A stretch of 64,000 nt of DNA from Betaproteobacteria bacterium (GTDB lineage: Bacteria > Pseudomonadota > Gammaproteobacteria > Burkholderiales > Rhodocyclaceae), in assembly GCA_020621865.1 (NCBI GenBank), contig JAHRYW010000002.1:74778-138777 (forward strand), in the 5' to 3' direction. The notes below the pieces were generated by a model, which saw only the letters and a list, made by a program, of their open reading frames with translations, did not search any database and was not told the DNA's origin. The position numbers and the translations under genes were made by a program. Shown here one piece after another: positions 1 to 64,000 of this stretch. Position 1 is the stretch's first letter. Every line of letters starts with the position of its first letter.

Positions 1-161
1 ACGCAGCAGCCGCAAATGAAGGCAGGGTCGTTGGCATTGCGCATGCCATGGGCCAGGCAGGCCAAAACACCGCATAGCTTGCAGGCGCCGACGGCGTCGC
101 CTGGGCTTTGACCGTTGATGGTGTCGTAGCGCCGTTCGCAAAGGTAACAACTCGCGCCCAT
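1..161 (-). CDS. Partial Cys-rich hypothetical protein (MGASCYLCERRYDTINGQ...CKLCGVLACLAHG...ICGCC), zinc-ribbon-like, truncated by window edge
   Basis: Manual translation of the minus strand from an ATG at 161; several CxxC motifs. Confidence 0.55.
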   Translation of the reverse strand, partial: MGASCYLCERRYDTINGQSPGDAVGACKLCGVLACLAHGMRNANDPAFICGCC

Positions 162-269
162 GGTCGTCTCCCGAGTGCATTGCAATGGGTGATTCAAGAC
201 GTTTCTATGACTATGCCAAGCAATAGAAAGTTCGGATTGCAGAGGCTGATGATCAGCTTGGCAAAGGCG

Positions 270-1370
270 TTAGGGCAGTGCTGCCAGTTCTCCTTGGGGG
301 GCGTCATCGGCCATTGCCAGCCGCTTTGCTGGCCGGTCGATCAGCCGATGGGCCAGTCCGGCACCCAGCCACATGCCGATCAGCGACAGCCAGGCGGTCA
401 GCGCGAAAATGGCGGCGCCGGAGACGCCCGCGCCGACCGCGCAGCCGCCGGCCAGCATGCCGCCGAAGCCCATGCACACGGCCCCGGCCAGGTAGCGGCG
501 CATGCTGTGGCCGTCCTTGAAGCCTTCCAGCCTCAGTTCGCGGCCGAGCAGGGCGGCGACGAAGGAGCCGAGGACGACGCCGGGGACCAGGCCGATATTG
601 AAATTCCACGGCTGGCCGGGCGGCGACAGAACGAGCATCAGGATGTCGGCCGAGGGGCCGGTGAAGCTCAGGCTCTGCACCGGCACGATCTCAAAGGACT
701 GCGTGCTGAACTGGTAGGTGGCCAGCCAGGCCAGTGCGACCGACAGGCCGACCCCGATGCCGCTCAGCCATTCCAGGTGGCGCAGGCGGCTGCGCAGCAC
801 GAAGAGGATGCCGGCGACCAGCCAGATGGCGCCGAAGACGATGCCGCCGCCGTGGCCGAGGTGGGCGCTGGCCAGCAGGTCGCGCTGTTCACCGGCGATG
901 GTCCACAGGCCGGACAGCCATTGGCGCAAGGGGGAGAGCACGCCGTTCAGCGAGGCCTGGGCGGTGACGGCGAAAATCAGCCCGGTGAGCAGGGCGCGCA
1001 GGTTGCCGTTGGCGGCCAGCACCAGCATCCGGGACGAACAGCCGCGCGCCAGGATCATGCCGATGCCGAACAGCAGGCCGCCGATCACGGCGCCGGAAAT
1101 GCTGCCGGTGCTGGCCAGTTGCCGGGCCTGCGAGACATCCAGCCAGCCGCCGCTGATGAACAATTGGGTGGCGATCACGGCGGTGGAAAAGGCGAGCAGC
1201 CAGATGGCCAGCTTGGCCGTGCCGTGCCGGCTCCAGAATTCGACAACGGCCGAGCGCAGGCAGAAGCGCGAGCGCTGGGCGAAAAAGCCGAACCCAATAC
1301 CGATCAGTAGCCCGGCCAGGCTGAGCGCGGTCTTGTCACCGAAGTAGTCGATCAGTTCGTTCACTGTCAT
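270..1370 (-). CDS. YeeE/YedE family sulfur (thiosulfate) transporter-like membrane protein
   Basis: ORF 366 aa, multiple TM segments, FGFFAQRSRFC and GC motifs typical of YeeE/YedE. Confidence 0.8.
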   Translation of the reverse strand: MTVNELIDYFGDKTALSLAGLLIGIGFGFFAQRSRFCLRSAVVEFWSRHGTAKLAIWLLAFSTAVIATQLFISGGWLDVSQARQLASTGSISGAVIGGLLFGIGMILARGCSSRMLVLAANGNLRALLTGLIFAVTAQASLNGVLSPLRQWLSGLWTIAGEQRDLLASAHLGHGGGIVFGAIWLVAGILFVLRSRLRHLEWLSGIGVGLSVALAWLATYQFSTQSFEIVPVQSLSFTGPSADILMLVLSPPGQPWNFNIGLVPGVVLGSFVAALLGRELRLEGFKDGHSMRRYLAGAVCMGFGGMLAGGCAVGAGVSGAAIFALTAWLSLIGMWLGAGLAHRLIDRPAKRLAMADDAPQGELAALP

Positions 1371-1383
1371 GGTGCGCTGCGGC

Positions 1384-1875
1384 CTATTTCGCCTTCACGG
1401 CGGCGATGGATTGCTCGATGGCCGTTTCCAGGTAGCTCGGGTAAAAGTCCGGCAGCCGGGCGCCGACGATGGATTCGGCCAGGCGCTGGCCGTTCGGGCC
1501 GTAGAAGGCGACGACCGGGACCAGCTTGATCTTCTCGCTGGCGGCAAAGCGGGCGTGGGTGGTCCGCTCGCCCCGAAAATCAAGCAGCGGCTGGTCGCTG
1601 TCCTGGTTGATCTGGCGGATCAGCAGCTTGTCGCGGTAGCGTGGTTGGCTGGCCAGCGGCTTCAGGTAGTCGCGCTTGACCGTCTCGCAATACTTGCAGT
1701 CGCGGCGGCTGTAGAGCACGACCAGTGGGCCGCCCAGCCGGGCGGCCTCGGCGGCCTCGGCGCGCAGGTCGGTAGCCGGCGGTTGGTCGTTCGCCGCTAG
1801 CGCCGGGCCGTTGGCTGCCAGCAGGTTGGCGGCCAGTGCCAGAACACCGCGCATGGTGTTGCCCCAATCGATCAT
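1384..1875 (-). CDS. Thioredoxin-fold periplasmic protein (SoxW-like), CxxC motif RRDCKYCE
   Basis: Internal start of the 1384..2082 ORF giving a signal peptide and thioredoxin-like core. Confidence 0.7.
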   Translation of the reverse strand: MIDWGNTMRGVLALAANLLAANGPALAANDQPPATDLRAEAAEAARLGGPLVVLYSRRDCKYCETVKRDYLKPLASQPRYRDKLLIRQINQDSDQPLLDFRGERTTHARFAASEKIKLVPVVAFYGPNGQRLAESIVGARLPDFYPSYLETAIEQSIAAVKAK

Positions 1876-1880
1876 CTGTC

Positions 1881-2891
1881 TCAAAAGCCCGCTGCCTCCG
1901 CTTCCAGGTAGGCGAGGCTGACGTACTTGCCGATGTTCGTCTCGAAACCTTTGGTGTCCCTGGCCCGGCTGGCCACGCGCGGGTCTTTCAGCACCTGCGC
2001 CTTGGCCGCTTCGAGCGGCAGGCCGTCCTTGATCGCCTGTTCGCAGGGGCGGTAGATGCCTTCGAACAGTTCGCGGTTCCATTGCAGGACCTTGGCGCCG
2101 GGTTCGCCGTGGCCGGGCAGCCAGACCGTGCAGCCGGTCTTTTCCAGCGTGTCGTAGGCCTTCAGCGTGCCGAGGTAGGAGCCGTCGTCCATGTTGGCGA
2201 TGCGCCGGTCCATGGCCACGTCGCCGACCAGCATCAGCTTGTCCTCGACGACCTCGACGCAGAGGTCGAAAGGCGTGTGCACGGTGCCGAAATGGTGCAG
2301 GCGCAGCGTCACGTCGCCGAACTTCAATTCAGCGCCGTGTTCCAGCGGCTGCCTGGGCGGCACGACACGGGTGCCGAGCGTGGCCTGGTTGGTCCATTGC
2401 TCCATCAGCGTGCGCCACATGTTGCCCTGCACGCCCTCGATGGCCTTGATCGTGCCCGGGTGGGCGTAGAGCGGCAGGCTGTTGCCGTAGGCCTCGACGT
2501 AGGCATGGTTCCCCAGCCAGTGGTCGCCGTGGTAGTGGGTGTTGATGATGGCGATCACCGGCTTGTTGAAGGTCTTCCTGAGCTGCCGGATGGCCATTTC
2601 GCCGATCTGTACCGAGGCGCCGGAATCGACGACGACCAGCCCCTTGGCGGTGTCGACGAAAGTGATGTTGCACATCATCCCCTGGTTTTCCGGGGTCGGG
2701 AACCCATCCGGCGAGAAGATCATCCAGACGTGCGGCGAGACCTGGCGCAACGGGTGATCCTTGACCGCCGGGCCACGCACGAAATCGTCCATCTCCCTGG
2801 CGAAGGCCTGGATGCTCTGCCACGGCGCAAACTCGGCGGCGGTCAGGGCGCCGAGGGCGGCCGAATGGTGAAGAAACTGGCGGCGGTTCAT
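1881..2891 (-). CDS. MBL-fold metallo-hydrolase, SoxH-like, with leader MNRRQFLHHSAALGAL
   Basis: INTHYHGDHWLGNH zinc-binding motif, GHGEPG; start chosen at MNRRQF. Confidence 0.8.
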   Translation of the reverse strand: MNRRQFLHHSAALGALTAAEFAPWQSIQAFAREMDDFVRGPAVKDHPLRQVSPHVWMIFSPDGFPTPENQGMMCNITFVDTAKGLVVVDSGASVQIGEMAIRQLRKTFNKPVIAIINTHYHGDHWLGNHAYVEAYGNSLPLYAHPGTIKAIEGVQGNMWRTLMEQWTNQATLGTRVVPPRQPLEHGAELKFGDVTLRLHHFGTVHTPFDLCVEVVEDKLMLVGDVAMDRRIANMDDGSYLGTLKAYDTLEKTGCTVWLPGHGEPGAKVLQWNRELFEGIYRPCEQAIKDGLPLEAAKAQVLKDPRVASRARDTKGFETNIGKYVSLAYLEAEAAGF

Positions 2892-3023
2892 GGGGCGTCT
2901 CCTGTTTTTCATCGGGATCTGGCATGCTCCCGTGAGGGCTTGAACAGGCTGCGATTGAAAGCCTGTTGTAAGCGAATTACTATTTAATAATGTACCTATA
3001 TTTGCGATGAAAAGGGGAGTGCC

Positions 3024-3641
3024 GTGAACGTCAAGCAAGGATTTCTGATCGTGGGCGGTCTGTTGTCGGCGCTCGTTTCCGGGGTAGCCATGGCCGATGC
3101 CAAGGCCGACCTGGCACGGGCCGAGGAAATCGTCGGCGGGCGCTGCTTTCTCTGCCACGGCATGGAAGGCGAATCGGCCAGCCCGATCTTCCCCCGCCTG
3201 GCTGGGCAGCATTCGGAATACATCGCCAAGCAGCTCAGCGAATTCAAATCCGGCAAGCGCAAGAGCGACACCATGAAGCCGCAGGCCGAGGACCTGACCC
3301 CGGCCGAAATGAAGGCGCTCGGGCAGTTCTTCGAAGCCAAGAAGCCGAGCGCCCGCCCGGCCAAGGACCCGGAACTGCTCGCCGTCGGCAAGTTCATCTT
3401 CAGCCGCGGCAACCAGTTTTCCGGCCTGCCGGCCTGTTCGACTTGCCATGGCCCCAAGGGCCTGGGCACCCCGCAACTGCCACGCTTGGCCGGCCAGCAC
3501 CCGCGCTACACCGAAGACCAGCTCAAGCAGTTCAACAGCCGCGAACGGACCAATGACAATGCCGTGATGCACACCGTCGCATCCAAACTGACCGAGTTCG
3601 AGCGCAATGCGGTGGCGGAGTACATCGCGACGCTGGATTGA
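3024..3641 (+). CDS. Dihaem cytochrome c (c4-like)
   Basis: Two CxxCH motifs (CFLCH, CSTCH) and signal peptide. Confidence 0.88.
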   Translation: MNVKQGFLIVGGLLSALVSGVAMADAKADLARAEEIVGGRCFLCHGMEGESASPIFPRLAGQHSEYIAKQLSEFKSGKRKSDTMKPQAEDLTPAEMKALGQFFEAKKPSARPAKDPELLAVGKFIFSRGNQFSGLPACSTCHGPKGLGTPQLPRLAGQHPRYTEDQLKQFNSRERTNDNAVMHTVASKLTEFERNAVAEYIATLD

Positions 3642-3661
3642 ACCCGATCAGCTGAAACAAG

Positions 3662-3684
3662 AACGGCCGCGAATTGCGGCCGTT
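3662..3684 (+). terminator. Rho-independent terminator after cytochrome c gene
   Basis: AACGGCCGC-GAATT-GCGGCCGTTTT hairpin plus T-run. Confidence 0.75.
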
Positions 3685-3776
3685 TTGCTTTGCGGCTGTT
3701 GCTTCAGGCGGCTCGTTTGGCCACGAAAATGGAAAAAGAGTTCATCCGGTAGCCGCCAGCAAGACGTAATCCGGAT

Positions 3777-6128
3777 TTACTCGGGAAGCTCCATGGCCGC
3801 GGGGAGTTTGCTGGCGATGGCCTGTTCGCGCAGATTCCGGGCGACTGCAGGGGCCGCTGCCTTGAGTTTTAGATAAGCCGTTTTGGCAGCAGCCGAGTCC
3901 CCCTCCAGCAGGTAGCTCATTGCGATAATTCCCTGGGCCGGAATTTGGACTTGCTGGCGAGCGAGAAGGAATTGGGCGTGTTCCCGCGATTTCGCCGGCA
4001 AGCGTGCAGCCAGGTAAGCCTGGCTGAGGTAAAAGCGAGCATCGGCGGCTGCGGGAGCCAAGACGATGGCCCTTTCCAGCGCGGGAATTGCCTGTCCCAG
4101 GTTTTTGCTCCGCAATTGCGCCTCGCCTAGGTTGATCCAGCCGTTAGCGAAATCCGGCCCCAGGCGGACAGTCGTTTCCAGGGCTTCGACTGCTTCAGGC
4201 AGGCGGCCCAGTTTCAGGAGGGAATAGCCTTTGCTGCTCCAGGCATTCACGTTGGTCGGGTCTTCCTTCAGGGCTCGTTCCAGATAACCTAGGGCCTGGG
4301 CGATGTCGCCCTTGCGGCCCAGTACCTTGGCGGTGGTAACGCACATTCCGACGTGCCTGGGATCGATCGCCTCGGCTCGGGCAAGTGTTTTCAGCGCGCC
4401 TTCCGTATCTCCCGCCTCGGCCCGGATATCACCCATGTTGACCAGGTCTCCAATGGCCGTCTTGCCCAATTCGTCCATCTTGGTGAAGGCCGCGGCAGCT
4501 TCGCGGAATTGGCGCTGGTCGGCAAGGGTGACGCCATAAATGGCCCATGCTGGCGCAAAATTCGGTGCCATGACCGTTGCCCGGCGCGCATCCTCCAGGG
4601 CTTCATTCTTGCGCCCCAAGGTGCGGCGGGTGATCGCGCGGTTGGTCAGCATTTCGACATTGTTCGGCGCAAGCTGCACTGCTCGATCGAACGCCGCTTC
4701 GGCCTCCGCCAGGCGCTTGACCTGCGTCAGCACATTGCCCAGTCCGCTCCAGTTCTCCGCCGAAGCGGGATTGATTGCAACTGCCTTGCGCAGGGCGTCT
4801 TCCGCTGGTCCCAGGCGTCCTCGCTTCAATTCGGCCAGGCCGATGGCAAGCTGCGTTGTCGATACGCCATGTTCGCCGCCGCTCGAAGCGAGCCGACTCG
4901 CATCGTCCGGTTTGCCGGAAGCAGCAAGTATCTGGGCAAGTCGCTGCTTCATTTCGGCGTCTTCCTCGCCCAGGCGTAGAGCCGTCTGGAAGGCTTGTTG
5001 GGCTGCTCCGGTATCCCCCCTCGCATCCTCAATCAATCCCAGGGTGCGCCAGGCCTGGCTCTGGCCCGGGGTCAGACGCAGGGCTTCCTTGATCTCGCGG
5101 CGCGCTTCGTCCTGTCTTCCTTCGGCGCGTAGCCAGTCGGCACGGAGCATTTTGGATTGCCCATCCCCTGGCTGCAGGTCCATTACTTGCCCCAGGGCCT
5201 TCTCGGCCTCGGCCTTGCGGCCTAGCGAGCGCAAGGTCGCGGCGTACTGTAGCCAGCCGAAGGCATTGTGGTCATCCAACTCAACCGCCTGCTTCAGGCT
5301 GGCGGCGGCTTCTTGAGGCCGGCCTTGGGCGCCTTGAGCCAGACCGAGGAAGGTGAATGCATCAGCCGCCCGGGGGCGAGTCGCCATCCAGGCCCGGGCA
5401 TGGGCTTCAAGGCGGGGCCAGTCATTCGCCTTTTGCAGGGAGACGGCTTCCTCGTTCCAGCGGTGATCCGCTGGCGGCGGTGCGGCAGGCTGCGGCACTT
5501 TACCCTCGGTCGCCAGACGCTCCAGGCCGTCTGATGAAAGGACCAGATTGAGATTTTGCCCGGTCCCTAGAATGGCGGTAGTAATACCGACCAGTTTGCC
5601 CTCGCGGTCAAAGAGTCCTCCGCCGCTGGAGCCTGGCGACACGGCGGCACTGGCGACTATCAATGGGTGTCCGTTCCGTACATCCCTGGTGGTGAGCAGA
5701 CCACGACTGACGGCCAAGCCCAGCCCCAGGGGGTTGCCAACCGCAAATACCGGCTCGCCTGCTGACAATGATGTGCTTGGGCGCAAGGCCACGGCGGGGG
5801 CGCTCAGGCCATCCACTCTCAATAGGCAGATATCTCGATCCGGATCCTGGCGCACCCATTTCCCGGAGAGTTCGCCGCTGGCTGACGCAACACGCAGCGA
5901 AGCTGCCGCCTGCACAACATGGCAGTTGGTGACTACTAGCGCATTGCCGATGACGACTCCGCTGCCCATGCCGTCGTCGGCTCCTTTGTGGTCTAGCGTC
6001 TTGATCGTGACCACGGATGGTGAAACGCGCGCAAACACCATTTGTGCGTCGTCGGCTGACGGTTCCCCGTGGGCGGCCGTTAAGGCCAGGCTCCAGGCCA
6101 AGCCTGCCACGATATTACATGTCTTCAC
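3777..6128 (-). CDS. Secreted trypsin-like serine protease domain fused to TPR repeats
   Basis: TNCHV (His), DRDICLLRV (Asp), SPGSSGGGLFD (Ser), followed by many TPR units. Confidence 0.85.
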   Translation of the reverse strand: MKTCNIVAGLAWSLALTAAHGEPSADDAQMVFARVSPSVVTIKTLDHKGADDGMGSGVVIGNALVVTNCHVVQAAASLRVASASGELSGKWVRQDPDRDICLLRVDGLSAPAVALRPSTSLSAGEPVFAVGNPLGLGLAVSRGLLTTRDVRNGHPLIVASAAVSPGSSGGGLFDREGKLVGITTAILGTGQNLNLVLSSDGLERLATEGKVPQPAAPPPADHRWNEEAVSLQKANDWPRLEAHARAWMATRPRAADAFTFLGLAQGAQGRPQEAAASLKQAVELDDHNAFGWLQYAATLRSLGRKAEAEKALGQVMDLQPGDGQSKMLRADWLRAEGRQDEARREIKEALRLTPGQSQAWRTLGLIEDARGDTGAAQQAFQTALRLGEEDAEMKQRLAQILAASGKPDDASRLASSGGEHGVSTTQLAIGLAELKRGRLGPAEDALRKAVAINPASAENWSGLGNVLTQVKRLAEAEAAFDRAVQLAPNNVEMLTNRAITRRTLGRKNEALEDARRATVMAPNFAPAWAIYGVTLADQRQFREAAAAFTKMDELGKTAIGDLVNMGDIRAEAGDTEGALKTLARAEAIDPRHVGMCVTTAKVLGRKGDIAQALGYLERALKEDPTNVNAWSSKGYSLLKLGRLPEAVEALETTVRLGPDFANGWINLGEAQLRSKNLGQAIPALERAIVLAPAAADARFYLSQAYLAARLPAKSREHAQFLLARQQVQIPAQGIIAMSYLLEGDSAAAKTAYLKLKAAAPAVARNLREQAIASKLPAAMELPE

Positions 6129-7930
6129 TGGGTCACCTCCTCGTAGGGGAGAATGGTGTCGCGATAGGCGGCACGGGCGAGTTCAGCATCGATTCCGCGC
6201 AGGGTTTGATAGGCACGCTTGGCATCCTCTCGGCGGCCGACCTGTTGATAGGTTTCCAGCAGAGCAGCCCACAGCTTGCCCTGCTTTGGTTCCAGCTGCA
6301 GTGATCGCTCCATCGCGGGAATTGCTTCGGCTGCCCGCCCCATCGTTGCCAGGACAAAACCATGCTGGCGCCAGTTTTTCGCCACCTCTGGCTGTTTGGC
6401 TACCAGGTCCGCGGTGATCGTCAGGGCATCTGCTCCGAAGTGGGCGTCCTTAAGATTTACCGCCAACTGGTAGCGCCATTCTTCAAAGCCGGGATTGGCT
6501 TTGGCGGCAGATCGGAAGGCCTCGGCAGCTTCGCGATGAGCTTTTTGTTCCGCCAATGCGTAGCCGATTCCACCCCAGGCCCAGTCAGGGTAGTCAAACT
6601 TTTTATCCAGGCTCGTGCGGTAAGCCGCGATTGCCTGCTCGGTACAGCCGAGGCGGGCAAGGACGACGCCCTTCCAATACCAGACCAACGCGCTGTCGGC
6701 GTCGGCAATGGCAACTTGTGCCAGAGCGCCCCATGCCCGCGGTGGGTCGCCAGCGGCCAGATATGCCTGAGCCAAGCTGATTTTTGGCCAGGTGGCGTCG
6801 CCGAAGAGCCCGGATATTCGGCGCCACACGGCAACGGCGCTCCTGCTGTCGCCACGTGCCTGGGCGAGTGCTGCGAGGCTCTGGTAAGCGGGAATCAGCC
6901 ATTGGTCGAGTTCCACGGCCCGGCGAAAGCTTTGCTCAGCTTCGGCGAACTCGCCCATTGACTGCCGTACCTGGCCCAGGAGGAGCCAGGAAACGGCATC
7001 CTCCGAGTTGCCTGCGGTTATCTGCCGGGCCAGAGTCAGGGCTTCCTCTTTCTTGCTGAGTCCAAGTAGCGCTCGGCCGAGCCCCACCGCAACCGTCGAC
7101 GAGCCGGGATCGACGCGGTGCCATTCCTGCCAGCCCCGCAATTCGCCTTCCTTGTCGCCGAGACCACTGGCTGCTGTAACAACGAAGCGCCAGGGATCAG
7201 GGTTGTTCTTTTCTTCCTTTGACCAATTCGCTGCCAGCATTTGCAGGTCGGTCCACTTCTGTTCCTTGGTCAGCAGCACGGCGCGATCAAACTGTCGGAG
7301 GTGGGATACGGCTGCCTGGGCGCGAGTCTCCACTTCACTTATCCAGGCCGCTGGCGAAGCAAAATTGACGTTCTGTCCGTCCCGGCGTCGATAGTCGATG
7401 ATACCCAGCAGCCTTCCTTCTTCATCCAGCAGGGCGCCGCCTTCCGAGCCGGGCGATATTGGAGCGGTAAATTGAATGAAGCTGCCCACGGTGAAGGTTC
7501 GTGTACCGGAGATCACACCTTCGGAAATGCCAATTCCAAGGGCCAAGGCGTTTGAAATGGCGAGAATCCGGCTTCCTGTCGGCGGCGCACTGGTTCCCAC
7601 TGACAAAGGAGTTTCCTTCAGGCCGTCGGTCGCAAGGAGGCAGAGATTGCGTTCCCGGTCTCGGGCTGTCACCGCGGCTGGAAATTTCCCCGATTGGGCC
7701 GTCACCTGCAGGCTGGCCGCGTCCTCGAGGCCGTTGCAGGCAGTTACCAGACGTCCCGCTCCAATCACCGTGGCGGACTGAACTCCCAGGGGCTGCCCCT
7801 TTCCGTTCAGAGCTTCCAAAACCACTATCCCCGCACCTGCCCGGGTGAACACCTCAGCGGGTGTGGCAGCCGTTGCCAGCAACGGGGCGCCTAGACCCCC
7901 CAGAACGACCAGAGTATGAAGTGACCGCAC
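6125..7930 (-). CDS. Trypsin-like protease-fold plus TPR protein, paralogue of the neighbouring gene
   Basis: SPGSEGGALLDEEGRLLGI plus TPRs; ATGA overlap with 3777..6128; His position appears replaced (TACNGLED). Confidence 0.82.
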   Translation of the reverse strand: MRSLHTLVVLGGLGAPLLATAATPAEVFTRAGAGIVVLEALNGKGQPLGVQSATVIGAGRLVTACNGLEDAASLQVTAQSGKFPAAVTARDRERNLCLLATDGLKETPLSVGTSAPPTGSRILAISNALALGIGISEGVISGTRTFTVGSFIQFTAPISPGSEGGALLDEEGRLLGIIDYRRRDGQNVNFASPAAWISEVETRAQAAVSHLRQFDRAVLLTKEQKWTDLQMLAANWSKEEKNNPDPWRFVVTAASGLGDKEGELRGWQEWHRVDPGSSTVAVGLGRALLGLSKKEEALTLARQITAGNSEDAVSWLLLGQVRQSMGEFAEAEQSFRRAVELDQWLIPAYQSLAALAQARGDSRSAVAVWRRISGLFGDATWPKISLAQAYLAAGDPPRAWGALAQVAIADADSALVWYWKGVVLARLGCTEQAIAAYRTSLDKKFDYPDWAWGGIGYALAEQKAHREAAEAFRSAAKANPGFEEWRYQLAVNLKDAHFGADALTITADLVAKQPEVAKNWRQHGFVLATMGRAAEAIPAMERSLQLEPKQGKLWAALLETYQQVGRREDAKRAYQTLRGIDAELARAAYRDTILPYEEVTQ

Positions 7931-8054
7931 CCTGCTCTCCCATCATCCAAATGAAGGCTGGAAGTTAGCATAATGTCATGCGATAGGCTAAATGAAACTT
8001 CGGGTGGCTACCAAAGGGGCAAGGGAATGATTTGCCGTGCGACCGGCAGTCCGC

Positions 8055-8417
8055 TCAACCCCGGAAAACGAAATAAACCGCGCCCAGGATGCACAGCGCC
8101 GCCCACAGATAGTCGAGCTTCAGCGGCTGGTCCATGTAGAAGACGACGAAGGGCACGAAGACGGCCAGGGTGATGACTTCCTGCAGGATCTTCAGCTGGC
8201 CGAGGTTCAGTTCGGTGTTGCCGATGCGGTTGGCCGGCACCTGCAGCAGGTATTCGAACAACGCGATGCCCCAGGAAATCAGTGCGGCGATCCACCAGGG
8301 TTTTTCGTTGAGATGCTTGAGGTGGGAATACCAGGCGAAGGTCATGAAGACGTTCGACAGGGCCAGCAAGGTCACCGTCTGCCAGAGTACGGGGATGTGC
8401 AGGCCGAAGACGTTCAC
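8055..8417 (-). CDS. DUF486 / DMT-family small membrane protein
   Basis: 120 aa, TM-rich, LKHLNEKPWW...FEYLLQVPANRIG signature. Confidence 0.8.
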   Translation of the reverse strand: MNVFGLHIPVLWQTVTLLALSNVFMTFAWYSHLKHLNEKPWWIAALISWGIALFEYLLQVPANRIGNTELNLGQLKILQEVITLAVFVPFVVFYMDQPLKLDYLWAALCILGAVYFVFRG

Positions 8418-8890
8418 AAGCGAATGATGCCCTGGTTGGCGACGGCCGGCAGCCAGGCGGCCACCGTGCCGCGACCGGGGATGACCAGCGCCGGGGCGAT
8501 TTCGGCCAGCGGCTGGAGGACAAAGGCGCGCAGGTGCAGGCGGGGGTGGGGCAGGGTCAGGCGCGGCAGGTCGATGAACTGGTCGGCGTAGAGCAGTAGG
8601 TCGAGGTCGAGCGTGCGCGGGCCGTTCTTCTCCGCACGGATGCGGCCAAAGCGTTGTTCGATTTCAAGCAACTGGTCGAGCAAGGCCTCCGGCGCCAGCG
8701 TGGTTTCCAGTTCGGCGACGGCATTGACGAATTCCGGCTGTTCGGTGATCCCGACCGGTGCCGTCCGGTACAGCGAGGAGCTATGGACGACGCGGCTTTC
8801 CGGCAGGTTGGCTAGCGCCGCGAAGGCGGCGCGAACGGTGGCGGCCGGATCGCCGAGATTGGCGCCGAGCGCGACGTAGGCGGTGTTCAT
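8414..8890 (-). CDS. folK: 2-amino-4-hydroxy-6-hydroxymethyldihydropteridine pyrophosphokinase
   Basis: AYVALGANLGDP, GPRTLDLDLLLY, LPHPRLHLRAFVL motifs. Confidence 0.95.
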   Translation of the reverse strand: MNTAYVALGANLGDPAATVRAAFAALANLPESRVVHSSSLYRTAPVGITEQPEFVNAVAELETTLAPEALLDQLLEIEQRFGRIRAEKNGPRTLDLDLLLYADQFIDLPRLTLPHPRLHLRAFVLQPLAEIAPALVIPGRGTVAAWLPAVANQGIIRL

Positions 8891-10233
8891 TCGGCCGGAA
8901 TGCTACGGTCGGCGCCAGAATTTGCCGGTTTTTTGCGGCGCCGGCGTTTCTTTTTATCGCCAGCCTGTTCGGGCATCAGCATTTCGGCGCGCTGGTCGCC
9001 GTCAACGCTCTGGAAGCGCGTCCACCAGTCGGCCACTTCCATGTCGAGTTCGCCGGACTGGGCGCGCAGGACCAGGAAGTCGTAGCCGGCGCGGAAGCGC
9101 GGCTGTTCGAGCAGGCCGTAGGGGCGCTTGCCGGAGCGCTGTTCGAAGCGCGGTTGCAGGGCCCAGATGTCCTTGATATCGCCGGCGATGCGCCGGGTGA
9201 TGGCGAGCTTTTCGCCCTGCACGTCGAGCACCGTGTCCATCGCCTTGTAGAGCGCCGGAATCTTCGGCTCGCCGGCGCCCTTGAGCTTTTCCCAGTGAGC
9301 CAGCACTTCGTGCCAGAGCAGCGTGGCGAACAGGAAGCCGGGCGAAACGCCCTTGTCCTGGCGGATGCGGTCGTCGGTATTTTTCAACGAGAGCATGACG
9401 AACTTCTCACCCATCGGCTGTTCGAGAATGACGTCGAGCAGCGGCAACAGGCCGTGGTGCAGGCCTTCGTCGCGCAGCTGGGTGATGCACTTGACCGAAT
9501 GCCCGGAGGTCAGCAGCTTCAGCATTTCGTCGAACAGGCGGGCGGCCGGGACGTTTTCGAGCAGTTCGGCCATTTCGCGGATTGGCTTCCTGGCTTCCGG
9601 GTCGATGATCAGCCCGAGCTTGGCGGCCAGGCGGACGGCGCGCAGCATGCGTACCGGGTCTTCGCGGTAGCGGGCGCGCGGTTCGCCGATCATGCGCAGG
9701 GTCTTCTGCTTGAGATCGCCGACGCCGTGGTGATAGTCGATGACCGCCTCGGTGGCCGGGTCGTAGTACAGCGCGTTGGCCGTGAAGTCGCGGCGGGCGG
9801 CGTCCTCGGCGTGGCTGCCGAAAACGTTGTCGTGCAGCACGCGGCCGTGTTCGTCGGTCTTCGTCTTCTCGTCCAGGGTGCCGCGGAAGGTGGTCACCTC
9901 CAGGGTTTCCTGGCCCATCATGACGTGCACGATCTGGAAGCGGCGGCCGATGATGCGCGAGCGGCGGAAGGCGCGGCGCACTTCTTCCGGCGTCGCGTCG
10001 GTGGCGATGTCGAAATCCTTGGGCTCGGCGCCGATCAGCAGGTCGCGCACGGCGCCGCCGACGACGTAGGCCTTGAAGCCATGGCCCTGCAGGGTTTCGC
10101 AGACGCGCCGGCTGCCGGAACTGAGGCGGTCGCGGGTGATGCCGTGGCTGGAGACGGGAATGACGGCCGGTTCGTGCTTGCTGGCCTTGGGTTTTTTGCC
10201 GCTGAAAACGCGGGAAATGAATTTGCGGATCAC
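8887..10233 (-). CDS. pcnB: Poly(A) polymerase I
   Basis: AYVVGGAVRDLLIG...PKDFDIATDA; basic C-terminal tail. Confidence 0.95.
   Translation of the reverse strand: MIRKFISRVFSGKKPKASKHEPAVIPVSSHGITRDRLSSGSRRVCETLQGHGFKAYVVGGAVRDLLIGAEPKDFDIATDATPEEVRRAFRRSRIIGRRFQIVHVMMGQETLEVTTFRGTLDEKTKTDEHGRVLHDNVFGSHAEDAARRDFTANALYYDPATEAVIDYHHGVGDLKQKTLRMIGEPRARYREDPVRMLRAVRLAAKLGLIIDPEARKPIREMAELLENVPAARLFDEMLKLLTSGHSVKCITQLRDEGLHHGLLPLLDVILEQPMGEKFVMLSLKNTDDRIRQDKGVSPGFLFATLLWHEVLAHWEKLKGAGEPKIPALYKAMDTVLDVQGEKLAITRRIAGDIKDIWALQPRFEQRSGKRPYGLLEQPRFRAGYDFLVLRAQSGELDMEVADWWTRFQSVDGDQRAEMLMPEQAGDKKKRRRRKKPANSGADRSIPAE
8899..8937 (+). repeat. Dispersed repeat copy A (short, partly diverged), antisense to the pcnB C-terminal tail
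   Basis: AATGCTACGGTCGGCGCCAGAATTTGCCGGTTTTTTGC. Confidence 0.7.
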
Positions 10234-10324
10234 TTTTACCGATCAGTCAGCGCGTGTGCGCTGCGGAAAAAATGTGGATTTTACTGGAAGTGCGTGATTA
10301 TTCATGGAGTTTGCGTATTCACGA

Positions 10325-11845
10325 TCAATCCAGCCCGAAGAATTCGCGAATCTTGCGGCCGATGGCTGCGCTGCCCGGGATGGGCTGGGCCATTTTGCCC
10401 TGTCCTTCCATATAGCCTTGCTCCAGTTCGGCAAAGTTCTGCAGGCGGCGTTCGAGGATGCCGGACAGGGTGTCGGCCAGTTCCGGTCTTTGCTCGATGA
10501 TGGACTGGAAGCCGGCCTTGTCCAGCCGGTAGGCTTCGACATTGGTGCTGGCGACGACGGTCGCCCGGCGCGGGGCGCCCGTCATCAGGCCGATTTCGCC
10601 GAAAACGCTGCCCGGGCCGCGTTTTTCCAGCAGGCGGCGGGGGCCTTCCGGCGGCTGCCACCAGGCTTCCGCTTCGCCGCTGACCATGATGTACAGCCAA
10701 TGGGCGATGGCGCCCTGGCGGGTGATGATGTCGCCGCGGGCGAACGGTGCCTTGATCAGGTGTTCGGCCAGATGGCGTTTTTCGGTATCGGACAGGCGGG
10801 CGAACAGTTCGATGGCGTTGATCGCCTGCAGGCGGCGCTGCATTTCGCGGCTTTCGACTTCCTCGCGGTGGGCGGCGCCCTCCTTGACCAGGTGGATGGT
10901 GTGGTCGTCGGTGGCCAGACGGATGCCGTTGCGCTGCAGGGTGGCGAGGATGTGCACGCGGACATCGGAGTCGGTCGGATCGTCGAGTTGCGGATTTTTC
11001 AACCAGTAGCGCAGGACGTAGTGGGCGTAACCGGGGCCGAAATCCATCAGCACGCAGTTCGGTGCCGGGGACGCGGCGACATTCGGAATGCTGGCGTCGG
11101 TGATGTCCCCTTCGATCTGTTCGATGATCTTGCCCGGCGGGACGGCCAGGTCGACGTTGAAGCCGATGCTGCGCCGCCAACCCGGTTGGGCCTGGTGCTT
11201 GTCGCACAGTACGTAGTAGCGCCCCTTCATCAACTGGCTGTTGGGGACGACCACCTTTTCGCCGTTGCGGGTCAGCAGGGCGGTGAAGCGCCACTGGATG
11301 TCGGTGACCTGGCCGGAAAGGTCGTCAATCCTGATCCAGTCGCCGATTTCCAGCGAATTATCCATTTGCAGGGCCAGACCGCCGAGCAGGTTGCCCAGTG
11401 TGTCCTGCATCGAGATGGCGAGCACGGCGGTCAGGACGGCCGAGGTGGCGAACAGGTGGTTCAGTTCGACGCCGGCCAAATTGAGGCGGAAAAAGGCCCA
11501 GCCGATGTAGCCGATGATGACCAGGATGTCGCCGAGGATGCCGGAAATCCGCAGGTTGACCCGGGGCAGGGCGACATTGAAGAAGGCCAGGCCGAGAAAG
11601 CGGATGACGGCCAGGCCTTCCCCGAACACGGCGAGTTGGCGCAGCCAGCCGGCCGCTGCCTTGCTGGTCGAGCCACCGGAGATTTGTCCGGCCAGTATGT
11701 CGCCGAGGATGCAGGCCAGGAAGAAGACGCTGGTGTTGATCAGCGACGGGCGCATGGCCTTGAGCGGCCGCAGGATGAAGATCAGCAGCACGGCCATCAC
11801 GAGGATGGCAAACGGCGCCTCGGGGCTCAGGAAAGGAATGCGCAT
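10325..11845 (-). CDS. MscS-family mechanosensitive channel with C-terminal cyclic-nucleotide-binding domain
   Basis: MscS-like TM/beta region followed by cNMP domain FARGDIITRQG...GSVFGEIGLMTGAPRRATVVA. Confidence 0.88.
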   Translation of the reverse strand: MRIPFLSPEAPFAILVMAVLLIFILRPLKAMRPSLINTSVFFLACILGDILAGQISGGSTSKAAAGWLRQLAVFGEGLAVIRFLGLAFFNVALPRVNLRISGILGDILVIIGYIGWAFFRLNLAGVELNHLFATSAVLTAVLAISMQDTLGNLLGGLALQMDNSLEIGDWIRIDDLSGQVTDIQWRFTALLTRNGEKVVVPNSQLMKGRYYVLCDKHQAQPGWRRSIGFNVDLAVPPGKIIEQIEGDITDASIPNVAASPAPNCVLMDFGPGYAHYVLRYWLKNPQLDDPTDSDVRVHILATLQRNGIRLATDDHTIHLVKEGAAHREEVESREMQRRLQAINAIELFARLSDTEKRHLAEHLIKAPFARGDIITRQGAIAHWLYIMVSGEAEAWWQPPEGPRRLLEKRGPGSVFGEIGLMTGAPRRATVVASTNVEAYRLDKAGFQSIIEQRPELADTLSGILERRLQNFAELEQGYMEGQGKMAQPIPGSAAIGRKIREFFGLD

Positions 11846-11849
11846 GGAT

Positions 11850-12518
11850 TCAGCGCAGGCTGATGATGGCCCAGCCGTGTTCGCCAGCGTGGGCGCGCAG
11901 TTTGTCGTCCGGGTCGACGGCCACTGGCGTCGTCACTTTCTGCATCAGCGGCAGGTCGTTGTGCGAGTCGCTGTAAAAATAACTGTTGGCGAAGCTGCCC
12001 CACCACAGGCCGAGCGATTCGAGCCAGGCTTCGACGCGGGTGATCTTGCCGCCCTGGAAGGAGGGCGTGCCGGTCGGTTTTCCTGAAAATGCGCCATTTT
12101 TGGCATCGACCGTAGCAATCGTGCCGATCAGGTGCGGAATGCCGAATTCGCGGGCGATCGGGCCGGTCACGAAGCAGTTGGTGGCGGTCACGATGGCGCA
12201 CAGGTCGCCGGCCGCCAGGTGTTTTTGGACCAGCGCGCGCGATGGCTCGGTCATGATCGGACGGATGTGGCGGTCGAGGTATTCGCGGTGCCAGGCATCG
12301 AGTTCGGCGCGCGGGTGACGGGCCAGCGGGGCAAGCTGGAAGGCGAGGAACTCGTAGATGTCCAGCGTGCCGGCCTTGTATTGCTCGTAAAACTGGATGT
12401 TCTTCGCTTCCTGCAGCTCGCGGTCGACGACGCCCTTGCTGATCAGGAATTGCGCCCATTCAAAGTCGGAGTCGCCGGCGAGCAGGGTGTTGTCGAGGTC
12501 AAAAAGGGCAAGATTCAT
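11850..12518 (-). CDS. HAD-IB family phosphatase (SerB-like)
   Basis: LFDLDNTLLAGDSDFEW, SYFYSDSHNDLPLM motifs. Confidence 0.9.
   Translation of the reverse strand: MNLALFDLDNTLLAGDSDFEWAQFLISKGVVDRELQEAKNIQFYEQYKAGTLDIYEFLAFQLAPLARHPRAELDAWHREYLDRHIRPIMTEPSRALVQKHLAAGDLCAIVTATNCFVTGPIAREFGIPHLIGTIATVDAKNGAFSGKPTGTPSFQGGKITRVEAWLESLGLWWGSFANSYFYSDSHNDLPLMQKVTTPVAVDPDDKLRAHAGEHGWAIISLR
12084..12119 (-). repeat. Dispersed repeat copy B (short, diverged), in frame in HAD phosphatase
   Basis: Revcomp ATTGCTACGGTCGATGCCAAAAATGGCGCATTTTC encoding IATVDAKNGAF; same frame as copies G and J. Confidence 0.55.
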
Positions 12519-12554
12519 GATGGTTCGTGGGCTGAATTTGGATTGGGGCGCAGT

Positions 12555-13259
12555 TTACCGGGGGCGGCGCAATTCGTTGAGCAGATCGAGCTGGACTTCC
12601 TGGATTTCGATCATCCGCTCCCACTGGTGCGACAGCAGGTGGTCGATTTTTTCGTGCAGCTGGCGGATTTCCAGCTCGGCCTTCAGGTTGACCTGGTAGT
12701 CGTTGCGGGCGCGCAGGCGGTCCTTCGCCTCCTGCCGGTTCTGGCTCATCATGATGATCGGCGCCTGGACGGCGGCCAGGCAGGAGAGCAGCAGGTTGAG
12801 CAGGATGAACGGGAAGGGATCGACCGGCCGCCAGTAGAGAACCAGCGAGTTGATCATGATCCAGGCGACGATGAACAGGCCGAAGATGATCAGGAAAGTC
12901 CAGCTGCCGCCGAAGTCGGCGATCCGGTCGGCCAGCCTTTCGCCGAAGCTCCAGTTTTCCTCGTAGTCGCTGTCGACGTCGGCGGCCAGCGTCTGGTGGG
13001 TCTGCAGGCTGTGCAAGACGGCCTGCTCCAGTTCCGAGAGTTCGCCCTTCTCGGAGACGAGCAGGGCGTGAACGTGCTGCGCCCGGTAGCGTGCCAGATC
13101 GGTCTGGCAGATGGCGGCGGCGGGTGACCATTCGGGGTGCTCATGGCGGATATCGCCGGCGATGTTGTCGCGGACCAGCGGCGCGGCGACCAGCTCGCGA
13201 ACCGGGAAGTTCTTGCCGCAGACCAGACAGGTGCCGGTCGGTGATTTGCTATGGCTCAT
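12555..13259 (-). CDS. DUF1003 domain membrane protein
   Basis: ADRIADFGGSWTFLIIFGLFIVAWIMINS signature; start at MSHSKSPTGTCLVCGKNF. Confidence 0.85.
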   Translation of the reverse strand: MSHSKSPTGTCLVCGKNFPVRELVAAPLVRDNIAGDIRHEHPEWSPAAAICQTDLARYRAQHVHALLVSEKGELSELEQAVLHSLQTHQTLAADVDSDYEENWSFGERLADRIADFGGSWTFLIIFGLFIVAWIMINSLVLYWRPVDPFPFILLNLLLSCLAAVQAPIIMMSQNRQEAKDRLRARNDYQVNLKAELEIRQLHEKIDHLLSHQWERMIEIQEVQLDLLNELRRPR

Positions 13260-13312
13260 GGGCGCTCCAGCAGCGGGTCGGCAGAGCCGACAGCGTAGCA
13301 GCCCGGCCGCAT

Positions 13313-13963
13313 TCAGGCATGGGGCGCGTGCAGCAATTCGCGCAGCAGTGGCAGGGTCACGGCGCGTTTTTGCTCGAGGGTGTAGCGGTCGAGCGCGACG
13401 ACGATGGACGACAGCGTGCGCATGTCGCGCGGCGCGTGGCGCATCAGGTAGTCGATGATCTCGGGCGCCAGCTTGAGGGCGCGCTCCCTGGCCTGGGCGG
13501 CGATCGCTTCGGCCTTTTCGGCGTCGGACAAGGGCTGCAGGCGGCAGATCAAGCCGGAGCCGAGCCGGGTGCGCAGGTCTTCGCGCAGCGCCAGGTGGGC
13601 CGGCGGCTGGGCGGCGGCGGTCAGCAGCATGCCCGAGGCCATTTTCAGACGATTGAAATGGTTGAATAGGGCGATCTGACCGACTTCGTCGAGTGCTTCG
13701 ACGTGGTCGACGGCCAGTTGTTCGGCGGCGGGGGCGGTGCTCAGCGCCGGGTCGAGCGCCGCGTCGACATAAGCGAAGCCGCTGGCCTGCAGCAGATGGG
13801 AACGCCCGGAGCCGGCTTCGCCCCACAGGCAGAACGAGGTGTCGGCGCGCACGCCGGCCAGCCATTCGGTCAGCAGGGCCAGCGTTTCCGCATTGCCGCC
13901 GGCGACGAAGTTGTCCAGCGTCGGCGGGGTTTCGGGCAGCAGGTCGAGAATTAGCTGGCGCAT
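13313..13963 (-). CDS. hda: DnaA regulatory inactivator Hda
   Basis: MRQLILDLLPETPPTLDNFVAGGNAE...GEAGSGRSHLLQA; DnaA-AAA-like. Confidence 0.92.
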   Translation of the reverse strand: MRQLILDLLPETPPTLDNFVAGGNAETLALLTEWLAGVRADTSFCLWGEAGSGRSHLLQASGFAYVDAALDPALSTAPAAEQLAVDHVEALDEVGQIALFNHFNRLKMASGMLLTAAAQPPAHLALREDLRTRLGSGLICRLQPLSDAEKAEAIAAQARERALKLAPEIIDYLMRHAPRDMRTLSSIVVALDRYTLEQKRAVTLPLLRELLHAPHA

Positions 13964-14033
13964 CGGGGGATCAGAATAAAACCGGGGGCGTATTTTAGCA
14001 TTGCTCCGTTGAGCGGCTCCGCCCCGCGGGGAC

Positions 14034-15332
14034 TCAGGCTTGCGGCCCGATCTGCTCGTGCAGGCGCGCCAGGACGTCGGGGGCGCCGCGCACGCTGAAG
14101 AAGGCACCGTCGCCGTCGGCGCGTTCGGCCAGCACCTGGCAGCCGGCGTAGATTTCCTTGCGCAACTGCTGGGCCGACCAGGGCAGGAACAGCTCGGTCT
14201 CGACCAGATCCTTCTGGAAGAAATCGATGATCGTCTGGCGTAGGCGGGCGACGTTGTCTGGGCGCCGGGCGCTCATCACCACGCAGCCGGGATACTGTGC
14301 CTCAAGGGCGGCGGCGCACGCTTCGGCGTCTTCAACGTGGTCGATCTTGTTGAAGATGCGCAGGCGCGGTATTTCATCGGCGCTGATCTCGGCCAGCACC
14401 TTGTCGGTGACTTCGAGCTGGCGTTCGAAGCCGGGGTCGCTGGCGTCGATCACGTGGAGCAGCAGGCCGGCATCGAGCGCCTCGTCGAGCGTCGATTTGA
14501 ACGAGGCGACCAGGCCGTGCGGCAGGTTCTTGATGAAGCCGACGGTGTCGCTGACCAGCACGCGCGGCACGCTTTCCGGGTGCAGGGTGCGCACCGTGGT
14601 GTCCAGCGTCGCGAACAATTTGTTGGCGACCAGCACTTCGCTGCCGGTCAGGGCTCGCATCAGCGTCGACTTGCCGGCGTTGGTGTAGCCGACCAGCGCG
14701 ACACTGGCCAGACCCTGGCGTTCATGGCGGCGGGCGCGCTGGGTCTGGCGCTCGGCGTCCATGGCGACGATTTCGAGTTGCAGTTCGGCGATCCGGTCGC
14801 GGATCTTGCGACGGTCGAGCTCGGTGTGCGATTCGCCGGCCCCGCGGCCGCCGACGCCGCTGCGCTGGCGGCCCTGCGGCCCGGCCAGCTTGGCCGCCTC
14901 GCGCAGGCGCGGCGCCATGTAGCCGAGACGGGCGATTTCCACCTGCGCCTTGGCGGCCCGCGAGCGGGCATTGTTGTGGAAGATTTCGAGGATGACCATG
15001 GTCCGGTCCATGACCGGGCAGCCAGTTTCCTTCTCCAGGTTGCGCGCCTGCGAGGGCGAAATCTCGTGGTCGACCAGGATCGCGTCGATCTCGAATTCGG
15101 CCTCGTGGTTCACGTAGTGCTCGATCTCCTGCCGCTTGCCGATGCCCAGATAGCCGGTGGTGTCGAAACTGGCGCGCTTCTGGATGAAGGTATGAACGAC
15201 CATGTAGCCCAGCGTCTTGGCCAGTTCGCGCAGTTCGCTCAGCGATGCCTCGAACTCGATGTCGCTGACGGAGGGGACCTGGACGGCCGCGACGACGGCG
15301 TAACTGGGCTTTTCTTCGACTTCCTTGCGCAT
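14034..15332 (-). CDS. hflX: GTPase HflX
   Basis: ERQTQRARR, VALVGYTNAGKSTLMRALTG, DTVGFIKNLPHGLVASFKSTLDE. Confidence 0.96.
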   Translation of the reverse strand: MRKEVEEKPSYAVVAAVQVPSVSDIEFEASLSELRELAKTLGYMVVHTFIQKRASFDTTGYLGIGKRQEIEHYVNHEAEFEIDAILVDHEISPSQARNLEKETGCPVMDRTMVILEIFHNNARSRAAKAQVEIARLGYMAPRLREAAKLAGPQGRQRSGVGGRGAGESHTELDRRKIRDRIAELQLEIVAMDAERQTQRARRHERQGLASVALVGYTNAGKSTLMRALTGSEVLVANKLFATLDTTVRTLHPESVPRVLVSDTVGFIKNLPHGLVASFKSTLDEALDAGLLLHVIDASDPGFERQLEVTDKVLAEISADEIPRLRIFNKIDHVEDAEACAAALEAQYPGCVVMSARRPDNVARLRQTIIDFFQKDLVETELFLPWSAQQLRKEIYAGCQVLAERADGDGAFFSVRGAPDVLARLHEQIGPQA

Positions 15333-15523
15333 TGCGGGAGAACTTTTTTACGGACGAAAGGCAGATAGTACCCGGCAATCGGTGGCTCACGCTCGCTTCG
15401 TGCCGGCTCGGACGTCCCCGGGCCGGAACTTTATGCCATGCCGTTGTCCAAACGCAGTCTGGGCGCCGTCGGTTGCCGCCCGCCGTTCAAGCTTCAAGTG
15501 ATCAGTCGCCAAGGGAGACCTGC

Positions 15524-15796
15524 ATGTCGAAATGGATCAACTTGCTTTTTCTGTCGTTCTTCACTGCTGCGCTCGGTGAAGTCTTCTTCTTCGCCTTCAT
15601 CGATCCGCAGATGCTTTATCTCTTCGGTCAGCCAGTCGACTGGCCGCCGATGGTGGTTTATTCGGTCGGCTTCTTCATGTTCTGGTGCTTGACCGCGCTG
15701 ACGGCAGGTCTGGTCGTGCTGATGGCCAAGCCGGGCGAGGAAGTTAACAAGGAAGTGGCGGTGAGCGCCGGACACCGGCCCGCCAATAGCGCCTGA
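15524..15796 (+). CDS. Small inner-membrane hypothetical protein
   Basis: 90 aa, two TM segments, good start context. Confidence 0.65.
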   Translation: MSKWINLLFLSFFTAALGEVFFFAFIDPQMLYLFGQPVDWPPMVVYSVGFFMFWCLTALTAGLVVLMAKPGEEVNKEVAVSAGHRPANSA

Positions 15797-15917
15797 AGGC
15801 GGCCGGGAGCGCTTGCCAGTCCGGGGTCGGCAGGCCGGCTAGGGGAGGCTGCCGGTTTCGGGTAAAATCGCCGTTTTTTCCAGCGGCTTAGCGCCGCATC
15901 CGGCGAGTTTCCAGACC

Positions 15918-16929
<1,012 letters not shown>

Positions 16930-16958
<29 letters not shown>

Positions 16959-17592
16959 ATGGCTACGGCAGGTCGCGGCTTTTGCCTGCGGCCTGTTGTT
17001 GCTGAACGCCGCCCCGGCAGTCTGGGCGGCGGGTAAGAAAGTTTCTGCCAAGCAAGTATCGGCCAAGCTGGCGCATGCCAGGCCGGCCAAGAAGGCGGCG
17101 TTCCGTAGCGGGCGCCCGGCCTTGCCGGCCACGGAATTCGGGCCGGCCGACCTGATCGACGACGATCTTCCCGGCCTGCGTGGCCAGGCCAGTTTCTACG
17201 GTAACGGTTTTCAGGGCCGAAGGACGGCCACCGGCGAGCGTTTCGACGTCCGTCAATTCACGGCGGCCAGCAATCGCTTCCCCTTGGGGACGCTGCTTGC
17301 CGTCCGACGCCTGGACAAGGATCTGTGCGCCATCGTCAAGGTTAACGACCGCATGCATGGCAAGCATCGCAAGCGCATCATCGATGTCTCGCGCAGTGCC
17401 GCGGAATATCTCGGCATGCTGCGCGCCGGCGTCGTCTTCGTCAGTGTTGCGCCGGTCAGGGGCGCCGGGCCGAATGCCTGCGCAACGGCCTTCGAGGCAG
17501 CTCCGGGCGACGAATCCTATCCCCCAGGGGGACTTCCTTCGGGGCGCGGTCAGGCGGAAAAAATGCCCAAAATCGAATTCGGCAGCGACTGA
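16930..17592 (+). CDS. RlpA-like double-psi beta-barrel (septal ring lytic transglycosylase family) protein
   Basis: [63 protein letters not shown]; start codon uncertain. Confidence 0.85.
17512..17580 (+). repeat. Dispersed repeat copy C, long subtype 1 (G-rich insert), encodes RlpA-like C-terminus
   Basis: GAATCCTATCCCCCAGGGGGACTTCCTTCGGGGCGCGGTCAGGCGGAAAAAATGCCCAAAATCGAATTC. Confidence 0.85.
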
Positions 17593-17637
17593 ATTTGCTT
17601 CGGCGGGCCCGGTCAGTTCGCTACAATCCGGGCTATT

Positions 17638-17655
17638 ACTGACTGCTTGGTCAGT
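17638..17655. promoter_or_regulatory. Putative TetR-type operator ACTGAC-TGCTTG-GTCAGT upstream of RND operon
   Basis: Perfect 6+6 inverted repeat just downstream of a TACAAT -10-like hexamer (17622-17627). Confidence 0.6.
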
Positions 17656-17675
17656 CCAGTTGCCGGCCGAAACCC

Positions 17676-18839
17676 ATGAAGAAAAATACCCGCTACGGAA
17701 TCATCGCTCTTGCTCTCGCCGGACTGGCCGGCCTGGGCTTCATCGCCTACACCGCTAACCGCACGCCGGCCACCGGGCCGCAGGCACCGGCCGGTAGCCA
17801 GCCCGCCCCGGCGGCGGCAGCGCCGGGCAAGCCGGGCGGCGGCGCCCTGGCCAGCTTTCCGACGTCGGTCGAGGTGGCACGGGTCAAGCCGAACGATTTT
17901 GTCGATGACGTCTCGGCGGTCGGCACGCTGAAATCGAACGAGTCGGTCGTGCTGCGGCCGGAAATCGCCGGGCGCATCGCCGCCATCGGCTTCAAGGATG
18001 GCGCCGTGGTCGGCAAGGGGACGGAACTGGTCGCCCTCGATGCCGCCGTCCAGCAGGCTGAACTGCAGCAGGCGCGGGCCAGTCTGGCGCTGGCGCAGAG
18101 CAGCCATCAGCGCAACCTCGAACTGTTCGGCCGCAAGTTCCTCAGCCAGCAGGCGGTCGACAATTCGGCGGCGACGCTGAAGGTCCAGGCGGCGACCGTC
18201 CAGCTGGCCGAAGCCAGGCTGGCCAAGACCAGCATCCGGGCGCCGTTCCGGGGCATGGTCGGGTTGCGCAATGTCGGTGTCGGCGACTACGTCAAGGATG
18301 GCCAGGAACTGATCAATCTCGAGGACGTCGCCACGCTGCGCGTCGATTTCAAGCTGCCGGAAACCTATATCGGCCGGCTGAACAAGGGCCAGGCGGTGGA
18401 GGTGACAACCGATGCGTTGGCCGGCGAGAAATTCCGGGCGGTGCTCGACGCCACCGATCCGCTGGTCGATCCCAACGGCCGCGCCATTGCCGCCCGCGCC
18501 CGGCTCGACAACGCCGCCGGCAAGCTGCGGCCGGGCATGTTCGTCCGTGTTCGCCTGCTGTTCGGCGAGCGCAAGGGCGTCCTGATGCTGCCCGAGCAGG
18601 CCATCGTGCCGGGCGGCCAGCCGGCCGTGTTCAAGGTGGTCGATGGCAAGGCAAAGCTGGTCAAGATCCGGATCGGCGTGCGCCGCGCGGCGCAGGTCGA
18701 GGTGGTTGAGGGCCTGGCCGAAGGCGACGTGGTGGTCACCGCCGGCCAGTTGAAGCTGCGCGACGGGGCGGCGGTCAAGGCCATCGGCGAAGGCCTGCCG
18801 GCGAGCACCCAGGGCAACGGCGCGGCGGCCGGCCAATGA
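17676..18839 (+). CDS. RND efflux periplasmic adaptor subunit (MFP)
   Basis: Lipoyl/barrel-sandwich hairpin motifs, SIRAPFRGMVGLRNVGVGDYV. Confidence 0.92.
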   Translation: MKKNTRYGIIALALAGLAGLGFIAYTANRTPATGPQAPAGSQPAPAAAAPGKPGGGALASFPTSVEVARVKPNDFVDDVSAVGTLKSNESVVLRPEIAGRIAAIGFKDGAVVGKGTELVALDAAVQQAELQQARASLALAQSSHQRNLELFGRKFLSQQAVDNSAATLKVQAATVQLAEARLAKTSIRAPFRGMVGLRNVGVGDYVKDGQELINLEDVATLRVDFKLPETYIGRLNKGQAVEVTTDALAGEKFRAVLDATDPLVDPNGRAIAARARLDNAAGKLRPGMFVRVRLLFGERKGVLMLPEQAIVPGGQPAVFKVVDGKAKLVKIRIGVRRAAQVEVVEGLAEGDVVVTAGQLKLRDGAAVKAIGEGLPASTQGNGAAAGQ

Positions 18840-21800
18840 GGATTTCCGATCTGTGCATCAAGCGGCCGGTCTTTGCGACCGTGCTGTCGCTGGTCATCAT
18901 GCTGCTCGGCATCGTCTCCTACACCCGGCTGCCGGTGCGCGAGTATCCGAAGATCGACGAGCCGGTGGTCACCGTCGATACGACTTATCGCGGCGCCTCG
19001 GCCGAGATCATCGAGTCGCAGGTCAGCAAGCCGCTGGAGGATTCGCTGGCCGGCATCGAGGGGGTGGAAGTGATCACTTCCATTTCGCGTGCCGAGAACA
19101 GCCAGATTTCCGTGCGCTTCAAGCTGGAGCGCCCGCCGGAAGCAGCGGCGGCCGATGTCCGCGACCGCGTCTCGCGGGTCCGCAAGAAGCTGCCGGACAG
19201 CGTCGACGAGCCGGTGATCGCCAAGGTCGAGGCCGATGCCAACCCGGTTGTCTGGATCGCTTTTTCCTCCGACCAGCATTCGGCGCTGGAAGTCACCGAC
19301 ATCGCCAGCCGCATCGTCAAGCCACGCCTGACCACGCTGCCCGGGGCGGCCGACGTGCGCGTCTTCGGCGAGCGCAAGTTCGCCATGCGCATCTGGCTCG
19401 ACAAGCAGCGCCTGGCGGCCTACCAGCTGACCCCGGCCGACGTCGAGGAGGCGCTGAAGACGCAGAACGTCGAGGTGCCGGCCGGGCGCATCGAGAGCAG
19501 CCAGCGCGAGTTCTCGGTGGTGGCCAATACCGATCTGAAGACGCCGGAGGAGTTCGGGGCGATCATCGTCCGGACGGTCGGCGCCTATCCGGTCCGCATC
19601 CGCGATATCGGCCGCGTTGAAGTGGGGCCGGCTTCGGAGCGCAGTTCGGTGCGCTTCAACGGGCGCTCGGCGGTGGGGCTCGGCGTCATCAAGCAGGCGA
19701 CGGCCAATCCGCTGGAGCTGTCGAAGGCCCTGCGCGCCCAGCTGCCGAGCATCACCGGCGAACTGCCGGCCGGCATGCAGGCCAAGATCGCCTACGATTC
19801 CAGCGTCTTCATCGACCGTTCGATCCAGTCGGTGTTCAAGACCATCGCCGAAGCGATCCTGCTGGTGCTGGCGATCATTTTCTTCTTCCTGCGCAACCTG
19901 CGGGCGACGCTGATCCCGCTGGTCACCATCCCGGTCTCGCTGGTCGGCGCCTTCGGCATCATGTTTGCGCTCGGCTTCACGATCAACACGCTGACCCTGC
20001 TTGCCATGGTGCTGGCCATCGGCCTGGTCGTCGATGACGCCATCGTCGTGCTGGAGAACATCTTCCGCCACATCGAGGAGGGCATGCCGCGGATGCAGGC
20101 CGCCTTGCAGGGCTCCAAGGAAATCGGCTTTGCTGTCGTCGCGATGACGCTGACCCTGGCCGCCGTCTATGCCCCGGTCGCCTTCATGACCGGGCGCACT
20201 GGCAAACTGTTCATCGAGTTCGCGCTGACCCTGGCCGGCGCCGTGCTGGTTTCCGGCTTCGTCGCCCTGACCCTGTCGCCGATGATGTGCTCGCTGCTGC
20301 TTCGCCACGAGGAAAAGCACAGCAAGGGTTTCCTGCTGGTCGAGCGCTTCCTGGACAATTTGAATTTTGGTTATAAAAAGGTGCTGACCGTAGCATTGAA
20401 CCGGCGCTGGATCGTCCTCGTCGCCTTCGTGCTCGTCGCCGGCTCCTGCGTCGTGCTGCTCAAGTCGCTGAAGTCCGAACTGGCGCCGATCGAGGATCGC
20501 GGCATCGTGCTCGGTGCCTTCGTCGGTCCGGATGGTGCGACGCTCGAATACAGCGACAAGTACGCCCGGCAGATGGAAAGCATCTACAGCCAGACCAAGG
20601 ACGTCGAGCGCTACTTCGTCGTTTCCGGCAATCCGGTGGTGAACCAGGGCACCTCCTTCCTCGGCCTGACCGACTGGAACCAGCGCGACCGACGCTCGCC
20701 GGAGATCGCCAAGGAACTGGCGCCCAAATTCGCCGCCATTCCCGGCGTGCTGGCCTTCGCCATCACGCCGCCCTCGCTCGGCCAAAGCCCGCGCGAGCGG
20801 CCGATCAACTTCGTGATCGTCACCTCGGCCAGCTACCAGGAGCTGCAGCAGCTGACCAGCCAGTTCCTGGTCGAACTGGCCAAGAATCCCGGCCTGGCCA
20901 ATGTCGACACCGACCTCAAGCTGAACAAGCCGGAGCTGTCGATCGAGGTCAAGCGCGACAAGGCGGCCGACCTCGGCGTGCCGGTCGAGACGGTCGGGCG
21001 GACGCTGGAAACGCTGCTCGGCGGCCGCCAGGTCACCCGCTTCAAGCGCGACGGCGAGCAGTACGACGTGATCGTCCAGGTCGCCGACATCGACCGCACC
21101 AAGCCCGACGACATCCGCGACATCTATGCCCGTGGCCGCGACGGGAGCATGATCTCGCTGGACAATCTGGTCGCCGTGCAGGAAACCGTCGCCCCGCGCG
21201 AGCTGAACCACTTCGGCCAGCGCCGGGCGGTCAGCATCACCGCCAACCTGACGCCCGGCTACTCGATGGGCGAGGCGCTGACTTACATGGACGGCGTCGC
21301 CAACCAGTTGCTCAAGCCGGGCTACGCCGTCGACTACAACGGCCAGTCGCGCGAATTCCGCCAATCGTCGTCGTCGCTGGCCTTCACCTTCGGGCTGGCG
21401 CTGGCCTTCATCTACCTGGTGCTGGCAGCACAGTTCGAGAGCTTCCGCGACCCGCTGATCATCATGCTGACCGTGCCGCTGTCGATGGCCGGCGCCCTGC
21501 TCGCGCTGTGGCTGACCAACGGCACACTCAACGTCTACAGCCAGATCGGCCTGGTCACGCTGGTCGGCCTGATCACCAAGCACGGCATCCTGATCGTCGA
21601 ATTCGCCAACCAGTTGCAGGAGAAGGGCATGGCGATCAAGGAGGCGGTCATCGAATCGGCCTTCCTGCGCCTGCGGCCGATCCTGATGACGACCGGCGCC
21701 ATGGTGCTCGGCGCCGTGCCGCTGGCGCTGGCCACCGGCGCGGGCGCCGAATCCCGCCAGCAGATTGGCTGGGTCATCGTCGGCGGCCTGCTGCTCGGCA

Positions 21801-21874
21801 CCTTCTTCACGTTGTTCGTCGTGCCCACTGTCTATTCGCTGCTCGCGGCCCGCAAGGAGGCGGTCGTCGAGTGA
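18836..21874 (+). CDS. RND efflux permease (HAE1/AcrB family)
   Basis: 1012 aa, MRISDLCIKRPVFATVLSLVIMLLG, LVVDDAIVVLENIFRHIEEG. Confidence 0.95.
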   Translation: MRISDLCIKRPVFATVLSLVIMLLGIVSYTRLPVREYPKIDEPVVTVDTTYRGASAEIIESQVSKPLEDSLAGIEGVEVITSISRAENSQISVRFKLERPPEAAAADVRDRVSRVRKKLPDSVDEPVIAKVEADANPVVWIAFSSDQHSALEVTDIASRIVKPRLTTLPGAADVRVFGERKFAMRIWLDKQRLAAYQLTPADVEEALKTQNVEVPAGRIESSQREFSVVANTDLKTPEEFGAIIVRTVGAYPVRIRDIGRVEVGPASERSSVRFNGRSAVGLGVIKQATANPLELSKALRAQLPSITGELPAGMQAKIAYDSSVFIDRSIQSVFKTIAEAILLVLAIIFFFLRNLRATLIPLVTIPVSLVGAFGIMFALGFTINTLTLLAMVLAIGLVVDDAIVVLENIFRHIEEGMPRMQAALQGSKEIGFAVVAMTLTLAAVYAPVAFMTGRTGKLFIEFALTLAGAVLVSGFVALTLSPMMCSLLLRHEEKHSKGFLLVERFLDNLNFGYKKVLTVALNRRWIVLVAFVLVAGSCVVLLKSLKSELAPIEDRGIVLGAFVGPDGATLEYSDKYARQMESIYSQTKDVERYFVVSGNPVVNQGTSFLGLTDWNQRDRRSPEIAKELAPKFAAIPGVLAFAITPPSLGQSPRERPINFVIVTSASYQELQQLTSQFLVELAKNPGLANVDTDLKLNKPELSIEVKRDKAADLGVPVETVGRTLETLLGGRQVTRFKRDGEQYDVIVQVADIDRTKPDDIRDIYARGRDGSMISLDNLVAVQETVAPRELNHFGQRRAVSITANLTPGYSMGEALTYMDGVANQLLKPGYAVDYNGQSREFRQSSSSLAFTFGLALAFIYLVLAAQFESFRDPLIIMLTVPLSMAGALLALWLTNGTLNVYSQIGLVTLVGLITKHGILIVEFANQLQEKGMAIKEAVIESAFLRLRPILMTTGAMVLGAVPLALATGAGAESRQQIGWVIVGGLLLGTFFTLFVVPTVYSLLAARKEAVVE

Positions 21875-21918
21875 TCTGAAGGCGAGACGACCTCAAGGTG
21901 TTGCTGAAGACCTGAGCG

Positions 21919-21988
21919 TTTTTTCGATTTTGGCCGTTTTTTGCCGCCGACCCTAGGGCCAGCCTTTGTTTCTATGGTCGTAGCGTTT
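21919..21988 (-). repeat. Dispersed repeat copy D, long subtype 2 (CCCTAGGG insert), between convergent RND permease and miaA
   Basis: Revcomp AACGCTACGACCATAGAAACAAAGGCTGGCCCTAGGGTCGGCGGCAAAAAACGGCCAAAATCGAAA. Confidence 0.85.
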
Positions 21989-21991
21989 GGT

Positions 21992-22954
21992 CTAGCGGGC
22001 GGCCAGGAACTCGGCAGTACGTGCCGCGACCCGCTCGCTGAGCGCCGGGTCCAGGCAGTCGAAGGTTTCAGCCTCGAAGGAATTGGTCAGCCAGGTGATC
22101 TGCCGCTTGGCCAGCTGGCGCGTCGCGAAAATGCCGCGGTCGCGCAGTTCCGGCCGCGAAATCAGGCCTTCCTGCGCTTCCCAGGCCTGGCGGTAGCCAA
22201 CGCAGCGCATCGAGGGCAGGTTGGGGTGCAGGTCGTATTTGCCGCGCAGCATCCGCAACTCATCGTCCAGCCCGGCCAGCAGCATCTCGTCGAAGCGGCG
22301 GGCGATGCGCTCGTGCAGCACGGCGCGGTCGGAGGGCAGGAGGCCGATGCTGAGGAAGTCGTAGGGCGGCTTCTGCTTCTCGCTCTCGGCCAGCAATTCG
22401 GACATCGGCCGGCCGGTCAGCCGGCAGATTTCCAGCGCCCGCTGCAGGCGCTGGCTGTCGGTCGGGTGCAGGCGGGCGGCGGTCGCCGGGTCCAACTGAG
22501 CCAGCTTGGCGTGCATCGCCGGCCAGCCCTCGGCCGCCGCCTCGGCATCGATCTCGGCGCGCAGCGCGGCGTCGGCCTGCGGCAGATCGGCCAGGCCGTG
22601 CAACAGGGCGCGGAAGTAGAGCATGGTGCCGCCAACCAGCACCGGCACCTTGCCGGCCGCGGTGATCTCGGCCATCGCGGCCAGCGCGTCGTGGCGGAAG
22701 CGGGCGGCGGAATAGCTCTGCTCCGGCGTGATCAGGTCAATCAGCCGGTGCGGGTAGCGGGCCAGCGTGGCGCGGTCCGGCTTGGCCGTGCCGACATCCA
22801 TGTCGATGAAGACCTGGGCCGAATCGACGCTGATCAGTTCGACCGGGAAGCGGTCGACCAGCGCCATAGCGGCCGCCGTCTTGCCCGAGGCAGTCGGGCC
22901 CATGATCAGGATGGCGGGAGGCAGCGGCGAATTCATGGCGGCGAATGCTATCAC
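21992..22954 (-). CDS. miaA: tRNA dimethylallyltransferase
   Basis: [37 protein letters not shown]; start may be MNSPLPP. Confidence 0.96.
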
Positions 22955-22976
22955 GCAGGGTAGGCGTGCCGCCGGC

Positions 22977-23861
22977 TCACTGCGAAATCAGCAGGTCGCT
23001 TTGCGATTCTTCGAGGACGTGGCGGGTGACGCTGCCGAGCAGGATGTCTTCGGCCAGGCTCTCGCCGTGTTTGCCGATCACGATCAGGTCGCAGTCGAAC
23101 TCCTGCTCGCATTGCACGATGCATTGCGCCGGATCGCCGGCGACGACTTCCAGCCGGATTCGGCTGGCGTCGGGGGCTGCGCTTTGCTGCAAGGCCAGCA
23201 GCGCCTGCTTGGCGTCCGCGATGGCGGCCGACTGGTAGCGCGCGATGATCGACTCGTCGATGCAGGCGTAGCGCAGCTTCCCTTCGAAGGGCAGGGCGGC
23301 GACATGGAGCAGGATCAGGGTGGCGCCGGGGGCGATGGCTTGCGCCGTGGCGATGGCGCGCTGCGACGAGGCGGAGAAGTCGACCGGGACGAGCAGCGTC
23401 TTGTAGGCTTCGTGTGCTGCCTGCTTGACGACGAGCATCGGCAGTTTGCTGTGGCCGAGCAGACGTTCGGCGGTCGAGCCAAGGAACAGGTGGCGCATGA
23501 AGCTGCTGCCGTGCGACCCGAAAACCAGTAGATCGGCCGGCAGCTTGGCCGAACGACAGGCAATTTCCTCGATCAGCGGGCCGTAGGCGACCTGGCAGCC
23601 GGCCGAGACGCCGTGGTGCTGGTGCAGCGTGGCGGCCAGTTGCTGCAATTCGTCGCGGCTGGCACCGATCAGGCGCTGCTCGATTTCGGCCGGCAACTCG
23701 CCGAGCAGGTGGCGCAGCTTTTCCATCGGCGCCGGTGCGGCCACATGGATCAGATCGAGCATGGCGCCGAGCTCGCGGGCGAGCAGCGCGGCACGTTCCG
23801 CCGCATGGCGGGCCGGCGCCGAAAAATCGGTGGCGGCGAGAATGTTTTTCAGGGCAGCCAT
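22977..23861 (-). CDS. Universal stress protein, tandem Usp domains
   Basis: [19 protein letters not shown]...VFGSHG and second domain [19 protein letters not shown]...VIGKHGES. Confidence 0.9.
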
Positions 23862-23883
23862 GGCTGTTCTCCCGTCTAAAAAT

Positions 23884-25584
23884 TTACTCGGTGACCAGCG
23901 GCGGGAAGCGCTGCAGGATATGCCGGCTCATGCCGGCGGCGAGCTCCTCTTCGCCGAAGAATACGGTGCCGATGCCTTCCTGGCGCAGCAGTTCGGATTC
24001 GTCGTCGTTATGGGTGCGCAGCACGATTTCGATGGCCGGGTTGAGCGTGCGGGCGCAATCGGCCATCTGGCGGATATGGATGGCGTCGGGCATGGCGACG
24101 ACCAGCATCGCGGCATGGGCGATGTGCGCCTGGATCAGCACCGCCGGGTCGGCGGCGTTGCCGGAGACGGCGGCGCAACCCTGGCGACGCAGGGTTTCGA
24201 CCTGCTCGCGGTTCTGCTCGACGACGACATACGGGATGCCGCGCGCCTTCATGTTGCTGGCAATGCGCTGGCCCACCCGGCCGTAGCCGACCAGCACGAC
24301 CTGGCCTTCGAGGTATTTGCGCTCGGTGCTGACCGGCAGTTGGGCGTAGGGGTCGTCGCGGTCTTCCAGTTGGCGGGCCGTGGCCGAATGTCTGAGCACC
24401 CAGGCGCGCAGCGGTTCGACCAGGGCGAAGACGAAGGGATTGAGGGCGATGGAAATCAGCGCTCCGGCCAGCACCAGGCTCATGCCGTCATTGGAAAACA
24501 GCCCGAGGGTCAGGCCGAGGCCGGCCAGGATGAAGGAGAACTCGCCGATCTGGGCCAGGCTCGCGGCGACCGTCAGCGCGGTGTTGAGCGGGTAGCGCAG
24601 GGCGAGCACCAGGGCCAGCGCGGCCAGCGACTTGCCGACCACGATGATGGCGACGACGGCGACCACCTGCCAGGGTTGTTCGACCAGGATGGCCGGGTCG
24701 AACAGCATGCCGACGGCGACGAAGAACAGCACCGAGAAGGCATCGCGCAAGGGTAGCGACTCCTCGGCGGCCCGGTGGCTGAATTCCGAGTTGCGCATCA
24801 CGGTGCCGGCAAAGAAGGCACCCAGCGCGAAGGAAACGCTGAACAACTGGGCGGCCAGGTAGGCGATGCTGATTGCGGCGCTGATCACGGCCAGCGTGAA
24901 CAGCTCGCGCGAGCCGGTGCGGGCGACCTGCCAGAGCAGCCAGGGCAGGGCGCGGCGACCGACGATCAGCATCAGGGCGATGAAGGCCGCCACTTCCAGC
25001 AGTGTCTTGCCGATCGCCTGCCACAGCGGGCCGGAGGCTTCAGCCGCGGCCGTGCCGCCGAGCACGCCGGCCAGCGGCGGCAGCAGCACCAGGATCAGGA
25101 CGGTGGCCAGGTCTTCAACGACCAGCCAGCCGACGGCGATGCGGCCGTTCATCGTGCTCAGCACGCCGCGCGACTCCAGCGCCTTGAGCAGCACCACGGT
25201 ACTGGCACAGGATAGCGACAGCCCGAAAATCAGCGCCGGGCCGAGTTCCCATCCCCACCACAGGCCGATACCCAGGCCGAGCGCGGTTGCCAGGCTCATC
25301 TGGACGACGGCGCCGGGCACGGCGATGCGCTTGACCGACAGCAGGTCGTCGATGGAGAAATGCAGGCCGACGCCGAACATCAGCAGCATGACGCCGATTT
25401 CGGACAGCTGCGACGCGGTGCTCATGTCGGCGACGAAGCCCGGCGTCGCCGGGCCGATCAGGATGCCGGCTACCAGATAGCCGACCAGGGCGGGCGTCTT
25501 CAGGCGTTCGGCGACGAAGCCGAGGATCAGGGCAAAGCCGAAGGCCGCCGCGATGGTGGTGATCAGTGAAATGTCGTGGGCCAT
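23884..25584 (-). CDS. CPA2 cation:proton antiporter with TrkA-N domain (YbaL/KefB-like)
   Basis: GFVAERLKTPALVGYLVAGILIGP; VVLVGYGRVGQRIASNMKARG. Confidence 0.92.
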   Translation of the reverse strand: MAHDISLITTIAAAFGFALILGFVAERLKTPALVGYLVAGILIGPATPGFVADMSTASQLSEIGVMLLMFGVGLHFSIDDLLSVKRIAVPGAVVQMSLATALGLGIGLWWGWELGPALIFGLSLSCASTVVLLKALESRGVLSTMNGRIAVGWLVVEDLATVLILVLLPPLAGVLGGTAAAEASGPLWQAIGKTLLEVAAFIALMLIVGRRALPWLLWQVARTGSRELFTLAVISAAISIAYLAAQLFSVSFALGAFFAGTVMRNSEFSHRAAEESLPLRDAFSVLFFVAVGMLFDPAILVEQPWQVVAVVAIIVVGKSLAALALVLALRYPLNTALTVAASLAQIGEFSFILAGLGLTLGLFSNDGMSLVLAGALISIALNPFVFALVEPLRAWVLRHSATARQLEDRDDPYAQLPVSTERKYLEGQVVLVGYGRVGQRIASNMKARGIPYVVVEQNREQVETLRRQGCAAVSGNAADPAVLIQAHIAHAAMLVVAMPDAIHIRQMADCARTLNPAIEIVLRTHNDDESELLRQEGIGTVFFGEEELAAGMSRHILQRFPPLVTE

Positions 25585-25872
25585 TCGGTTTCTTGGTGGC
25601 TTGGGTTCGAAAGTGCGCTGCCAGAAGCTGAAGTGCTGAATGGTCTTGGCTTTTCGTCCTTTTGGAGTGGCCTTGCCGCCCCGGGTTCAACAATTCTGCT
25701 TGCCGGCGAATTCGTTTGAACCGTTTGTATCATGATTCTGCCGCAGCGTTGAATTTTTACCGGCCATCGGCAATCTCTGGACAGCCCGGCCAGAGTACGG
25801 ATAATCGAAAAGAGCTGCACAACGGGCAGCGCACAAGCACAACAACAACCAGAAGACGGGTCTGGAGACGAT

Positions 25873-27024
25873 ATGACGACCGATACTCCCTTTCGCATCA
25901 GCCATTCCTGCGCTGGCGATGCGCGCCAGGCGGCCCGGGAATTCCATGCCGGGGTCGCGCAGCCGGATATGGCGATGGTCGTGTTTTTCTGCTCGAGCGA
26001 TTACGACCTCGCTGCCCTGGCCGACGAATTGAACCAGTTGTTCGGCAGTGTGCCGGTGATCGGCTGCACCACGGCCGGCGAGATCGGTTCCGCTGGCTAC
26101 CGGGCGCAGAGCCTGTCCGGGGTCAGCTTTGGGGTGGGGGCCGGGGCGGCCGTCGCCGCCTGCCTGCCCGATCTGGCGCATTTCGATGTGGTGCGCGGCC
26201 AGGAATTCGTGCGCGACTTGCTGCACCGCCTCGACGAGCAGCCTGTCAAGGGATCGCGCGCTTTCGCACTGCTGCTGATCGACGGCCTGTCGGTGCGCGA
26301 GGAGCCGGTCGTCCAGGCCTTGCAGGCGGCGCTGGGCAGCATCCACCTGTGCGGCGGCTCGGCCGGCGACGACCTGAAATTCGTGAGTACCCAGGTCTTC
26401 CACGACGGGGCCTTCCGCGACAACAGCGCCGTCCTGCTGCTGGTCAGCACGCCGCTGCCGGTCCGCATCTTCAAGACCCAGAATTTCATCAGCGAAAACG
26501 AGCGCCTGGTCGTCACCGAGGCCGATGCCGAACACCGCATCGTCAAGGAAATCAACGGCCTGCCGGCCGCCGAGGAATACGCCCGGGTGCTCGGTGTCTC
26601 GGTCGAGGACCTGACACCGGATCATTTCGCGGCGACGCCGGTGGTCGTCGTGCTCGACGGCACCGATTACGTCCGCTCGATCCAGAAGGCCAATCCGGAC
26701 GGCACGCTGACCTTCTACTGCGCGATCGAGGAAGGCATCGTGCTGCGCGTGGCGCGCGGCGGCGACATCTACGCCAATCTCGAACAGACTTTCGCCAATC
26801 TTCGCGAGGAAATCGGCCCGCTGGCGCTGACCCTCGGCTGCGATTGCATCCTGCGCAACCTGGAAATCACCCAGAAACAGCTCAAGGTGCCGGTCGGCGA
26901 ACTGTTCCGGCGCAACAACACGGTCGGCTTCAGCACCTATGGCGAGCAGTACGGCGGTGTCCACGTCAACCAGACTTTTACCGGCATTGCCATCGGCAGC
27001 GCCGGCGAGGATAAACATGACTGA
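25873..27024 (+). CDS. FIST signal-transduction domain protein
   Basis: FCSSDYDLAALADELNQLFGSVPVIGCTTAGEIGSAGY; GFSTYGEQYGGVHVNQTFTGIAIG. Confidence 0.9.
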   Translation: MTTDTPFRISHSCAGDARQAAREFHAGVAQPDMAMVVFFCSSDYDLAALADELNQLFGSVPVIGCTTAGEIGSAGYRAQSLSGVSFGVGAGAAVAACLPDLAHFDVVRGQEFVRDLLHRLDEQPVKGSRAFALLLIDGLSVREEPVVQALQAALGSIHLCGGSAGDDLKFVSTQVFHDGAFRDNSAVLLLVSTPLPVRIFKTQNFISENERLVVTEADAEHRIVKEINGLPAAEEYARVLGVSVEDLTPDHFAATPVVVVLDGTDYVRSIQKANPDGTLTFYCAIEEGIVLRVARGGDIYANLEQTFANLREEIGPLALTLGCDCILRNLEITQKQLKVPVGELFRRNNTVGFSTYGEQYGGVHVNQTFTGIAIGSAGEDKHD

Positions 27025-28120
27025 TCTGTCTGCCGCCGGCGCCTCGCCGCAGGAAGCGGCGCTCCAGCGCGAAATCGTTCGTCTGAACAAGATCGTGACG
27101 GCCCTGATGAACCGGGCCGAGCGCGACATGAGCGCCAAGGCCTCGGATTTCAGCGCCTTCCAGTCCGGCGTGGCGCTCGAAAACCAGGTCCGCGAACGGA
27201 CCCAGCAACTGGAGGCGGCGCTGCGCGAAAACGAGCGGGTCAACCGGGCGCTGCAGAGCGAGAAGGAAGAACAGCGCGTGCTTATCCAGAAACTGGAGGA
27301 AGCCCACAACCAGCTGCTGCAGTCCGAGAAGCTCGCCTCCATAGGTCAGCTGGCGGCCGGTGTGGCGCACGAGATCAACAACCCGATCGGCTTCGTCAAC
27401 TCCAACCTGGGCACGCTGAAAAACTACGTCGATCAACTGATGCGCCTGATCGAGGACCTGTCGACGACGATCGAACCGCTGCTCGCCGAGCAGCCGGAGT
27501 TCAAGAAGAATATCGATGCCCTGAAGCGCAAGGCCGATCTCGATTTCCTGCGCGAAGACATCGGCGCGCTGATCACCGAGTCGATCGACGGCACCACCCG
27601 GGTCCGCCAGATCGTCCAGGACCTGCGCGATTTTTCGCGGACCGGCGAAATCGCCATGGAATGGGTCGATCTGCACGCCGGCCTGGAGAGCACGCTCAAC
27701 GTCGTCGCCAACGAGATCAAGTACAAGGCCGAGATCGTCCGCGACTACGGCACGCTGCCGCGGATCGAATGCCGGCCGTCGCAGATCAACCAGGTGTTCA
27801 TGAACCTGCTGGTCAATGCTGCCCAGGCCATTCCCCAGAAGGGCAGGATCACGCTGAAGAGCGGCTGTAGCGGCGACCAGGTGTGGGTCTCGGTCAGCGA
27901 CACCGGCAGCGGCATTCCGCCGGAAATCATGGCCCGCATCTTCGATCCCTTCTTCACCACCAAGCCGGTCGGCAAGGGCACCGGGCTCGGCCTGTCGGTG
28001 TCCTACGGCATCATCGAGAAGCACGGCGGGCGGATCGAAGTCGCCAGCCAGCCCGGGGCCGGCACCACCTTCACCATCTGGCTGCCGCTCAGCCAGCCTG
28101 GGACCACGCCGTCGACCTAA
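27017..28120 (+). CDS. Soluble sensor histidine kinase, operonic with FIST gene
   Basis: GQLAAGVAHEINNPIGFVNSNL H-box, NLLVNAAQAI, GTGLGLSVSYGIIEKHGGRI; 8-nt overlap with FIST ORF. Confidence 0.92.
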   Translation: MTDLSAAGASPQEAALQREIVRLNKIVTALMNRAERDMSAKASDFSAFQSGVALENQVRERTQQLEAALRENERVNRALQSEKEEQRVLIQKLEEAHNQLLQSEKLASIGQLAAGVAHEINNPIGFVNSNLGTLKNYVDQLMRLIEDLSTTIEPLLAEQPEFKKNIDALKRKADLDFLREDIGALITESIDGTTRVRQIVQDLRDFSRTGEIAMEWVDLHAGLESTLNVVANEIKYKAEIVRDYGTLPRIECRPSQINQVFMNLLVNAAQAIPQKGRITLKSGCSGDQVWVSVSDTGSGIPPEIMARIFDPFFTTKPVGKGTGLGLSVSYGIIEKHGGRIEVASQPGAGTTFTIWLPLSQPGTTPST

Positions 28121-28144
28121 AGCCGTATTTCGCCGGCGCCGGGG

Positions 28145-28213
28145 CAATGCTATCCTCCAAGGGGACTTCCTTCGGGGCGCGGTCGGCCGGTTTTTTTACC
28201 CAAAATTAAAAAA
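28145..28213 (+). repeat. Dispersed repeat copy E, long subtype 1, between convergent genes
   Basis: AATGCTATCCTCCAAGGGGACTTCCTTCGGGGCGCGGTCGGCCGGTTTTTTTACCCAAAATTAAAAAACC. Confidence 0.88.
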
Positions 28214-28230
28214 CCGGTGCACCGCCGCTG

Positions 28231-28623
28231 TTACCGCCCGTTGCCCGGGGCCAGCCAGTCGACCGCCCAGCGCGTGGCAATCACGGCGAGGACCACCCAC
28301 AAGCCGACCACCGCTACCGCCGCGCCCCGGCTGACCGGTCTTTCGGTCGCCTGCGCCGCCAGCTGGCGGGCGTTGGCGATGACTTCCGGCGGCGTCAGGC
28401 GAACAACCAGCCAGAGGCCGAGCGGCAGCAGCAACAGGTCGTCGAGATAGCCGATGACCGGGATGAAATCCGGGATCAGGTCGATCGGGCTCAGCGCGTA
28501 GGCTGCCACCATCAAGGCCAGCAGGCGGACGAGCAGCGGCGTGCGCGGGTCGCGGGCGGCAAAATAGACGGTCAGCGTGTGCTGCTTGAGCGTCCTAGCC
28601 CAGCTTTTCAGCGATGGCATCAT
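28231..28623 (-). CDS. YkvA-like DUF1232 membrane protein
   Basis: AYALSPIDLIPDFIPVIGYLDDLLLLPLGLWL signature. Confidence 0.85.
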   Translation of the reverse strand: MMPSLKSWARTLKQHTLTVYFAARDPRTPLLVRLLALMVAAYALSPIDLIPDFIPVIGYLDDLLLLPLGLWLVVRLTPPEVIANARQLAAQATERPVSRGAAVAVVGLWVVLAVIATRWAVDWLAPGNGR

Positions 28624-28634
28624 CGGATCGGCCG

Positions 28635-29915
28635 CTACAGTTCGGCGTTGATGACCCGTCGGCGATACGGCCGGCTGAGCTTGTGGATCAGCCCGATCTG
28701 CTCGATCCGGTTGGCGTAGGTCGGCATGTTGCGCTCGCGCAGCATGAAGGGCGGGCGGCGCGGCGCGCCGGCGGCGAGCAGTTCGAGGTTGGCGCCGGTG
28801 GCCAGCGCCATGCCGGCCTCGATGCAGGTGTTCAGATTGTCGTCGGTCAGGTCGGCGATGACCAGCAGGGCGTCGCAGACGGCGTGGCGGACGGCGGCAT
28901 TGACGTTTTCCGGGTTGCCCTCGTGCACCTCGTCGCCGACCACCGTCGGCATTGAGGTGATCAGCTGGATCAACTGGCGGACCGGCCCGGTCAGCCGGGT
29001 GTCCTCGGAGGCCAGGTCCATCGCGCAGAAGACGTAGTGCGGCCGGCTCGGCTTCTGCCAGACGTCCCAGAGATCGTTGAGCGCCGGCTGCAGGGCGGCC
29101 GGCACTAATTCGGCGGCGGTCTCCATGCGCAGCCATTGCCGGTCGTCACCGTCGGCCAGCCCGACCCGCGGATCGGCGATGACCACGCTGGGCAGGCCCA
29201 GGCTGGCGGCGAACGCGATCTCCTGCAGGAAATACTTGTACGGCGCCTGGCCCGGCGTGGCGAGCGGCTCGCCGCGGAAGGGGATGATCGCGACGAAGGC
29301 GCCGCAACTGCTCATGATGCGCTCGACCCGGCTGCCGGCGCCAAAGCCCTTCTGGTCCGGCGCATCGCCGACCAGGCGCAGCCCCTGGCGGACCAGGTGG
29401 CGGCAGACGGCGGTGGCGCTGGCGTTGTCCTGGGCCTGCCACGAGGCGCTGACGTAAACGTCACGCGAGGTCGCCGGGTTGGGCTGGTTCTCGCTCGGAT
29501 GCAGGGCGCGCAGGATGGCCAGTGCGATGTCGGCGCTCAGTTCGCCGTCCGGTACGTCGATCCACGAAATGCCCTTCATCAGCTCGTCGACCCGGGCGCC
29601 GCCCATGCGCAGCGCGACCATGCGAAAACCGCGGAAATTGGCGCGCTGGTCCATCGCCGCGTTGTATTCGTTGAGCACCCAGCCGCGCGCCAGCGATTCG
29701 TCGGAGGCGACCAGCAGCACGGCCCGGCAGCGCTCGATGGCGCGTTGCAGGTCGGTGGCCAGCATCGCCCCGGCCGCCAGGTCGCGGTCATCCCACCAGG
29801 CCTGCAGGCCGGCCGATTCCTGCAGCCAGCGATAGAGCTTCTCGACGAAGGGGCGGTCGCTGTGGGCGTAACTGAGGAAGATGTCGTGGTCGCGCTTGTT
29901 GAGGGGAAGGGCCAT
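28635..29915 (-). CDS. TIR-domain protein with two further tandem Rossmann-like (TIR/SLOG/NDT-like) regions
   Basis: DIFLSYAHSDRPFVEKLYRWLQE...DRDLAAG (TIR); DVYVSASWQAQDNAS... and HYVFCAMDLASEDTRLTGPVRQLI... repeats of similar fold logic. Confidence 0.78.
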   Translation of the reverse strand: MALPLNKRDHDIFLSYAHSDRPFVEKLYRWLQESAGLQAWWDDRDLAAGAMLATDLQRAIERCRAVLLVASDESLARGWVLNEYNAAMDQRANFRGFRMVALRMGGARVDELMKGISWIDVPDGELSADIALAILRALHPSENQPNPATSRDVYVSASWQAQDNASATAVCRHLVRQGLRLVGDAPDQKGFGAGSRVERIMSSCGAFVAIIPFRGEPLATPGQAPYKYFLQEIAFAASLGLPSVVIADPRVGLADGDDRQWLRMETAAELVPAALQPALNDLWDVWQKPSRPHYVFCAMDLASEDTRLTGPVRQLIQLITSMPTVVGDEVHEGNPENVNAAVRHAVCDALLVIADLTDDNLNTCIEAGMALATGANLELLAAGAPRRPPFMLRERNMPTYANRIEQIGLIHKLSRPYRRRVINAEL

Positions 29916-30065
29916 CGGCGGTCTCTTTCGCAACGGGGCGCGCCGGTCCGGCGCGGATTCGTCCATCATAGCCCCGGTGCCGCCGGTGCGCCACCGGGCG
30001 GGGTGCCGGCCGGCCCGGATGCTGGCAAAATGAGCGCTTGCCCATTTGCCCGGACAGGGATGCCA

Positions 30066-30410
30066 ATGACCAAGGAAGAAATCGCCCGCGTCGCGCACGA
30101 AGTGAATCGCGCCTATTGCGAGGCGCTCGGCGATCACAGCCAGCCGGCCTGGGAAGAGGCGCCGCAATGGCAGCGGGAGAGCGCGCTGCACGTCGTCGAG
30201 ATGCACCTGAACGACCCCGCGGCCGGCCCGCAGGCCAGTCACGAAGCGTGGATGGCGCAGAAGCTGGCCGAGGGCTGGAAGCTCGGGCCGGTGAAGAACC
30301 CGGACGCCAGGGAGCACCCCTGCCTGGTGCCCTTCGACGAGCTGCCGGTGGAACAGAAGGTCAAGGATTACCTGTTTCGCGGCGTCGTCCGGGCGCTTTC
30401 TACCAGCTAG
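30066..30410 (+). CDS. RyR (ryanodine-receptor-type) domain protein
   Basis: IARVAHEVNRAYCEALGDHSQPAWEEAPQWQRESALHVVEMHL...HEAWMAQKLAEGWKLGPVKNPDAREHPCLVPFDELPVEQKVKDYLFRGVV. Confidence 0.88.
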   Translation: MTKEEIARVAHEVNRAYCEALGDHSQPAWEEAPQWQRESALHVVEMHLNDPAAGPQASHEAWMAQKLAEGWKLGPVKNPDAREHPCLVPFDELPVEQKVKDYLFRGVVRALSTS

Positions 30411-31054
30411 GCCTTTCGCTGCCGCCGGCGCCACCACAGCGCCCACTCGGCTCCGGCATAGAGCGCCAGCAGACCTAGCACCAAGGCGCGGGCCAGGCCC
30501 AGTTGATCGGCGGCATTCGGCGCCAGGGCACCAACGGTGTATTTGGTGGCGATGACGATGGCCGGTACGGCGACCGCAGCCCGCAGCGCGACCAAGCGCC
30601 ACGGGTAGGGTCGGCCGATGGCGTCGGCCAGGCGGCTGCTGTCCTGGGCCCAGGCTTCCTCGCGCAGGCTGACCGCCTGGCGGGCGACGAGGCCGCGCAG
30701 GTCGTCCGGCAGGGCGTCGCCGGCCGGTAGTTCGGCACCCTGCAGCAGCACCGGGATCACCGTCTTGCCGAGGCGCAGGGCGGTGGCGATCTCGATGCGC
30801 ACGAAGTCAGGCTCCGGCCGCTGCAGGCGGGCGTTCAGCTCGGCCAGCCAGCGCTTGCCGATCAGCACGATGACGGCTTGCGTGCCGGCCAGTTCGCGCT
30901 GCAACACGTCGGCGAAATCCTCGCCGGCCCGGATGTCGTCGGCATCGCGAAAGACGCAGGCGGCGCCCATCAGGCGTTCCAGCGAATCGGCCAGGCGGCC
31001 GGCCTCGCCGGTCGTGTCGCTGCGCCGGTAGCTGATGAACAGGGGGTTGGCCAT
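30407..31054 (-). CDS. TIR-domain protein with C-terminal transmembrane segments
   Basis: LFISYRRSDTTGEAGRLADSLERLMG...FRDADDIRAGEDFADVLQREL...VIVLIGKRWL; hydrophobic C-terminus. Confidence 0.85.
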   Translation of the reverse strand: MANPLFISYRRSDTTGEAGRLADSLERLMGAACVFRDADDIRAGEDFADVLQRELAGTQAVIVLIGKRWLAELNARLQRPEPDFVRIEIATALRLGKTVIPVLLQGAELPAGDALPDDLRGLVARQAVSLREEAWAQDSSRLADAIGRPYPWRLVALRAAVAVPAIVIATKYTVGALAPNAADQLGLARALVLGLLALYAGAEWALWWRRRQRKA

Positions 31055-31067
31055 GACGTTTGCTGGC

Positions 31068-31982
31068 TTACAGGATGCTCAGCGGCGTCCAGATGCCGCC
31101 GCGCTCCAGGTGCGTTTCGCCGGACACCGCGCTGGGCAGGATGCTCTCGGCCGGGCCGGAGTTGCCTTTGCGGAATTCGTAGATCAGCGCATGGGCGCGG
31201 TAGCCTTCGCCGTAGGGCAGCTGGCCGATGGCCGCCGGCAGGGAGGCGGCGCCGCTGCCCGCCCAGGCCATGATCTGCGCCTCGCTCGGGGCGCTCGGCG
31301 ACTGGACCCAGGGCGCGTCGGTGACGACGAAGACGATGGCCCGGTAGGTGCCGGCCGGCGCGTGGGCCAGCGCCTGGATGAAGGCGAGCAGCGACAGGTT
31401 GCCGACGCGCGGCGGGCCGACCTTCCAGCGGTCGTCGCCGGGTAGTGGCGTGCCGTCGGCGCGGATCTGCTCGAACTGGGTGGCCAGCGCAAAGCCGCGT
31501 GGCACCGAGTAATAGCTGCGCTGCGCGTAGCCGGCCAGCTTCAGCGATTTCTCGAACTTGTCGGCGACGCTGGCCAGCGTCGGTGCTGCCCCGGTGCGCA
31601 GCCACTTGTCGGGAATCGCCTGCTGTGCCGATGCCTTGGGCGGCGGCCAGTCGAATTGCGGGATCGATGGCGGGGCCTCGCCAGCGGTGTGGCCGCCGCC
31701 GTTGGCGGCAGCTGGTGGCTTGGCGCTCGTTTTGGGGGGCGGCTTGTCCGGTGCCGGAGCCGGTGCGGGCATCGGGCGGGGCGCCTCGACGGCCGCTGGC
31801 GGCGGGGGAGGGGGTGGTGGCGCCGGTGCAGCGGCGGGAGGCGGCGGTTCGGCGCCGGCCGTGGCCGGGAGATCGGGGGCTCGGCTTTGCTGGCAGGCGG
31901 TCAGCCAGAACAAGGCCAGCAGCGCGGGCAGAAAGCGCCAGAAGCGGCGGGTGAAACCGGGCGGGGAATAAAGGCTGGGCAT
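31068..31982 (-). CDS. Proline-rich lipoprotein of unknown function
   Basis: LLALFWLTACQQ lipobox, long PPPPPPPP segment, conserved C-terminal region. Confidence 0.7.
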   Translation of the reverse strand: MPSLYSPPGFTRRFWRFLPALLALFWLTACQQSRAPDLPATAGAEPPPPAAAPAPPPPPPPPAAVEAPRPMPAPAPAPDKPPPKTSAKPPAAANGGGHTAGEAPPSIPQFDWPPPKASAQQAIPDKWLRTGAAPTLASVADKFEKSLKLAGYAQRSYYSVPRGFALATQFEQIRADGTPLPGDDRWKVGPPRVGNLSLLAFIQALAHAPAGTYRAIVFVVTDAPWVQSPSAPSEAQIMAWAGSGAASLPAAIGQLPYGEGYRAHALIYEFRKGNSGPAESILPSAVSGETHLERGGIWTPLSIL

Positions 31983-32123
31983 GGCTGCCTCCGTGGTCTG
32001 AACCGGTGCCGGCATCAGGCCGGCCTGCAAGCAAACGCGTCCCGCCGGAGCGGGGCCTTGCGTCACAGACTACGAAGTTTTCCGCCGCGATGCAAGGATG
32101 GCGACGTCATGGCGGTGCCCGGT

Positions 32124-32381
32124 TCAGTCCGGCACGAAGACGATGCCGAAAGCGCCGACCGATGTCACTTTGTCATTGACCGTGGTGTAGGAGGCGATGC
32201 CCAGCGAATGGTAGCGGGAGGCAAACGAGGTCAGCTGCCCGATGCCGAGCAGCTTCTCCAACTGGCTGCGCTCGGCGATGGCCGCCTTGATCTTGTCGCG
32301 ATGCAGGTCGGCCGACGGGTTGAGGACGACGGCGAGGATCACCGCGACAACGGTAACGATCAGGGTGGCGGGCTTGGACAT
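32124..32381 (-). CDS. DUF4359-like small exported protein
   Basis: 85 aa, N-terminal TM, HRDKIKAAIAERSQLEKLLGIGQLTSF...YHSLGIASYTTVNDKVTSVGAFGIVFV. Confidence 0.6.
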   Translation of the reverse strand: MSKPATLIVTVVAVILAVVLNPSADLHRDKIKAAIAERSQLEKLLGIGQLTSFASRYHSLGIASYTTVNDKVTSVGAFGIVFVPD

Positions 32382-32463
32382 GGCGGTTCCTCGTTCAACT
32401 GCATGAAACGGCCAAGGCGATGGCCGATAGCGCCCATATTATCGGTCCGTGGCCAATTTTTCC

Positions 32464-32509
32464 GAATGCTACGGTCGGCCTCGAAAATCAGCCAAAATCA
32501 AAAAATTCA
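32464..32509 (+). repeat. Dispersed repeat copy F, short subtype, at 3' end of DinB-like gene
   Basis: AATGCTACGGTCGGCCTCGAAAATCAGCCAAAATCAAAAAATTC. Confidence 0.88.
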
Positions 32510-33106
32510 GACCGTCGAGGTCGCCAAGCGTTTCATCTGCAGTGCCACGATGCGCTGCAACTGGCGCCGATGGGCCAGCGTATGCATCGCCGACAGCGCA
32601 TGCCAGCCGCGCAGGTCGAGTTCGCCAAACCAGGGATGGGCGTGGCGCAGCGGGGTGCGCAAATCGCCGAGCGTGTCGATCAGCCGCACATAGTCGTCGA
32701 CCGCCGCCCGCAGCAAACCCTGCTGCTCAGCACCGGCCCCGGGCACCGGCTTGACCTCGGCAATACGCACCTCGCGCCCGAACGCTGTGTTGCCCGAGAG
32801 GGCTTCGGCCAACTGGCGGATACCGGTATCGACGATGACCAGATGCTGCAGCACCATGTTGGCCGACCAGCAGCGGCTGCTGTCCTCCAGCCCTGTCACC
32901 CGCGCCAGCAGGACCGGTTCGCAAGCCAGCGAATCCGGCAGGCTGGCCGCCAGGGCCAGCGCCGCCTCCGTCTCCCGCCGCAGCCAGCGGCTCAGCGCAT
33001 CCTTGCTCAGGAGCGCGCGCAACGTCTGCAGGAAGGCGCTGGAAATCCAGCGTTCCAATGCCGGCAGGCCGGCACCGGGTGGGGCGAGGTTGGCGGACTT
33101 GGTCAT
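32507..33106 (-). CDS. DinB-superfamily-like hypothetical protein
   Basis: SANMVLQHLVIVDTGIRQL...HAHPWFGELDLRGWHALSAMHTLAHRRQLQRI. Confidence 0.7.
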   Translation of the reverse strand: MTKSANLAPPGAGLPALERWISSAFLQTLRALLSKDALSRWLRRETEAALALAASLPDSLACEPVLLARVTGLEDSSRCWSANMVLQHLVIVDTGIRQLAEALSGNTAFGREVRIAEVKPVPGAGAEQQGLLRAAVDDYVRLIDTLGDLRTPLRHAHPWFGELDLRGWHALSAMHTLAHRRQLQRIVALQMKRLATSTV

Positions 33107-33125
33107 TTAATGGCGTTACTGAAAA

Positions 33126-33578
33126 TCAAATCGACTCTGACCCGTTTTGGTTAGTAACCTCGGCTTTCAGATGCTCTGGTGAAGAAATGCCAGACCGCGC
33201 GATTAAGTAGCCGATGTCTTCAGCTTGAGCCTTCGAGGCGATAAAGGGTCTCTTCCATCGGTCCACTTTGAATGTGGCTCCAGCAAACACGCAGGTCCAA
33301 ACCATTTCAGCCACTGCCTCTGGTGCTATTGGCTCGTACTCAGTAGCCGAAACTAAGGTGACGTATTGTTTCAATCGCTGTAGAGCGAGTGCTGAACTCA
33401 TTTCGTGATTGATGAGCCTGGCGGTACGAACGAGAGTAACGATATTTCCGGTTCTTTCCGCCCACTCTAACGGCAGCCAACCATTGACTCGCTCATTTGC
33501 CAGGGCAGCGTTTGAAGCAAGCGCTTTCTCAATTGCGTCGTGATCGTGGGAAACAATGGCACTTGTGAGCTCGGTCAT
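33126..33578 (-). CDS. Ankyrin-like hypothetical protein, immediately after attC
   Basis: 150 aa, lower-GC codon usage than neighbours, start 7 nt after the attC end. Confidence 0.65.
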   Translation of the reverse strand: MTELTSAIVSHDHDAIEKALASNAALANERVNGWLPLEWAERTGNIVTLVRTARLINHEMSSALALQRLKQYVTLVSATEYEPIAPEAVAEMVWTCVFAGATFKVDRWKRPFIASKAQAEDIGYLIARSGISSPEHLKAEVTNQNGSESI

Positions 33579-33584
33579 GAGAAT

Positions 33585-33655
33585 GCCTAACGTCTGACAT
33601 AACCGGCGCTGCGCGGCTTCATCGCGCAGCGTCCGGGTTGATGGATGGGTTGGGC
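33585..33655 (-). other. Integron attC-like recombination site
   Basis: Minus strand GCCCAAC...GTTAGGC core boxes (RYYYAAC / GTTRRRY) flanking an imperfect palindrome AACCCGGACGCTGCGCG-ATGAAGC-CGCGCAGCGCCGGTT, 71 bp, directly after the stop of 33657..34478. Confidence 0.8.
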
Positions 33656-33656
33656 G

Positions 33657-34478
33657 TCATTCGTCTCTCGGCTCTGCGTCGATGGAGTTCTCCAACCGCT
33701 CCTGCTCCAATAAACGAGCCCCGCGCTCTACTACGGCAAAGAGTCGGCGCTCAATCTCCATAAGTGCGTCGGTGGCCTCGCGCAGGTCGAGCCGAGCGCG
33801 CCTTGCCAAAAGGAAGACGGCGGCTAGACGATCGCCAGAGAGCAAGAACTCCATCAATTCCTTGAGTACTTCGTCTGACGGGGCAATTCCACCAGTCTCC
33901 GCCACCTCCTTCTTGAGGAAAGCAAATCGCTCCGGTGTGAGCCAAGTCACCCGTGGCAGCGACTCCACAACCTTTGCTAGTTCCCCTCTCTGAATCGGCG
34001 TTCCCGATCTCTCAATGAGCGCCGGCAGATCCTGAGAAACTCGGACCGCCAGATCTTCAGGGCTCGTAAAGAAGCTCACGACGTGGCTCGACTTAAGCGT
34101 GCGCTTGAACTCTCGCAACTTCTCGGCTGGCTCCCCGAATTCGATGTACTTCGGCAGAACAGGCTGCCGCTCTTCGTCGAGCAAGTAAATCAAGCTTGGA
34201 AGGCGGAGCCTCTGCGCCTCCTCGTATTCAAGTTGAGTGAGTGATTTGCCTGACTCCCCATCAATGCTCCCGTACCGCATGGCGAAGATGCCGATGTAGA
34301 AGCTACAACTGCGAACTATGCGAAGACATTCGTCTCGTGGCGTCTCAGGGAGAGCGCCGAAGTACTCCATCCCTCGGACCACAGCTTCCAGCCTGTGTAG
34401 TGAGTCGCGCACTGCATTCCGATATGGCTGCAGGTCAACGAAGGTCGAACTGACGAAGACGGGAACAGTATTTCGCAT
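33657..34478 (-). CDS. DUF4062 domain protein carried as gene-cassette cargo
   Basis: VPVFVSSTFVDLQPYRNAVRDSLHRLEAVVRGMEYFGALPETPRDECLRIVRSCSFYIGIFAMRYGSID. Confidence 0.85.
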   Translation of the reverse strand: MRNTVPVFVSSTFVDLQPYRNAVRDSLHRLEAVVRGMEYFGALPETPRDECLRIVRSCSFYIGIFAMRYGSIDGESGKSLTQLEYEEAQRLRLPSLIYLLDEERQPVLPKYIEFGEPAEKLREFKRTLKSSHVVSFFTSPEDLAVRVSQDLPALIERSGTPIQRGELAKVVESLPRVTWLTPERFAFLKKEVAETGGIAPSDEVLKELMEFLLSGDRLAAVFLLARRARLDLREATDALMEIERRLFAVVERGARLLEQERLENSIDAEPRDE

Positions 34479-34488
34479 GCTCTATGAC

Positions 34489-34495
34489 GCCCAAC
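34489..34495 (-). other. Second integron core site (GTTGGGC on minus strand), upstream boundary of the cassette
   Basis: TAGTTGGGCGTCATAGAGCATG just upstream of the DUF4062 start codon. Confidence 0.55.
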
Positions 34496-34707
34496 TATTA
34501 AGTAAGCCTCCCAAAAAGGCAGGCGATTTCGTCAATTAAGAATTCAAAATTTGTTATGAATCTTTTGGATGCCGTGAAATTAGGCCTCCCAAAATAGATT
34601 TCAAAGCCATCCTCCTAGTAGTGATATGTTGATTGGGTGAAATGGCTTGACCCTGAAAGGATACGGCAGCGGGGTGCTGGCGTCTATTTGAAACGGATAT
34701 TTGGTTC

Positions 34708-36531
34708 CTACTGCCCGCGCAAGAACAGCTTGTCGAGCTGCTCCATCGTCAGCTCCGTCCACGTCGGTCGGCCGTGGTTGCATTGGCCGGCGCGTTCGGT
34801 TTCTTCCATTTGGCGGAGTAGGGCGTTCATCTCCGGCACCGTCAGTTGGCGGCGGGCGCGGACGGCGCCGTGACAGGCCATGGTGGCGAGCAGTTCGTTG
34901 CGGCGGGCGGTGGCGAGCTGGGTGATGCCGTGTTCGCGCAGTTCGGTGATCAGCGATTTGGCCAGCGCGGCGGGGTCGCCGCTTTGCAATAGCGCAGGGA
35001 CGGCGCGCACGCCCAACTGGTTGGGGCCGAGCGGGGCGATCTGGAAGCCGAGGTCGGCCAGCGCTTCGGCGTGTTCTTCGACGGCGGCGATGTCGAGCGG
35101 GTCGGCGGCGAAGACGGCCGGGATGAGCAGGGCCTGGGTGGCGATCTGGCGGTGGTCGAAAGCGGCCTTCAGTTTTTCGTAGAGGATGCGCTCGTGCGCG
35201 GCGTGCATGTCGATCAGGATCAGGCCGCGGGCGTTCTGGGCGAGGATGTAGATGCCGTGCAGCTGGGCCAGCGCGTAGCCGAGCGGCGGGCCGTCGCGGT
35301 CAGCGGTTTCGATGGGCTGGAATTGCGGGGCGACTTCGGGGCGAGGGGCGGGCGACTGGCCGATGTCTTGCGCGGCACGGGCGAAGGCGAGGTAGGCCGC
35401 GGCGGCCGGTTCGGCGACGCCGAGGCTGGCCTGGTGGCGCAGCGGCGGGGCGTATTCGAAATTTGGCTGATTTTTCGGGGTGACCGTAGCATTTGAGTAT
35501 TCGGCGTTCGCTGTGCCGCGTTCAACCAGCGCCGGGGCCGCTTCGGCCTGCACCGGCGCGGCCAGCGTGCGCTGGATGGCGTGGAAGACGAACTGGTGCA
35601 TGGCGCGCGAGTCGCGGAAGCGGACTTCGGTCTTGGCCGGGTGCACATTGACGTCGACCAGCGCCGGGTCGATGTTGACGAATAGGCAGACGGCCGGCTG
35701 GCGGCTGCCGTGCAGTACATCGCGGTAGGCTTCGCGCAGGGCGTGGCTGATGATCTTGTCGCGCACGAAGCGGCCGTTGACGAAGACGTACTGGCCGTCC
35801 TTGGCGTCGGTGGCGCGGGTCGGGTCGATGGCGAAGCCGGCGATGGCCAGCGCGCCGGCGCCGGCCTCGACGGCGCGGGCGGCGCCAAGGAAGTCGTCGC
35901 CGAGGATGTCGGCGATGCGCCGCGGTGCGTCGGCCGGGGCGAGCTGGAACAGGTTGCGGCCATTGTGGGTCAGGCTGATCGCGACATCCGGGCGGGTCAG
36001 GGCCAGGCGCTTGACGGCGTCGGCGCAGTGGGCGAACTCGGTGCTTTCCGACTTCAGGAATTTGCGCCGGGCCGGGGTGTTGAAATAAAGGTCGCGCATC
36101 TCGACCACGGTGCCGGCCATCAGGGCGGCAGGTTCAGGTTCGGCGCCCGGCTCGCCGCGCAGCTTCCAGGCGTGGGTGGCGCCGCGTTCACGGCTGGTGA
36201 TGCTCAGGCGGGCGACCGAGGCGACCGAGGCCAGCGCCTCGCCGCGAAAGCCGAGGGTGCCGACGCGCTCCAGGTCGTCGAGGCTGGCGATCTTGGAGGT
36301 GGCATGGCGGGTCAGGGCCAGGGCCAGCTGGTCCTTGGCGATGCCGCAGCCGTCGTCGGTAATCCGGATCAGCTTGACGCCGCCTTCCTCCAGATGCACC
36401 TGGATCGCCTTGCTGCCGGCATCGAGGCTGTTTTCGAGGAGTTCCTTGAGGACGGAGGCAGGTCTTTCGACCACTTCGCCAGCGGCAATCTGGCTGATCA
36501 GCAGGTCGGGGAGGCGGGCAATGGTCGGCAT
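34708..36531 (-). CDS. mutL: DNA mismatch repair protein MutL
   Basis: IARLPDLLISQIAAGEVVERPASVLKELLENSLDAGS; DDGCGI; GFRGEAL. Confidence 0.97.
   Translation of the reverse strand: MPTIARLPDLLISQIAAGEVVERPASVLKELLENSLDAGSKAIQVHLEEGGVKLIRITDDGCGIAKDQLALALTRHATSKIASLDDLERVGTLGFRGEALASVASVARLSITSRERGATHAWKLRGEPGAEPEPAALMAGTVVEMRDLYFNTPARRKFLKSESTEFAHCADAVKRLALTRPDVAISLTHNGRNLFQLAPADAPRRIADILGDDFLGAARAVEAGAGALAIAGFAIDPTRATDAKDGQYVFVNGRFVRDKIISHALREAYRDVLHGSRQPAVCLFVNIDPALVDVNVHPAKTEVRFRDSRAMHQFVFHAIQRTLAAPVQAEAAPALVERGTANAEYSNATVTPKNQPNFEYAPPLRHQASLGVAEPAAAAYLAFARAAQDIGQSPAPRPEVAPQFQPIETADRDGPPLGYALAQLHGIYILAQNARGLILIDMHAAHERILYEKLKAAFDHRQIATQALLIPAVFAADPLDIAAVEEHAEALADLGFQIAPLGPNQLGVRAVPALLQSGDPAALAKSLITELREHGITQLATARRNELLATMACHGAVRARRQLTVPEMNALLRQMEETERAGQCNHGRPTWTELTMEQLDKLFLRGQ
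35454..35494 (-). repeat. Dispersed repeat copy G, short subtype, in frame inside mutL linker
   Basis: Revcomp AAATGCTACGGTCACCCCGAAAAATCAGCCAAATTTCGAAT encoding NATVTPKNQPNFEY. Confidence 0.88.
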
Positions 36532-36605
36532 GCCGGGATTATCCCAGATTGCTCCTTGATAGCGGCAGGCCATCGTCGCCATAGGACTAACTCACTGGCA
36601 ACTGA

Positions 36606-38865
<2,260 letters not shown>

Positions 38866-38875
38866 GCTGACTGGG

Positions 38876-38911
38876 GGCGTTCCGGGGCGCGCGCTGCGCC
38901 TTTGGAACGCC
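38876..38911. repeat. Inverted repeat downstream of katG (GGCGTTCC...GGAACGCC)
   Basis: 8-bp arms with GC-rich loop; possible terminator or mRNA-stabilising stem. Confidence 0.5.
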
Positions 38912-38992
38912 TGATTCGGCTGTGTCGGGATATTTGACAGTGATTGATTTGGTTTTTTGAAGAATCATTACAAATCAATATGATTTTTGCGT

Positions 38993-39008
38993 GGGAATGA
39001 TTTTTGCT
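38993..39008 (+). promoter_or_regulatory. Putative sigma-54 promoter of PEP-CTERM gene
   Basis: GGGAATG-ATTT-TTGCT, GG and GC dinucleotides 10 nt apart, 38 nt upstream of ATG. Confidence 0.6.
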
Positions 39009-39045
39009 ACCGGCTTATCTCCAAAATTTTATTCCGGAGAAAAGC

Positions 39046-39654
39046 ATGAAGAAGCTACTTGCCGCAGCGATGATCTGCGCATCCTCGCTGAGCCACGCCG
39101 CACTGATTTCGTCGAGCGCCGATCCCGCCCTGGCTGGCGGCAGCGTCATCGACTTTACCGGCATGGCGAGCGGTAACGCCACTAGCTACACGGTTGGCGA
39201 CGTTACTTTCTCGACCACCTCGGGCACCCTGCGTATCGCTCCCTTCGGCGAAGGCGGCAGCAACTGGCTGGGTAGCGGCCAGACCCTGACCACCCGCGAT
39301 ACCACCGGCACCAGCGCATTCTCGATCGCCTTTGCCAATCCCGTCTCGGCCTTCGGCATGGACTGGGGCGCAGCCAACCCGAGCTGGAATGTCTCGCTGT
39401 ACGACTCCGCCAACAACCTGCTGGAAAGCGTGGTCTTCGTTGGCGGTAGCGCCGGTGCCTCGTTCTCCGAATTCTTTGGCGCACAACACGGCGGCATCTC
39501 GCGCGTCGAACTGACCTCGCTTGGCGGCTACGACTGGGTGATCGTCGATGACTTCACCTATGTCGCGGGCCGTAATCAGGTTCCGGAACCCGGTTCTATG
39601 GCCCTGGTCGCGCTCGCGATGGTCGGCCTGGGTGCCGTGCGTCGCCGCAAGTAA
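39046..39654 (+). CDS. PEP-CTERM sorting-domain exported protein
   Basis: Signal peptide MKKLLAAAMICASSLSHA and C-terminal VPEPGSMALVALAMVGLGAVRRRK. Confidence 0.9.
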   Translation: MKKLLAAAMICASSLSHAALISSSADPALAGGSVIDFTGMASGNATSYTVGDVTFSTTSGTLRIAPFGEGGSNWLGSGQTLTTRDTTGTSAFSIAFANPVSAFGMDWGAANPSWNVSLYDSANNLLESVVFVGGSAGASFSEFFGAQHGGISRVELTSLGGYDWVIVDDFTYVAGRNQVPEPGSMALVALAMVGLGAVRRRK

Positions 39655-39672
39655 GCCGCTGCGTCGATCCAG

Positions 39673-39697
39673 AAAACCCGCTGCGGCGGGTTTTTTT
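39673..39697 (+). terminator. Rho-independent terminator after PEP-CTERM gene
   Basis: AAAACCCGCTGCGGCGGGTTTTTTT. Confidence 0.85.
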
Positions 39698-39728
39698 ATG
39701 TCCACCGGATCTACAGTAAAACATGGGG

Positions 39729-39770
39729 AATGCTACGGTCGGCCCCAAAAAAGGCCAAAAATTGAAATTC
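39729..39770 (+). repeat. Dispersed repeat copy H, short subtype, near consensus, between convergent genes
   Basis: AATGCTACGGTCGGCCCCAAAAAAGGCCAAAAATTGAAATTC. Confidence 0.92.
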
Positions 39771-39808
39771 CGGGCGAGGCTTGTCGGGAAGCGCTCGTCG
39801 GGCAAGCG

Positions 39809-41119
39809 TCAGGTCGAACCGGCTGCTTCCTCGGCCCAGGCGATTGCTTCGATGGAGGCGGCTTCGACGGCCTCCAGCGAGTGGCCGAGCTGGTCGGCCA
39901 GTCGGGCAACATTCTGGACGTGGCCTTTTTCGACGGCGATGGCGAGCAGCAGGTAGCGGCCGAGCGGGCCGCCGTTGTCGAGCAGGACTTCGCGCAGCGC
40001 CGGCGTCAGATGGATGCGTTCGACCACCTGGGCCATCGGCAGGCCGAGCAGCGAATCGAGCAGCGACAGCAGGCCGAGCAGGAAGAGTTCGTCACATTCC
40101 GCCTTGGCAAATTTTTCCTGGCCGAGCAACTCCAGGAAGCGGCCGCGGGCCAGCGCCAGTTCGAGCAGCACTTCGTCGCGGGGCGAGGCCGAACCGGCGC
40201 GGAACATGCCGATGGAGAGCCAGCGATAGAGCTGCTGCCGGCCGAGTACCATGATCGCCTGGTCGATGCTGGTCACGGTCTGGGGCAGTCCGAGCAGCGG
40301 GGAGTTGGCCATGGCGATCACTTTGACGACGACTCCGGGGTCGCGCTTGGCGATCTGGGCGAGGTCCTCGAGATCAATTTCCTGGCGCAGGCCATTGAGC
40401 ATTTCGATCAGGATCAGGCGACTCTGGTCGATTTCACCGTTTTGCTTTTCCTCGTCCGGCGCGGTGCTGAAACTGCCGAGACAGTAGGCGATGTTGTTGG
40501 CCAGGCAGTAGCGATGCTCCGGCCAGCGATTGACCCGGTCGGCGATCAGTTGGGCCTTGGGGTGGGTCGTCCGCAGCGTCCGGATGGCTTGTTCGAAGTT
40601 GGCCAGCGAGGCGGCGGAAAAATCGAGCAGCACATAATCGGCGTAGCGGCCGGCGGCGTCGCCCAGTGCATCGAGGGCGGCGCTGTCCAGCACGATGCCG
40701 GCGCCGCAGGCATGGATGGCGTCGGCGGTTTTCTGCCATTCGGCCAGTTGGTCCGGGTGCGCCGGCGGGCTGAGCGCAAACACTGTCCGGGCGGCGATCA
40801 GGGGGCGGTAATCGAGGCGCTGCCAGTTGTCGACCGAGATCGGGATTAGCGCGAGACGGCGCTCGGCCAGGGCAGCGATGTTGCTGGCCAGCAGGACCTC
40901 ATGCGTCGCCGCAGCATCGATCTCTTCCGCCGGGGCGACCCGGCGGGCAGAAAAGCGGTAGCCGGCGATCCGGGTGGTGGCATCGATGATTTCGTCGCGC
41001 TGTAGAACCACGGCCGGTGCGGCGGGCCTGGCGGCGACTGGCGACGCTGCGGGGGCGGCCGGGCGCTCGGGGCGGCCGGCAGGTTGGCTGCCAAACAAGC
41101 GCTTGATGAATCCGAACAT
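39809..41119 (-). CDS. EAL-like/HDOD domain (YuxH-type) signalling protein
   Basis: RDEIIDATTRIAGYRFSARR...; SRLILIEMLNGLRQEIDLEDLAQIAKRDPGVVVKVIAMANSPLLGLP HDOD motif. Confidence 0.82.
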   Translation of the reverse strand: MFGFIKRLFGSQPAGRPERPAAPAASPVAARPAAPAVVLQRDEIIDATTRIAGYRFSARRVAPAEEIDAAATHEVLLASNIAALAERRLALIPISVDNWQRLDYRPLIAARTVFALSPPAHPDQLAEWQKTADAIHACGAGIVLDSAALDALGDAAGRYADYVLLDFSAASLANFEQAIRTLRTTHPKAQLIADRVNRWPEHRYCLANNIAYCLGSFSTAPDEEKQNGEIDQSRLILIEMLNGLRQEIDLEDLAQIAKRDPGVVVKVIAMANSPLLGLPQTVTSIDQAIMVLGRQQLYRWLSIGMFRAGSASPRDEVLLELALARGRFLELLGQEKFAKAECDELFLLGLLSLLDSLLGLPMAQVVERIHLTPALREVLLDNGGPLGRYLLLAIAVEKGHVQNVARLADQLGHSLEAVEAASIEAIAWAEEAAGST

Positions 41120-41273
41120 GAACAGCTTTCCAGTTTGTGTTTTGGGAATAGTATCGGATAGTACAAAAGTTATAAATGACAACTGGAGTATGGGTGTTTC
41201 TCCTGGGGAGCCAGCCCTGCTTCAAGGGGGGCATGGGGTAAAATGCATCCTCATTCAAAGCCCGGCGCGCCGC

Positions 41274-41915
41274 ATGGAAATCCTGACCCAATTCATCGAA
41301 ATCGTCCTTCACCTCGACAAACATCTGGCGGTCCTGGTGCAGCAGCACGGCTTGTGGATTTACGGCATCCTGTTCTTCATCGTCTTCGCCGAAACAGGCT
41401 TCGTCGTCACCCCCTTCCTGCCCGGCGATTCGCTGCTGTTCGTGGCCGGGGCGCTGGCCGCCATCGGCGAAGGGGGGATGGACATCTTTACGCTGATCGC
41501 CGTGCTGATCGTTGCCGCGGTGCTCGGCAACACGCTCAATTACCAGATCGGCCGCTTCCTCGGCCCCAAGGTTTTCCACTGGGAAAACTCGCGCTTCTTC
41601 AACCGCGATGCGCTGGTCAAGACGCACGCCTTCTATGAAAAACATGGTGGCAAGACGCTGGTCATCTCGCGCTTCCTGCCGCTGTTCCGCACCTTCGCCC
41701 CCTTCGTGGCCGGCATCGGGTCGATGAGCTACGCCCGCTTCACCATGTTCAACCTGATCGGTGCCGCCGGCTGGGTCGTCTCGCTGTGCCTGGCCGGCTA
41801 TTGGCTGGGCAACCTGCCCTGGGTCAAGGCCAACCTGTCGCTGATCATCATCGGCATCATCATCTCCTCGCTGATTCCGCTCGGCATCGGCTACGTCAAG
41901 AGCAAGGCCGCCTGA
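41274..41915 (+). CDS. DedA family membrane protein
   Basis: FAETGFVVTPFLPGDSLLFVAGALAA, SRFLPLFRTFAPFVAGIGSM. Confidence 0.93.
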   Translation: MEILTQFIEIVLHLDKHLAVLVQQHGLWIYGILFFIVFAETGFVVTPFLPGDSLLFVAGALAAIGEGGMDIFTLIAVLIVAAVLGNTLNYQIGRFLGPKVFHWENSRFFNRDALVKTHAFYEKHGGKTLVISRFLPLFRTFAPFVAGIGSMSYARFTMFNLIGAAGWVVSLCLAGYWLGNLPWVKANLSLIIIGIIISSLIPLGIGYVKSKAA

Positions 41916-42619
41916 TGCGCTGGCTGGCCGTCCTTCTCGCCCTGGTGCTGGCGGCCTGCTCGACCAAACTGGGCAAGGACGGCAAGACGGAGTCGTCGGT
42001 CGATGTCAAATACCTGGCCAAGACCGAGGTCGACCGCATTGCCGACACCAACCGCGAGGAGGTGGTGGCTGGCCTGCTGCTGATCGCCGACAAGCTCTAC
42101 AAGCGCAATCCAAAAGAATGGAAGAAGGCCGGCCAGCCCAGCCGCGAGGCGGCGCTGGATCGCCTGAAGCAGCGCCTGCAGCAACGCTGGCCGGAGCTGA
42201 ACGGGCTGCGCGAGGGGCCGGCTGCGGCTCTGGCCTTTACCGAGTCCTACACCGGCGACCGCGTTGCGGCGCTGGTTTACGGCCTGCTGACCATGGTCGA
42301 CGCTGCCTACGAGCACAAAGAGGAGTTCTACGTCCTCGACAGCCTGAACGAAATGAAGCTCTACAACAGCGCCCGCAACATGGATGTCGCCGTCTGGAAG
42401 CTCGGCCACGACCGTAATGCGGCCGGCGAGCCCTTCCTGATCTCGAACGAGCTCGATCCCGGCAACCGCAACCTGTCCTTCGAGCGCGAGTTCGGGCGGA
42501 TCATGGGGCTGCTCGATTTCATGGCCAAGATCGTCGCTGATCGCAATGGCCGCAATTTTTCCCGGCTGACCCACACCGTGGCCAGCACGATCTTTTTACC
42601 GGTGAGTTTTTTGAAATGA
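41915..42619 (+). CDS. Lipoprotein of unknown function
   Basis: MRWLAVLLALVLAACSTK lipobox. Confidence 0.75.
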   Translation: MRWLAVLLALVLAACSTKLGKDGKTESSVDVKYLAKTEVDRIADTNREEVVAGLLLIADKLYKRNPKEWKKAGQPSREAALDRLKQRLQQRWPELNGLREGPAAALAFTESYTGDRVAALVYGLLTMVDAAYEHKEEFYVLDSLNEMKLYNSARNMDVAVWKLGHDRNAAGEPFLISNELDPGNRNLSFEREFGRIMGLLDFMAKIVADRNGRNFSRLTHTVASTIFLPVSFLK

Positions 42620-43263
42620 AGAATATCGTCATCCTGATTTCCGGCCGCGGCAGCAACATGGAGGCGCTGATCGCCGCCCGCGATGCCGGCAATCTGCCGG
42701 TCAACATCGCCGCCGTGATCAGCAACCGGCCCGATGCCGCCGGGCTGGCGACCGCGGCCAAGGCCGGCATACCGACCCGCCACCTCGACCACAAGGCTTT
42801 CGCCGGGCGCGAGGCCTTCGACGCTGCGCTGGCCGAATGCATCGATGGCTTCGCGCCCGATCTGGTCGTCCTGGCTGGCTTCATGCGCATCCTCAGCGAA
42901 GGCTTCGTCCGCCACTACGAAGGCCGGCTGATGAACATCCATCCCTCGCTGCTGCCGTCCTTTCCTGGCCTGCACACCCACCAGCGGGCGCTCGAAGAGG
43001 GCGTGCGCATCCACGGCTGCACCGTGCATTTCGTCACCCCCACGCTCGATCACGGCCCGGTCATCATCCAGGCCGCCGTGCCGGTGCTCGATGGCGACAG
43101 CGAAGCCAGCCTGGCGGCGCGCATCCTGGTCCAGGAACACAAGATCTACCCGCAGGCCGTGCGCTGGTTTGCCGAAGACAAGCTGACCCTGGACGGCGGT
43201 TGTGTCCGCCTGGCCGCCGAGCAGGCCGACGGTGCCGCGTTGCTTGCACCCGAGTTGCGCTGA
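42616..43263 (+). CDS. purN: Phosphoribosylglycinamide formyltransferase
   Basis: KNIVILISGRGSNMEALI; LVVLAGFMRILSEGFV; NIHPSLLPSFPGLHTH. Confidence 0.96.
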   Translation: MKNIVILISGRGSNMEALIAARDAGNLPVNIAAVISNRPDAAGLATAAKAGIPTRHLDHKAFAGREAFDAALAECIDGFAPDLVVLAGFMRILSEGFVRHYEGRLMNIHPSLLPSFPGLHTHQRALEEGVRIHGCTVHFVTPTLDHGPVIIQAAVPVLDGDSEASLAARILVQEHKIYPQAVRWFAEDKLTLDGGCVRLAAEQADGAALLAPELR

Positions 43264-43269
43264 ACCGCC

Positions 43270-44265
43270 ATGCCCCTTGCCATCGTCGCCGCGCTCGCCG
43301 CCTCGCTCGGCATCCACGTCGCCGCCCTGTTCGGGCCGGACGTCGAGCTGTTCGGCGGCGCCGACGAACCGGTGACGCTGCGCGCCGAGCTGCAGCCACC
43401 GCCGGCGGCACCGAAGGCGCCGGCCGAACCCAAGCCGGCCGCCAAACCGCGCCCGAAAACAGCAAAAACCGCACCCCTGGTTACGGCCAAGGCATCACCG
43501 GAAGCACCGGTCGTCCCGGCCGCGCCGGAGCCGGATTCCGAAATTGAGCAAAAAAACGAGCCGACCCTAGGGCCAGCCGTTGATTCTGTGGTCGTAGCAT
43601 CGGCGCCCAGCGCGCCGCCGGAGCCGGCCCAACCCCTGCTGCCGGCCAGTGGCACCATCCGCTACGCCATCTACATGGGGACCCGAGGCTTTCAGATCGG
43701 TCGCGCCGAACACAACTGGGAATTCACTGCCGACGGCCGCTACCGGCTGACCGGGATGACCGAAACAGTCGGCCTGGCCGCGCTGTTCAAGACCATCCGC
43801 TTCGAGAACGAAAGCAGCGGCCGGCTGGTCGCCGGCGGTCTGCAACCCGAGTCGTACCGGACCCGCAAGAACGGCCAGGATGCCAACGAAAACGCCGATT
43901 TCGACTGGACGGCCGGTGAGGTGCGCCTGTCGCGCAGCGGCAAGGTCCAGCCGATTGCCCCCGGCGCCCAGGACATCCTGTCGCTGAATTACCAGCTCGC
44001 CTATCTGCCGCGACCGGAAGTCGGAGCGACCGTCGGCGTCATCACCGGCAAGAAATACGAGCGTCACGAGCTCGACTCTCTGGGCGAAGAAGAACTTGCT
44101 ACACCGGCCGGCCATTTCCGTACCCTGCATCTGCGGGCGCTGGGTAGCAACGTGACCGAAATCTGGATTGCACTCGACCGCCACCGTCTGCCGGTTAAAA
44201 TCCGATTTACCGACAAGAAAGGCGACGTTTACGAACAAGTCGCCACCGAAATAGGAATGCCATGA
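43270..44265 (+). CDS. DUF3108 domain protein with Pro/Ala-rich linker
   Basis: IYMGTRGFQIGRAEHNWEFTADGRYRLTGMTETVG...DILSLNYQLAYLP. Confidence 0.82.
   Translation: MPLAIVAALAASLGIHVAALFGPDVELFGGADEPVTLRAELQPPPAAPKAPAEPKPAAKPRPKTAKTAPLVTAKASPEAPVVPAAPEPDSEIEQKNEPTLGPAVDSVVVASAPSAPPEPAQPLLPASGTIRYAIYMGTRGFQIGRAEHNWEFTADGRYRLTGMTETVGLAALFKTIRFENESSGRLVAGGLQPESYRTRKNGQDANENADFDWTAGEVRLSRSGKVQPIAPGAQDILSLNYQLAYLPRPEVGATVGVITGKKYERHELDSLGEEELATPAGHFRTLHLRALGSNVTEIWIALDRHRLPVKIRFTDKKGDVYEQVATEIGMP
43534..43601 (-). repeat. Dispersed repeat copy I, long subtype 2, inside the DUF3108 gene linker
   Basis: Revcomp GATGCTACGACCACAGAATCAACGGCTGGCCCTAGGGTCGGCTCGTTTTTTTGCTCAATTTCGGAATC, matches copy D. 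Confidence 0.88.
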
Positions 44266-45524
44266 AAGCCCGCTTTACCCCAGCCCTGTTCGCCCACGCC
44301 GAAGCCGTCCTCGGCCAGTTGCTGACCTTCGAGCACCCGGCCGACGCCGTCGTCTCGCGCTATTTCCGCGAACACCGCGAACTCGGCCATGCCGACCGTG
44401 CTTTCGTCGCTGAAACCGTGTTTGCCGTGCTGCGTCGCGGGCGCAGCCTGGAAGCGCGCTGCGCCGGGCAACTCTCCAACCGCCGCCGGCTGCTGGCCGC
44501 GCTGGCTGTGACGCGTGGCTGGAGCCAGCGCGAACTGGCCCCGGTATTGAAGGGCAGCGAGGAAGAGTGGCTGGCCGCCGCCAAGGCCATGAGCGATGAA
44601 GACCTGTCGCCGGCTGTGCGCTGCGACCTGCCGGACTGGCTGTACGAGCGCCTGGCCGCCCAGTTCGGCGCCGACCAAGTGGTCGCCCTGGCCCGGGCGC
44701 TGAACCAGCCGGCGCCGCTCGACCTGCGCGTCAATACGCTGAAGATGAACCGTGAGGCGCTGCTCGACAAGCTGGCCGCCGACGGCATCGCCGCCGCACC
44801 CGGCCCGCTGTCGCCGCTCGCCGTCCGCCTGCGCGACAAGCCGGCGCTGGCCAAGAGCGCCTTGTTCCTGGAAGGCGCTTTCGAAGTGCAGGACGAAGGC
44901 AGCCAGTTGCTCGGCTTCCTGCTCGAACCCAAGCGCGGCGAAATGGTCGTCGACTTCTGCGCCGGCGCCGGCGGCAAGACGCTGCTGCTCGGCGCCATGA
45001 TGCGCAACACCGGGCGGCTCTACGCCTACGACGTGTCCGACAAGCGGCTGGCCAACCTGAAGCCGCGCCTGGCCCGTTCCGGCCTGTCCAACGTCCATCC
45101 GGTGCGCATCGAGCACGAGCGCGACCAGAAGATCAAGCGCCTGGCCGGCAAGGCTGACCGCGTGCTGGTCGACGCCCCGTGCTCTGGCCTCGGCACGCTG
45201 CGCCGCAATCCTGACCTGAAGTGGCGGCAGAGCGAGGAATCGGTCGCCGAACTGACCGTCAAACAGGCCTCGATCCTCGAAGCCGCCGCCCGCCTGGTCC
45301 GCCCCGGCGGCCGCCTGGTCTATGCCACTTGCAGCCTGCTTGCCGCCGAGAACGACGAAATCGTCGCCGGCTTCCTGGCCAAGCACCCCGATTTCAAGCT
45401 GCTCCCGGCATCAAACATCCTCGCCCGGCACGACATCGCCATCGCTGGCGATACCCTGCGCCTGCGGCCCGATGTGCACAACACCGATGGCTTCTTCGCC
45501 GCCGCGCTGGAGCGCAACGCATGA
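44262..45524 (+). CDS. RsmB/NOP-family rRNA/tRNA cytosine-5 methyltransferase
   Basis: VDFCAGAGGKTLLLGAMMRN; VDAPCSGLGTLRRNPDLKWR; GRLVYATCSLLAAENDEIV. Confidence 0.92.
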   Translation: MKARFTPALFAHAEAVLGQLLTFEHPADAVVSRYFREHRELGHADRAFVAETVFAVLRRGRSLEARCAGQLSNRRRLLAALAVTRGWSQRELAPVLKGSEEEWLAAAKAMSDEDLSPAVRCDLPDWLYERLAAQFGADQVVALARALNQPAPLDLRVNTLKMNREALLDKLAADGIAAAPGPLSPLAVRLRDKPALAKSALFLEGAFEVQDEGSQLLGFLLEPKRGEMVVDFCAGAGGKTLLLGAMMRNTGRLYAYDVSDKRLANLKPRLARSGLSNVHPVRIEHERDQKIKRLAGKADRVLVDAPCSGLGTLRRNPDLKWRQSEESVAELTVKQASILEAAARLVRPGGRLVYATCSLLAAENDEIVAGFLAKHPDFKLLPASNILARHDIAIAGDTLRLRPDVHNTDGFFAAALERNA

Positions 45525-46780
45525 GCGAGAAAAACCAGGCCTTGCGCCTGATCAACGATCTGCTGGCTGATGCCCGCGATCCGGATTTCATCTGGCAGCT
45601 TCTGGCGCTGATTGCCTGCCTCGGGCTCGCCGGGCTGATCGCCAGTTGGTGGCGCGGCCGCCATGCCGAAGGGGCGGGCCGGATCTCCGACGCCAGTTCG
45701 CGCCTGGCCTTTCCGCTGACCGGCATGGTGCTGACCGGCCTTGCCCTGTCCGTACTGGGCAGCGTCGTGCACGTCAATCTGCTCAAGCTGGCCATGCCGC
45801 TGCTCGGCTCCATGGCGCTGGTGCGCGGCGTCGTCTTCGTGCTCCGCCAGGCTTTTCCGCGGGCCACCTGGCTAACCGCCTGGGAGCGCATCATCGCGGC
45901 CACCGTCTGGGGCTGGCTGGCGCTCTACATCACCGACCTGGCACCCTTCGTCATCGATGCGATGGAAAGCGTGCAGTTCCACGTTGGCAAGCAGCACATC
46001 GACCTGTGGACGGTGCTGCGCGGCATCGCCACCGTCTTCCTGACCGTCGTCTTCGCGCTGTGGATCGCCGGCGTCATCGAAGCGCGTCTGATGCGTATCC
46101 ATTCGCTCGATGCCAACCTGCGCATCGTCGGCGTCCGCGTCGCCAAGGCGGCACTGACCGTGATCGCCATCCTGGCCAGCCTGGCCCTGGTCGGCATCGA
46201 TATGACGGCGCTCTCGGTGTTCACCGGCGCGCTCGGCGTCGGCCTCGGCTTCGGCCTGCAGAAGATCGCCAGCAACTATGTGTCGGGCTTCATCATCCTG
46301 CTCGACCGCTCGATCCGCATCGGTAACATCATCCAGGTCGGCAGCGACAGCGGCGAAGTGACGCAGATCACGACGCGCTACACGGTACTCAAGCACCCGG
46401 CCGGCAGCGAATTCATCGTTCCCAACGAAACGCTGATCGGCAGCACGGTGCAGAACCAGACCTGGTCCGATACCCGGGTCCGCTTGTCCACCAGCGTCGG
46501 CGTCGCCTACGACAGCGACCTCGACCTGGCCTGCCGCCTGATGGCCGAGGCTGCTGCCGCCCATCCCCGGGTGCTGGCCGAGCCGGCGCCCAAGGTCTTC
46601 CTGACCCAGTTCGCCGACAGCGCGATCAACCTCGATCTCGGCTTCTGGATCGACGACCCGGAGGAGGGCAAGGGCAACATCGTTTCCGACGTCAATTTCG
46701 CCATCTGGCGGACTTTCCGGGAGCACGGCGTGGCCATTCCCTTCCCGCAGCGCGAAGTGCGGCTGATTCAGCCTGCGTAG
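45521..46780 (+). CDS. MscS-family mechanosensitive ion channel
   Basis: GALGVGLGFGLQKIASNYVSGFIILLDRSIRIGNIIQVG. Confidence 0.92.
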   Translation: MSEKNQALRLINDLLADARDPDFIWQLLALIACLGLAGLIASWWRGRHAEGAGRISDASSRLAFPLTGMVLTGLALSVLGSVVHVNLLKLAMPLLGSMALVRGVVFVLRQAFPRATWLTAWERIIAATVWGWLALYITDLAPFVIDAMESVQFHVGKQHIDLWTVLRGIATVFLTVVFALWIAGVIEARLMRIHSLDANLRIVGVRVAKAALTVIAILASLALVGIDMTALSVFTGALGVGLGFGLQKIASNYVSGFIILLDRSIRIGNIIQVGSDSGEVTQITTRYTVLKHPAGSEFIVPNETLIGSTVQNQTWSDTRVRLSTSVGVAYDSDLDLACRLMAEAAAAHPRVLAEPAPKVFLTQFADSAINLDLGFWIDDPEEGKGNIVSDVNFAIWRTFREHGVAIPFPQREVRLIQPA

Positions 46781-46796
46781 CCGGTATTTATACAGC

Positions 46797-46810
46797 TTGA
46801 TATGTATCAA
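46797..46810. promoter_or_regulatory. Hyphenated palindrome TTGATA-TG-TATCAA upstream of TonB-dependent receptor
   Basis: Perfect 6+6 inverted repeat in AT-rich promoter region. Confidence 0.4.
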
Positions 46811-46889
46811 TATTTGCTAAAATACATCCTGGCTGCTGACCCAAGAAAATGGATTTCCCCGGAGTGGCCGGGGACGACGCTTCAGGAGC

Positions 46890-48950
46890 GTGGCCTGCCG
46901 GATAACAGCCGTGATTGCCGATAAGTTCCCCCTCTCGCTGTCGTGCTTGCCATGGTGTGCCTTGGGAGGGGCATTGTTGGCCTCGTTGTCCTTGTCAGCG
47001 CAGGCGGAGGATGACCCGTATTTTTCCAGCATGCCGGTGGTCGCCTCGGTCAGCCGCCTGCCGCAACGCCTGGCCGATGCACCGACTTCGGTCACCGTGA
47101 TCGACCGCGAGATGATCCGCAGCCTGCCGATCCGCGACCTGAACGACATCTTTCGGCTGGTACCGGGCTTCCAGACCTATCCCAACACCACCGAGGCCGC
47201 CCGCGTCACCTACCACGGCCTGACCGACGAGGAATTTTCGCCGCGCCTGCAGGTGCTGGTCGATGGCCGTTCGATGTACTCGCCGGCCTTTCGCAATGGC
47301 ACCAACTGGGCGCTGATCCCGGTGGCGCTGGAAGACATCGAGCGCATCGAGATCGTCCGCGGCACCAATGCCGTGTCTTATGGTTCCAATGCCTTCCTTG
47401 GCGTCATCAACATCATCACGGTCGACCCGGCGCTGGTGCGCGGCGTCTCGGTATCCACCAACTATGGCAACCAGAACGTCCGCGACCAGAGCGTGCGGGC
47501 CGGCGGCAAGCTGGGCGAAGCCGGTGATTACCGCTTCACCTTCCGTCAGCAGAACGACGATGGCCTGCGCAACCAGCACGACTGGATCGATTCCTATTAT
47601 TCGCGGCTGTTTGATTTTCGTGCCGACTTCACGCTGAGCGAACGCGACAGCCTGCAGGTCAGTGCCGGCCACGTTTCGGCGGTGACCCAGCGCGGCCGGC
47701 TCGATACCTCGACCTGGCAGAGTAGTCCGGGCAACCCGATACGCGACTTCGACCAGTCGAGCAGCTACCTGCAGTTTCAATGGCGGCGCGCCCTGTCGCT
47801 CGACTCGGACTTCGTGCTGCGCTACGCCTATTCCATCGACAAGGGCTCGGAAGCCTTCGTCAATCCGGGCGGCGGCACGCCCTACATTTACGATCCGTGG
47901 GGGGCGGAAGGCAGCCGCCATGAAATCGAGGCCTTGCACAACCTGCACCTGGCCGACACCGTCCGGCTCGCCTGGGGCGGCAGCTGGCGCCAGGATAGCG
48001 TCCGGGCGCAGACCACGCTGGCTGGCCAGGGCGATGTCAGCCGCGAGGTGACGCGCCTGTTCGGCAACATGGAATGGAAGCCGGTCCACTGGCTGACCGG
48101 TAATCTCGGCCTGTCGGGCGAACAGGATAGCCTGGCCGGCTTCCACTTCGCGCCGCGGGCCAGCTTGGCCTTCCATCTGAACCGGCAGAACACGCTGCGC
48201 ATCGGCGCTTCACGGGCCTACCGAACGGGCAGCACGGTCGACTACCGGGGCGACTGGTGGAACGGCAGCAAGTACCAGTTCCGCGGCGACCCGAACATGC
48301 CCTCCGAACGCATGGACACCTGGGAAATCGGCTATCTCGGCGACTGGCGCGACTGGCGGATGAGCCTGGATGTGCGGCTGTTCGACGAAAAGGTCCATAA
48401 CCGCCTGCTGGTCATCGATCGCAACGATGACGACAATACAATCCCGGATGCGATGACGCCGATCCAGGACGTGCGGATGCGCGGCGTCGAGTACCAGTGG
48501 CGCTGGCAGCCCATCGATTCGACCAAGCTGGTGTTCAGCCAGATGTTCATCGACATCGATGCGGAGTACCTGGCTTCGGCACTGGCCAACCCGAACAACA
48601 GCCTGCATAGCCCGCAGAAATTCAGCCATATCGACGAACTGTCCGAATACGGCACGCCGCATCGCTCAACCTCGCTGCTGCTGATCCAGAAGCTGCCCTA
48701 CGGCCTGGAGTTTTCGGCCGCGGCCTATTGGCAGAGCAAGATGAAATGGTCGATCAACACCGAGGCCCTGAAGTATCACCGGGTCGATACCAAGCTGGCC
48801 TACCCGTTCCGCGTCGCCGGGATGGGCGGGGAACTGGCCTGGACCATCCAGTCGCTGAACGGCGCGCATTTCGAGTACAAGGCCTACAACGTCCCGGCCG
48901 ACCGGATTGTCGAGCGCCGGCAGTGGATCAGCCTGCGCCTCGATTTCTGA
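46890..48950 (+). CDS. TonB-dependent receptor
   Basis: Plug domain TSVTVIDREMIRSLPIRDLNDIFRLVPGFQ and beta-barrel C-terminus; GTG start at 46890 or 46911 uncertain. Confidence 0.9.
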   Translation: MACRITAVIADKFPLSLSCLPWCALGGALLASLSLSAQAEDDPYFSSMPVVASVSRLPQRLADAPTSVTVIDREMIRSLPIRDLNDIFRLVPGFQTYPNTTEAARVTYHGLTDEEFSPRLQVLVDGRSMYSPAFRNGTNWALIPVALEDIERIEIVRGTNAVSYGSNAFLGVINIITVDPALVRGVSVSTNYGNQNVRDQSVRAGGKLGEAGDYRFTFRQQNDDGLRNQHDWIDSYYSRLFDFRADFTLSERDSLQVSAGHVSAVTQRGRLDTSTWQSSPGNPIRDFDQSSSYLQFQWRRALSLDSDFVLRYAYSIDKGSEAFVNPGGGTPYIYDPWGAEGSRHEIEALHNLHLADTVRLAWGGSWRQDSVRAQTTLAGQGDVSREVTRLFGNMEWKPVHWLTGNLGLSGEQDSLAGFHFAPRASLAFHLNRQNTLRIGASRAYRTGSTVDYRGDWWNGSKYQFRGDPNMPSERMDTWEIGYLGDWRDWRMSLDVRLFDEKVHNRLLVIDRNDDDNTIPDAMTPIQDVRMRGVEYQWRWQPIDSTKLVFSQMFIDIDAEYLASALANPNNSLHSPQKFSHIDELSEYGTPHRSTSLLLIQKLPYGLEFSAAAYWQSKMKWSINTEALKYHRVDTKLAYPFRVAGMGGELAWTIQSLNGAHFEYKAYNVPADRIVERRQWISLRLDF

Positions 48951-48962
48951 TCGGGACCGTCC

Positions 48963-49691
48963 TCAGAAGAGGACCGTTGCCCGCACCCAGGCATCGGGCA
49001 GCACGCCGACGATCTGCGCTTCCAGCCATTTGTCGGCACCCGACAGAATCGCCAGCCCGGTGAGCATGATGATCACACCGAAGGCCTTCTTGATGCCGTC
49101 GATGCGTTGCAGCACCCAGCCGCGGGCGGCATTGAAGCCCCGGCGCGAGGCGTAGGCGACGGCGACCAGCGGGATCGCGGCCCCGAGGCCGAACAGGCCG
49201 AGGATGATGCCGCCGCGCATGGCGCCGCCTTCGCTGGCGACCAGGGTCAGTGCCGAGGCGAGCAGCGGGCCGGAGCAGGGGCTCCAGACCAGCCCAAGCA
49301 CGCCGCCGAGCAGCAGCGCGCCGCCCAGCGAGCCGCCATCCAGCCGGGAGGAGGCAGCATTGGCGCTGGAGGCGATGGGCAGCATCCATTCCGTGAAGCG
49401 CTGGTTGAGCACCGGCACCAGCATGACCAGGCCGAAGGCGATCAGCATCCAGGCGCCGAACAGGCGGACGCTGTCCGAGTCGATGCCGAGCGCCGGGCCA
49501 AGGGCGCCGAGGACGATGCCGATCAGCGCGAAGGACGTCGCCATGCCGATCCCCATGGCGACCGGGGCCAGGCGGTTGGCCTGTACCGCCCCGCCGATGA
49601 CCAGCGGCAGGATCGGGAAGACGCAGGGAGACAGCGTCGTCAGGCTGCCGGCGACCAGGCTCAGGCCGAGGTGGGCGAGCGGGATGTCCAT
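48963..49691 (-). CDS. CcdA/DsbD-type thiol:disulfide transmembrane protein
   Basis: LSLVAGSLTTLSPCVFPILPLVIGGAVQ; LGLVWSPCSGPLLASAL. Confidence 0.88.
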   Translation of the reverse strand: MDIPLAHLGLSLVAGSLTTLSPCVFPILPLVIGGAVQANRLAPVAMGIGMATSFALIGIVLGALGPALGIDSDSVRLFGAWMLIAFGLVMLVPVLNQRFTEWMLPIASSANAASSRLDGGSLGGALLLGGVLGLVWSPCSGPLLASALTLVASEGGAMRGGIILGLFGLGAAIPLVAVAYASRRGFNAARGWVLQRIDGIKKAFGVIIMLTGLAILSGADKWLEAQIVGVLPDAWVRATVLF

Positions 49692-49703
49692 GGCGGCGCG
49701 CGC

Positions 49704-50084
49704 TTATTTGGCGCTGTCGAGGACGGCGCGCAGGGCTTTCGGATCGGTGTCGCCGGCCAGCCGTCCGGTTTCCCTGGCGCCCTTGTAGGCGATCACCGTC
49801 GATTGCGTGCGCACGCCGAGCTGGCGCTTCAGTTCACGCTCCTTGTCGTAATTGACGATGAGCAGCGTTCCCGGCACCGAGGCGTCGCCCTTCCAACCGT
49901 TGAACACCTTTTCCTGGGCGCGGCAGGTCGGGCACCAGTCGGCATGGAAATGCAGGGCCACCGCTTCGCCGGCCTTCTGTTTGGCGGCCAGGGCTTCCGC
50001 AGCATAGGGCTGGATGTCCAAGGCCTGGGCCAGGTTGAAGGCGGCCGACAGGGCTATGGCGGCGAGGGTGACGATGGTTTTCAT
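49704..50084 (-). CDS. Periplasmic thioredoxin-like protein
   Basis: Signal peptide, VALHFHADWCPTCRAQEKVFNGWKGD. Confidence 0.9.
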   Translation of the reverse strand: MKTIVTLAAIALSAAFNLAQALDIQPYAAEALAAKQKAGEAVALHFHADWCPTCRAQEKVFNGWKGDASVPGTLLIVNYDKERELKRQLGVRTQSTVIAYKGARETGRLAGDTDPKALRAVLDSAK

Positions 50085-50111
50085 GTTGCTCTCCGTTAAG
50101 GTGGGCTGATC

Positions 50112-50141
50112 ATTAGTCGTCGGCACGGCGAAAAACTTACA
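50112..50141 (-). promoter_or_regulatory. Putative ECF-sigma promoter TGTAAG-N16-CGACTAAT upstream of thioredoxin/CcdA genes
   Basis: Identical boxes and spacing to the element at 52388-52417. Confidence 0.72.
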
Positions 50142-50155
50142 GCCGCGATGTCGCT

Positions 50156-50920
50156 TCAGATCAGGCAACCGAGAACGATGCCTTGACGGCGCAGGTCGTC
50201 GAGCAGCGCGGCGCCGTGGGCCAGCAGTTGCTCCGGGGCCGGGTGCTGCAGTTCGGCGGCAATCTGCCGGATGGCCGCTTCGCCAGTGGTCGGCGCAGCG
50301 GCGAGCAGGGCCAGCAGGCGGGCGGTGACGGCGTTGATGGCGCTGAACTGCACGGCGTCGTCGGCATCGCGATAGACGGCGAGATGCGTCGGTTGCGCCT
50401 TGCGCGGCCGGTAGTCGGGGCCAATGCGGTGCACCGGCCAGGCGTAGGCCAGATTGAGCAGCGCCGGGTTGAGGGCGACCGGGGCGGTCAGCAGGTCGCC
50501 GGCCGGATCGTGGGCGGGGATCGGGCAATCCATCACGTCGACGGCCAGTTCGGCCCATTCGTAATGCGCCAGTTCGGCCAGCCAGGCGGGCAGCGACAGG
50601 CGGATGTCGCCTTCGGCCAGGTAGCGGGTGAATTCGCGGGGGATTTCGCGGAACCAGGGCGTGTGCAGCGGCCAGTCGCGGTAGAAGGTGCGGGTCAGGC
50701 GGCGCCAGCGCTGCTCGCCGAGGATGGCCCGGCTGACCGGGAAGCAGGCGTCGACGAAGCCGCAGATGTTGTTGAACAGCAGCTCGTTGTACACCGCCAT
50801 CCGCCGGGCCGGCACGCCGGCCGGGCGCGCTACGTGGTGCGGGTCGCGCAGGTGGCCGGCGAAGGCGCGCTGGAAATTCTGGAAATCGGCCTGAAGGCCG
50901 GGTTGGTGGGCAGCGTTCAT
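50156..50920 (-). CDS. bufC: DUF2063 (BufC-like) RiPP maturation partner protein
   Basis: LQADFQNFQRAFAGHLRDP...RRMAVYNELLFNNICGFVDACFPVSRAILGEQRWRRLTRTFYRD. Confidence 0.9.
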   Translation of the reverse strand: MNAAHQPGLQADFQNFQRAFAGHLRDPHHVARPAGVPARRMAVYNELLFNNICGFVDACFPVSRAILGEQRWRRLTRTFYRDWPLHTPWFREIPREFTRYLAEGDIRLSLPAWLAELAHYEWAELAVDVMDCPIPAHDPAGDLLTAPVALNPALLNLAYAWPVHRIGPDYRPRKAQPTHLAVYRDADDAVQFSAINAVTARLLALLAAAPTTGEAAIRQIAAELQHPAPEQLLAHGAALLDDLRRQGIVLGCLI

Positions 50921-51762
50921 CAGGCGGCCTTCCGGCAAATGGCGGCGGCCTGCAGGCGGGCGATCTGCTCGACTTCTGCGGTCAGCACCGGCAGGTCGGG
51001 GATGTTGAAGTCGCGCTCCAGGCAGGTCGGCACCTCGCCGCCGATCCGGGCGTAGGCCGCTTCGAGCAGGCTCCACACCGGGTCGATCACGTCGGCGCCG
51101 TGGGTGTCGATTAGCAGGCCGTCCGGTTCGACCCAGTGGCCGGCGACATGGACGTAGCAGGTGCGTTCCAGCGGCAGCGCGTTCATGAAGGCGAAGGGAT
51201 CGAAGCCGAAATTGCAGCTATTGACGTAGATGTTGTTGACGTCGAGATGCAGCAGGCAGTCTGCCTCGCGGACGATGGCGGAGATGAAGTCGGTCTCGCT
51301 CATTTCGGCGCCCGGCGGTGCGACATAGTAGGAGGCGTTTTCGATGCCGATGCGCTGGCCGAGGATGTCCTGCGCCCGTTTGATCCGCTCGGCCGTCCAT
51401 CTGACGGCATTTTCGGTCAGCGGGATCGGCAGCAGGTCGTAGAGGTGGCTGTCATCGGCGCACCACGACAGGTGTTCGGTATAGAGCGTCATGCCGTGTT
51501 CGGCCATGAAGGCCTTGATGCGGTGGAGCAGCGCTTCGTCGAGCGGGCCGGGGCCGCCGAGCGACAGCGACAGGCCGTGGCAGACGAAAGGATAGCGCTC
51601 GGTGAAATGGCGCAGCTCCTTGCCGGAGCGGCCGCCCATGCCGGCCCAGTTTTCCGGGGCCAGTTCGAAGAAGCGGATGGCTTCGGGGACGGCAGTTTTC
51701 AGCGGGGCGATCAGTTCGCGGCGAAAGCCGAGACCGGCGCCGTGGGCATGGCGTGCCAACAT
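50920..51762 (-). CDS. bufB: DUF692 multinuclear non-heme iron-dependent oxidase (MNIO, BufB-like)
   Basis: AGLGFRRELIAPL, FFELAPENW, HGLSLSLGGPGPLDEALL, YTEHLSW, HLDVNNIYVN, HVAGHW. Confidence 0.94.
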   Translation of the reverse strand: MLARHAHGAGLGFRRELIAPLKTAVPEAIRFFELAPENWAGMGGRSGKELRHFTERYPFVCHGLSLSLGGPGPLDEALLHRIKAFMAEHGMTLYTEHLSWCADDSHLYDLLPIPLTENAVRWTAERIKRAQDILGQRIGIENASYYVAPPGAEMSETDFISAIVREADCLLHLDVNNIYVNSCNFGFDPFAFMNALPLERTCYVHVAGHWVEPDGLLIDTHGADVIDPVWSLLEAAYARIGGEVPTCLERDFNIPDLPVLTAEVEQIARLQAAAICRKAA

Positions 51763-51831
51763 GGGGATGACTCCAGTCGGGAAGAAATGGCGGTCGGGGC
51801 TAAGCCCGCACCGCCGGGGGTCGATGTCGGC

Positions 51832-52134
51832 TTACTTCTTGGCGCCGCAGGAACCGTCTTTCTTCTTGTCGCCGCCGCAGGCGCCGTCTTTTTTCTTGTC
51901 GGCCGCGGCCTTGGCTTCTGCCGCCTTCTTGTCCGCACCGCACTTGGCTTCGGCAGCCTTCTTGTTAGCGCCGCAATTGGCGTCCTTCATCTTGGTGTCG
52001 GCTTCGGCCAACTGATAGCCGACTTCCAGTTTGCTGGCGCCAAAGGGATTTTCGGCGGCGTGGACCGTCGGGGTCAGGGCGATGGCGGCAAAGGCGGAAC
52101 CGACGGCGATGGAAATGATGTTTTGCTTTTTCAT
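51832..52134 (-). CDS. Bufferin-like RiPP precursor: signal peptide plus Lys/Ala/Cys-Gly repeats
   Basis: MKKQNIISIAVGSAFAAIALTPTVHAAENPFGASKLEVGYQLAEADTKMKDANCGANKKAAEAKCGADKKAAEAKAAADKKKDGACGGDKKKDGSCGAKK directly upstream of the MNIO gene. Confidence 0.88.
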   Translation of the reverse strand: MKKQNIISIAVGSAFAAIALTPTVHAAENPFGASKLEVGYQLAEADTKMKDANCGANKKAAEAKCGADKKAAEAKAAADKKKDGACGGDKKKDGSCGAKK

Positions 52135-52165
52135 GAGTGTCTCCGTTGAAATTGAGGTGAGTGGA

Positions 52166-52360
52166 TCAGTCCTTCTGACCCATCCAGGCGCCCATCGCCT
52201 GACGCATGAAGGCGAACTGCTTTTCAGCCCGCCGGCAGCCGACGCAAATCGCCAGGTGCAAACGGAATTGCACACGCTCACCGAGGGTGAGCTTGCGTTC
52301 CATTTGAAGCGAGGCGAGGCGGGTGGCTTCCTTGCAGCTGATCATTTCAGTTCCAGTCAT
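52166..52360 (-). CDS. Small zinc-finger anti-sigma-like protein
   Basis: HLAICVGCRRAEKQF (HxxxCxxC ZAS-like), 64 aa, divergent from ECF sigma gene. Confidence 0.75.
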   Translation of the reverse strand: MTGTEMISCKEATRLASLQMERKLTLGERVQFRLHLAICVGCRRAEKQFAFMRQAMGAWMGQKD

Positions 52361-52387
52361 TCGTCGTTGGCTTGAGCGGCCTGATCA

Positions 52388-52417
52388 ATTAGTCGGCGCG
52401 ACCATGAAAACCTTACA
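52388..52417 (-). promoter_or_regulatory. Putative ECF-sigma promoter TGTAAG-N16-CGACTAAT upstream of anti-sigma/precursor/MNIO operon
   Basis: Revcomp of CTTACA...ATTAGTCG at 52412-52417 and 52388-52395. Confidence 0.75.
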
Positions 52418-52431
52418 AAATTTTTTGCAGT

Positions 52432-53034
52432 ATGATCCCGTGCTACAAAACACGGCGAGCCGACATGCCCTTGGACCCCCTGCAAGACCCCGAGTTTCTC
52501 ACAAGCCTGCGCCGCGACATGCTGCGTTTCGCCGAAATCCAGCTGCGCGACAAGGCGCAGGCCGAGGATGCCGTGCAGGAAGCGCTGGCCGGCGCCCTGC
52601 AGGGGCGTGAAAAATTTGCCTCGCGCGCCTCGCTGCGCACCTGGGTGCTGTCCATCCTGAAAAACAAGATCATCGACGTGTTGCGCCGCAAGGGACGCGA
52701 GAATGCTACGGTCGAGCCGGAAAACGGCCCAAATTTGAATTCCTGGTTTGACGACCGCGAACACTGGACCGAGGATACCCGCCCGTCGGAGTGGCAGTCG
52801 CCGCAGGAAGCCATGGAAAGCAAGCAGTTCTGGGAGGTTTTCGAGGCTTGCCTGTACCGCCTGCCGGAAGCCAGCGCCCGGATCTTTACGATGCGCGAGG
52901 TGCTCGGTTTCGACACCGATGAGATCTGCGCGACCCTCGGCATCACCAGCAACAACTGTTTCGTCCAGCTGCATCGGGCCCGGCTGGCCCTGCGCGCCTG
53001 CCTCGGCGCCAACTGGTTCGGCGAAGCGGCCTGA
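52432..53034 (+). CDS. ECF-family RNA polymerase sigma factor
   Basis: AEDAVQEALAGALQGREKFASRASLRTWVLSILKNKIIDVLRR and FWEVFEACLYRLPEASARIFTMREVLGFDTDEICATLGITSNNCFVQLHRARLALRACL; start may be 52465. Confidence 0.93.
   Translation: MIPCYKTRRADMPLDPLQDPEFLTSLRRDMLRFAEIQLRDKAQAEDAVQEALAGALQGREKFASRASLRTWVLSILKNKIIDVLRRKGRENATVEPENGPNLNSWFDDREHWTEDTRPSEWQSPQEAMESKQFWEVFEACLYRLPEASARIFTMREVLGFDTDEICATLGITSNNCFVQLHRARLALRACLGANWFGEAA
52702..52742 (+). repeat. Dispersed repeat copy J, short subtype, in frame in ECF sigma inter-domain linker
   Basis: AATGCTACGGTCGAGCCGGAAAACGGCCCAAATTTGAATTC encoding NATVEPENGPNLNS. Confidence 0.88.
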
Positions 53035-53045
53035 CGGCCTCCGGC

Positions 53046-53696
53046 ATGGCACGACGGATGATGCGTGCCGGCCTGCTCTGCGGCATTCTGGCGCCGCTGC
53101 TCTGGGCGGCGGTCATCGTCATCGCCGGCGAACTGCGCCCCGGCTTCGATCATGTCGCGCAATACATCAGCGAACTCGGCGAGCGCGGCAGCTCGAACGC
53201 CGCTTTCATGCGCTACGCTGGGTTCGTCGCCAGCGGTGCGCTCCACGTTGCCTATGCAGCGGCTTTTTATGCCGCCTTGCGCCGGCTGAGCGAGCGTCGT
53301 TTCCTGGTTTTGCTGGTTGCCGCGCTGATCGCGCTGAATGGCCTGGGCCGGATCGGCGCCGGCCTGTTCGCCTGCGAACCGGGCTGCCTGGCGCCGGCGG
53401 TGACCGAGCAGCGCCTGCACAGCCTGGCGGCGACCATCGCCTTCCTGGCCATTGCCGCTGCCGCCTTGCTCGGCGGCCTACTATTCCGCGATACCCGGGG
53501 GCTGCGGGGGCTGGCGCCGTATTCGGTGGCCACCGGCATCGCCGGCCTGCTCTTCATGGGGCTGATGATGTCGGCGGGCGATGTTGGCCGTGTCGGCCTG
53601 CATGAGCGCCTGGCTTCCGGCGTCCTGTCGCTGTGGGTATTGATGACCGCCCTGCGCCTTGCCTCCAGCGAGCGGCAAACGGCAGATTCAGGGTGA
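53046..53696 (+). CDS. DUF998 membrane protein
   Basis: 216 aa, HVAQYISELGERGSSNAAFMRYAGF, TM-rich. Confidence 0.82.
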   Translation: MARRMMRAGLLCGILAPLLWAAVIVIAGELRPGFDHVAQYISELGERGSSNAAFMRYAGFVASGALHVAYAAAFYAALRRLSERRFLVLLVAALIALNGLGRIGAGLFACEPGCLAPAVTEQRLHSLAATIAFLAIAAAALLGGLLFRDTRGLRGLAPYSVATGIAGLLFMGLMMSAGDVGRVGLHERLASGVLSLWVLMTALRLASSERQTADSG

Positions 53697-54830
53697 GGGT
53701 TCGAGGCGGATGATCTTGCCGCGGCTGCCGTCGATCAATAGATAGAGGAAACCGTCCGGGCCGTTGCGAACGTCGCGGATGCGCCCGAGTTCGCCTTGCA
53801 GCAGGCGTTCTTCGCGGACGACGCGTTCCCCGTCCAGCGTCAGGCGGACCAGCATCTGGCCTTTCAGGGCGCCGACGAACAGGTTGCCGCGCCAGGCCGG
53901 AAAGCGGTCGCCGGTGTAGAACGCCATGCCGGAAGGGGCGATCGACGGCGTCCATTGCCACAGCGGCTGGACCATGCCGGCCCTGGCCGTGCCTTCGCCG
54001 ATGCTCGTCCCGGTAATGTAGTTGCGGCCATAGGTGATGACCGGCCAGCCGTAGTTCCGGCCGGCGCGGATGATGTTGATCTCGTCGCCGCCCTGCGGGC
54101 CGTGCTCGTGCGCCCAGAGTTCGCCGCTTTGCGGATGCAGCGCGGCGCCCTGGATGTTGCGGTGGCCGAGCGTGAATTTTTCGGGCCAGGCGCCGGCCTT
54201 GCCGACGAAAGGATTGTCGGCCGGCACCCGGCCGTCGTCATGCAGGCGGATCACCGACCCGCCATGGTCGTCGAGATGCTGGGCGCGCTCCTTGTCGCCG
54301 CGTTCGCCGAGCGTGATGTAGAGAAAGCCCTGGCGGTCGAACACCAGGCGCGAGCCGAAATGATGGCTGGTCGTCGATTTCGGCTGCATACGGAAGATCA
54401 CCGCGACGTCGCGCAGGGCGTGGCCATCGAGCCGGCCACGCAGGACCTCGGTGCCGTAGCCGTCGGCGCCGGCGCCGGCGTAGGAGAGATAGACCCAGCC
54501 GTTGCGGGCGAAGTCCGGATGCAGTGCGACATCGAGCAGGCCGCCCTGGTTGATCGCCACCACCGGCGGGACGCCGGCGACCGGCTGGGGATCGAGCCGG
54601 CCATCGGCGTCGACCAGGCGTAGCCGGCCGGGCCGTTCGGTCACCAGCTTGCGGCCATCCGGCAGGAAGGCCAGGCCCCAGGGTGAATCGAGGCCTTGGG
54701 TGACAGTGATCGTGCGGAAGTGCTGGGCTTGCCCCTGAGCAATTGCGCCGGGTGCGCAGAGGCCAAGAAGCAGCAGCCAGGGTATGGCGCTCGCCAACGC
54801 ACTCCATGCCGACAATCCCGGTATCTTCAT
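53688..54830 (-). CDS. PQQ-dependent soluble aldose/glucose dehydrogenase-like protein
   Basis: GLDSPWGLAFLPDGRKLVTERPGRLR; HFGSRLVFDRQGFLYITLGERGD; LGHRNIQGAALHP. Confidence 0.92.
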   Translation of the reverse strand: MKIPGLSAWSALASAIPWLLLLGLCAPGAIAQGQAQHFRTITVTQGLDSPWGLAFLPDGRKLVTERPGRLRLVDADGRLDPQPVAGVPPVVAINQGGLLDVALHPDFARNGWVYLSYAGAGADGYGTEVLRGRLDGHALRDVAVIFRMQPKSTTSHHFGSRLVFDRQGFLYITLGERGDKERAQHLDDHGGSVIRLHDDGRVPADNPFVGKAGAWPEKFTLGHRNIQGAALHPQSGELWAHEHGPQGGDEINIIRAGRNYGWPVITYGRNYITGTSIGEGTARAGMVQPLWQWTPSIAPSGMAFYTGDRFPAWRGNLFVGALKGQMLVRLTLDGERVVREERLLQGELGRIRDVRNGPDGFLYLLIDGSRGKIIRLEPSP

Positions 54831-54849
54831 GACAGCACCTCGGCGTTTT

Positions 54850-54885
54850 GAATTCTGGCCATTTATCGGGGTGACCGTGGCATTT
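54850..54885 (-). repeat. Dispersed repeat copy K, short subtype, upstream of PQQ dehydrogenase
   Basis: Revcomp AAATGCCACGGTCACCCCGATAAATGGCCAGAATTC. Confidence 0.8.
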
Positions 54886-54996
54886 GCCCAGGGTCGCCGC
54901 TGTTCGACTGGGTGACGGGCAAAAAAATCCCCGCCACCAGGGCGGGGAAACAGGGAGTTCTCGAATCGGGGGATATTCGAGAGGAGGGTAAATCAG

Positions 54997-55176
54997 TCAG
55001 CGCTTGCTGCGCCTCTTCAGGATCTGGCGGCTCACTGCGATGATGGCGCCGGCGGCAATTGCGGCAATGACTGCCTTCAGCGGCTCGGCCTGGCCTTCGG
55101 TCAGCCAGTCGAAACCGGTGACACCAACGAAGACGCCAAGCGACTCGCTGATCGGCAGGTTGTCCGCAAAGGCCAT
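54997..55176 (-). CDS. Small protein (59 aa) with C-terminal TM segment
   Basis: MAFADNLPISESLGVFVGVTGFDWLTEGQAEPLKAVIAAIAAGAIIAVSRQILKRRSKR; start overlaps upstream stop (TGATG). Confidence 0.55.
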   Translation of the reverse strand: MAFADNLPISESLGVFVGVTGFDWLTEGQAEPLKAVIAAIAAGAIIAVSRQILKRRSKR

Positions 55177-55277
55177 CAGCGTGCCTTGCGAACGGGGATG
55201 GTGGCCAGCGCCGGCTGGGCGGGGGCCAGCTGGAACAGATATTGGCGGGTTGCTTCGATAAATTGCTTGATGTTCAT
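55176..55277 (-). CDS. Small protein (33 aa)
   Basis: MNIKQFIEATRQYLFQLAPAQPALATIPVRKAR, translationally coupled to the next ORF. Confidence 0.45.
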   Translation of the reverse strand: MNIKQFIEATRQYLFQLAPAQPALATIPVRKAR

Positions 55278-55421
55278 TTTGGTCGTTTCCTTTTCAGCCT
55301 CTTGATGGGTTTTGTTTTCTTCCATGCCTCGCATTCTAGGGAGGCGCCGGCCAAGCGTCTGTTGCGCGAGCGTTGTCGAGCGGTAACCAGTTTTGATCTT
55401 CTGTGACGCTTTGTAACCGCC

Positions 55422-56858
55422 CTAGCGCCGGGCCTTCCAGGTCAGCGTGAAGCGGGCACCGCCGAGCGGCGAGGCGTCGGCCGTCGCCGTGCCGCCGTGC
55501 AGTTCGAGAACGCGGCGGGCGATGGCCAGGCCGAGCCCGTAGCCGCCGGTCGAGCGGTCGCGCGAGCGGTCGAGTCGGGTGAAGGCCGAGAAGATGTGTT
55601 CGCGTTCTTCCGGCGGAATGCCGATGCCATCGTCGTCGACGTGGATCAGGATGTTGTCGCCAAGCATTTCGGCGTTGACCGAGATGCGCTTGGCAGCATA
55701 TTTGAAGGCGTTGCGCAGCAGGTTGCGCAGGGCGTAGGGCATGGCCTTGCGGTCGAGGTCTACGCAGAGGCCTTCCGGCAGCTTTTCGGTATCAACCGAG
55801 ACCTCGAGCTGGCGGCCAAGCAGGCGGACGGCATCGACCTCGTCGCTCAGCCAGTCGGCGAATTTGACCGTGGACAGGTGCGCTTCTGGGGCTTCGCGCT
55901 CGAAGCGGGCGTAGGTCAGGCTGGTGTCGATCAACTGGTCGAGTTCGTCGAGGTCGGCTTCCATCATTGCCCACAGCCGCTCGCGTTCTTCGCGTTGGTC
56001 GGTTTCGGAGAGCATTTCCAGCGCAAAGCGCATGCGGGCAATCGGCGTGCGCAGTTCGTGCGAGATGCCGCAGGACAGTTCGCGGTGGGTGGCGAGCAGT
56101 TGCCGGATGCGCTCGGCCATGCTGTTCATGGTGTCCGACAGCGGCGCGAATAGTTGCGTACGGGCGGCCGGCGAGCGGGCGTCGAAATGACCGTCGCCGA
56201 GATCGCGGGCCGTCTGTCGCAGGGTTTCCAGGTCGCGCCAGACGGGGCGGATCCAGAACCACAGGGCGACCGCGAAAATGACGCCGATCAGGCTCCAGGT
56301 CAGCAGGCGCAGGCGCAGTTCGAGCGGCAGGCGATCTGTCACTTCAGGATTGCGGTTCGAGGCCAGCGGGCCGACGACCAGCACCTGGCTGGAGGTGCCG
56401 AGGCGGTGATACATGATGTCGCCGGCGTGGTCGATGGCGATGTCGCCGGCATCAAGCTTGTTGACCTGATCGTTGGTCAGCTTGCGGTCGAGCGTCATGC
56501 GCTCGACGATGCCCAGGCGATAGGAGAATTTCTCGTCGAGTTCCTTGATCGTCTTTTGCCACTCGCGGCGCGGATGGCGGAACAGTTCGTCCTCGATCAG
56601 GGTGATCGTGCCGCGCATGAAGCGGCGTGCGTAGTCGTCGGTGATGCCGCGCTGGGCGGTGGAGATGACGAAATCGGCAGTAAAGGCGATGGCGACGAAA
56701 GACCCCATCGCCAGCAGGTAAAAGTTGAAGAACAGCTTGGACAGGCTGTAGCGCCCGCCGCGCCAGCGCGGCAGCGAAACCCGGAAGAGCGAGCGTGCGA
56801 GGCCGAGGCTGCGCTCCTTGCCGGTCGATTCGGGCGGTGGCCCCTCAGTTCCAGTCAT
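55422..56858 (-). CDS. Sensor histidine kinase (RstB-like)
   Basis: HAMP, CGISHELRTPIARMRFALEML, GGYGLGLAIARRVLELHGG. Confidence 0.92.
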   Translation of the reverse strand: MTGTEGPPPESTGKERSLGLARSLFRVSLPRWRGGRYSLSKLFFNFYLLAMGSFVAIAFTADFVISTAQRGITDDYARRFMRGTITLIEDELFRHPRREWQKTIKELDEKFSYRLGIVERMTLDRKLTNDQVNKLDAGDIAIDHAGDIMYHRLGTSSQVLVVGPLASNRNPEVTDRLPLELRLRLLTWSLIGVIFAVALWFWIRPVWRDLETLRQTARDLGDGHFDARSPAARTQLFAPLSDTMNSMAERIRQLLATHRELSCGISHELRTPIARMRFALEMLSETDQREERERLWAMMEADLDELDQLIDTSLTYARFEREAPEAHLSTVKFADWLSDEVDAVRLLGRQLEVSVDTEKLPEGLCVDLDRKAMPYALRNLLRNAFKYAAKRISVNAEMLGDNILIHVDDDGIGIPPEEREHIFSAFTRLDRSRDRSTGGYGLGLAIARRVLELHGGTATADASPLGGARFTLTWKARR

Positions 56859-57546
56859 GCTTGCTGAACAGGTAGCCCTTGCCGCGCACGGTCTTGATGC
56901 GCGTCGGGTTTTCCGGGTCGTCGTTCAGCTTCTTGCGCAGGCGTGAGATGCGGGCGTCGATCGAGCGGTCGAGTCCGTCGAAGCCGATGCCACGCAGTTC
57001 CTGCAACAGGTCGTCGCGCGACAGGACATTGCCGGCGTGGTTGGCGAGCAGCCACAGCAGGTCGAATTCGGCGGTGGTCAGATCGATGGTCTGGCCGGCC
57101 AGCGAGGCGGTACGGGTCGCCTGGCTGATCTTGAACTGGCCGAAGACCATGTTGTCCGACTCGCCGTTTGCTGCTTCGGGGCTCGGCAGGCGGCGCAGCA
57201 GAGCCTTGATGCGGGCCAGCAACACACGCGGCTGGACCGGTTTGGCGATGTAGTCGTCGGCGCCCATCTCGAGGCCGAGGATTTGATCGAAATCCTCGTC
57301 GCGCGCCGTCAGCATGAGGATCACGCCGCGGTATTGCGAGCGCACGGCGCGGCAGACCTCGAAACCGTCCTTGCCGGGTAGCATCACGTCAAGGATGACC
57401 AGATCGGGTTGTTCGGCCAGGATGCGCGCCTCGGCGGTATCGCCGCGCGGTTCGATGCTGACGTCGAGATCGTTCTTGGTCAGGTATTCGGCCGTCAGTT
57501 CGGCCAGTCGTTCGTCGTCTTCGACGAGCAGGATGCGTGTATTCAT
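56845..57546 (-). CDS. OmpR-family response regulator (RstA-like)
   Basis: RILLVEDDERLAELTAEYL, VILDVMLPGKDGFEVC, winged-helix C-terminus. Confidence 0.94.
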   Translation of the reverse strand: MNTRILLVEDDERLAELTAEYLTKNDLDVSIEPRGDTAEARILAEQPDLVILDVMLPGKDGFEVCRAVRSQYRGVILMLTARDEDFDQILGLEMGADDYIAKPVQPRVLLARIKALLRRLPSPEAANGESDNMVFGQFKISQATRTASLAGQTIDLTTAEFDLLWLLANHAGNVLSRDDLLQELRGIGFDGLDRSIDARISRLRKKLNDDPENPTRIKTVRGKGYLFSKHDWN

Positions 57547-57675
57547 CCGGCTATCTTAACGGCCGGCCGGTTGCCGGTCCACCGTGCCGCGCTTGCCTGT
57601 CCCATTGGAGTGTTTCGCGGGCATCGCCGGCATGCCTTAGAATCCCGGTTGTCCGTCGATTTAGGAATGGTCTTG

Positions 57676-58173
57676 ATGATTTTCTCGAAAGTGCCCTTGC
57701 GGGCCTGGTTCGCAACGCTGGCGCTGGGCTGTTTCGGCCTCGTCACCGCTGGCATGGTGTTGCAAGAGATCTACCACCTGGCGCCGTGTCCGCTGTGCAT
57801 CTTCCAGCGTCTGCTCTACATGGTGATCGGTGGCCTCGGCCTGCTCGGCTTTGCGCTGCCTTCGGCACGCCTGCTATGGGCCGGGCTGATCGGCGCCTTG
57901 GCGGTGCTTGGCACCGGTGTTGCGGCCTACCAGACTTGGATGCAGGCTTACCCGCATCTGGCGCCGGAATGCAGCTTCACCGATCCGAACATGATTGAGC
58001 GCCTGGTGGACTGGCTGGGCATGGAGTGGCCGTCGCTGTTCCTGGCCACCGGTTTTTGCACCAGTCGTGAATGGGAGCTGTTTGGCCTGTCGATGGCCAA
58101 CTGGTCGGTGCTGGTCTTTGCCGGCATCGTGGCTTACGTCTGGCTCTTCCTGCTGCGCAGGCAGCAGGCCTGA
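57676..58173 (+). CDS. dsbB: Disulfide bond formation protein B
   Basis: YHLAPCPLCIFQRLLYM; APECSFTDP; TGFCTSREWELFGLSMANW. Confidence 0.92.
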   Translation: MIFSKVPLRAWFATLALGCFGLVTAGMVLQEIYHLAPCPLCIFQRLLYMVIGGLGLLGFALPSARLLWAGLIGALAVLGTGVAAYQTWMQAYPHLAPECSFTDPNMIERLVDWLGMEWPSLFLATGFCTSREWELFGLSMANWSVLVFAGIVAYVWLFLLRRQQA

Positions 58174-58180
58174 AAAAACA

Positions 58181-58202
58181 AAACCCGCCGAAAGGCGGGT
58201 TT
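58181..58202 (+). terminator. Rho-independent terminator after dsbB
   Basis: AAACCCGCCGAAAGGCGGGTTT. Confidence 0.8.
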
Positions 58203-58224
58203 GTCGAATGCCGGAGGAGCTGAA

Positions 58225-58392
58225 TTACTTCAGCTTCACTTCCTTGTAAGCGACGTGCTTACGTGCCTTCGGGTCGTACTTCATGAACTCCAGCTTTTCA
58301 GGCGTCGTGCGCTTGTTCTTGGAGGTGGTATAGAAGTGACCGGTACCAGCTGTGGATTCCAGCTTGATTTTTTCGCGACCGCCTTTAGCCAT
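58225..58392 (-). CDS. rpmG: 50S ribosomal protein L33
   Basis: Translated [55 protein letters not shown]. Confidence 0.96.
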
Positions 58393-58411
58393 TTTTCGTA
58401 TCCTTCCTTAA

Positions 58412-58645
58412 TCAGACTTCGCCACGGGCGCGCAGGTCGGCCAGGACGGAATCGATGCCGTTCTTGTCGATCAGACGCAGGCCGGCGTTGGAAACGCGCA
58501 GACGCACGAAGCGGTTTTCAGTTTCAACCCAGAAGCGGCGATACTGCAGATTCGGCAGGAAGCGGCGCTTCGTTTTGTTATTGGCGTGGGAAACGTTGTT
58601 CCCAACCATCGGGCCTTTACCCGTTACTTGGCAGACTCGCGCCAT
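58412..58645 (-). CDS. rpmB: 50S ribosomal protein L28
   Basis: [34 protein letters not shown]. Confidence 0.97.
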
Positions 58646-58727
58646 GATGGTGCTCCAGAATTCGCTAGAAGAAAGCCCGGGAGTATAACAATAACTCCTG
58701 AATCCATTCAAGGGGTTTTGTGTTTTT

Positions 58728-59408
58728 TCATAGCAATCCCCGTTCGGCGAAGGAGAGCGGGGGAGTATGACCGGCAACGATGAAATGGTCGAGCAGCTTG
58801 ACGTCGACCAGGGCCAGCGCGTCTTTCAGCGAGCGGGTCAGCATCTCGTCGGCGCGCGACGGTTCGGCGATGCCGGACGGGTGGTTGTGCGCCAGGATGA
58901 CTGCCGCAGCATTGTGGGCCAGTGCCGCCTTGACCACTTCGCGCGGGTAGACGGAGGTCTGGGTCAGCGTGCCGGTGAACAGTTCCTCGGCCTTGAGTAG
59001 CCGGTTCTGGGCGTCGAGCCACAGGGCCATGAAGACTTCGTGGCCGCGGCTGCCCAATTTGAGCCGCAGCCAGTCGCGGACTTTGCCTGGCGAGGTGAAG
59101 CTGTCGCGGACGGCCATTTCCTGGGTCAGGGCGCGGCGGGCCAGTTCGAAGCTGGCTTTCAGTTGTGCCGCCTTGGCCATGCCGATGCCGGAGACGCTGG
59201 CCAGTTCGGCCAGCGAGGCGTCGACCAGGGTCGTCAGCTGGCCGTCGAAACGCTGCAACAGGTCGCGCGCCAGATCGACAGCGCTTTTTCCCCGGACGCC
59301 GACCCGCAGATAGATGGCCAGCAATTCGGCGTCGGACAGGGCTTCCGGGCCGTGCGCCAGCAGGCGCTCGCGCGGTCGTTCGCCTTCGGGCCAGTCGGTA
59401 ATCGCCAT
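58728..59408 (-). CDS. radC: RadC/JAMM-domain protein
   Basis: [42 protein letters not shown]. Confidence 0.94.
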
Positions 59409-59455
59409 ATTCTTTTCCAGTAGAATGAGCGGAGTCCAATTCTAATGGCAAGACA

Positions 59456-60646
59456 ATGGAATTATCGGGAAAACGCATCGTACTTGGCGTCACTGGCGGC
59501 ATTGCCGCCTACAAGGCGGCAGAACTGGTCCGCCTGCTCGGCAAGGCGGGCGCCGAGGTGCAGGTGGCGATGACCGAGGGGGCGACGCACTTCGTCACCG
59601 CGACGACCTTCCAGGCGCTGTCCGGCCGGCCGGTCTATCTCGACCAGTGGGATGCGCGGATGCCGAACGCCATGGCGCACATCGACCTGTCGCGGCAGGC
59701 CGACCTGATCCTGGTCGCCCCGGCTTCGGCTGATTTCCTGGCCCGCATCGCCCACGGTATGGCCGACGACCTGCTGGCAACCATGGTGCTGGCCCGCGAT
59801 TGCCCGCTGCTGGTGGCGCCGGCGATGAACCGCCAGATGTGGGAAAACCCGGCGACGCAACGCAATATCGTACAACTGCAGGCCGATGGCGTAGCTATCC
59901 TCGGCCCGGCCAGCGGCGAGCAGGCCTGCGGCGAAGTCGGCGCCGGTCGGATGCTGGAGCCGGAGGAAATCCTTGAGGAAACGATTGCCTTCTTCGCGCC
60001 CAAGGTGCTGGCCGGTCGGAAGGTTTTGATTACTGCCGGGCCGACCTTCGAGGCCATCGACCCGGTGCGCGGCATCACCAACCTGTCGTCGGGACGGATG
60101 GGCTATGCCGTGGCCCGCGCCGCGCGGCAGGCTGGCGCGCAGGTGACGCTGGTCTCCGGGCCGGTCGGCTTGGCGGCGCCGCAGGGCGTCGACCGCGTGA
60201 ATGTGCGTAGCGCGCTCGACATGCATGCCGAGGTGATGGTCCGGGCCGCCGCGGCGGATGTGTTCATCGCCGTGGCCGCGGTGGCCGATTACCGCGTCGC
60301 CAATGCCGCCGGGCACAAATTGAAGAAGGACGCCGGCGGTATTCCGCCGATTGAACTGGTCGAGAACCCGGACATCCTGGCCGAAGTGGCGGCGATGGCG
60401 GGCGGGCCGTTCTGCGTCGGTTTCGCGGCCGAGAGCCGCAATCTCGAAGAATATGCGCAGACCAAGCGGCGCAAGAAGAATATCCCGCTGATTGCCGGCA
60501 ACCTGATCCAGGACGGCTTCGGCGGCGACGACAACCGGCTGGTGTTGTTCGACGATGCCGGTGTCCATCCGCTGACGCCGGCACCCAAATCGGTGCTGGC
60601 CCGGCAACTGATCGAACACATCGCCCAACTCACAGGAAAACACTGA
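59456..60646 (+). CDS. coaBC: Bifunctional phosphopantothenoylcysteine decarboxylase/phosphopantothenate-cysteine ligase
   Basis: [64 protein letters not shown]. Confidence 0.96.
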
Positions 60647-61095
60647 TGCATCAGATCGACATCAAGATTCTCGACAACCGCCTGCGCGAAACGCCGCCAC
60701 AGTATGCGACACCGGGTTCGGCCGGCCTCGATCTGCGCGCCTGCATCGAAGCGCCGCTGCATGTCGAACCGGGCCAGACGACGCTGGTGCCGACCGGCAT
60801 GGCGATTCACCTGGCCGATCCCGGCCTGGCGGCGATGATCCTGCCGCGCTCGGGGCTGGGGCACAAGCACGGTATCGTGCTCGGCAACCTGGTCGGGTTG
60901 ATCGACAGCGATTACCAGGGCGAACTGATGGTCTCGGTGTGGAATCGAGGCCATGCCGGTTTCACGATCAATCCGCTTGACCGCATCGCGCAGCTGGTCA
61001 TCGTGCCGGTGTTGCAGGTCGGCTTCAATATCGTCGACGATTTCGACGCCAGCCATCGCGGCGAAGGTGGGTTCGGCAGCACCGGCCACGGCTGA
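60646..61095 (+). CDS. dut: dUTP diphosphatase
   Basis: [51 protein letters not shown]. Confidence 0.97.
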
Positions 61096-61138
61096 TTATT
61101 TCAATTTTGGCCAAAATAACCGGCCGACCCTAGCATTT
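61095..61138 (-). repeat. Dispersed repeat copy L, short subtype, between convergent dut and pntB
   Basis: Revcomp AAATGCTAGGGTCGGCCGGTTATTTTGGCCAAAATTGAAATAAT. Confidence 0.88.
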
Positions 61139-61141
61139 AAC

Positions 61142-61170
61142 AAAAAACCGGGCCATTGGCCCGGTTTTTT
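61142..61170. terminator. Bidirectional-looking Rho-independent terminator between dut and pntB
   Basis: AAAAAACCGGGCCATTGGCCCGGTTTTTT. Confidence 0.85.
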
Positions 61171-61187
61171 GTTGGTGCGGCGGTAGA

Positions 61188-62561
61188 TCAGCCCATCGCC
61201 TTCAAATGCTGGATGATCTCCCCGGCCATCGGCTGGGCATCGCCGTAGAGCATCCGGCAGTTGTCGGTATAGAACAGCGCATTCTCCACCCCCGAGTAAC
61301 CCGTACCCTTGCCCCGCTTGATCACGATCACGTTCTGCGCCTGGTCGGCATTGAGGATCGGCATGCCGTAGATCGAGCTGGCCTTGTCGGTCCGGGCGCT
61401 CGGATTGACCACGTCGTTGGCGCCGATGATCAGCGCCACGTCGGCCTGACCGAACTCGCCGTTGATTTCCTCCAGATCGAAAATCTTGTCGTAAGGCACG
61501 CCGGCCTCGGCCAGCAGCACGTTCATGTGGCCCGGCATGCGCCCGGCCACCGGGTGGATGGCGAACTTCACCTCGACCCCGGCTTCTTCGAGGATGGAGG
61601 TCATCTCCCAGACCTTATGCTGGGCATGCGCCACCGCCATGCCGTAGCCCGGCACGATGATGACCTTGGAGGCGTAACGCATCATCGCCGCCGCATCGAT
61701 CGGCCCGACCTCCTTCATCGATCCGCTGATCGCCTCGCCGGGGCCGGAAGCGACCATCGGCGTGAACAGGATGTTGGATAGCGGACGGTTCATCGCCTTG
61801 GCCATCAGCTGGGTCAAGAGCGTACCGGCCGCGCCGACCACGATGCCGGCGATGATCAGTGCCGGGTTGCCCAGCACGTAGCCTTCGAAGCCGACGGCCA
61901 GGCCGGTGAAGGCATTGAACAGCGAGATCACCACCGGCATGTCGGCGCCGCCGATCGGCAGCGTGACGATCAGGCCGAGGATCAGCGAGATGGCGAAAAA
62001 GAACAGGATCAACTCCGGCTTGGCTGGCGCGAAGGCGACCATGGCGATCCCGAGGCCGATGGCGTTTAGCGCCAGGATCACATTGACCGCATTCTGGGCC
62101 GGCAGGCGGATGGCCTTCTTCAGCACCCCTTGCAATTTCGCCCAGGCAACGCAGGAGCCGGTGAAGGACACCGCGCCGATCAGCGCGCCGAGCACGGCGA
62201 GGATGGTCGTCACGGTGCTGTGCGCATCGCCCTTGGCGAACTCGATGGCGGCAATCGCCGCCGCCGCACCGCCGCCCATGCCGTTGTAGATGGCGACCAT
62301 CTGCGGCATGTCGGTCATCTTGACCTTCTTGCCGGAGATCCAGGCGGCCGCACCACCGAGACCCAAGGCGGCGACCATCAGGGCGAGGTTCTTCAGGCCG
62401 GGAACCAGGAAGGTGCCGGCAATGGCGATCAGCATGCCGTAGCCGGCGAGGACGATGCCTTTACGGGCACTGGCCGGGGAGCTCATGCCCTTCAGGCCGA
62501 AGATGAAGAGCAGCGCGCCGAGGAACCAGGCGCCTTGAACGTAGAGGGGGAGGCTCATCAT
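61188..62561 (-). CDS. pntB: NAD(P) transhydrogenase subunit beta
   Basis: VPGYGMAVAHAQHKVWEM; GRMPGHMNVLLAEAGVPYD. Confidence 0.96.
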   Translation of the reverse strand: MMSLPLYVQGAWFLGALLFIFGLKGMSSPASARKGIVLAGYGMLIAIAGTFLVPGLKNLALMVAALGLGGAAAWISGKKVKMTDMPQMVAIYNGMGGGAAAAIAAIEFAKGDAHSTVTTILAVLGALIGAVSFTGSCVAWAKLQGVLKKAIRLPAQNAVNVILALNAIGLGIAMVAFAPAKPELILFFFAISLILGLIVTLPIGGADMPVVISLFNAFTGLAVGFEGYVLGNPALIIAGIVVGAAGTLLTQLMAKAMNRPLSNILFTPMVASGPGEAISGSMKEVGPIDAAAMMRYASKVIIVPGYGMAVAHAQHKVWEMTSILEEAGVEVKFAIHPVAGRMPGHMNVLLAEAGVPYDKIFDLEEINGEFGQADVALIIGANDVVNPSARTDKASSIYGMPILNADQAQNVIVIKRGKGTGYSGVENALFYTDNCRMLYGDAQPMAGEIIQHLKAMG

Positions 62562-62842
62562 GCGCCCTCCTTCTTCTTGAACATGGCGAGCATGCGCTCG
62601 GTGACGACGTAGCCGCCGGCCGCATTGGCTGCCCCCAGCGCCACGGCGAAGAAGCCGATGGCCTGTTGCAGCACGGTGTCGGCACTGCCGAGCATCAGCA
62701 TGGCGCCGACGACGACGACGCCATGGACGAAGTTGGAACCGGACATCAGCGGCGTATGCAGGATGACCGGGACCTTGGCGATGATCTCGTAGCCGGTGAA
62801 GGCGGCGAGCATGAAGATATATAAAGCGAGCAGGCCGTCCAT
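62558..62842 (-). CDS. NAD(P) transhydrogenase subunit alpha, TM part (alpha-2)
   Basis: FTGYEIIAKVPVILHTPLMSGSNFVHGVVVVGAM. Confidence 0.93.
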   Translation of the reverse strand: MDGLLALYIFMLAAFTGYEIIAKVPVILHTPLMSGSNFVHGVVVVGAMLMLGSADTVLQQAIGFFAVALGAANAAGGYVVTERMLAMFKKKEGA

Positions 62843-63969
62843 TACGCTTCTCCCATTACCTGTTTGACCACGCTGTGGACGGTGACGCCGTCCTTGCACA
62901 GCAGGGTGCCGGCGACCACGTCGTCACTCCAGTCGATATTCATCTCACCGTCCTTGATCCACGGCGACAGGAAGTTGTAGAGATTCTTGGCGTAGAGCTC
63001 GGAGGCGTGGGTCGGCATGCGCGAGGGCAGGTTCAAGGGGCCGTGGATATTCACGTCGTTGGCGATGACGTGTTCGCCGGGCTGGGTCAGCGCGCAGTTG
63101 CCGCCGGATTCGGCGGCCATGTCGACGATGATGGCGCCGTATTTCATGCGGCCGATCATCTCGGTGGTGATGATCACCGGCGCCTTCTTGCCGGGAATGG
63201 CGGCGGTGGTGATGACGACGTCGGCCATGGCAACCGCCTTGGTCAGTTTCTCGGCCTGGGCGGCTTTCTCTTCGGCGGTCAGTTCGCGGGCGTAACCGCC
63301 GCTGCCATCGGCGGCGACGCCGGTGTCGACGAACTTGGCGCCGAGCGATTCGATCTGTTCGCGGGCAGCGGAGCGCACATCATAGGCATCGACCATGGCG
63401 CCCAGGCGCTTGCAGGTGGCGATGGCTTGCAGGCCGGCGACGCCGGCGCCGATGACCAGCACGCGCGCCGGCCTGATCGTCCCTGCGGCGGTGGTCAGCA
63501 TCGGGAAGAACTTGGTGCACCGGGCGGCGGCGATCAGGCCGCACTGGTAGCCGGCGCAGGAGGCCTGCGAAGACAGGGCGTCCATGCTCTGGGCGCGCGA
63601 GATGCGCGGCAACAGTTCGAGCGAGAAGGCGGTGATCCTGCGGGCATTGAGCGCGGCCAGCCGGGCCTTGTCTTCAAAGGGTTTCAACAGGCCGATCAGC
63701 ACGGCGCCTTCGGGCAGTGCGGCGATTTCTTCCGCCGATGGCGGGGTGACGCGCAGGATCAGCTGGCTGCCAGCGTAGGCCTCGGCAATGCCGCCGACCA
63801 GCGAAACGTCGGCGTAGTCGGAATCGAGGAAGTGGCTCTCGATGCCGGCGCTCTGCTCCATGCGCAGGCTGGCGCCGAGGGCGGCAAATTTCTTGGCAGT
63901 CTCGGGAACGAGGGCAACCCGGCTTTCACCGGGTAGACGCTCCCTGACTACGGCAATGCTTAGTGACAT
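62842..63969 (-). CDS. pntA: NAD(P) transhydrogenase subunit alpha, NAD-binding part (alpha-1)
   Basis: RERLPGESRVALVPETAKKFAALGA; VLVIGAGVAGLQAIATCKRLGA. Confidence 0.96.
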   Translation of the reverse strand: MSLSIAVVRERLPGESRVALVPETAKKFAALGASLRMEQSAGIESHFLDSDYADVSLVGGIAEAYAGSQLILRVTPPSAEEIAALPEGAVLIGLLKPFEDKARLAALNARRITAFSLELLPRISRAQSMDALSSQASCAGYQCGLIAAARCTKFFPMLTTAAGTIRPARVLVIGAGVAGLQAIATCKRLGAMVDAYDVRSAAREQIESLGAKFVDTGVAADGSGGYARELTAEEKAAQAEKLTKAVAMADVVITTAAIPGKKAPVIITTEMIGRMKYGAIIVDMAAESGGNCALTQPGEHVIANDVNIHGPLNLPSRMPTHASELYAKNLYNFLSPWIKDGEMNIDWSDDVVAGTLLCKDGVTVHSVVKQVMGEA

Positions 63970-64000
63970 GCTGTCTCTCCATTGAGGTTGATGACTTTTT

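What the first reader, a model, noticed from the sequence alone, without database searches (positions are those of the whole stretch)
33585..34495. Integrase-less integron gene cassette next to mutL
On the minus strand the DUF4062 ORF is bounded by G/TTGGGC (34495-34489) upstream. Directly after its stop comes a 71 bp attC-like site, GCCCAACCCATCCATCAACCCGGACGCTGCGCGATGAAGCCGCGCAGCGCCGGTTATGTCAGACGTTAGGC, ending G/TTAGGC. Core boxes match RYYYAAC/GTTRRRY and the interior forms a bulged hairpin. The region is visibly AT-richer than its surroundings and no intI ORF lies in the window, so this is a stray cassette or a CALIN fragment.
Basis: partly seen in the sequence, partly recalled or inferred. 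Interest (0 to 1): 0.78.

Follow-up and report, generated by a model that had tools for sequence, protein, structure and literature searches.

The report
Integron landing site without its integrase
Next to mutL lies a true integron gene cassette (carrying a probable anti-phage NADase gene) docked at the integron's own attI landing site, whose integrase gene is missing; a sister species has the same integrase-less site loaded with different genes, which suggests it is refilled by an integrase encoded elsewhere.

Summary
An attC model trained on 20 other attC sites of the genus finds exactly one site in the window, at 33585-33655 (67.7 bits, E 1.9e-15). The DUF4062 gene sits in a standard 904-bp cassette between two G/TT crossover points. 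The interpretation needs changing. The upstream "G/TTGGGC" is not a stray insertion point. It is the right end of an attI site (34489-34612) that is 78-80% identical to the sequence directly in front of intact intI genes in four same-genus genomes. So this is an integron platform (attI, one complete cassette, a second gene lacking its attC) without intI. The closest relative, G214, has the same intI-less mutL-attI junction. Identity between the two (91%) stops exactly at the GTT crossover; different cassettes follow, and identity resumes at the DinB_2 gene. G214 carries two intact intI genes elsewhere. The simplest reading is that intI was lost in a common ancestor and the orphan attI was later reloaded by an integrase acting in trans (inferred, not shown). 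The cargo is a DUF4062 TIR-like NADase homologue whose two nearest relatives found are also integron cassettes. attI-bearing integrase-less arrays have precedents, so novelty is moderate.

The parts
34708..36582 (-). mutL, left neighbour of the platform
   Evidence: MutL_C and other Pfam hits
34613..34707 (-). mutL-attI spacer; its mutL-proximal part is shared with G005, which has no integron here; shared with G214 with only 1-nt gaps
   Evidence: alignments
34489..34612 (-). attI site without adjacent intI; R box GTTGGGC 34495-34489; crossover between G34495 and T34494; repeated motif TTTTGGGAGGCYTA within 34578-34594 and 34500-34516
   Evidence: 78-80% identity to attI of four intact intI loci; alignment; repeats
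33591..34494 (-). complete gene cassette 1 (904 bp), from TTGGGC to the G of the attC R' box
   Evidence: core boxes read directly; identity to G214 ends at the crossover triplet
33657..34478 (-). DUF4062 gene, 273 aa, TIR-like NADase homologue
   Evidence: Pfam PF13271 E 3.7e-22; KpSwz chain 10wc E 1.2e-9; AF2 model with TIR matches
33585..33655 (-). attC site, 71 nt
   Evidence: covariance model R1 67.7 bits, E 1.9e-15; bottom-strand fold z -5.0
34484..34495 (.). left arm of a 12-nt perfect inverted repeat joining the two ends of the cassette (GTTGGGCGTCAT)
33649..33660 (.). right arm of that inverted repeat (ATGACGCCCAAC)
33126..33578 (-). second gene, 150 aa, starting 7 nt after the attC; probably cassette 2 with its attC deleted
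   Evidence: ORF; no attC after it; no homologue found
32507..33106 (-). DinB_2-like gene, right neighbour; identity to G214 resumes at its start
   Evidence: Pfam DUF1569 just above cut-off, DinB_2 just below; comparison

Best explanation
The locus is a chromosomal integron platform without its integrase: an attI site downstream of mutL, loaded with a DUF4062 gene cassette and a second gene that looks like a cassette lacking its attC. SHOWN by sequence: the attC, the cassette ends, the attI homology, no intI at this locus, and the same intI-less junction in a second species carrying other cassettes, with identity stopping at the crossover triplet. INFERRED: an integron once stood here and its intI was deleted back to about its start codon (or attI was copied without it) before the two species split. 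Because attI kept its core, an integrase made elsewhere in the cell could recombine the attC of a circular cassette into it in trans, so cassettes were exchanged after the loss. No intact intI is seen in the present (incomplete) genome, so the cassette is probably frozen there now. The cargo is most likely a TIR-like NADase of the DUF4062 anti-phage type; how it is expressed is not known.
For: attC: 67.7 bits, E 1.9e-15, only hit in the window. attI: 78-80% identity to the DNA in front of intact intI genes of G211, G191, G214, G208; homology in L103 starts one base before the intI start codon; the 22-nt core is identical to those four. No intI on the contig and none over the cut-off in the genome. 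G214: same junction, no intI there, intI at C6 and C30. 91% identity up to window 34493, then unrelated DNA except the attC, then identity from 33104. Cargo: DUF4062 and KpSwz matches, TIR-like model, nearest homologues next to attC in L152 and L094.
Against: No recombination was tested. The own genome is 75% complete, so intI could be missing only from the assembly. The G214 mutL-attI has two changes in the core. No sigma-70-type promoter match at the site. The Glu of KpSwz that I take to be the catalytic one aligns to Q82. The loss-before-split step rests on two genomes.
Confidence: 0.7

Rival explanations
1. Stray cassette(s) inserted by IntI at a non-attI (attG-like) chromosomal site, or a CALIN fragment.
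For: No intI near; only one attC; a two-attC array without intI exists elsewhere in the genome.
Against: The upstream sequence is homologous to attI of intact integrons over about 120 bp, not just at the crossover, and the same site is present in G214 with other cassettes.
Confidence: 0.08
2. Dead relic: an ordinary integron stood at mutL, each species changed its cassettes while intI was still in cis, and intI was then lost separately in each; nothing was loaded in trans.
For: intI loss is common: remnants of intI codons 1-48, 4-32 and 1-30 stand beside other attI copies in the genus, and about a third of intI genes were pseudogenes in an older survey (PMC2426708).
Against: The mutL-attI junction is the same in both species with only 1-nt gaps; two independent deletions with the same ends are unlikely.
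Confidence: 0.17
3. The cassette content was swapped by homologous recombination with imported DNA (mutL/attI on one side, DinB_2 on the other); the exact GTT boundary was made by an integrase in the donor cell, not here.
For: The segment between mutL and the next backbone gene varies among relatives that have no attI there.
Against: The donor would need the same attI platform, which was found at mutL only in G000 and G214 among 72 genus genomes with mutL.
Confidence: 0.15
4. Assembly error or chance resemblance.
For: The window comes from an incomplete assembly (75%, 17 contigs).
Against: attC E 1.9e-15; attI match E 1.2e-34 in another genome; the site is internal to a contig of at least 138 kb, and an independent genome has the same junction inside a 237-kb contig.
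Confidence: 0.02

Closest known systems
Integrase-less array with its own attI in Shewanella prophage M16-3 (PMC9892861)
   Same: A complete integron and an integrase-less array in one genome, each array beginning with the same attI.
   Different: There inside a cryptic prophage; here between mutL and a DinB_2-like gene, with one complete attC, and shared by two species with different cassettes.
Xanthomonas arrays with deleted or truncated intI, and CALINs away from ilvD (PMC12444791, PMC3826837)
   Same: Cassettes outlive the integrase at a chromosomal locus; in X. fuscans an attI remains next to a truncated intI.
   Different: There groups with the same intI lesion tend to share the same array; here the same intI-less junction carries different cassettes.
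CALIN (PMC9024848)
   Same: attC without neighbouring intI; said to be mobilisable in trans (PMC12444791).
   Different: Here an attI is present, and only one complete attC.
Delta-attI-type gene cassettes of mobile integrons (PMC12901181)
   Same: attI sequence found away from intI and recombined by IntI1.
   Different: There an attI fragment replaces the attC at the 3' end of a cassette; here an attI is the upstream landing site.
Swarozyc DUF4062 NADase, KpSwz (PMC13174449, a preprint)
   Same: DUF4062 TIR-like domain (E 1.2e-9 to KpSwz).
   Different: Carried as an integron cassette; different C-terminal part; Q82 where the presumed KpSwz catalytic Glu aligns.

Membership tests
Integron gene cassette | attC with RYYYAAC/GTTRRRY boxes and a structured, bulged hairpin | tested here: met
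   67.7 bits, E 1.9e-15; z -5.0
Integron gene cassette | Own 5' R box complementary to own R'' box, with an ORF between | tested here: met
   GTTGGGC/GCCCAAC inside a 12-nt perfect inverted repeat; ORF
Integron gene cassette | Recombined by an integron integrase | not testable with these tools
   needs an assay
Complete integron | attI site | tested here: met
   78-80% identity to attI of four intact loci
Complete integron | intI gene next to attI | tested here: not met
   no match over the cut-off in the genome and no remnant at mutL
CALIN | Cluster of attC sites (two or more by the IntegronFinder 2 default) | tested here: not met
   one attC in the window
CALIN | No integron integrase nearby | tested here: met
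attG insertion | Insertion site that is neither attI nor attC | tested here: not met
   the site is attI-like over about 120 bp
DUF4062 / Swarozyc NADase | DUF4062 domain with TIR-like fold | tested here: met
   AF2 pLDDT 75; TIR matches with probability 1.0 but E above 1e-3
DUF4062 / Swarozyc NADase | Catalytic Glu (E97 in KpSwz) | tested here: inconclusive
   E84 is invariant among six homologues, but the KpSwz Glu that I take as E97 (assuming a 15-residue numbering offset) aligns with Q82
DUF4062 / Swarozyc NADase | NAD+ hydrolysis and phage defence | not testable with these tools
   needs an assay

The most novel reading that the evidence does not exclude
Genomes of this genus carry satellite attI sites, without integrase, at several chromosomal positions; an integrase encoded at the main integron (hrpA locus) loads them in trans, so one integron works through several dispersed docking sites. 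Orphan attI copies outnumber intact intI-attI pairs of this family (7 against 4 matches in 77 genomes), and in G214 and G208 an orphan and an intact copy coexist.
Probability: 0.4. Interest if true: 0.72.

Novelty: new variant of a known kind. Interest (0 to 1): 0.5.

Why it matters
Integrase-less arrays are usually read as dead or stray. This locus gives sequence evidence that an attI can outlive its integrase and still change cassettes, which would mean that integron activity has to be judged per cell and not per locus. It also places a likely anti-phage NADase gene on integron cassettes: its two nearest relatives found, in another genus of the family and in another phylum, stand next to attC sites as well.

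Tried and rejected
Rfam gathering scan: no hits. ARAGORN: none. A second place in the window with matching core boxes, 25685-25754, rejected: weak fold and not found by the model. Weak TIGR02249 hits on C10 and C17 taken as other tyrosine recombinases: below the cut-off, and all 14 control genomes also ring below it. intI remnant at the window's mutL: none by tblastn. Secondary structure of the mutL-attI spacer: not unusual (z -1.35). Homologues of the second ORF: none in 299 family genomes, plasmids or NCBIfam, and only a sub-cut-off Pfam match. attI at mutL elsewhere in the genus: only G214, among 72 genomes with mutL. hrpA locus of the own genome: no integron. PADLOC: nothing for the DUF4062 protein.

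Full report
OBSERVATION. On the minus strand, mutL ends at 34708; a DUF4062 ORF runs 34478-33657; GTTGGGC stands at 34495-34489 and a 71-nt GCCCAAC...GTTAGGC at 33655-33585. Regional GC is 0.50-0.58 against 0.68-0.72 on both sides. An attC covariance model (R1) was built from 20 attC-like sites taken from intI-associated arrays of the same genus, leaving out the window site and two near-identical copies; its pairs covary (36 double-change cells against 14 +/- 3 shuffled). It finds one site in 64 kb: 33585-33655, 67.7 bits, E 1.9e-15. The bottom strand folds with R''/R' closed and bulges, z -5.0.

SAME attC ELSEWHERE. A 77-nt block holding this attC recurs at 98.7% in the array of G235, next to an intact intI, and at 94.8% in an intI-linked array of G219, each time behind an unrelated ORF. 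This fits the homogeneous attC sites reported for sedentary chromosomal integrons (PMC12901181).

THE UPSTREAM SITE IS attI. The 124 bp before the cassette body (34612-34489) match, at 78-80%, the DNA between intI and the first cassette in G211, G191, G214 and G208. In L103 (G214) the homology starts at position 1039, one base before the intI start codon (intI 1038-79). The core TTGGGAGGCTTACTTAATAGTT is identical in the window and those four, and the motif TTTTGGGAGGCYTA occurs twice, 78 bp apart. In the four genomes an hrpA-type helicase gene lies directly beyond the 3' end of intI. In the window genome the hrpA locus has no integron, no intI passes the family cut-off, and only a 44-codon C-terminal remnant exists on contig C14. 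The assembly is 75% complete, so absence elsewhere is not proven.

SISTER LOCUS. G214, the genome with the best match to the MutL C-terminal part (95%), has the same attI about 105 bp from mutL, no intI there, and intact intI genes at C6 and C30. Its first cassette gene is broken by what looks like an IS3-family element (judged from the ORFs); a 75-bit attC follows, then chromosome, then DinB_2. Window and G214 are 91% identical through mutL, spacer and attI up to 34493, the GTT of the crossover. The DNA is then unrelated except for the attC, and identity resumes at 33104, the DinB_2 start. The intI-less junction aligns with only 1-nt gaps. I infer one loss (or attI copying) event before the split and cassette exchange after it, which needs an integrase in trans in at least one lineage or donor. 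G005, G142, G003 and G233 have other genes downstream of mutL, and the attC model finds nothing there.

OTHER ORPHAN attI. The same attI family occurs without an adjacent intact intI in G188 (twice, with intI codons 1-48 and 4-32 left), G092 (codons 1-30), G007 and G208. In G208 and one G188 copy an attC follows in the right orientation; weaker attC matches follow the other G188 copy and the G007 copy. Counting the window and G214 mutL copies, 7 orphan attI stand against 4 intact pairs in 77 genomes.

CARGO. DUF4062 domains were reported in 2026 as TIR-like NADases with anti-phage activity (Swarozyc, PMC13174449, a preprint). The cassette protein aligns to the solved KpSwz chain (E 1.2e-9). 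Its AF2 model (pLDDT 75, pTM 0.54) matches plant TIR domains with Foldseek probability 1.0, but with TMt of only about 0.6 and E above 1e-3. Glu84 is invariant among six aligned homologues. The KpSwz Glu that I take to be catalytic E97, from an assumed 15-residue numbering offset, faces Q82, so activity is open. The nearest homologues look like cassettes too: L152 (G247, another genus, 48%), with attC on both sides, and a Spartobacteria MAG (L094, 62%), with a weaker attC match right after the stop (25 bits).

CASSETTE ENDS. Across 94 cassettes of the genus the two ends of the same cassette stay complementary about 4-5 bp beyond the 7-bp R boxes (3.0 of 6 against 1.95 +/- 0.11 with shuffled partners, 2.21 +/- 0.10 within the same R-box class, and 1.82 for the attC as it stands in the array). 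The window cassette has five such extra pairs. The arm is therefore longer in the excised circle than in the array. A possible role in insertion is my guess.

LITERATURE. An integrase-less array with its own attI is known in Shewanella prophage M16-3 (PMC9892861), and intI-deleted arrays in Xanthomonas (PMC12444791, PMC3826837). A full-text search for orphan or secondary attI gave two papers, whose titles do not bear on this and which I did not read. Hence a new variant of a known kind, not a new kind.

LIMITS. No recombination assay, no reads and no strain series were available. The trans-loading step, the expression of the cassette and the enzyme activity are inferences.

Noticed in passing
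window 34484-34495 / 33649-33660; 94 cassettes in L098-L117: The two ends of a given cassette are complementary about 4-5 bp beyond the R boxes (3.0 of 6 against 1.95 shuffled), so the attC arm is longer in the excised circle than in the array. I did not find this described in the one paper I checked for it (PMC3053210).
   Followed up: partly
L144 9577-9643 and 10276-10339 (own genome C3:193576-194338): A second array without intI in the own genome, with two attC sites (65.7 and 47.4 bits).
   Followed up: partly
L091 13146-13277 (own genome C14): Decayed intI C-terminal remnant (residues 276-319, 64% identity) beside an acyl-CoA-dehydrogenase-like gene.
   Followed up: partly
L130 13917-13777 (G214 mutL locus): First cassette ORF resembles a tyrosine-recombinase N-terminus (28% over 47 aa to IntI, E 0.13) and is broken by an IS3-like element.
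   Followed up: no
G188 C42:54925-56174: A more distant DUF4062 gene (34% identity) also lies between two attC matches.
   Followed up: no
G208, G092, G235 (several contigs or positions): Many attC matches lie far from any listed intI, so stray cassettes or integrase-less arrays seem common in this genus.
   Followed up: no
window 30407-31054: A TIR-like protein gene (FISYRRSDT..., judged by eye, no family search) lies about 2.6 kb downstream of the cassette; a 72% identical homologue lies near DinB_2 in G002.
   Followed up: no

Follow-up and report, generated by a model that had tools for sequence, protein, structure and literature searches.

A motif repeated across the genome and lodged in an ECF sigma factor linker is a probable DNA uptake sequence of the Azonexus/Dechloromonas lineage

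We analyzed a 64,000-nucleotide stretch of betaproteobacterial DNA (the window), in which the linker of an ECF sigma factor gene holds one of 13 copies of a 42-bp motif. We consider it likely, with a probability of roughly three in four, that this motif is a DNA uptake sequence of the Azonexus/Dechloromonas lineage, which would be the third lineage with such signals. Abundance, a short core combined with AT-rich tracts, dialects, and an origin by substitution are all traits of uptake sequences, and we therefore favor this reading. To our knowledge, sequence-specific DNA uptake has been described only in Neisseriaceae and Pasteurellaceae. Our literature search found no paper joining uptake sequences with Dechloromonas or Rhodocyclaceae, and the single match for Azonexus was an entry in a reference list.

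The ECF sigma factor gene (52432..53034, + strand; NF008892 / TIGR02943) encodes 200 aa, with Pfam sigma region 2 at aa 24-89 and sigma region 4 at aa 137-187. Between both domains, the native linker holds the uptake-signal-like motif (52702..52743, + strand; 48 bits), whose full 42-bp sequence is AATGCTACGGTCGAGCCGGAAAACGGCCCAAATTTGAATTCC. Positions 52702-52742 read AATGCTACGGTCGAGCCGGAAAACGGCCCAAATTTGAAT and translate in frame to NATVEPENGPNLN. The core of this copy is AATGCTACGGTCG (52702..52714, + strand), and no pair of orthologous sites shared with the congener G125 differs in the inner CGGTC. An earlier note, made from the sequence alone, had reported a repeat at 52702 in this linker, and its sequence, frame, and peptide are all correct. 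It had also pointed to a second copy in MutL; that copy is real, shares the codon phase of the ECF copy, and encodes NATVTPKNQPNFEY, compared to NATVEPENGPNLN in the ECF gene.

The motif is abundant across the source genome (G000), whose assembly spans 2.9 Mb and is about 75% complete. The 13-mer AATGCTACGGTCG occurs 201 times in the assembly and 0 times in the reversed control, and AATGCNACNGT occurs 7 times in the window, where 0.22 copies are expected. A 42-bp weight matrix built from 834 kb of this genome scored 139 sites there at more than 16 bits, whereas the reversed sequence held no match above 14 bits; with this matrix, the ECF site scores 47-48 bits. Matrix and site statistics rest on these 834 kb, 400 kb of G125, and 370 kb of a further congener, G130. 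Because the reversed controls are near zero, we ruled out a chance word. Motif density is approximately 1 per 4-7 kb, with a copy in this genome roughly every 6 kb. Copies of a strict pattern reach approximately 630 in congeners, and the 10-mer GCTACGGTCG occurs 446 times in G130 and 391 times in G134 (controls 43 and 39).

The motif consists of the core AATGCTACGGTCGGC, four G/C positions, a six-base A/T tract (W6, positions 18-23), and GGCC-like bases, followed by a five-base A/T tract (W5, positions 29-33), YG, and AAAWW (positions 36-40), with three phased A/T tracts after the core. Positions of the W and S classes vary freely between A and T or between G and C, respectively. Within the W tracts, TpA steps are avoided (observed/expected 16/81, 1/23, 10/35, and 2/23), which, given that A and T are interchangeable there, is more indicative of DNA shape than of a copied word. 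We also considered an RNA hairpin element. No Rfam family matched in the window at the gathering score, and hairpin covariation was not significant (best z of 2.9 among ten registers), leading us to reject this candidate; some single copies can pair.

Related genomes carry the motif in several dialects. G125 lacks the expansion of the 13-mer, and a 400-kb stretch of its genome holds 97 sites that have the same tail and another core, WTTCCACGGTCAACCGG, the core dialect being TTCCACGGTCAACCGG. Other core dialects are TTTGACGGTC in G012 and GCTGCGGTC in G003, and a GCGGTC form is found in many congeners. Across 18 orthologous, colinear pairs of sites shared with G125, CGGTC shows 0/90 mismatches, a conservation inflated by the selection of pairs by score. 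In the same pairs, positions 0-6 and 12-17 differ at 35-41%, compared to 19-24% in the flanks, and the substitutions at these outer bases run one way (A>T 10, T>C 10, G>A 8, and G>A 8). By the strict pattern, with ACGGTC and GCGGTC forms both counted, at least 100 copies are present in 31 of 77 congeners and 20 or fewer in 27 of 77, with controls of 0-5 per strand. On a MutL tree, 14 of the 15 genomes with more than 100 ACGGTC-type copies fall in one clade of 19 genomes. In the sampled genomes of other genera of the family, counts of the tail pattern are no higher than the control.

Our gene calls come from a codon-score heuristic, so counts of coding and intergenic sites are approximate: by these rough calls, 62 of 140 sites lie within genes and 59 lie between genes, in a genome where approximately 85% of the DNA is coding. 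Stop-free frames dominate among the intragenic sites, with 25 sites in the sense NATV frame, 8 in the sense ECYGR frame, 15 antisense, of which several form signal-peptide cores, and 12 in another antisense frame. The earlier note had proposed that the repeat yields a characteristic peptide. NATV is indeed the commonest frame, and further sites in this frame sit in unrelated proteins, but 37 of the 62 intragenic sites lie in another frame or on the other strand. Antisense copies at gene starts encode the cores of signal peptides, e.g., FALFLLPTVAFA and FGLFFGLTVAFA (G000 C3:244700, C4:242366, C4:50938, and C4:48169).

Motif orientation is near even, both in the whole genome (91/110) and in G125 (308/320). 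Contig C4 alone is biased (30 to 53); in a 400-kb stretch of G125 with a constant sign of GC skew, the orientation is 55/47. Known polar motifs of chromosomes, KOPS and Chi among them, show a strand bias that follows replication, and we rejected a motif of this type given the lack of a consistent orientation bias. On C4 and in G125, sites are spaced more evenly than chance placement would give; this does not hold for C3, which has two motif-free stretches of 52-54 kb with a GC content of 0.55-0.56 (G000:C3:150241-204049 and C3:302589-354716, L038-L048). The first begins near dnaA/dnaN/gyrB and is probably acquired DNA, given its recombinases and type I restriction system; transposase-like genes are also present. 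The motif is absent from low-GC islands. In another congener (G122:C1), we observed inverted motif pairs 24 bp apart, e.g., 616362/616386, 655374/655398, and 1042284/1042308. These pairs consist of ACGGTCGACCG with A/T tracts between and look like Neisseria terminators, in which uptake sequences are paired.

Sites bound by an abundant protein of the chromosome, such as a nucleoid-associated or segregation factor co-evolving with its sites, would also fit the A-tract architecture, the genome-wide spread, the fairly even spacing, and the turnover of dialects. We regard this as unlikely: the orientation is near even, unlike that of KOPS and Chi, the architecture is close to that of the Pasteurellaceae USS, and we know of no process by which such a protein would rewrite its sites in the hundreds from one sister species to another, something that biased uptake would do. 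We likewise give only a small chance to the motif being the target of an undescribed genome-wide system (e.g., a protein-guided gene-conversion drive or a chromosome-organizing factor) under which hundreds of sites take on a new dialect between one sister species and another, rather than a competence signal.

The 13 sites in the window lie in several contexts. Intergenic copies lie at 32465..32506 (+ strand, 50 bits), 39729..39770 (+ strand, 61 bits, near consensus), 54843..54884 (- strand, 42 bits), and 61096..61137 (- strand, 52 bits, core GCTAGGGTC), and a copy at 12078..12119 (- strand, 37 bits), with no called gene over it, has an orthologous G125 site in the other dialect. Within genes, besides the ECF copy, one copy lies antisense near the 3' end of its gene (8899..8940, + strand, 24 bits), one lies in a large gene (20356..20397, - strand), and one lies in the MutL linker in the reading frame of the ECF copy (35452..35493, - strand, 55 bits; mutL gene 34708..36582, - strand). 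The four remaining copies are long forms. The first (17540..17581, + strand, 31 bits; whole form 17513-17581) has a 27-bp hairpin-like insert between GCTA and CGGTC. Two others have no called gene: one at 21919..21960 (- strand, 39 bits; whole form 21919-21984) with the CGACCATAGAAACAAAGGCTGGCCCTA type of insert and one at 28173..28214 (+ strand, 24 bits; whole form 28146-28214) with the TCCTCCAAGGGGACTTCCTTCGGGGCG type. The last lies antisense in a gene (43533..43574, - strand, 19 bits; whole form 43533-43598). Overall, long forms are a minority, accounting for a few per cent of sites, and their 27-bp insert, placed between GCTA and CGGTC, is one of two unrelated sequences, TCCTCCAAGGGGACTTCCTTCGGGGCG and CGACCATAGAAACAAAGGCTGGCCCTA. 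At site 426554, G130 has an insert of the 27-bp type and G000 has the short form.

Comparisons with related genomes indicate how the sites originated. In the ECF orthologs of 25 congeners, most of them motif-poor, the linker is essentially colinear with that of the source genome and differs by an excess of 0-3 codons; it reads NVVADVENDDDLNAYF in the congener G048, NATVNPENDENLQGYF in G125, which uses the other core dialect, and NATVEPENGPNLNSWF in this genome. MutL is likewise colinear with near, motif-poor relatives (EYSNSVVTPANRPNYEYAPPL in G048 versus EYSNATVTPKNQPNFEYAPPL; the G048 region can also be given as NSVVTPANRPNYEYAPPL, colinear). The G125 gene at the window site starting at 20356 lacks the motif and aligns colinearly without a gap. 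A gap of at least 20 bases in the relative was found in 0 of 43 alignments through motif sites (27 to G125 and 16 to G130). Given these essentially colinear orthologs in motif-poor genomes, the sequence comparisons indicate that the motif arose in situ, by substitutions in existing sequence. The earlier note had stated that this element altered the sigma factor gene; the insertion that this implies is contradicted by the colinear ECF and MutL linkers and the 43 alignments.

The same evidence bears on a small mobile repeat, of the Rickettsia palindromic element or MITE type, that transposes in frame into genes. Rickettsia palindromic elements are regarded as extra sequence inserted in genes. 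They resemble the motif in that a repeated peptide is encoded within unrelated genes, and they differ from it in that nothing is inserted here. Hundreds of near-identical copies, some of them in frame within genes, and the element-like appearance of the long forms would suit such a repeat. However, we rejected mobile insertion because the ECF and MutL orthologs are colinear in motif-poor congeners and none of the 43 alignments reveals an empty site with a gap of at least 20 nt. In addition, S and W positions are free within their class, unlike what descent from a master copy would leave, hairpin covariation is not significant, and the same positions hold different dialects in different species. 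The mobile-repeat explanation is therefore largely refuted, and we rate it very improbable.

Across 26 orthologs, the motif score at the ECF linker correlates with the genome-wide abundance of the motif (Spearman 0.61, p ~0.001; a raw correlation that ignores kinship and counts ACGGTC and GCGGTC forms). The linker scores at least 13 in 10 of 11 genomes with more than 100 ACGGTC-type motifs, and the median of the other genomes is approximately -8. Exceptions include G012, a motif-rich genome without a site at the ECF linker. That the ECF linker merely resembles by chance a repeat that is real elsewhere would agree with G012 and with the Asn/Glu-rich native linker, whose codons partly supply the A-tracts, but it is hard to credit for a site of 48 bits, when no reversed-control match exceeds 14 bits in 834 kb and the linker score separates motif-rich genomes from others as described above. 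We also rejected a conserved functional ECF motif, because genomes that lack the motif also lack the peptide, and linker length is nearly constant; the case that the earlier note had named against its own reading, a motif conserved in this ECF group in organisms without the repeat, was not seen.

For the sigma factor itself, the consequences appear small. Glu and Asn were already frequent in the native linker, whose Glu-Asn and Asn-Leu-Asn codons supply part of the A-tracts. Any effect on the ECF gene is limited to substitutions within a variable, Asn/Glu-rich linker. In this tolerant region, a few residues may have changed under the influence of the motif, and nothing suggests a changed sigma function.

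Among the machinery genes searched, comEC and those for GspH/FimT pilins, none tracks the motif. ComEC is present in all 17 congeners searched, motif-rich and motif-poor alike. GspH/FimT pilins are found in 72 of 77 genomes regardless of motif count, a distribution with no power to discriminate, and we rejected the identification of a receptor by co-distribution. Because comEC is interrupted twice in this assembly, the lineage may recently have lost competence, or the assembly may be at fault. We observed split comEC genes in G000 (C11, L266 4416-8054), G002 (C33, L267/L268), and G057 (C1, L269/L270), with approximately 2.4, 34, and 22 kb of intervening DNA, respectively. The splits fall within or beside the stretch GDQKAI...TGTTHLMSISGLH; in G000, the second break is near codon 666, and a gene for a large serine recombinase is nearby. 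In this genus, mobile DNA may target comEC.

Beyond the abundance, architecture, dialects, and distribution of the motif, its in-situ origin, its absence from islands, and the presence of comEC in congeners, all of which the sequences show, we infer uptake specificity, a receptor, and a drive that together would operate as follows. A putative pilus-associated DNA receptor would bind the core, and the phased A-tracts would give the DNA a bent or rigid shape that eases its entry. Kin DNA that bears the motif would then be taken up preferentially, with the motif acting as a tag for self-recognition. When a point mutation happened to create or strengthen a site, the surrounding DNA would be taken up and recombined more often, and sites would accumulate in place at any position whose local sequence allows it, i.e., in gene linkers, signal peptides, and intergenic DNA. 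If the preference of the receptor drifts, hundreds of sites would follow, producing clade dialects. Within the ECF linker, natively rich in Asn and Glu, the motif would have developed from existing sequence in a stop-free frame.

Several observations weigh against the uptake reading: the density of the motif is below the approximately 1 per kb reported for USS and DUS, long forms with 27-bp inserts are not predicted for an uptake motif, contig C4 has its orientation bias of 30 to 53, the invariance of CGGTC owes something to the choice of pairs by score, and neither machinery gene follows the motif, with GspH/FimT pilins widespread regardless of motif count and comEC present in motif-poor congeners as well and interrupted twice in this assembly. 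If the uptake reading is true, this third lineage would combine USS-like anatomy with several dialects in one genus and many sites open to individual comparison between close species, and the origin and change of uptake specificity, long debated, would become directly testable. For annotators, our results carry a caution that a peptide common to unrelated genes need not mean a mobile element or a protein function.

Among known systems, the closest likeness is to the USS of Pasteurellaceae, which are not insertions and all consist of a core plus AT-rich segments (Redfield et al., PMC1626085). Like USS, the motif has hundreds of copies, a short core followed by AT-rich segments, no strict strand bias, both genic and intergenic sites, an origin by substitution, and clade dialects that alter the outer bases of the core (PMC1626085, PMC12616744). 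The two USS clade dialects, Hin-type AAGTGCGGT and Apl-type ACAAGCGGT, have the inner GCGGT in common and are discriminated in uptake (PMC1626085); the constant inner part here is CGGTC, and some congeners even use GCGGTC. The AT tracts of USS are predicted to be rigid and slightly bent (PMC7811141). Unlike USS, the motif belongs to a betaproteobacterial genus, has a different core, a lower density, and three tracts rather than two AT-rich segments, with the tracts starting approximately 8 bp after the core, and its uptake is putative. The DUS of Neisseriaceae, which have dialects and intergenic inverted pairs (PMC3630211), are also genome-wide repeats with species dialects in a betaproteobacterial lineage, and the G122 pairs 24 bp apart resemble their inverted pairs. 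DUS, however, are 10-12 bp words without AT flanks, whose receptor is ComP; the motif described here has AT flanks and an unrelated core.
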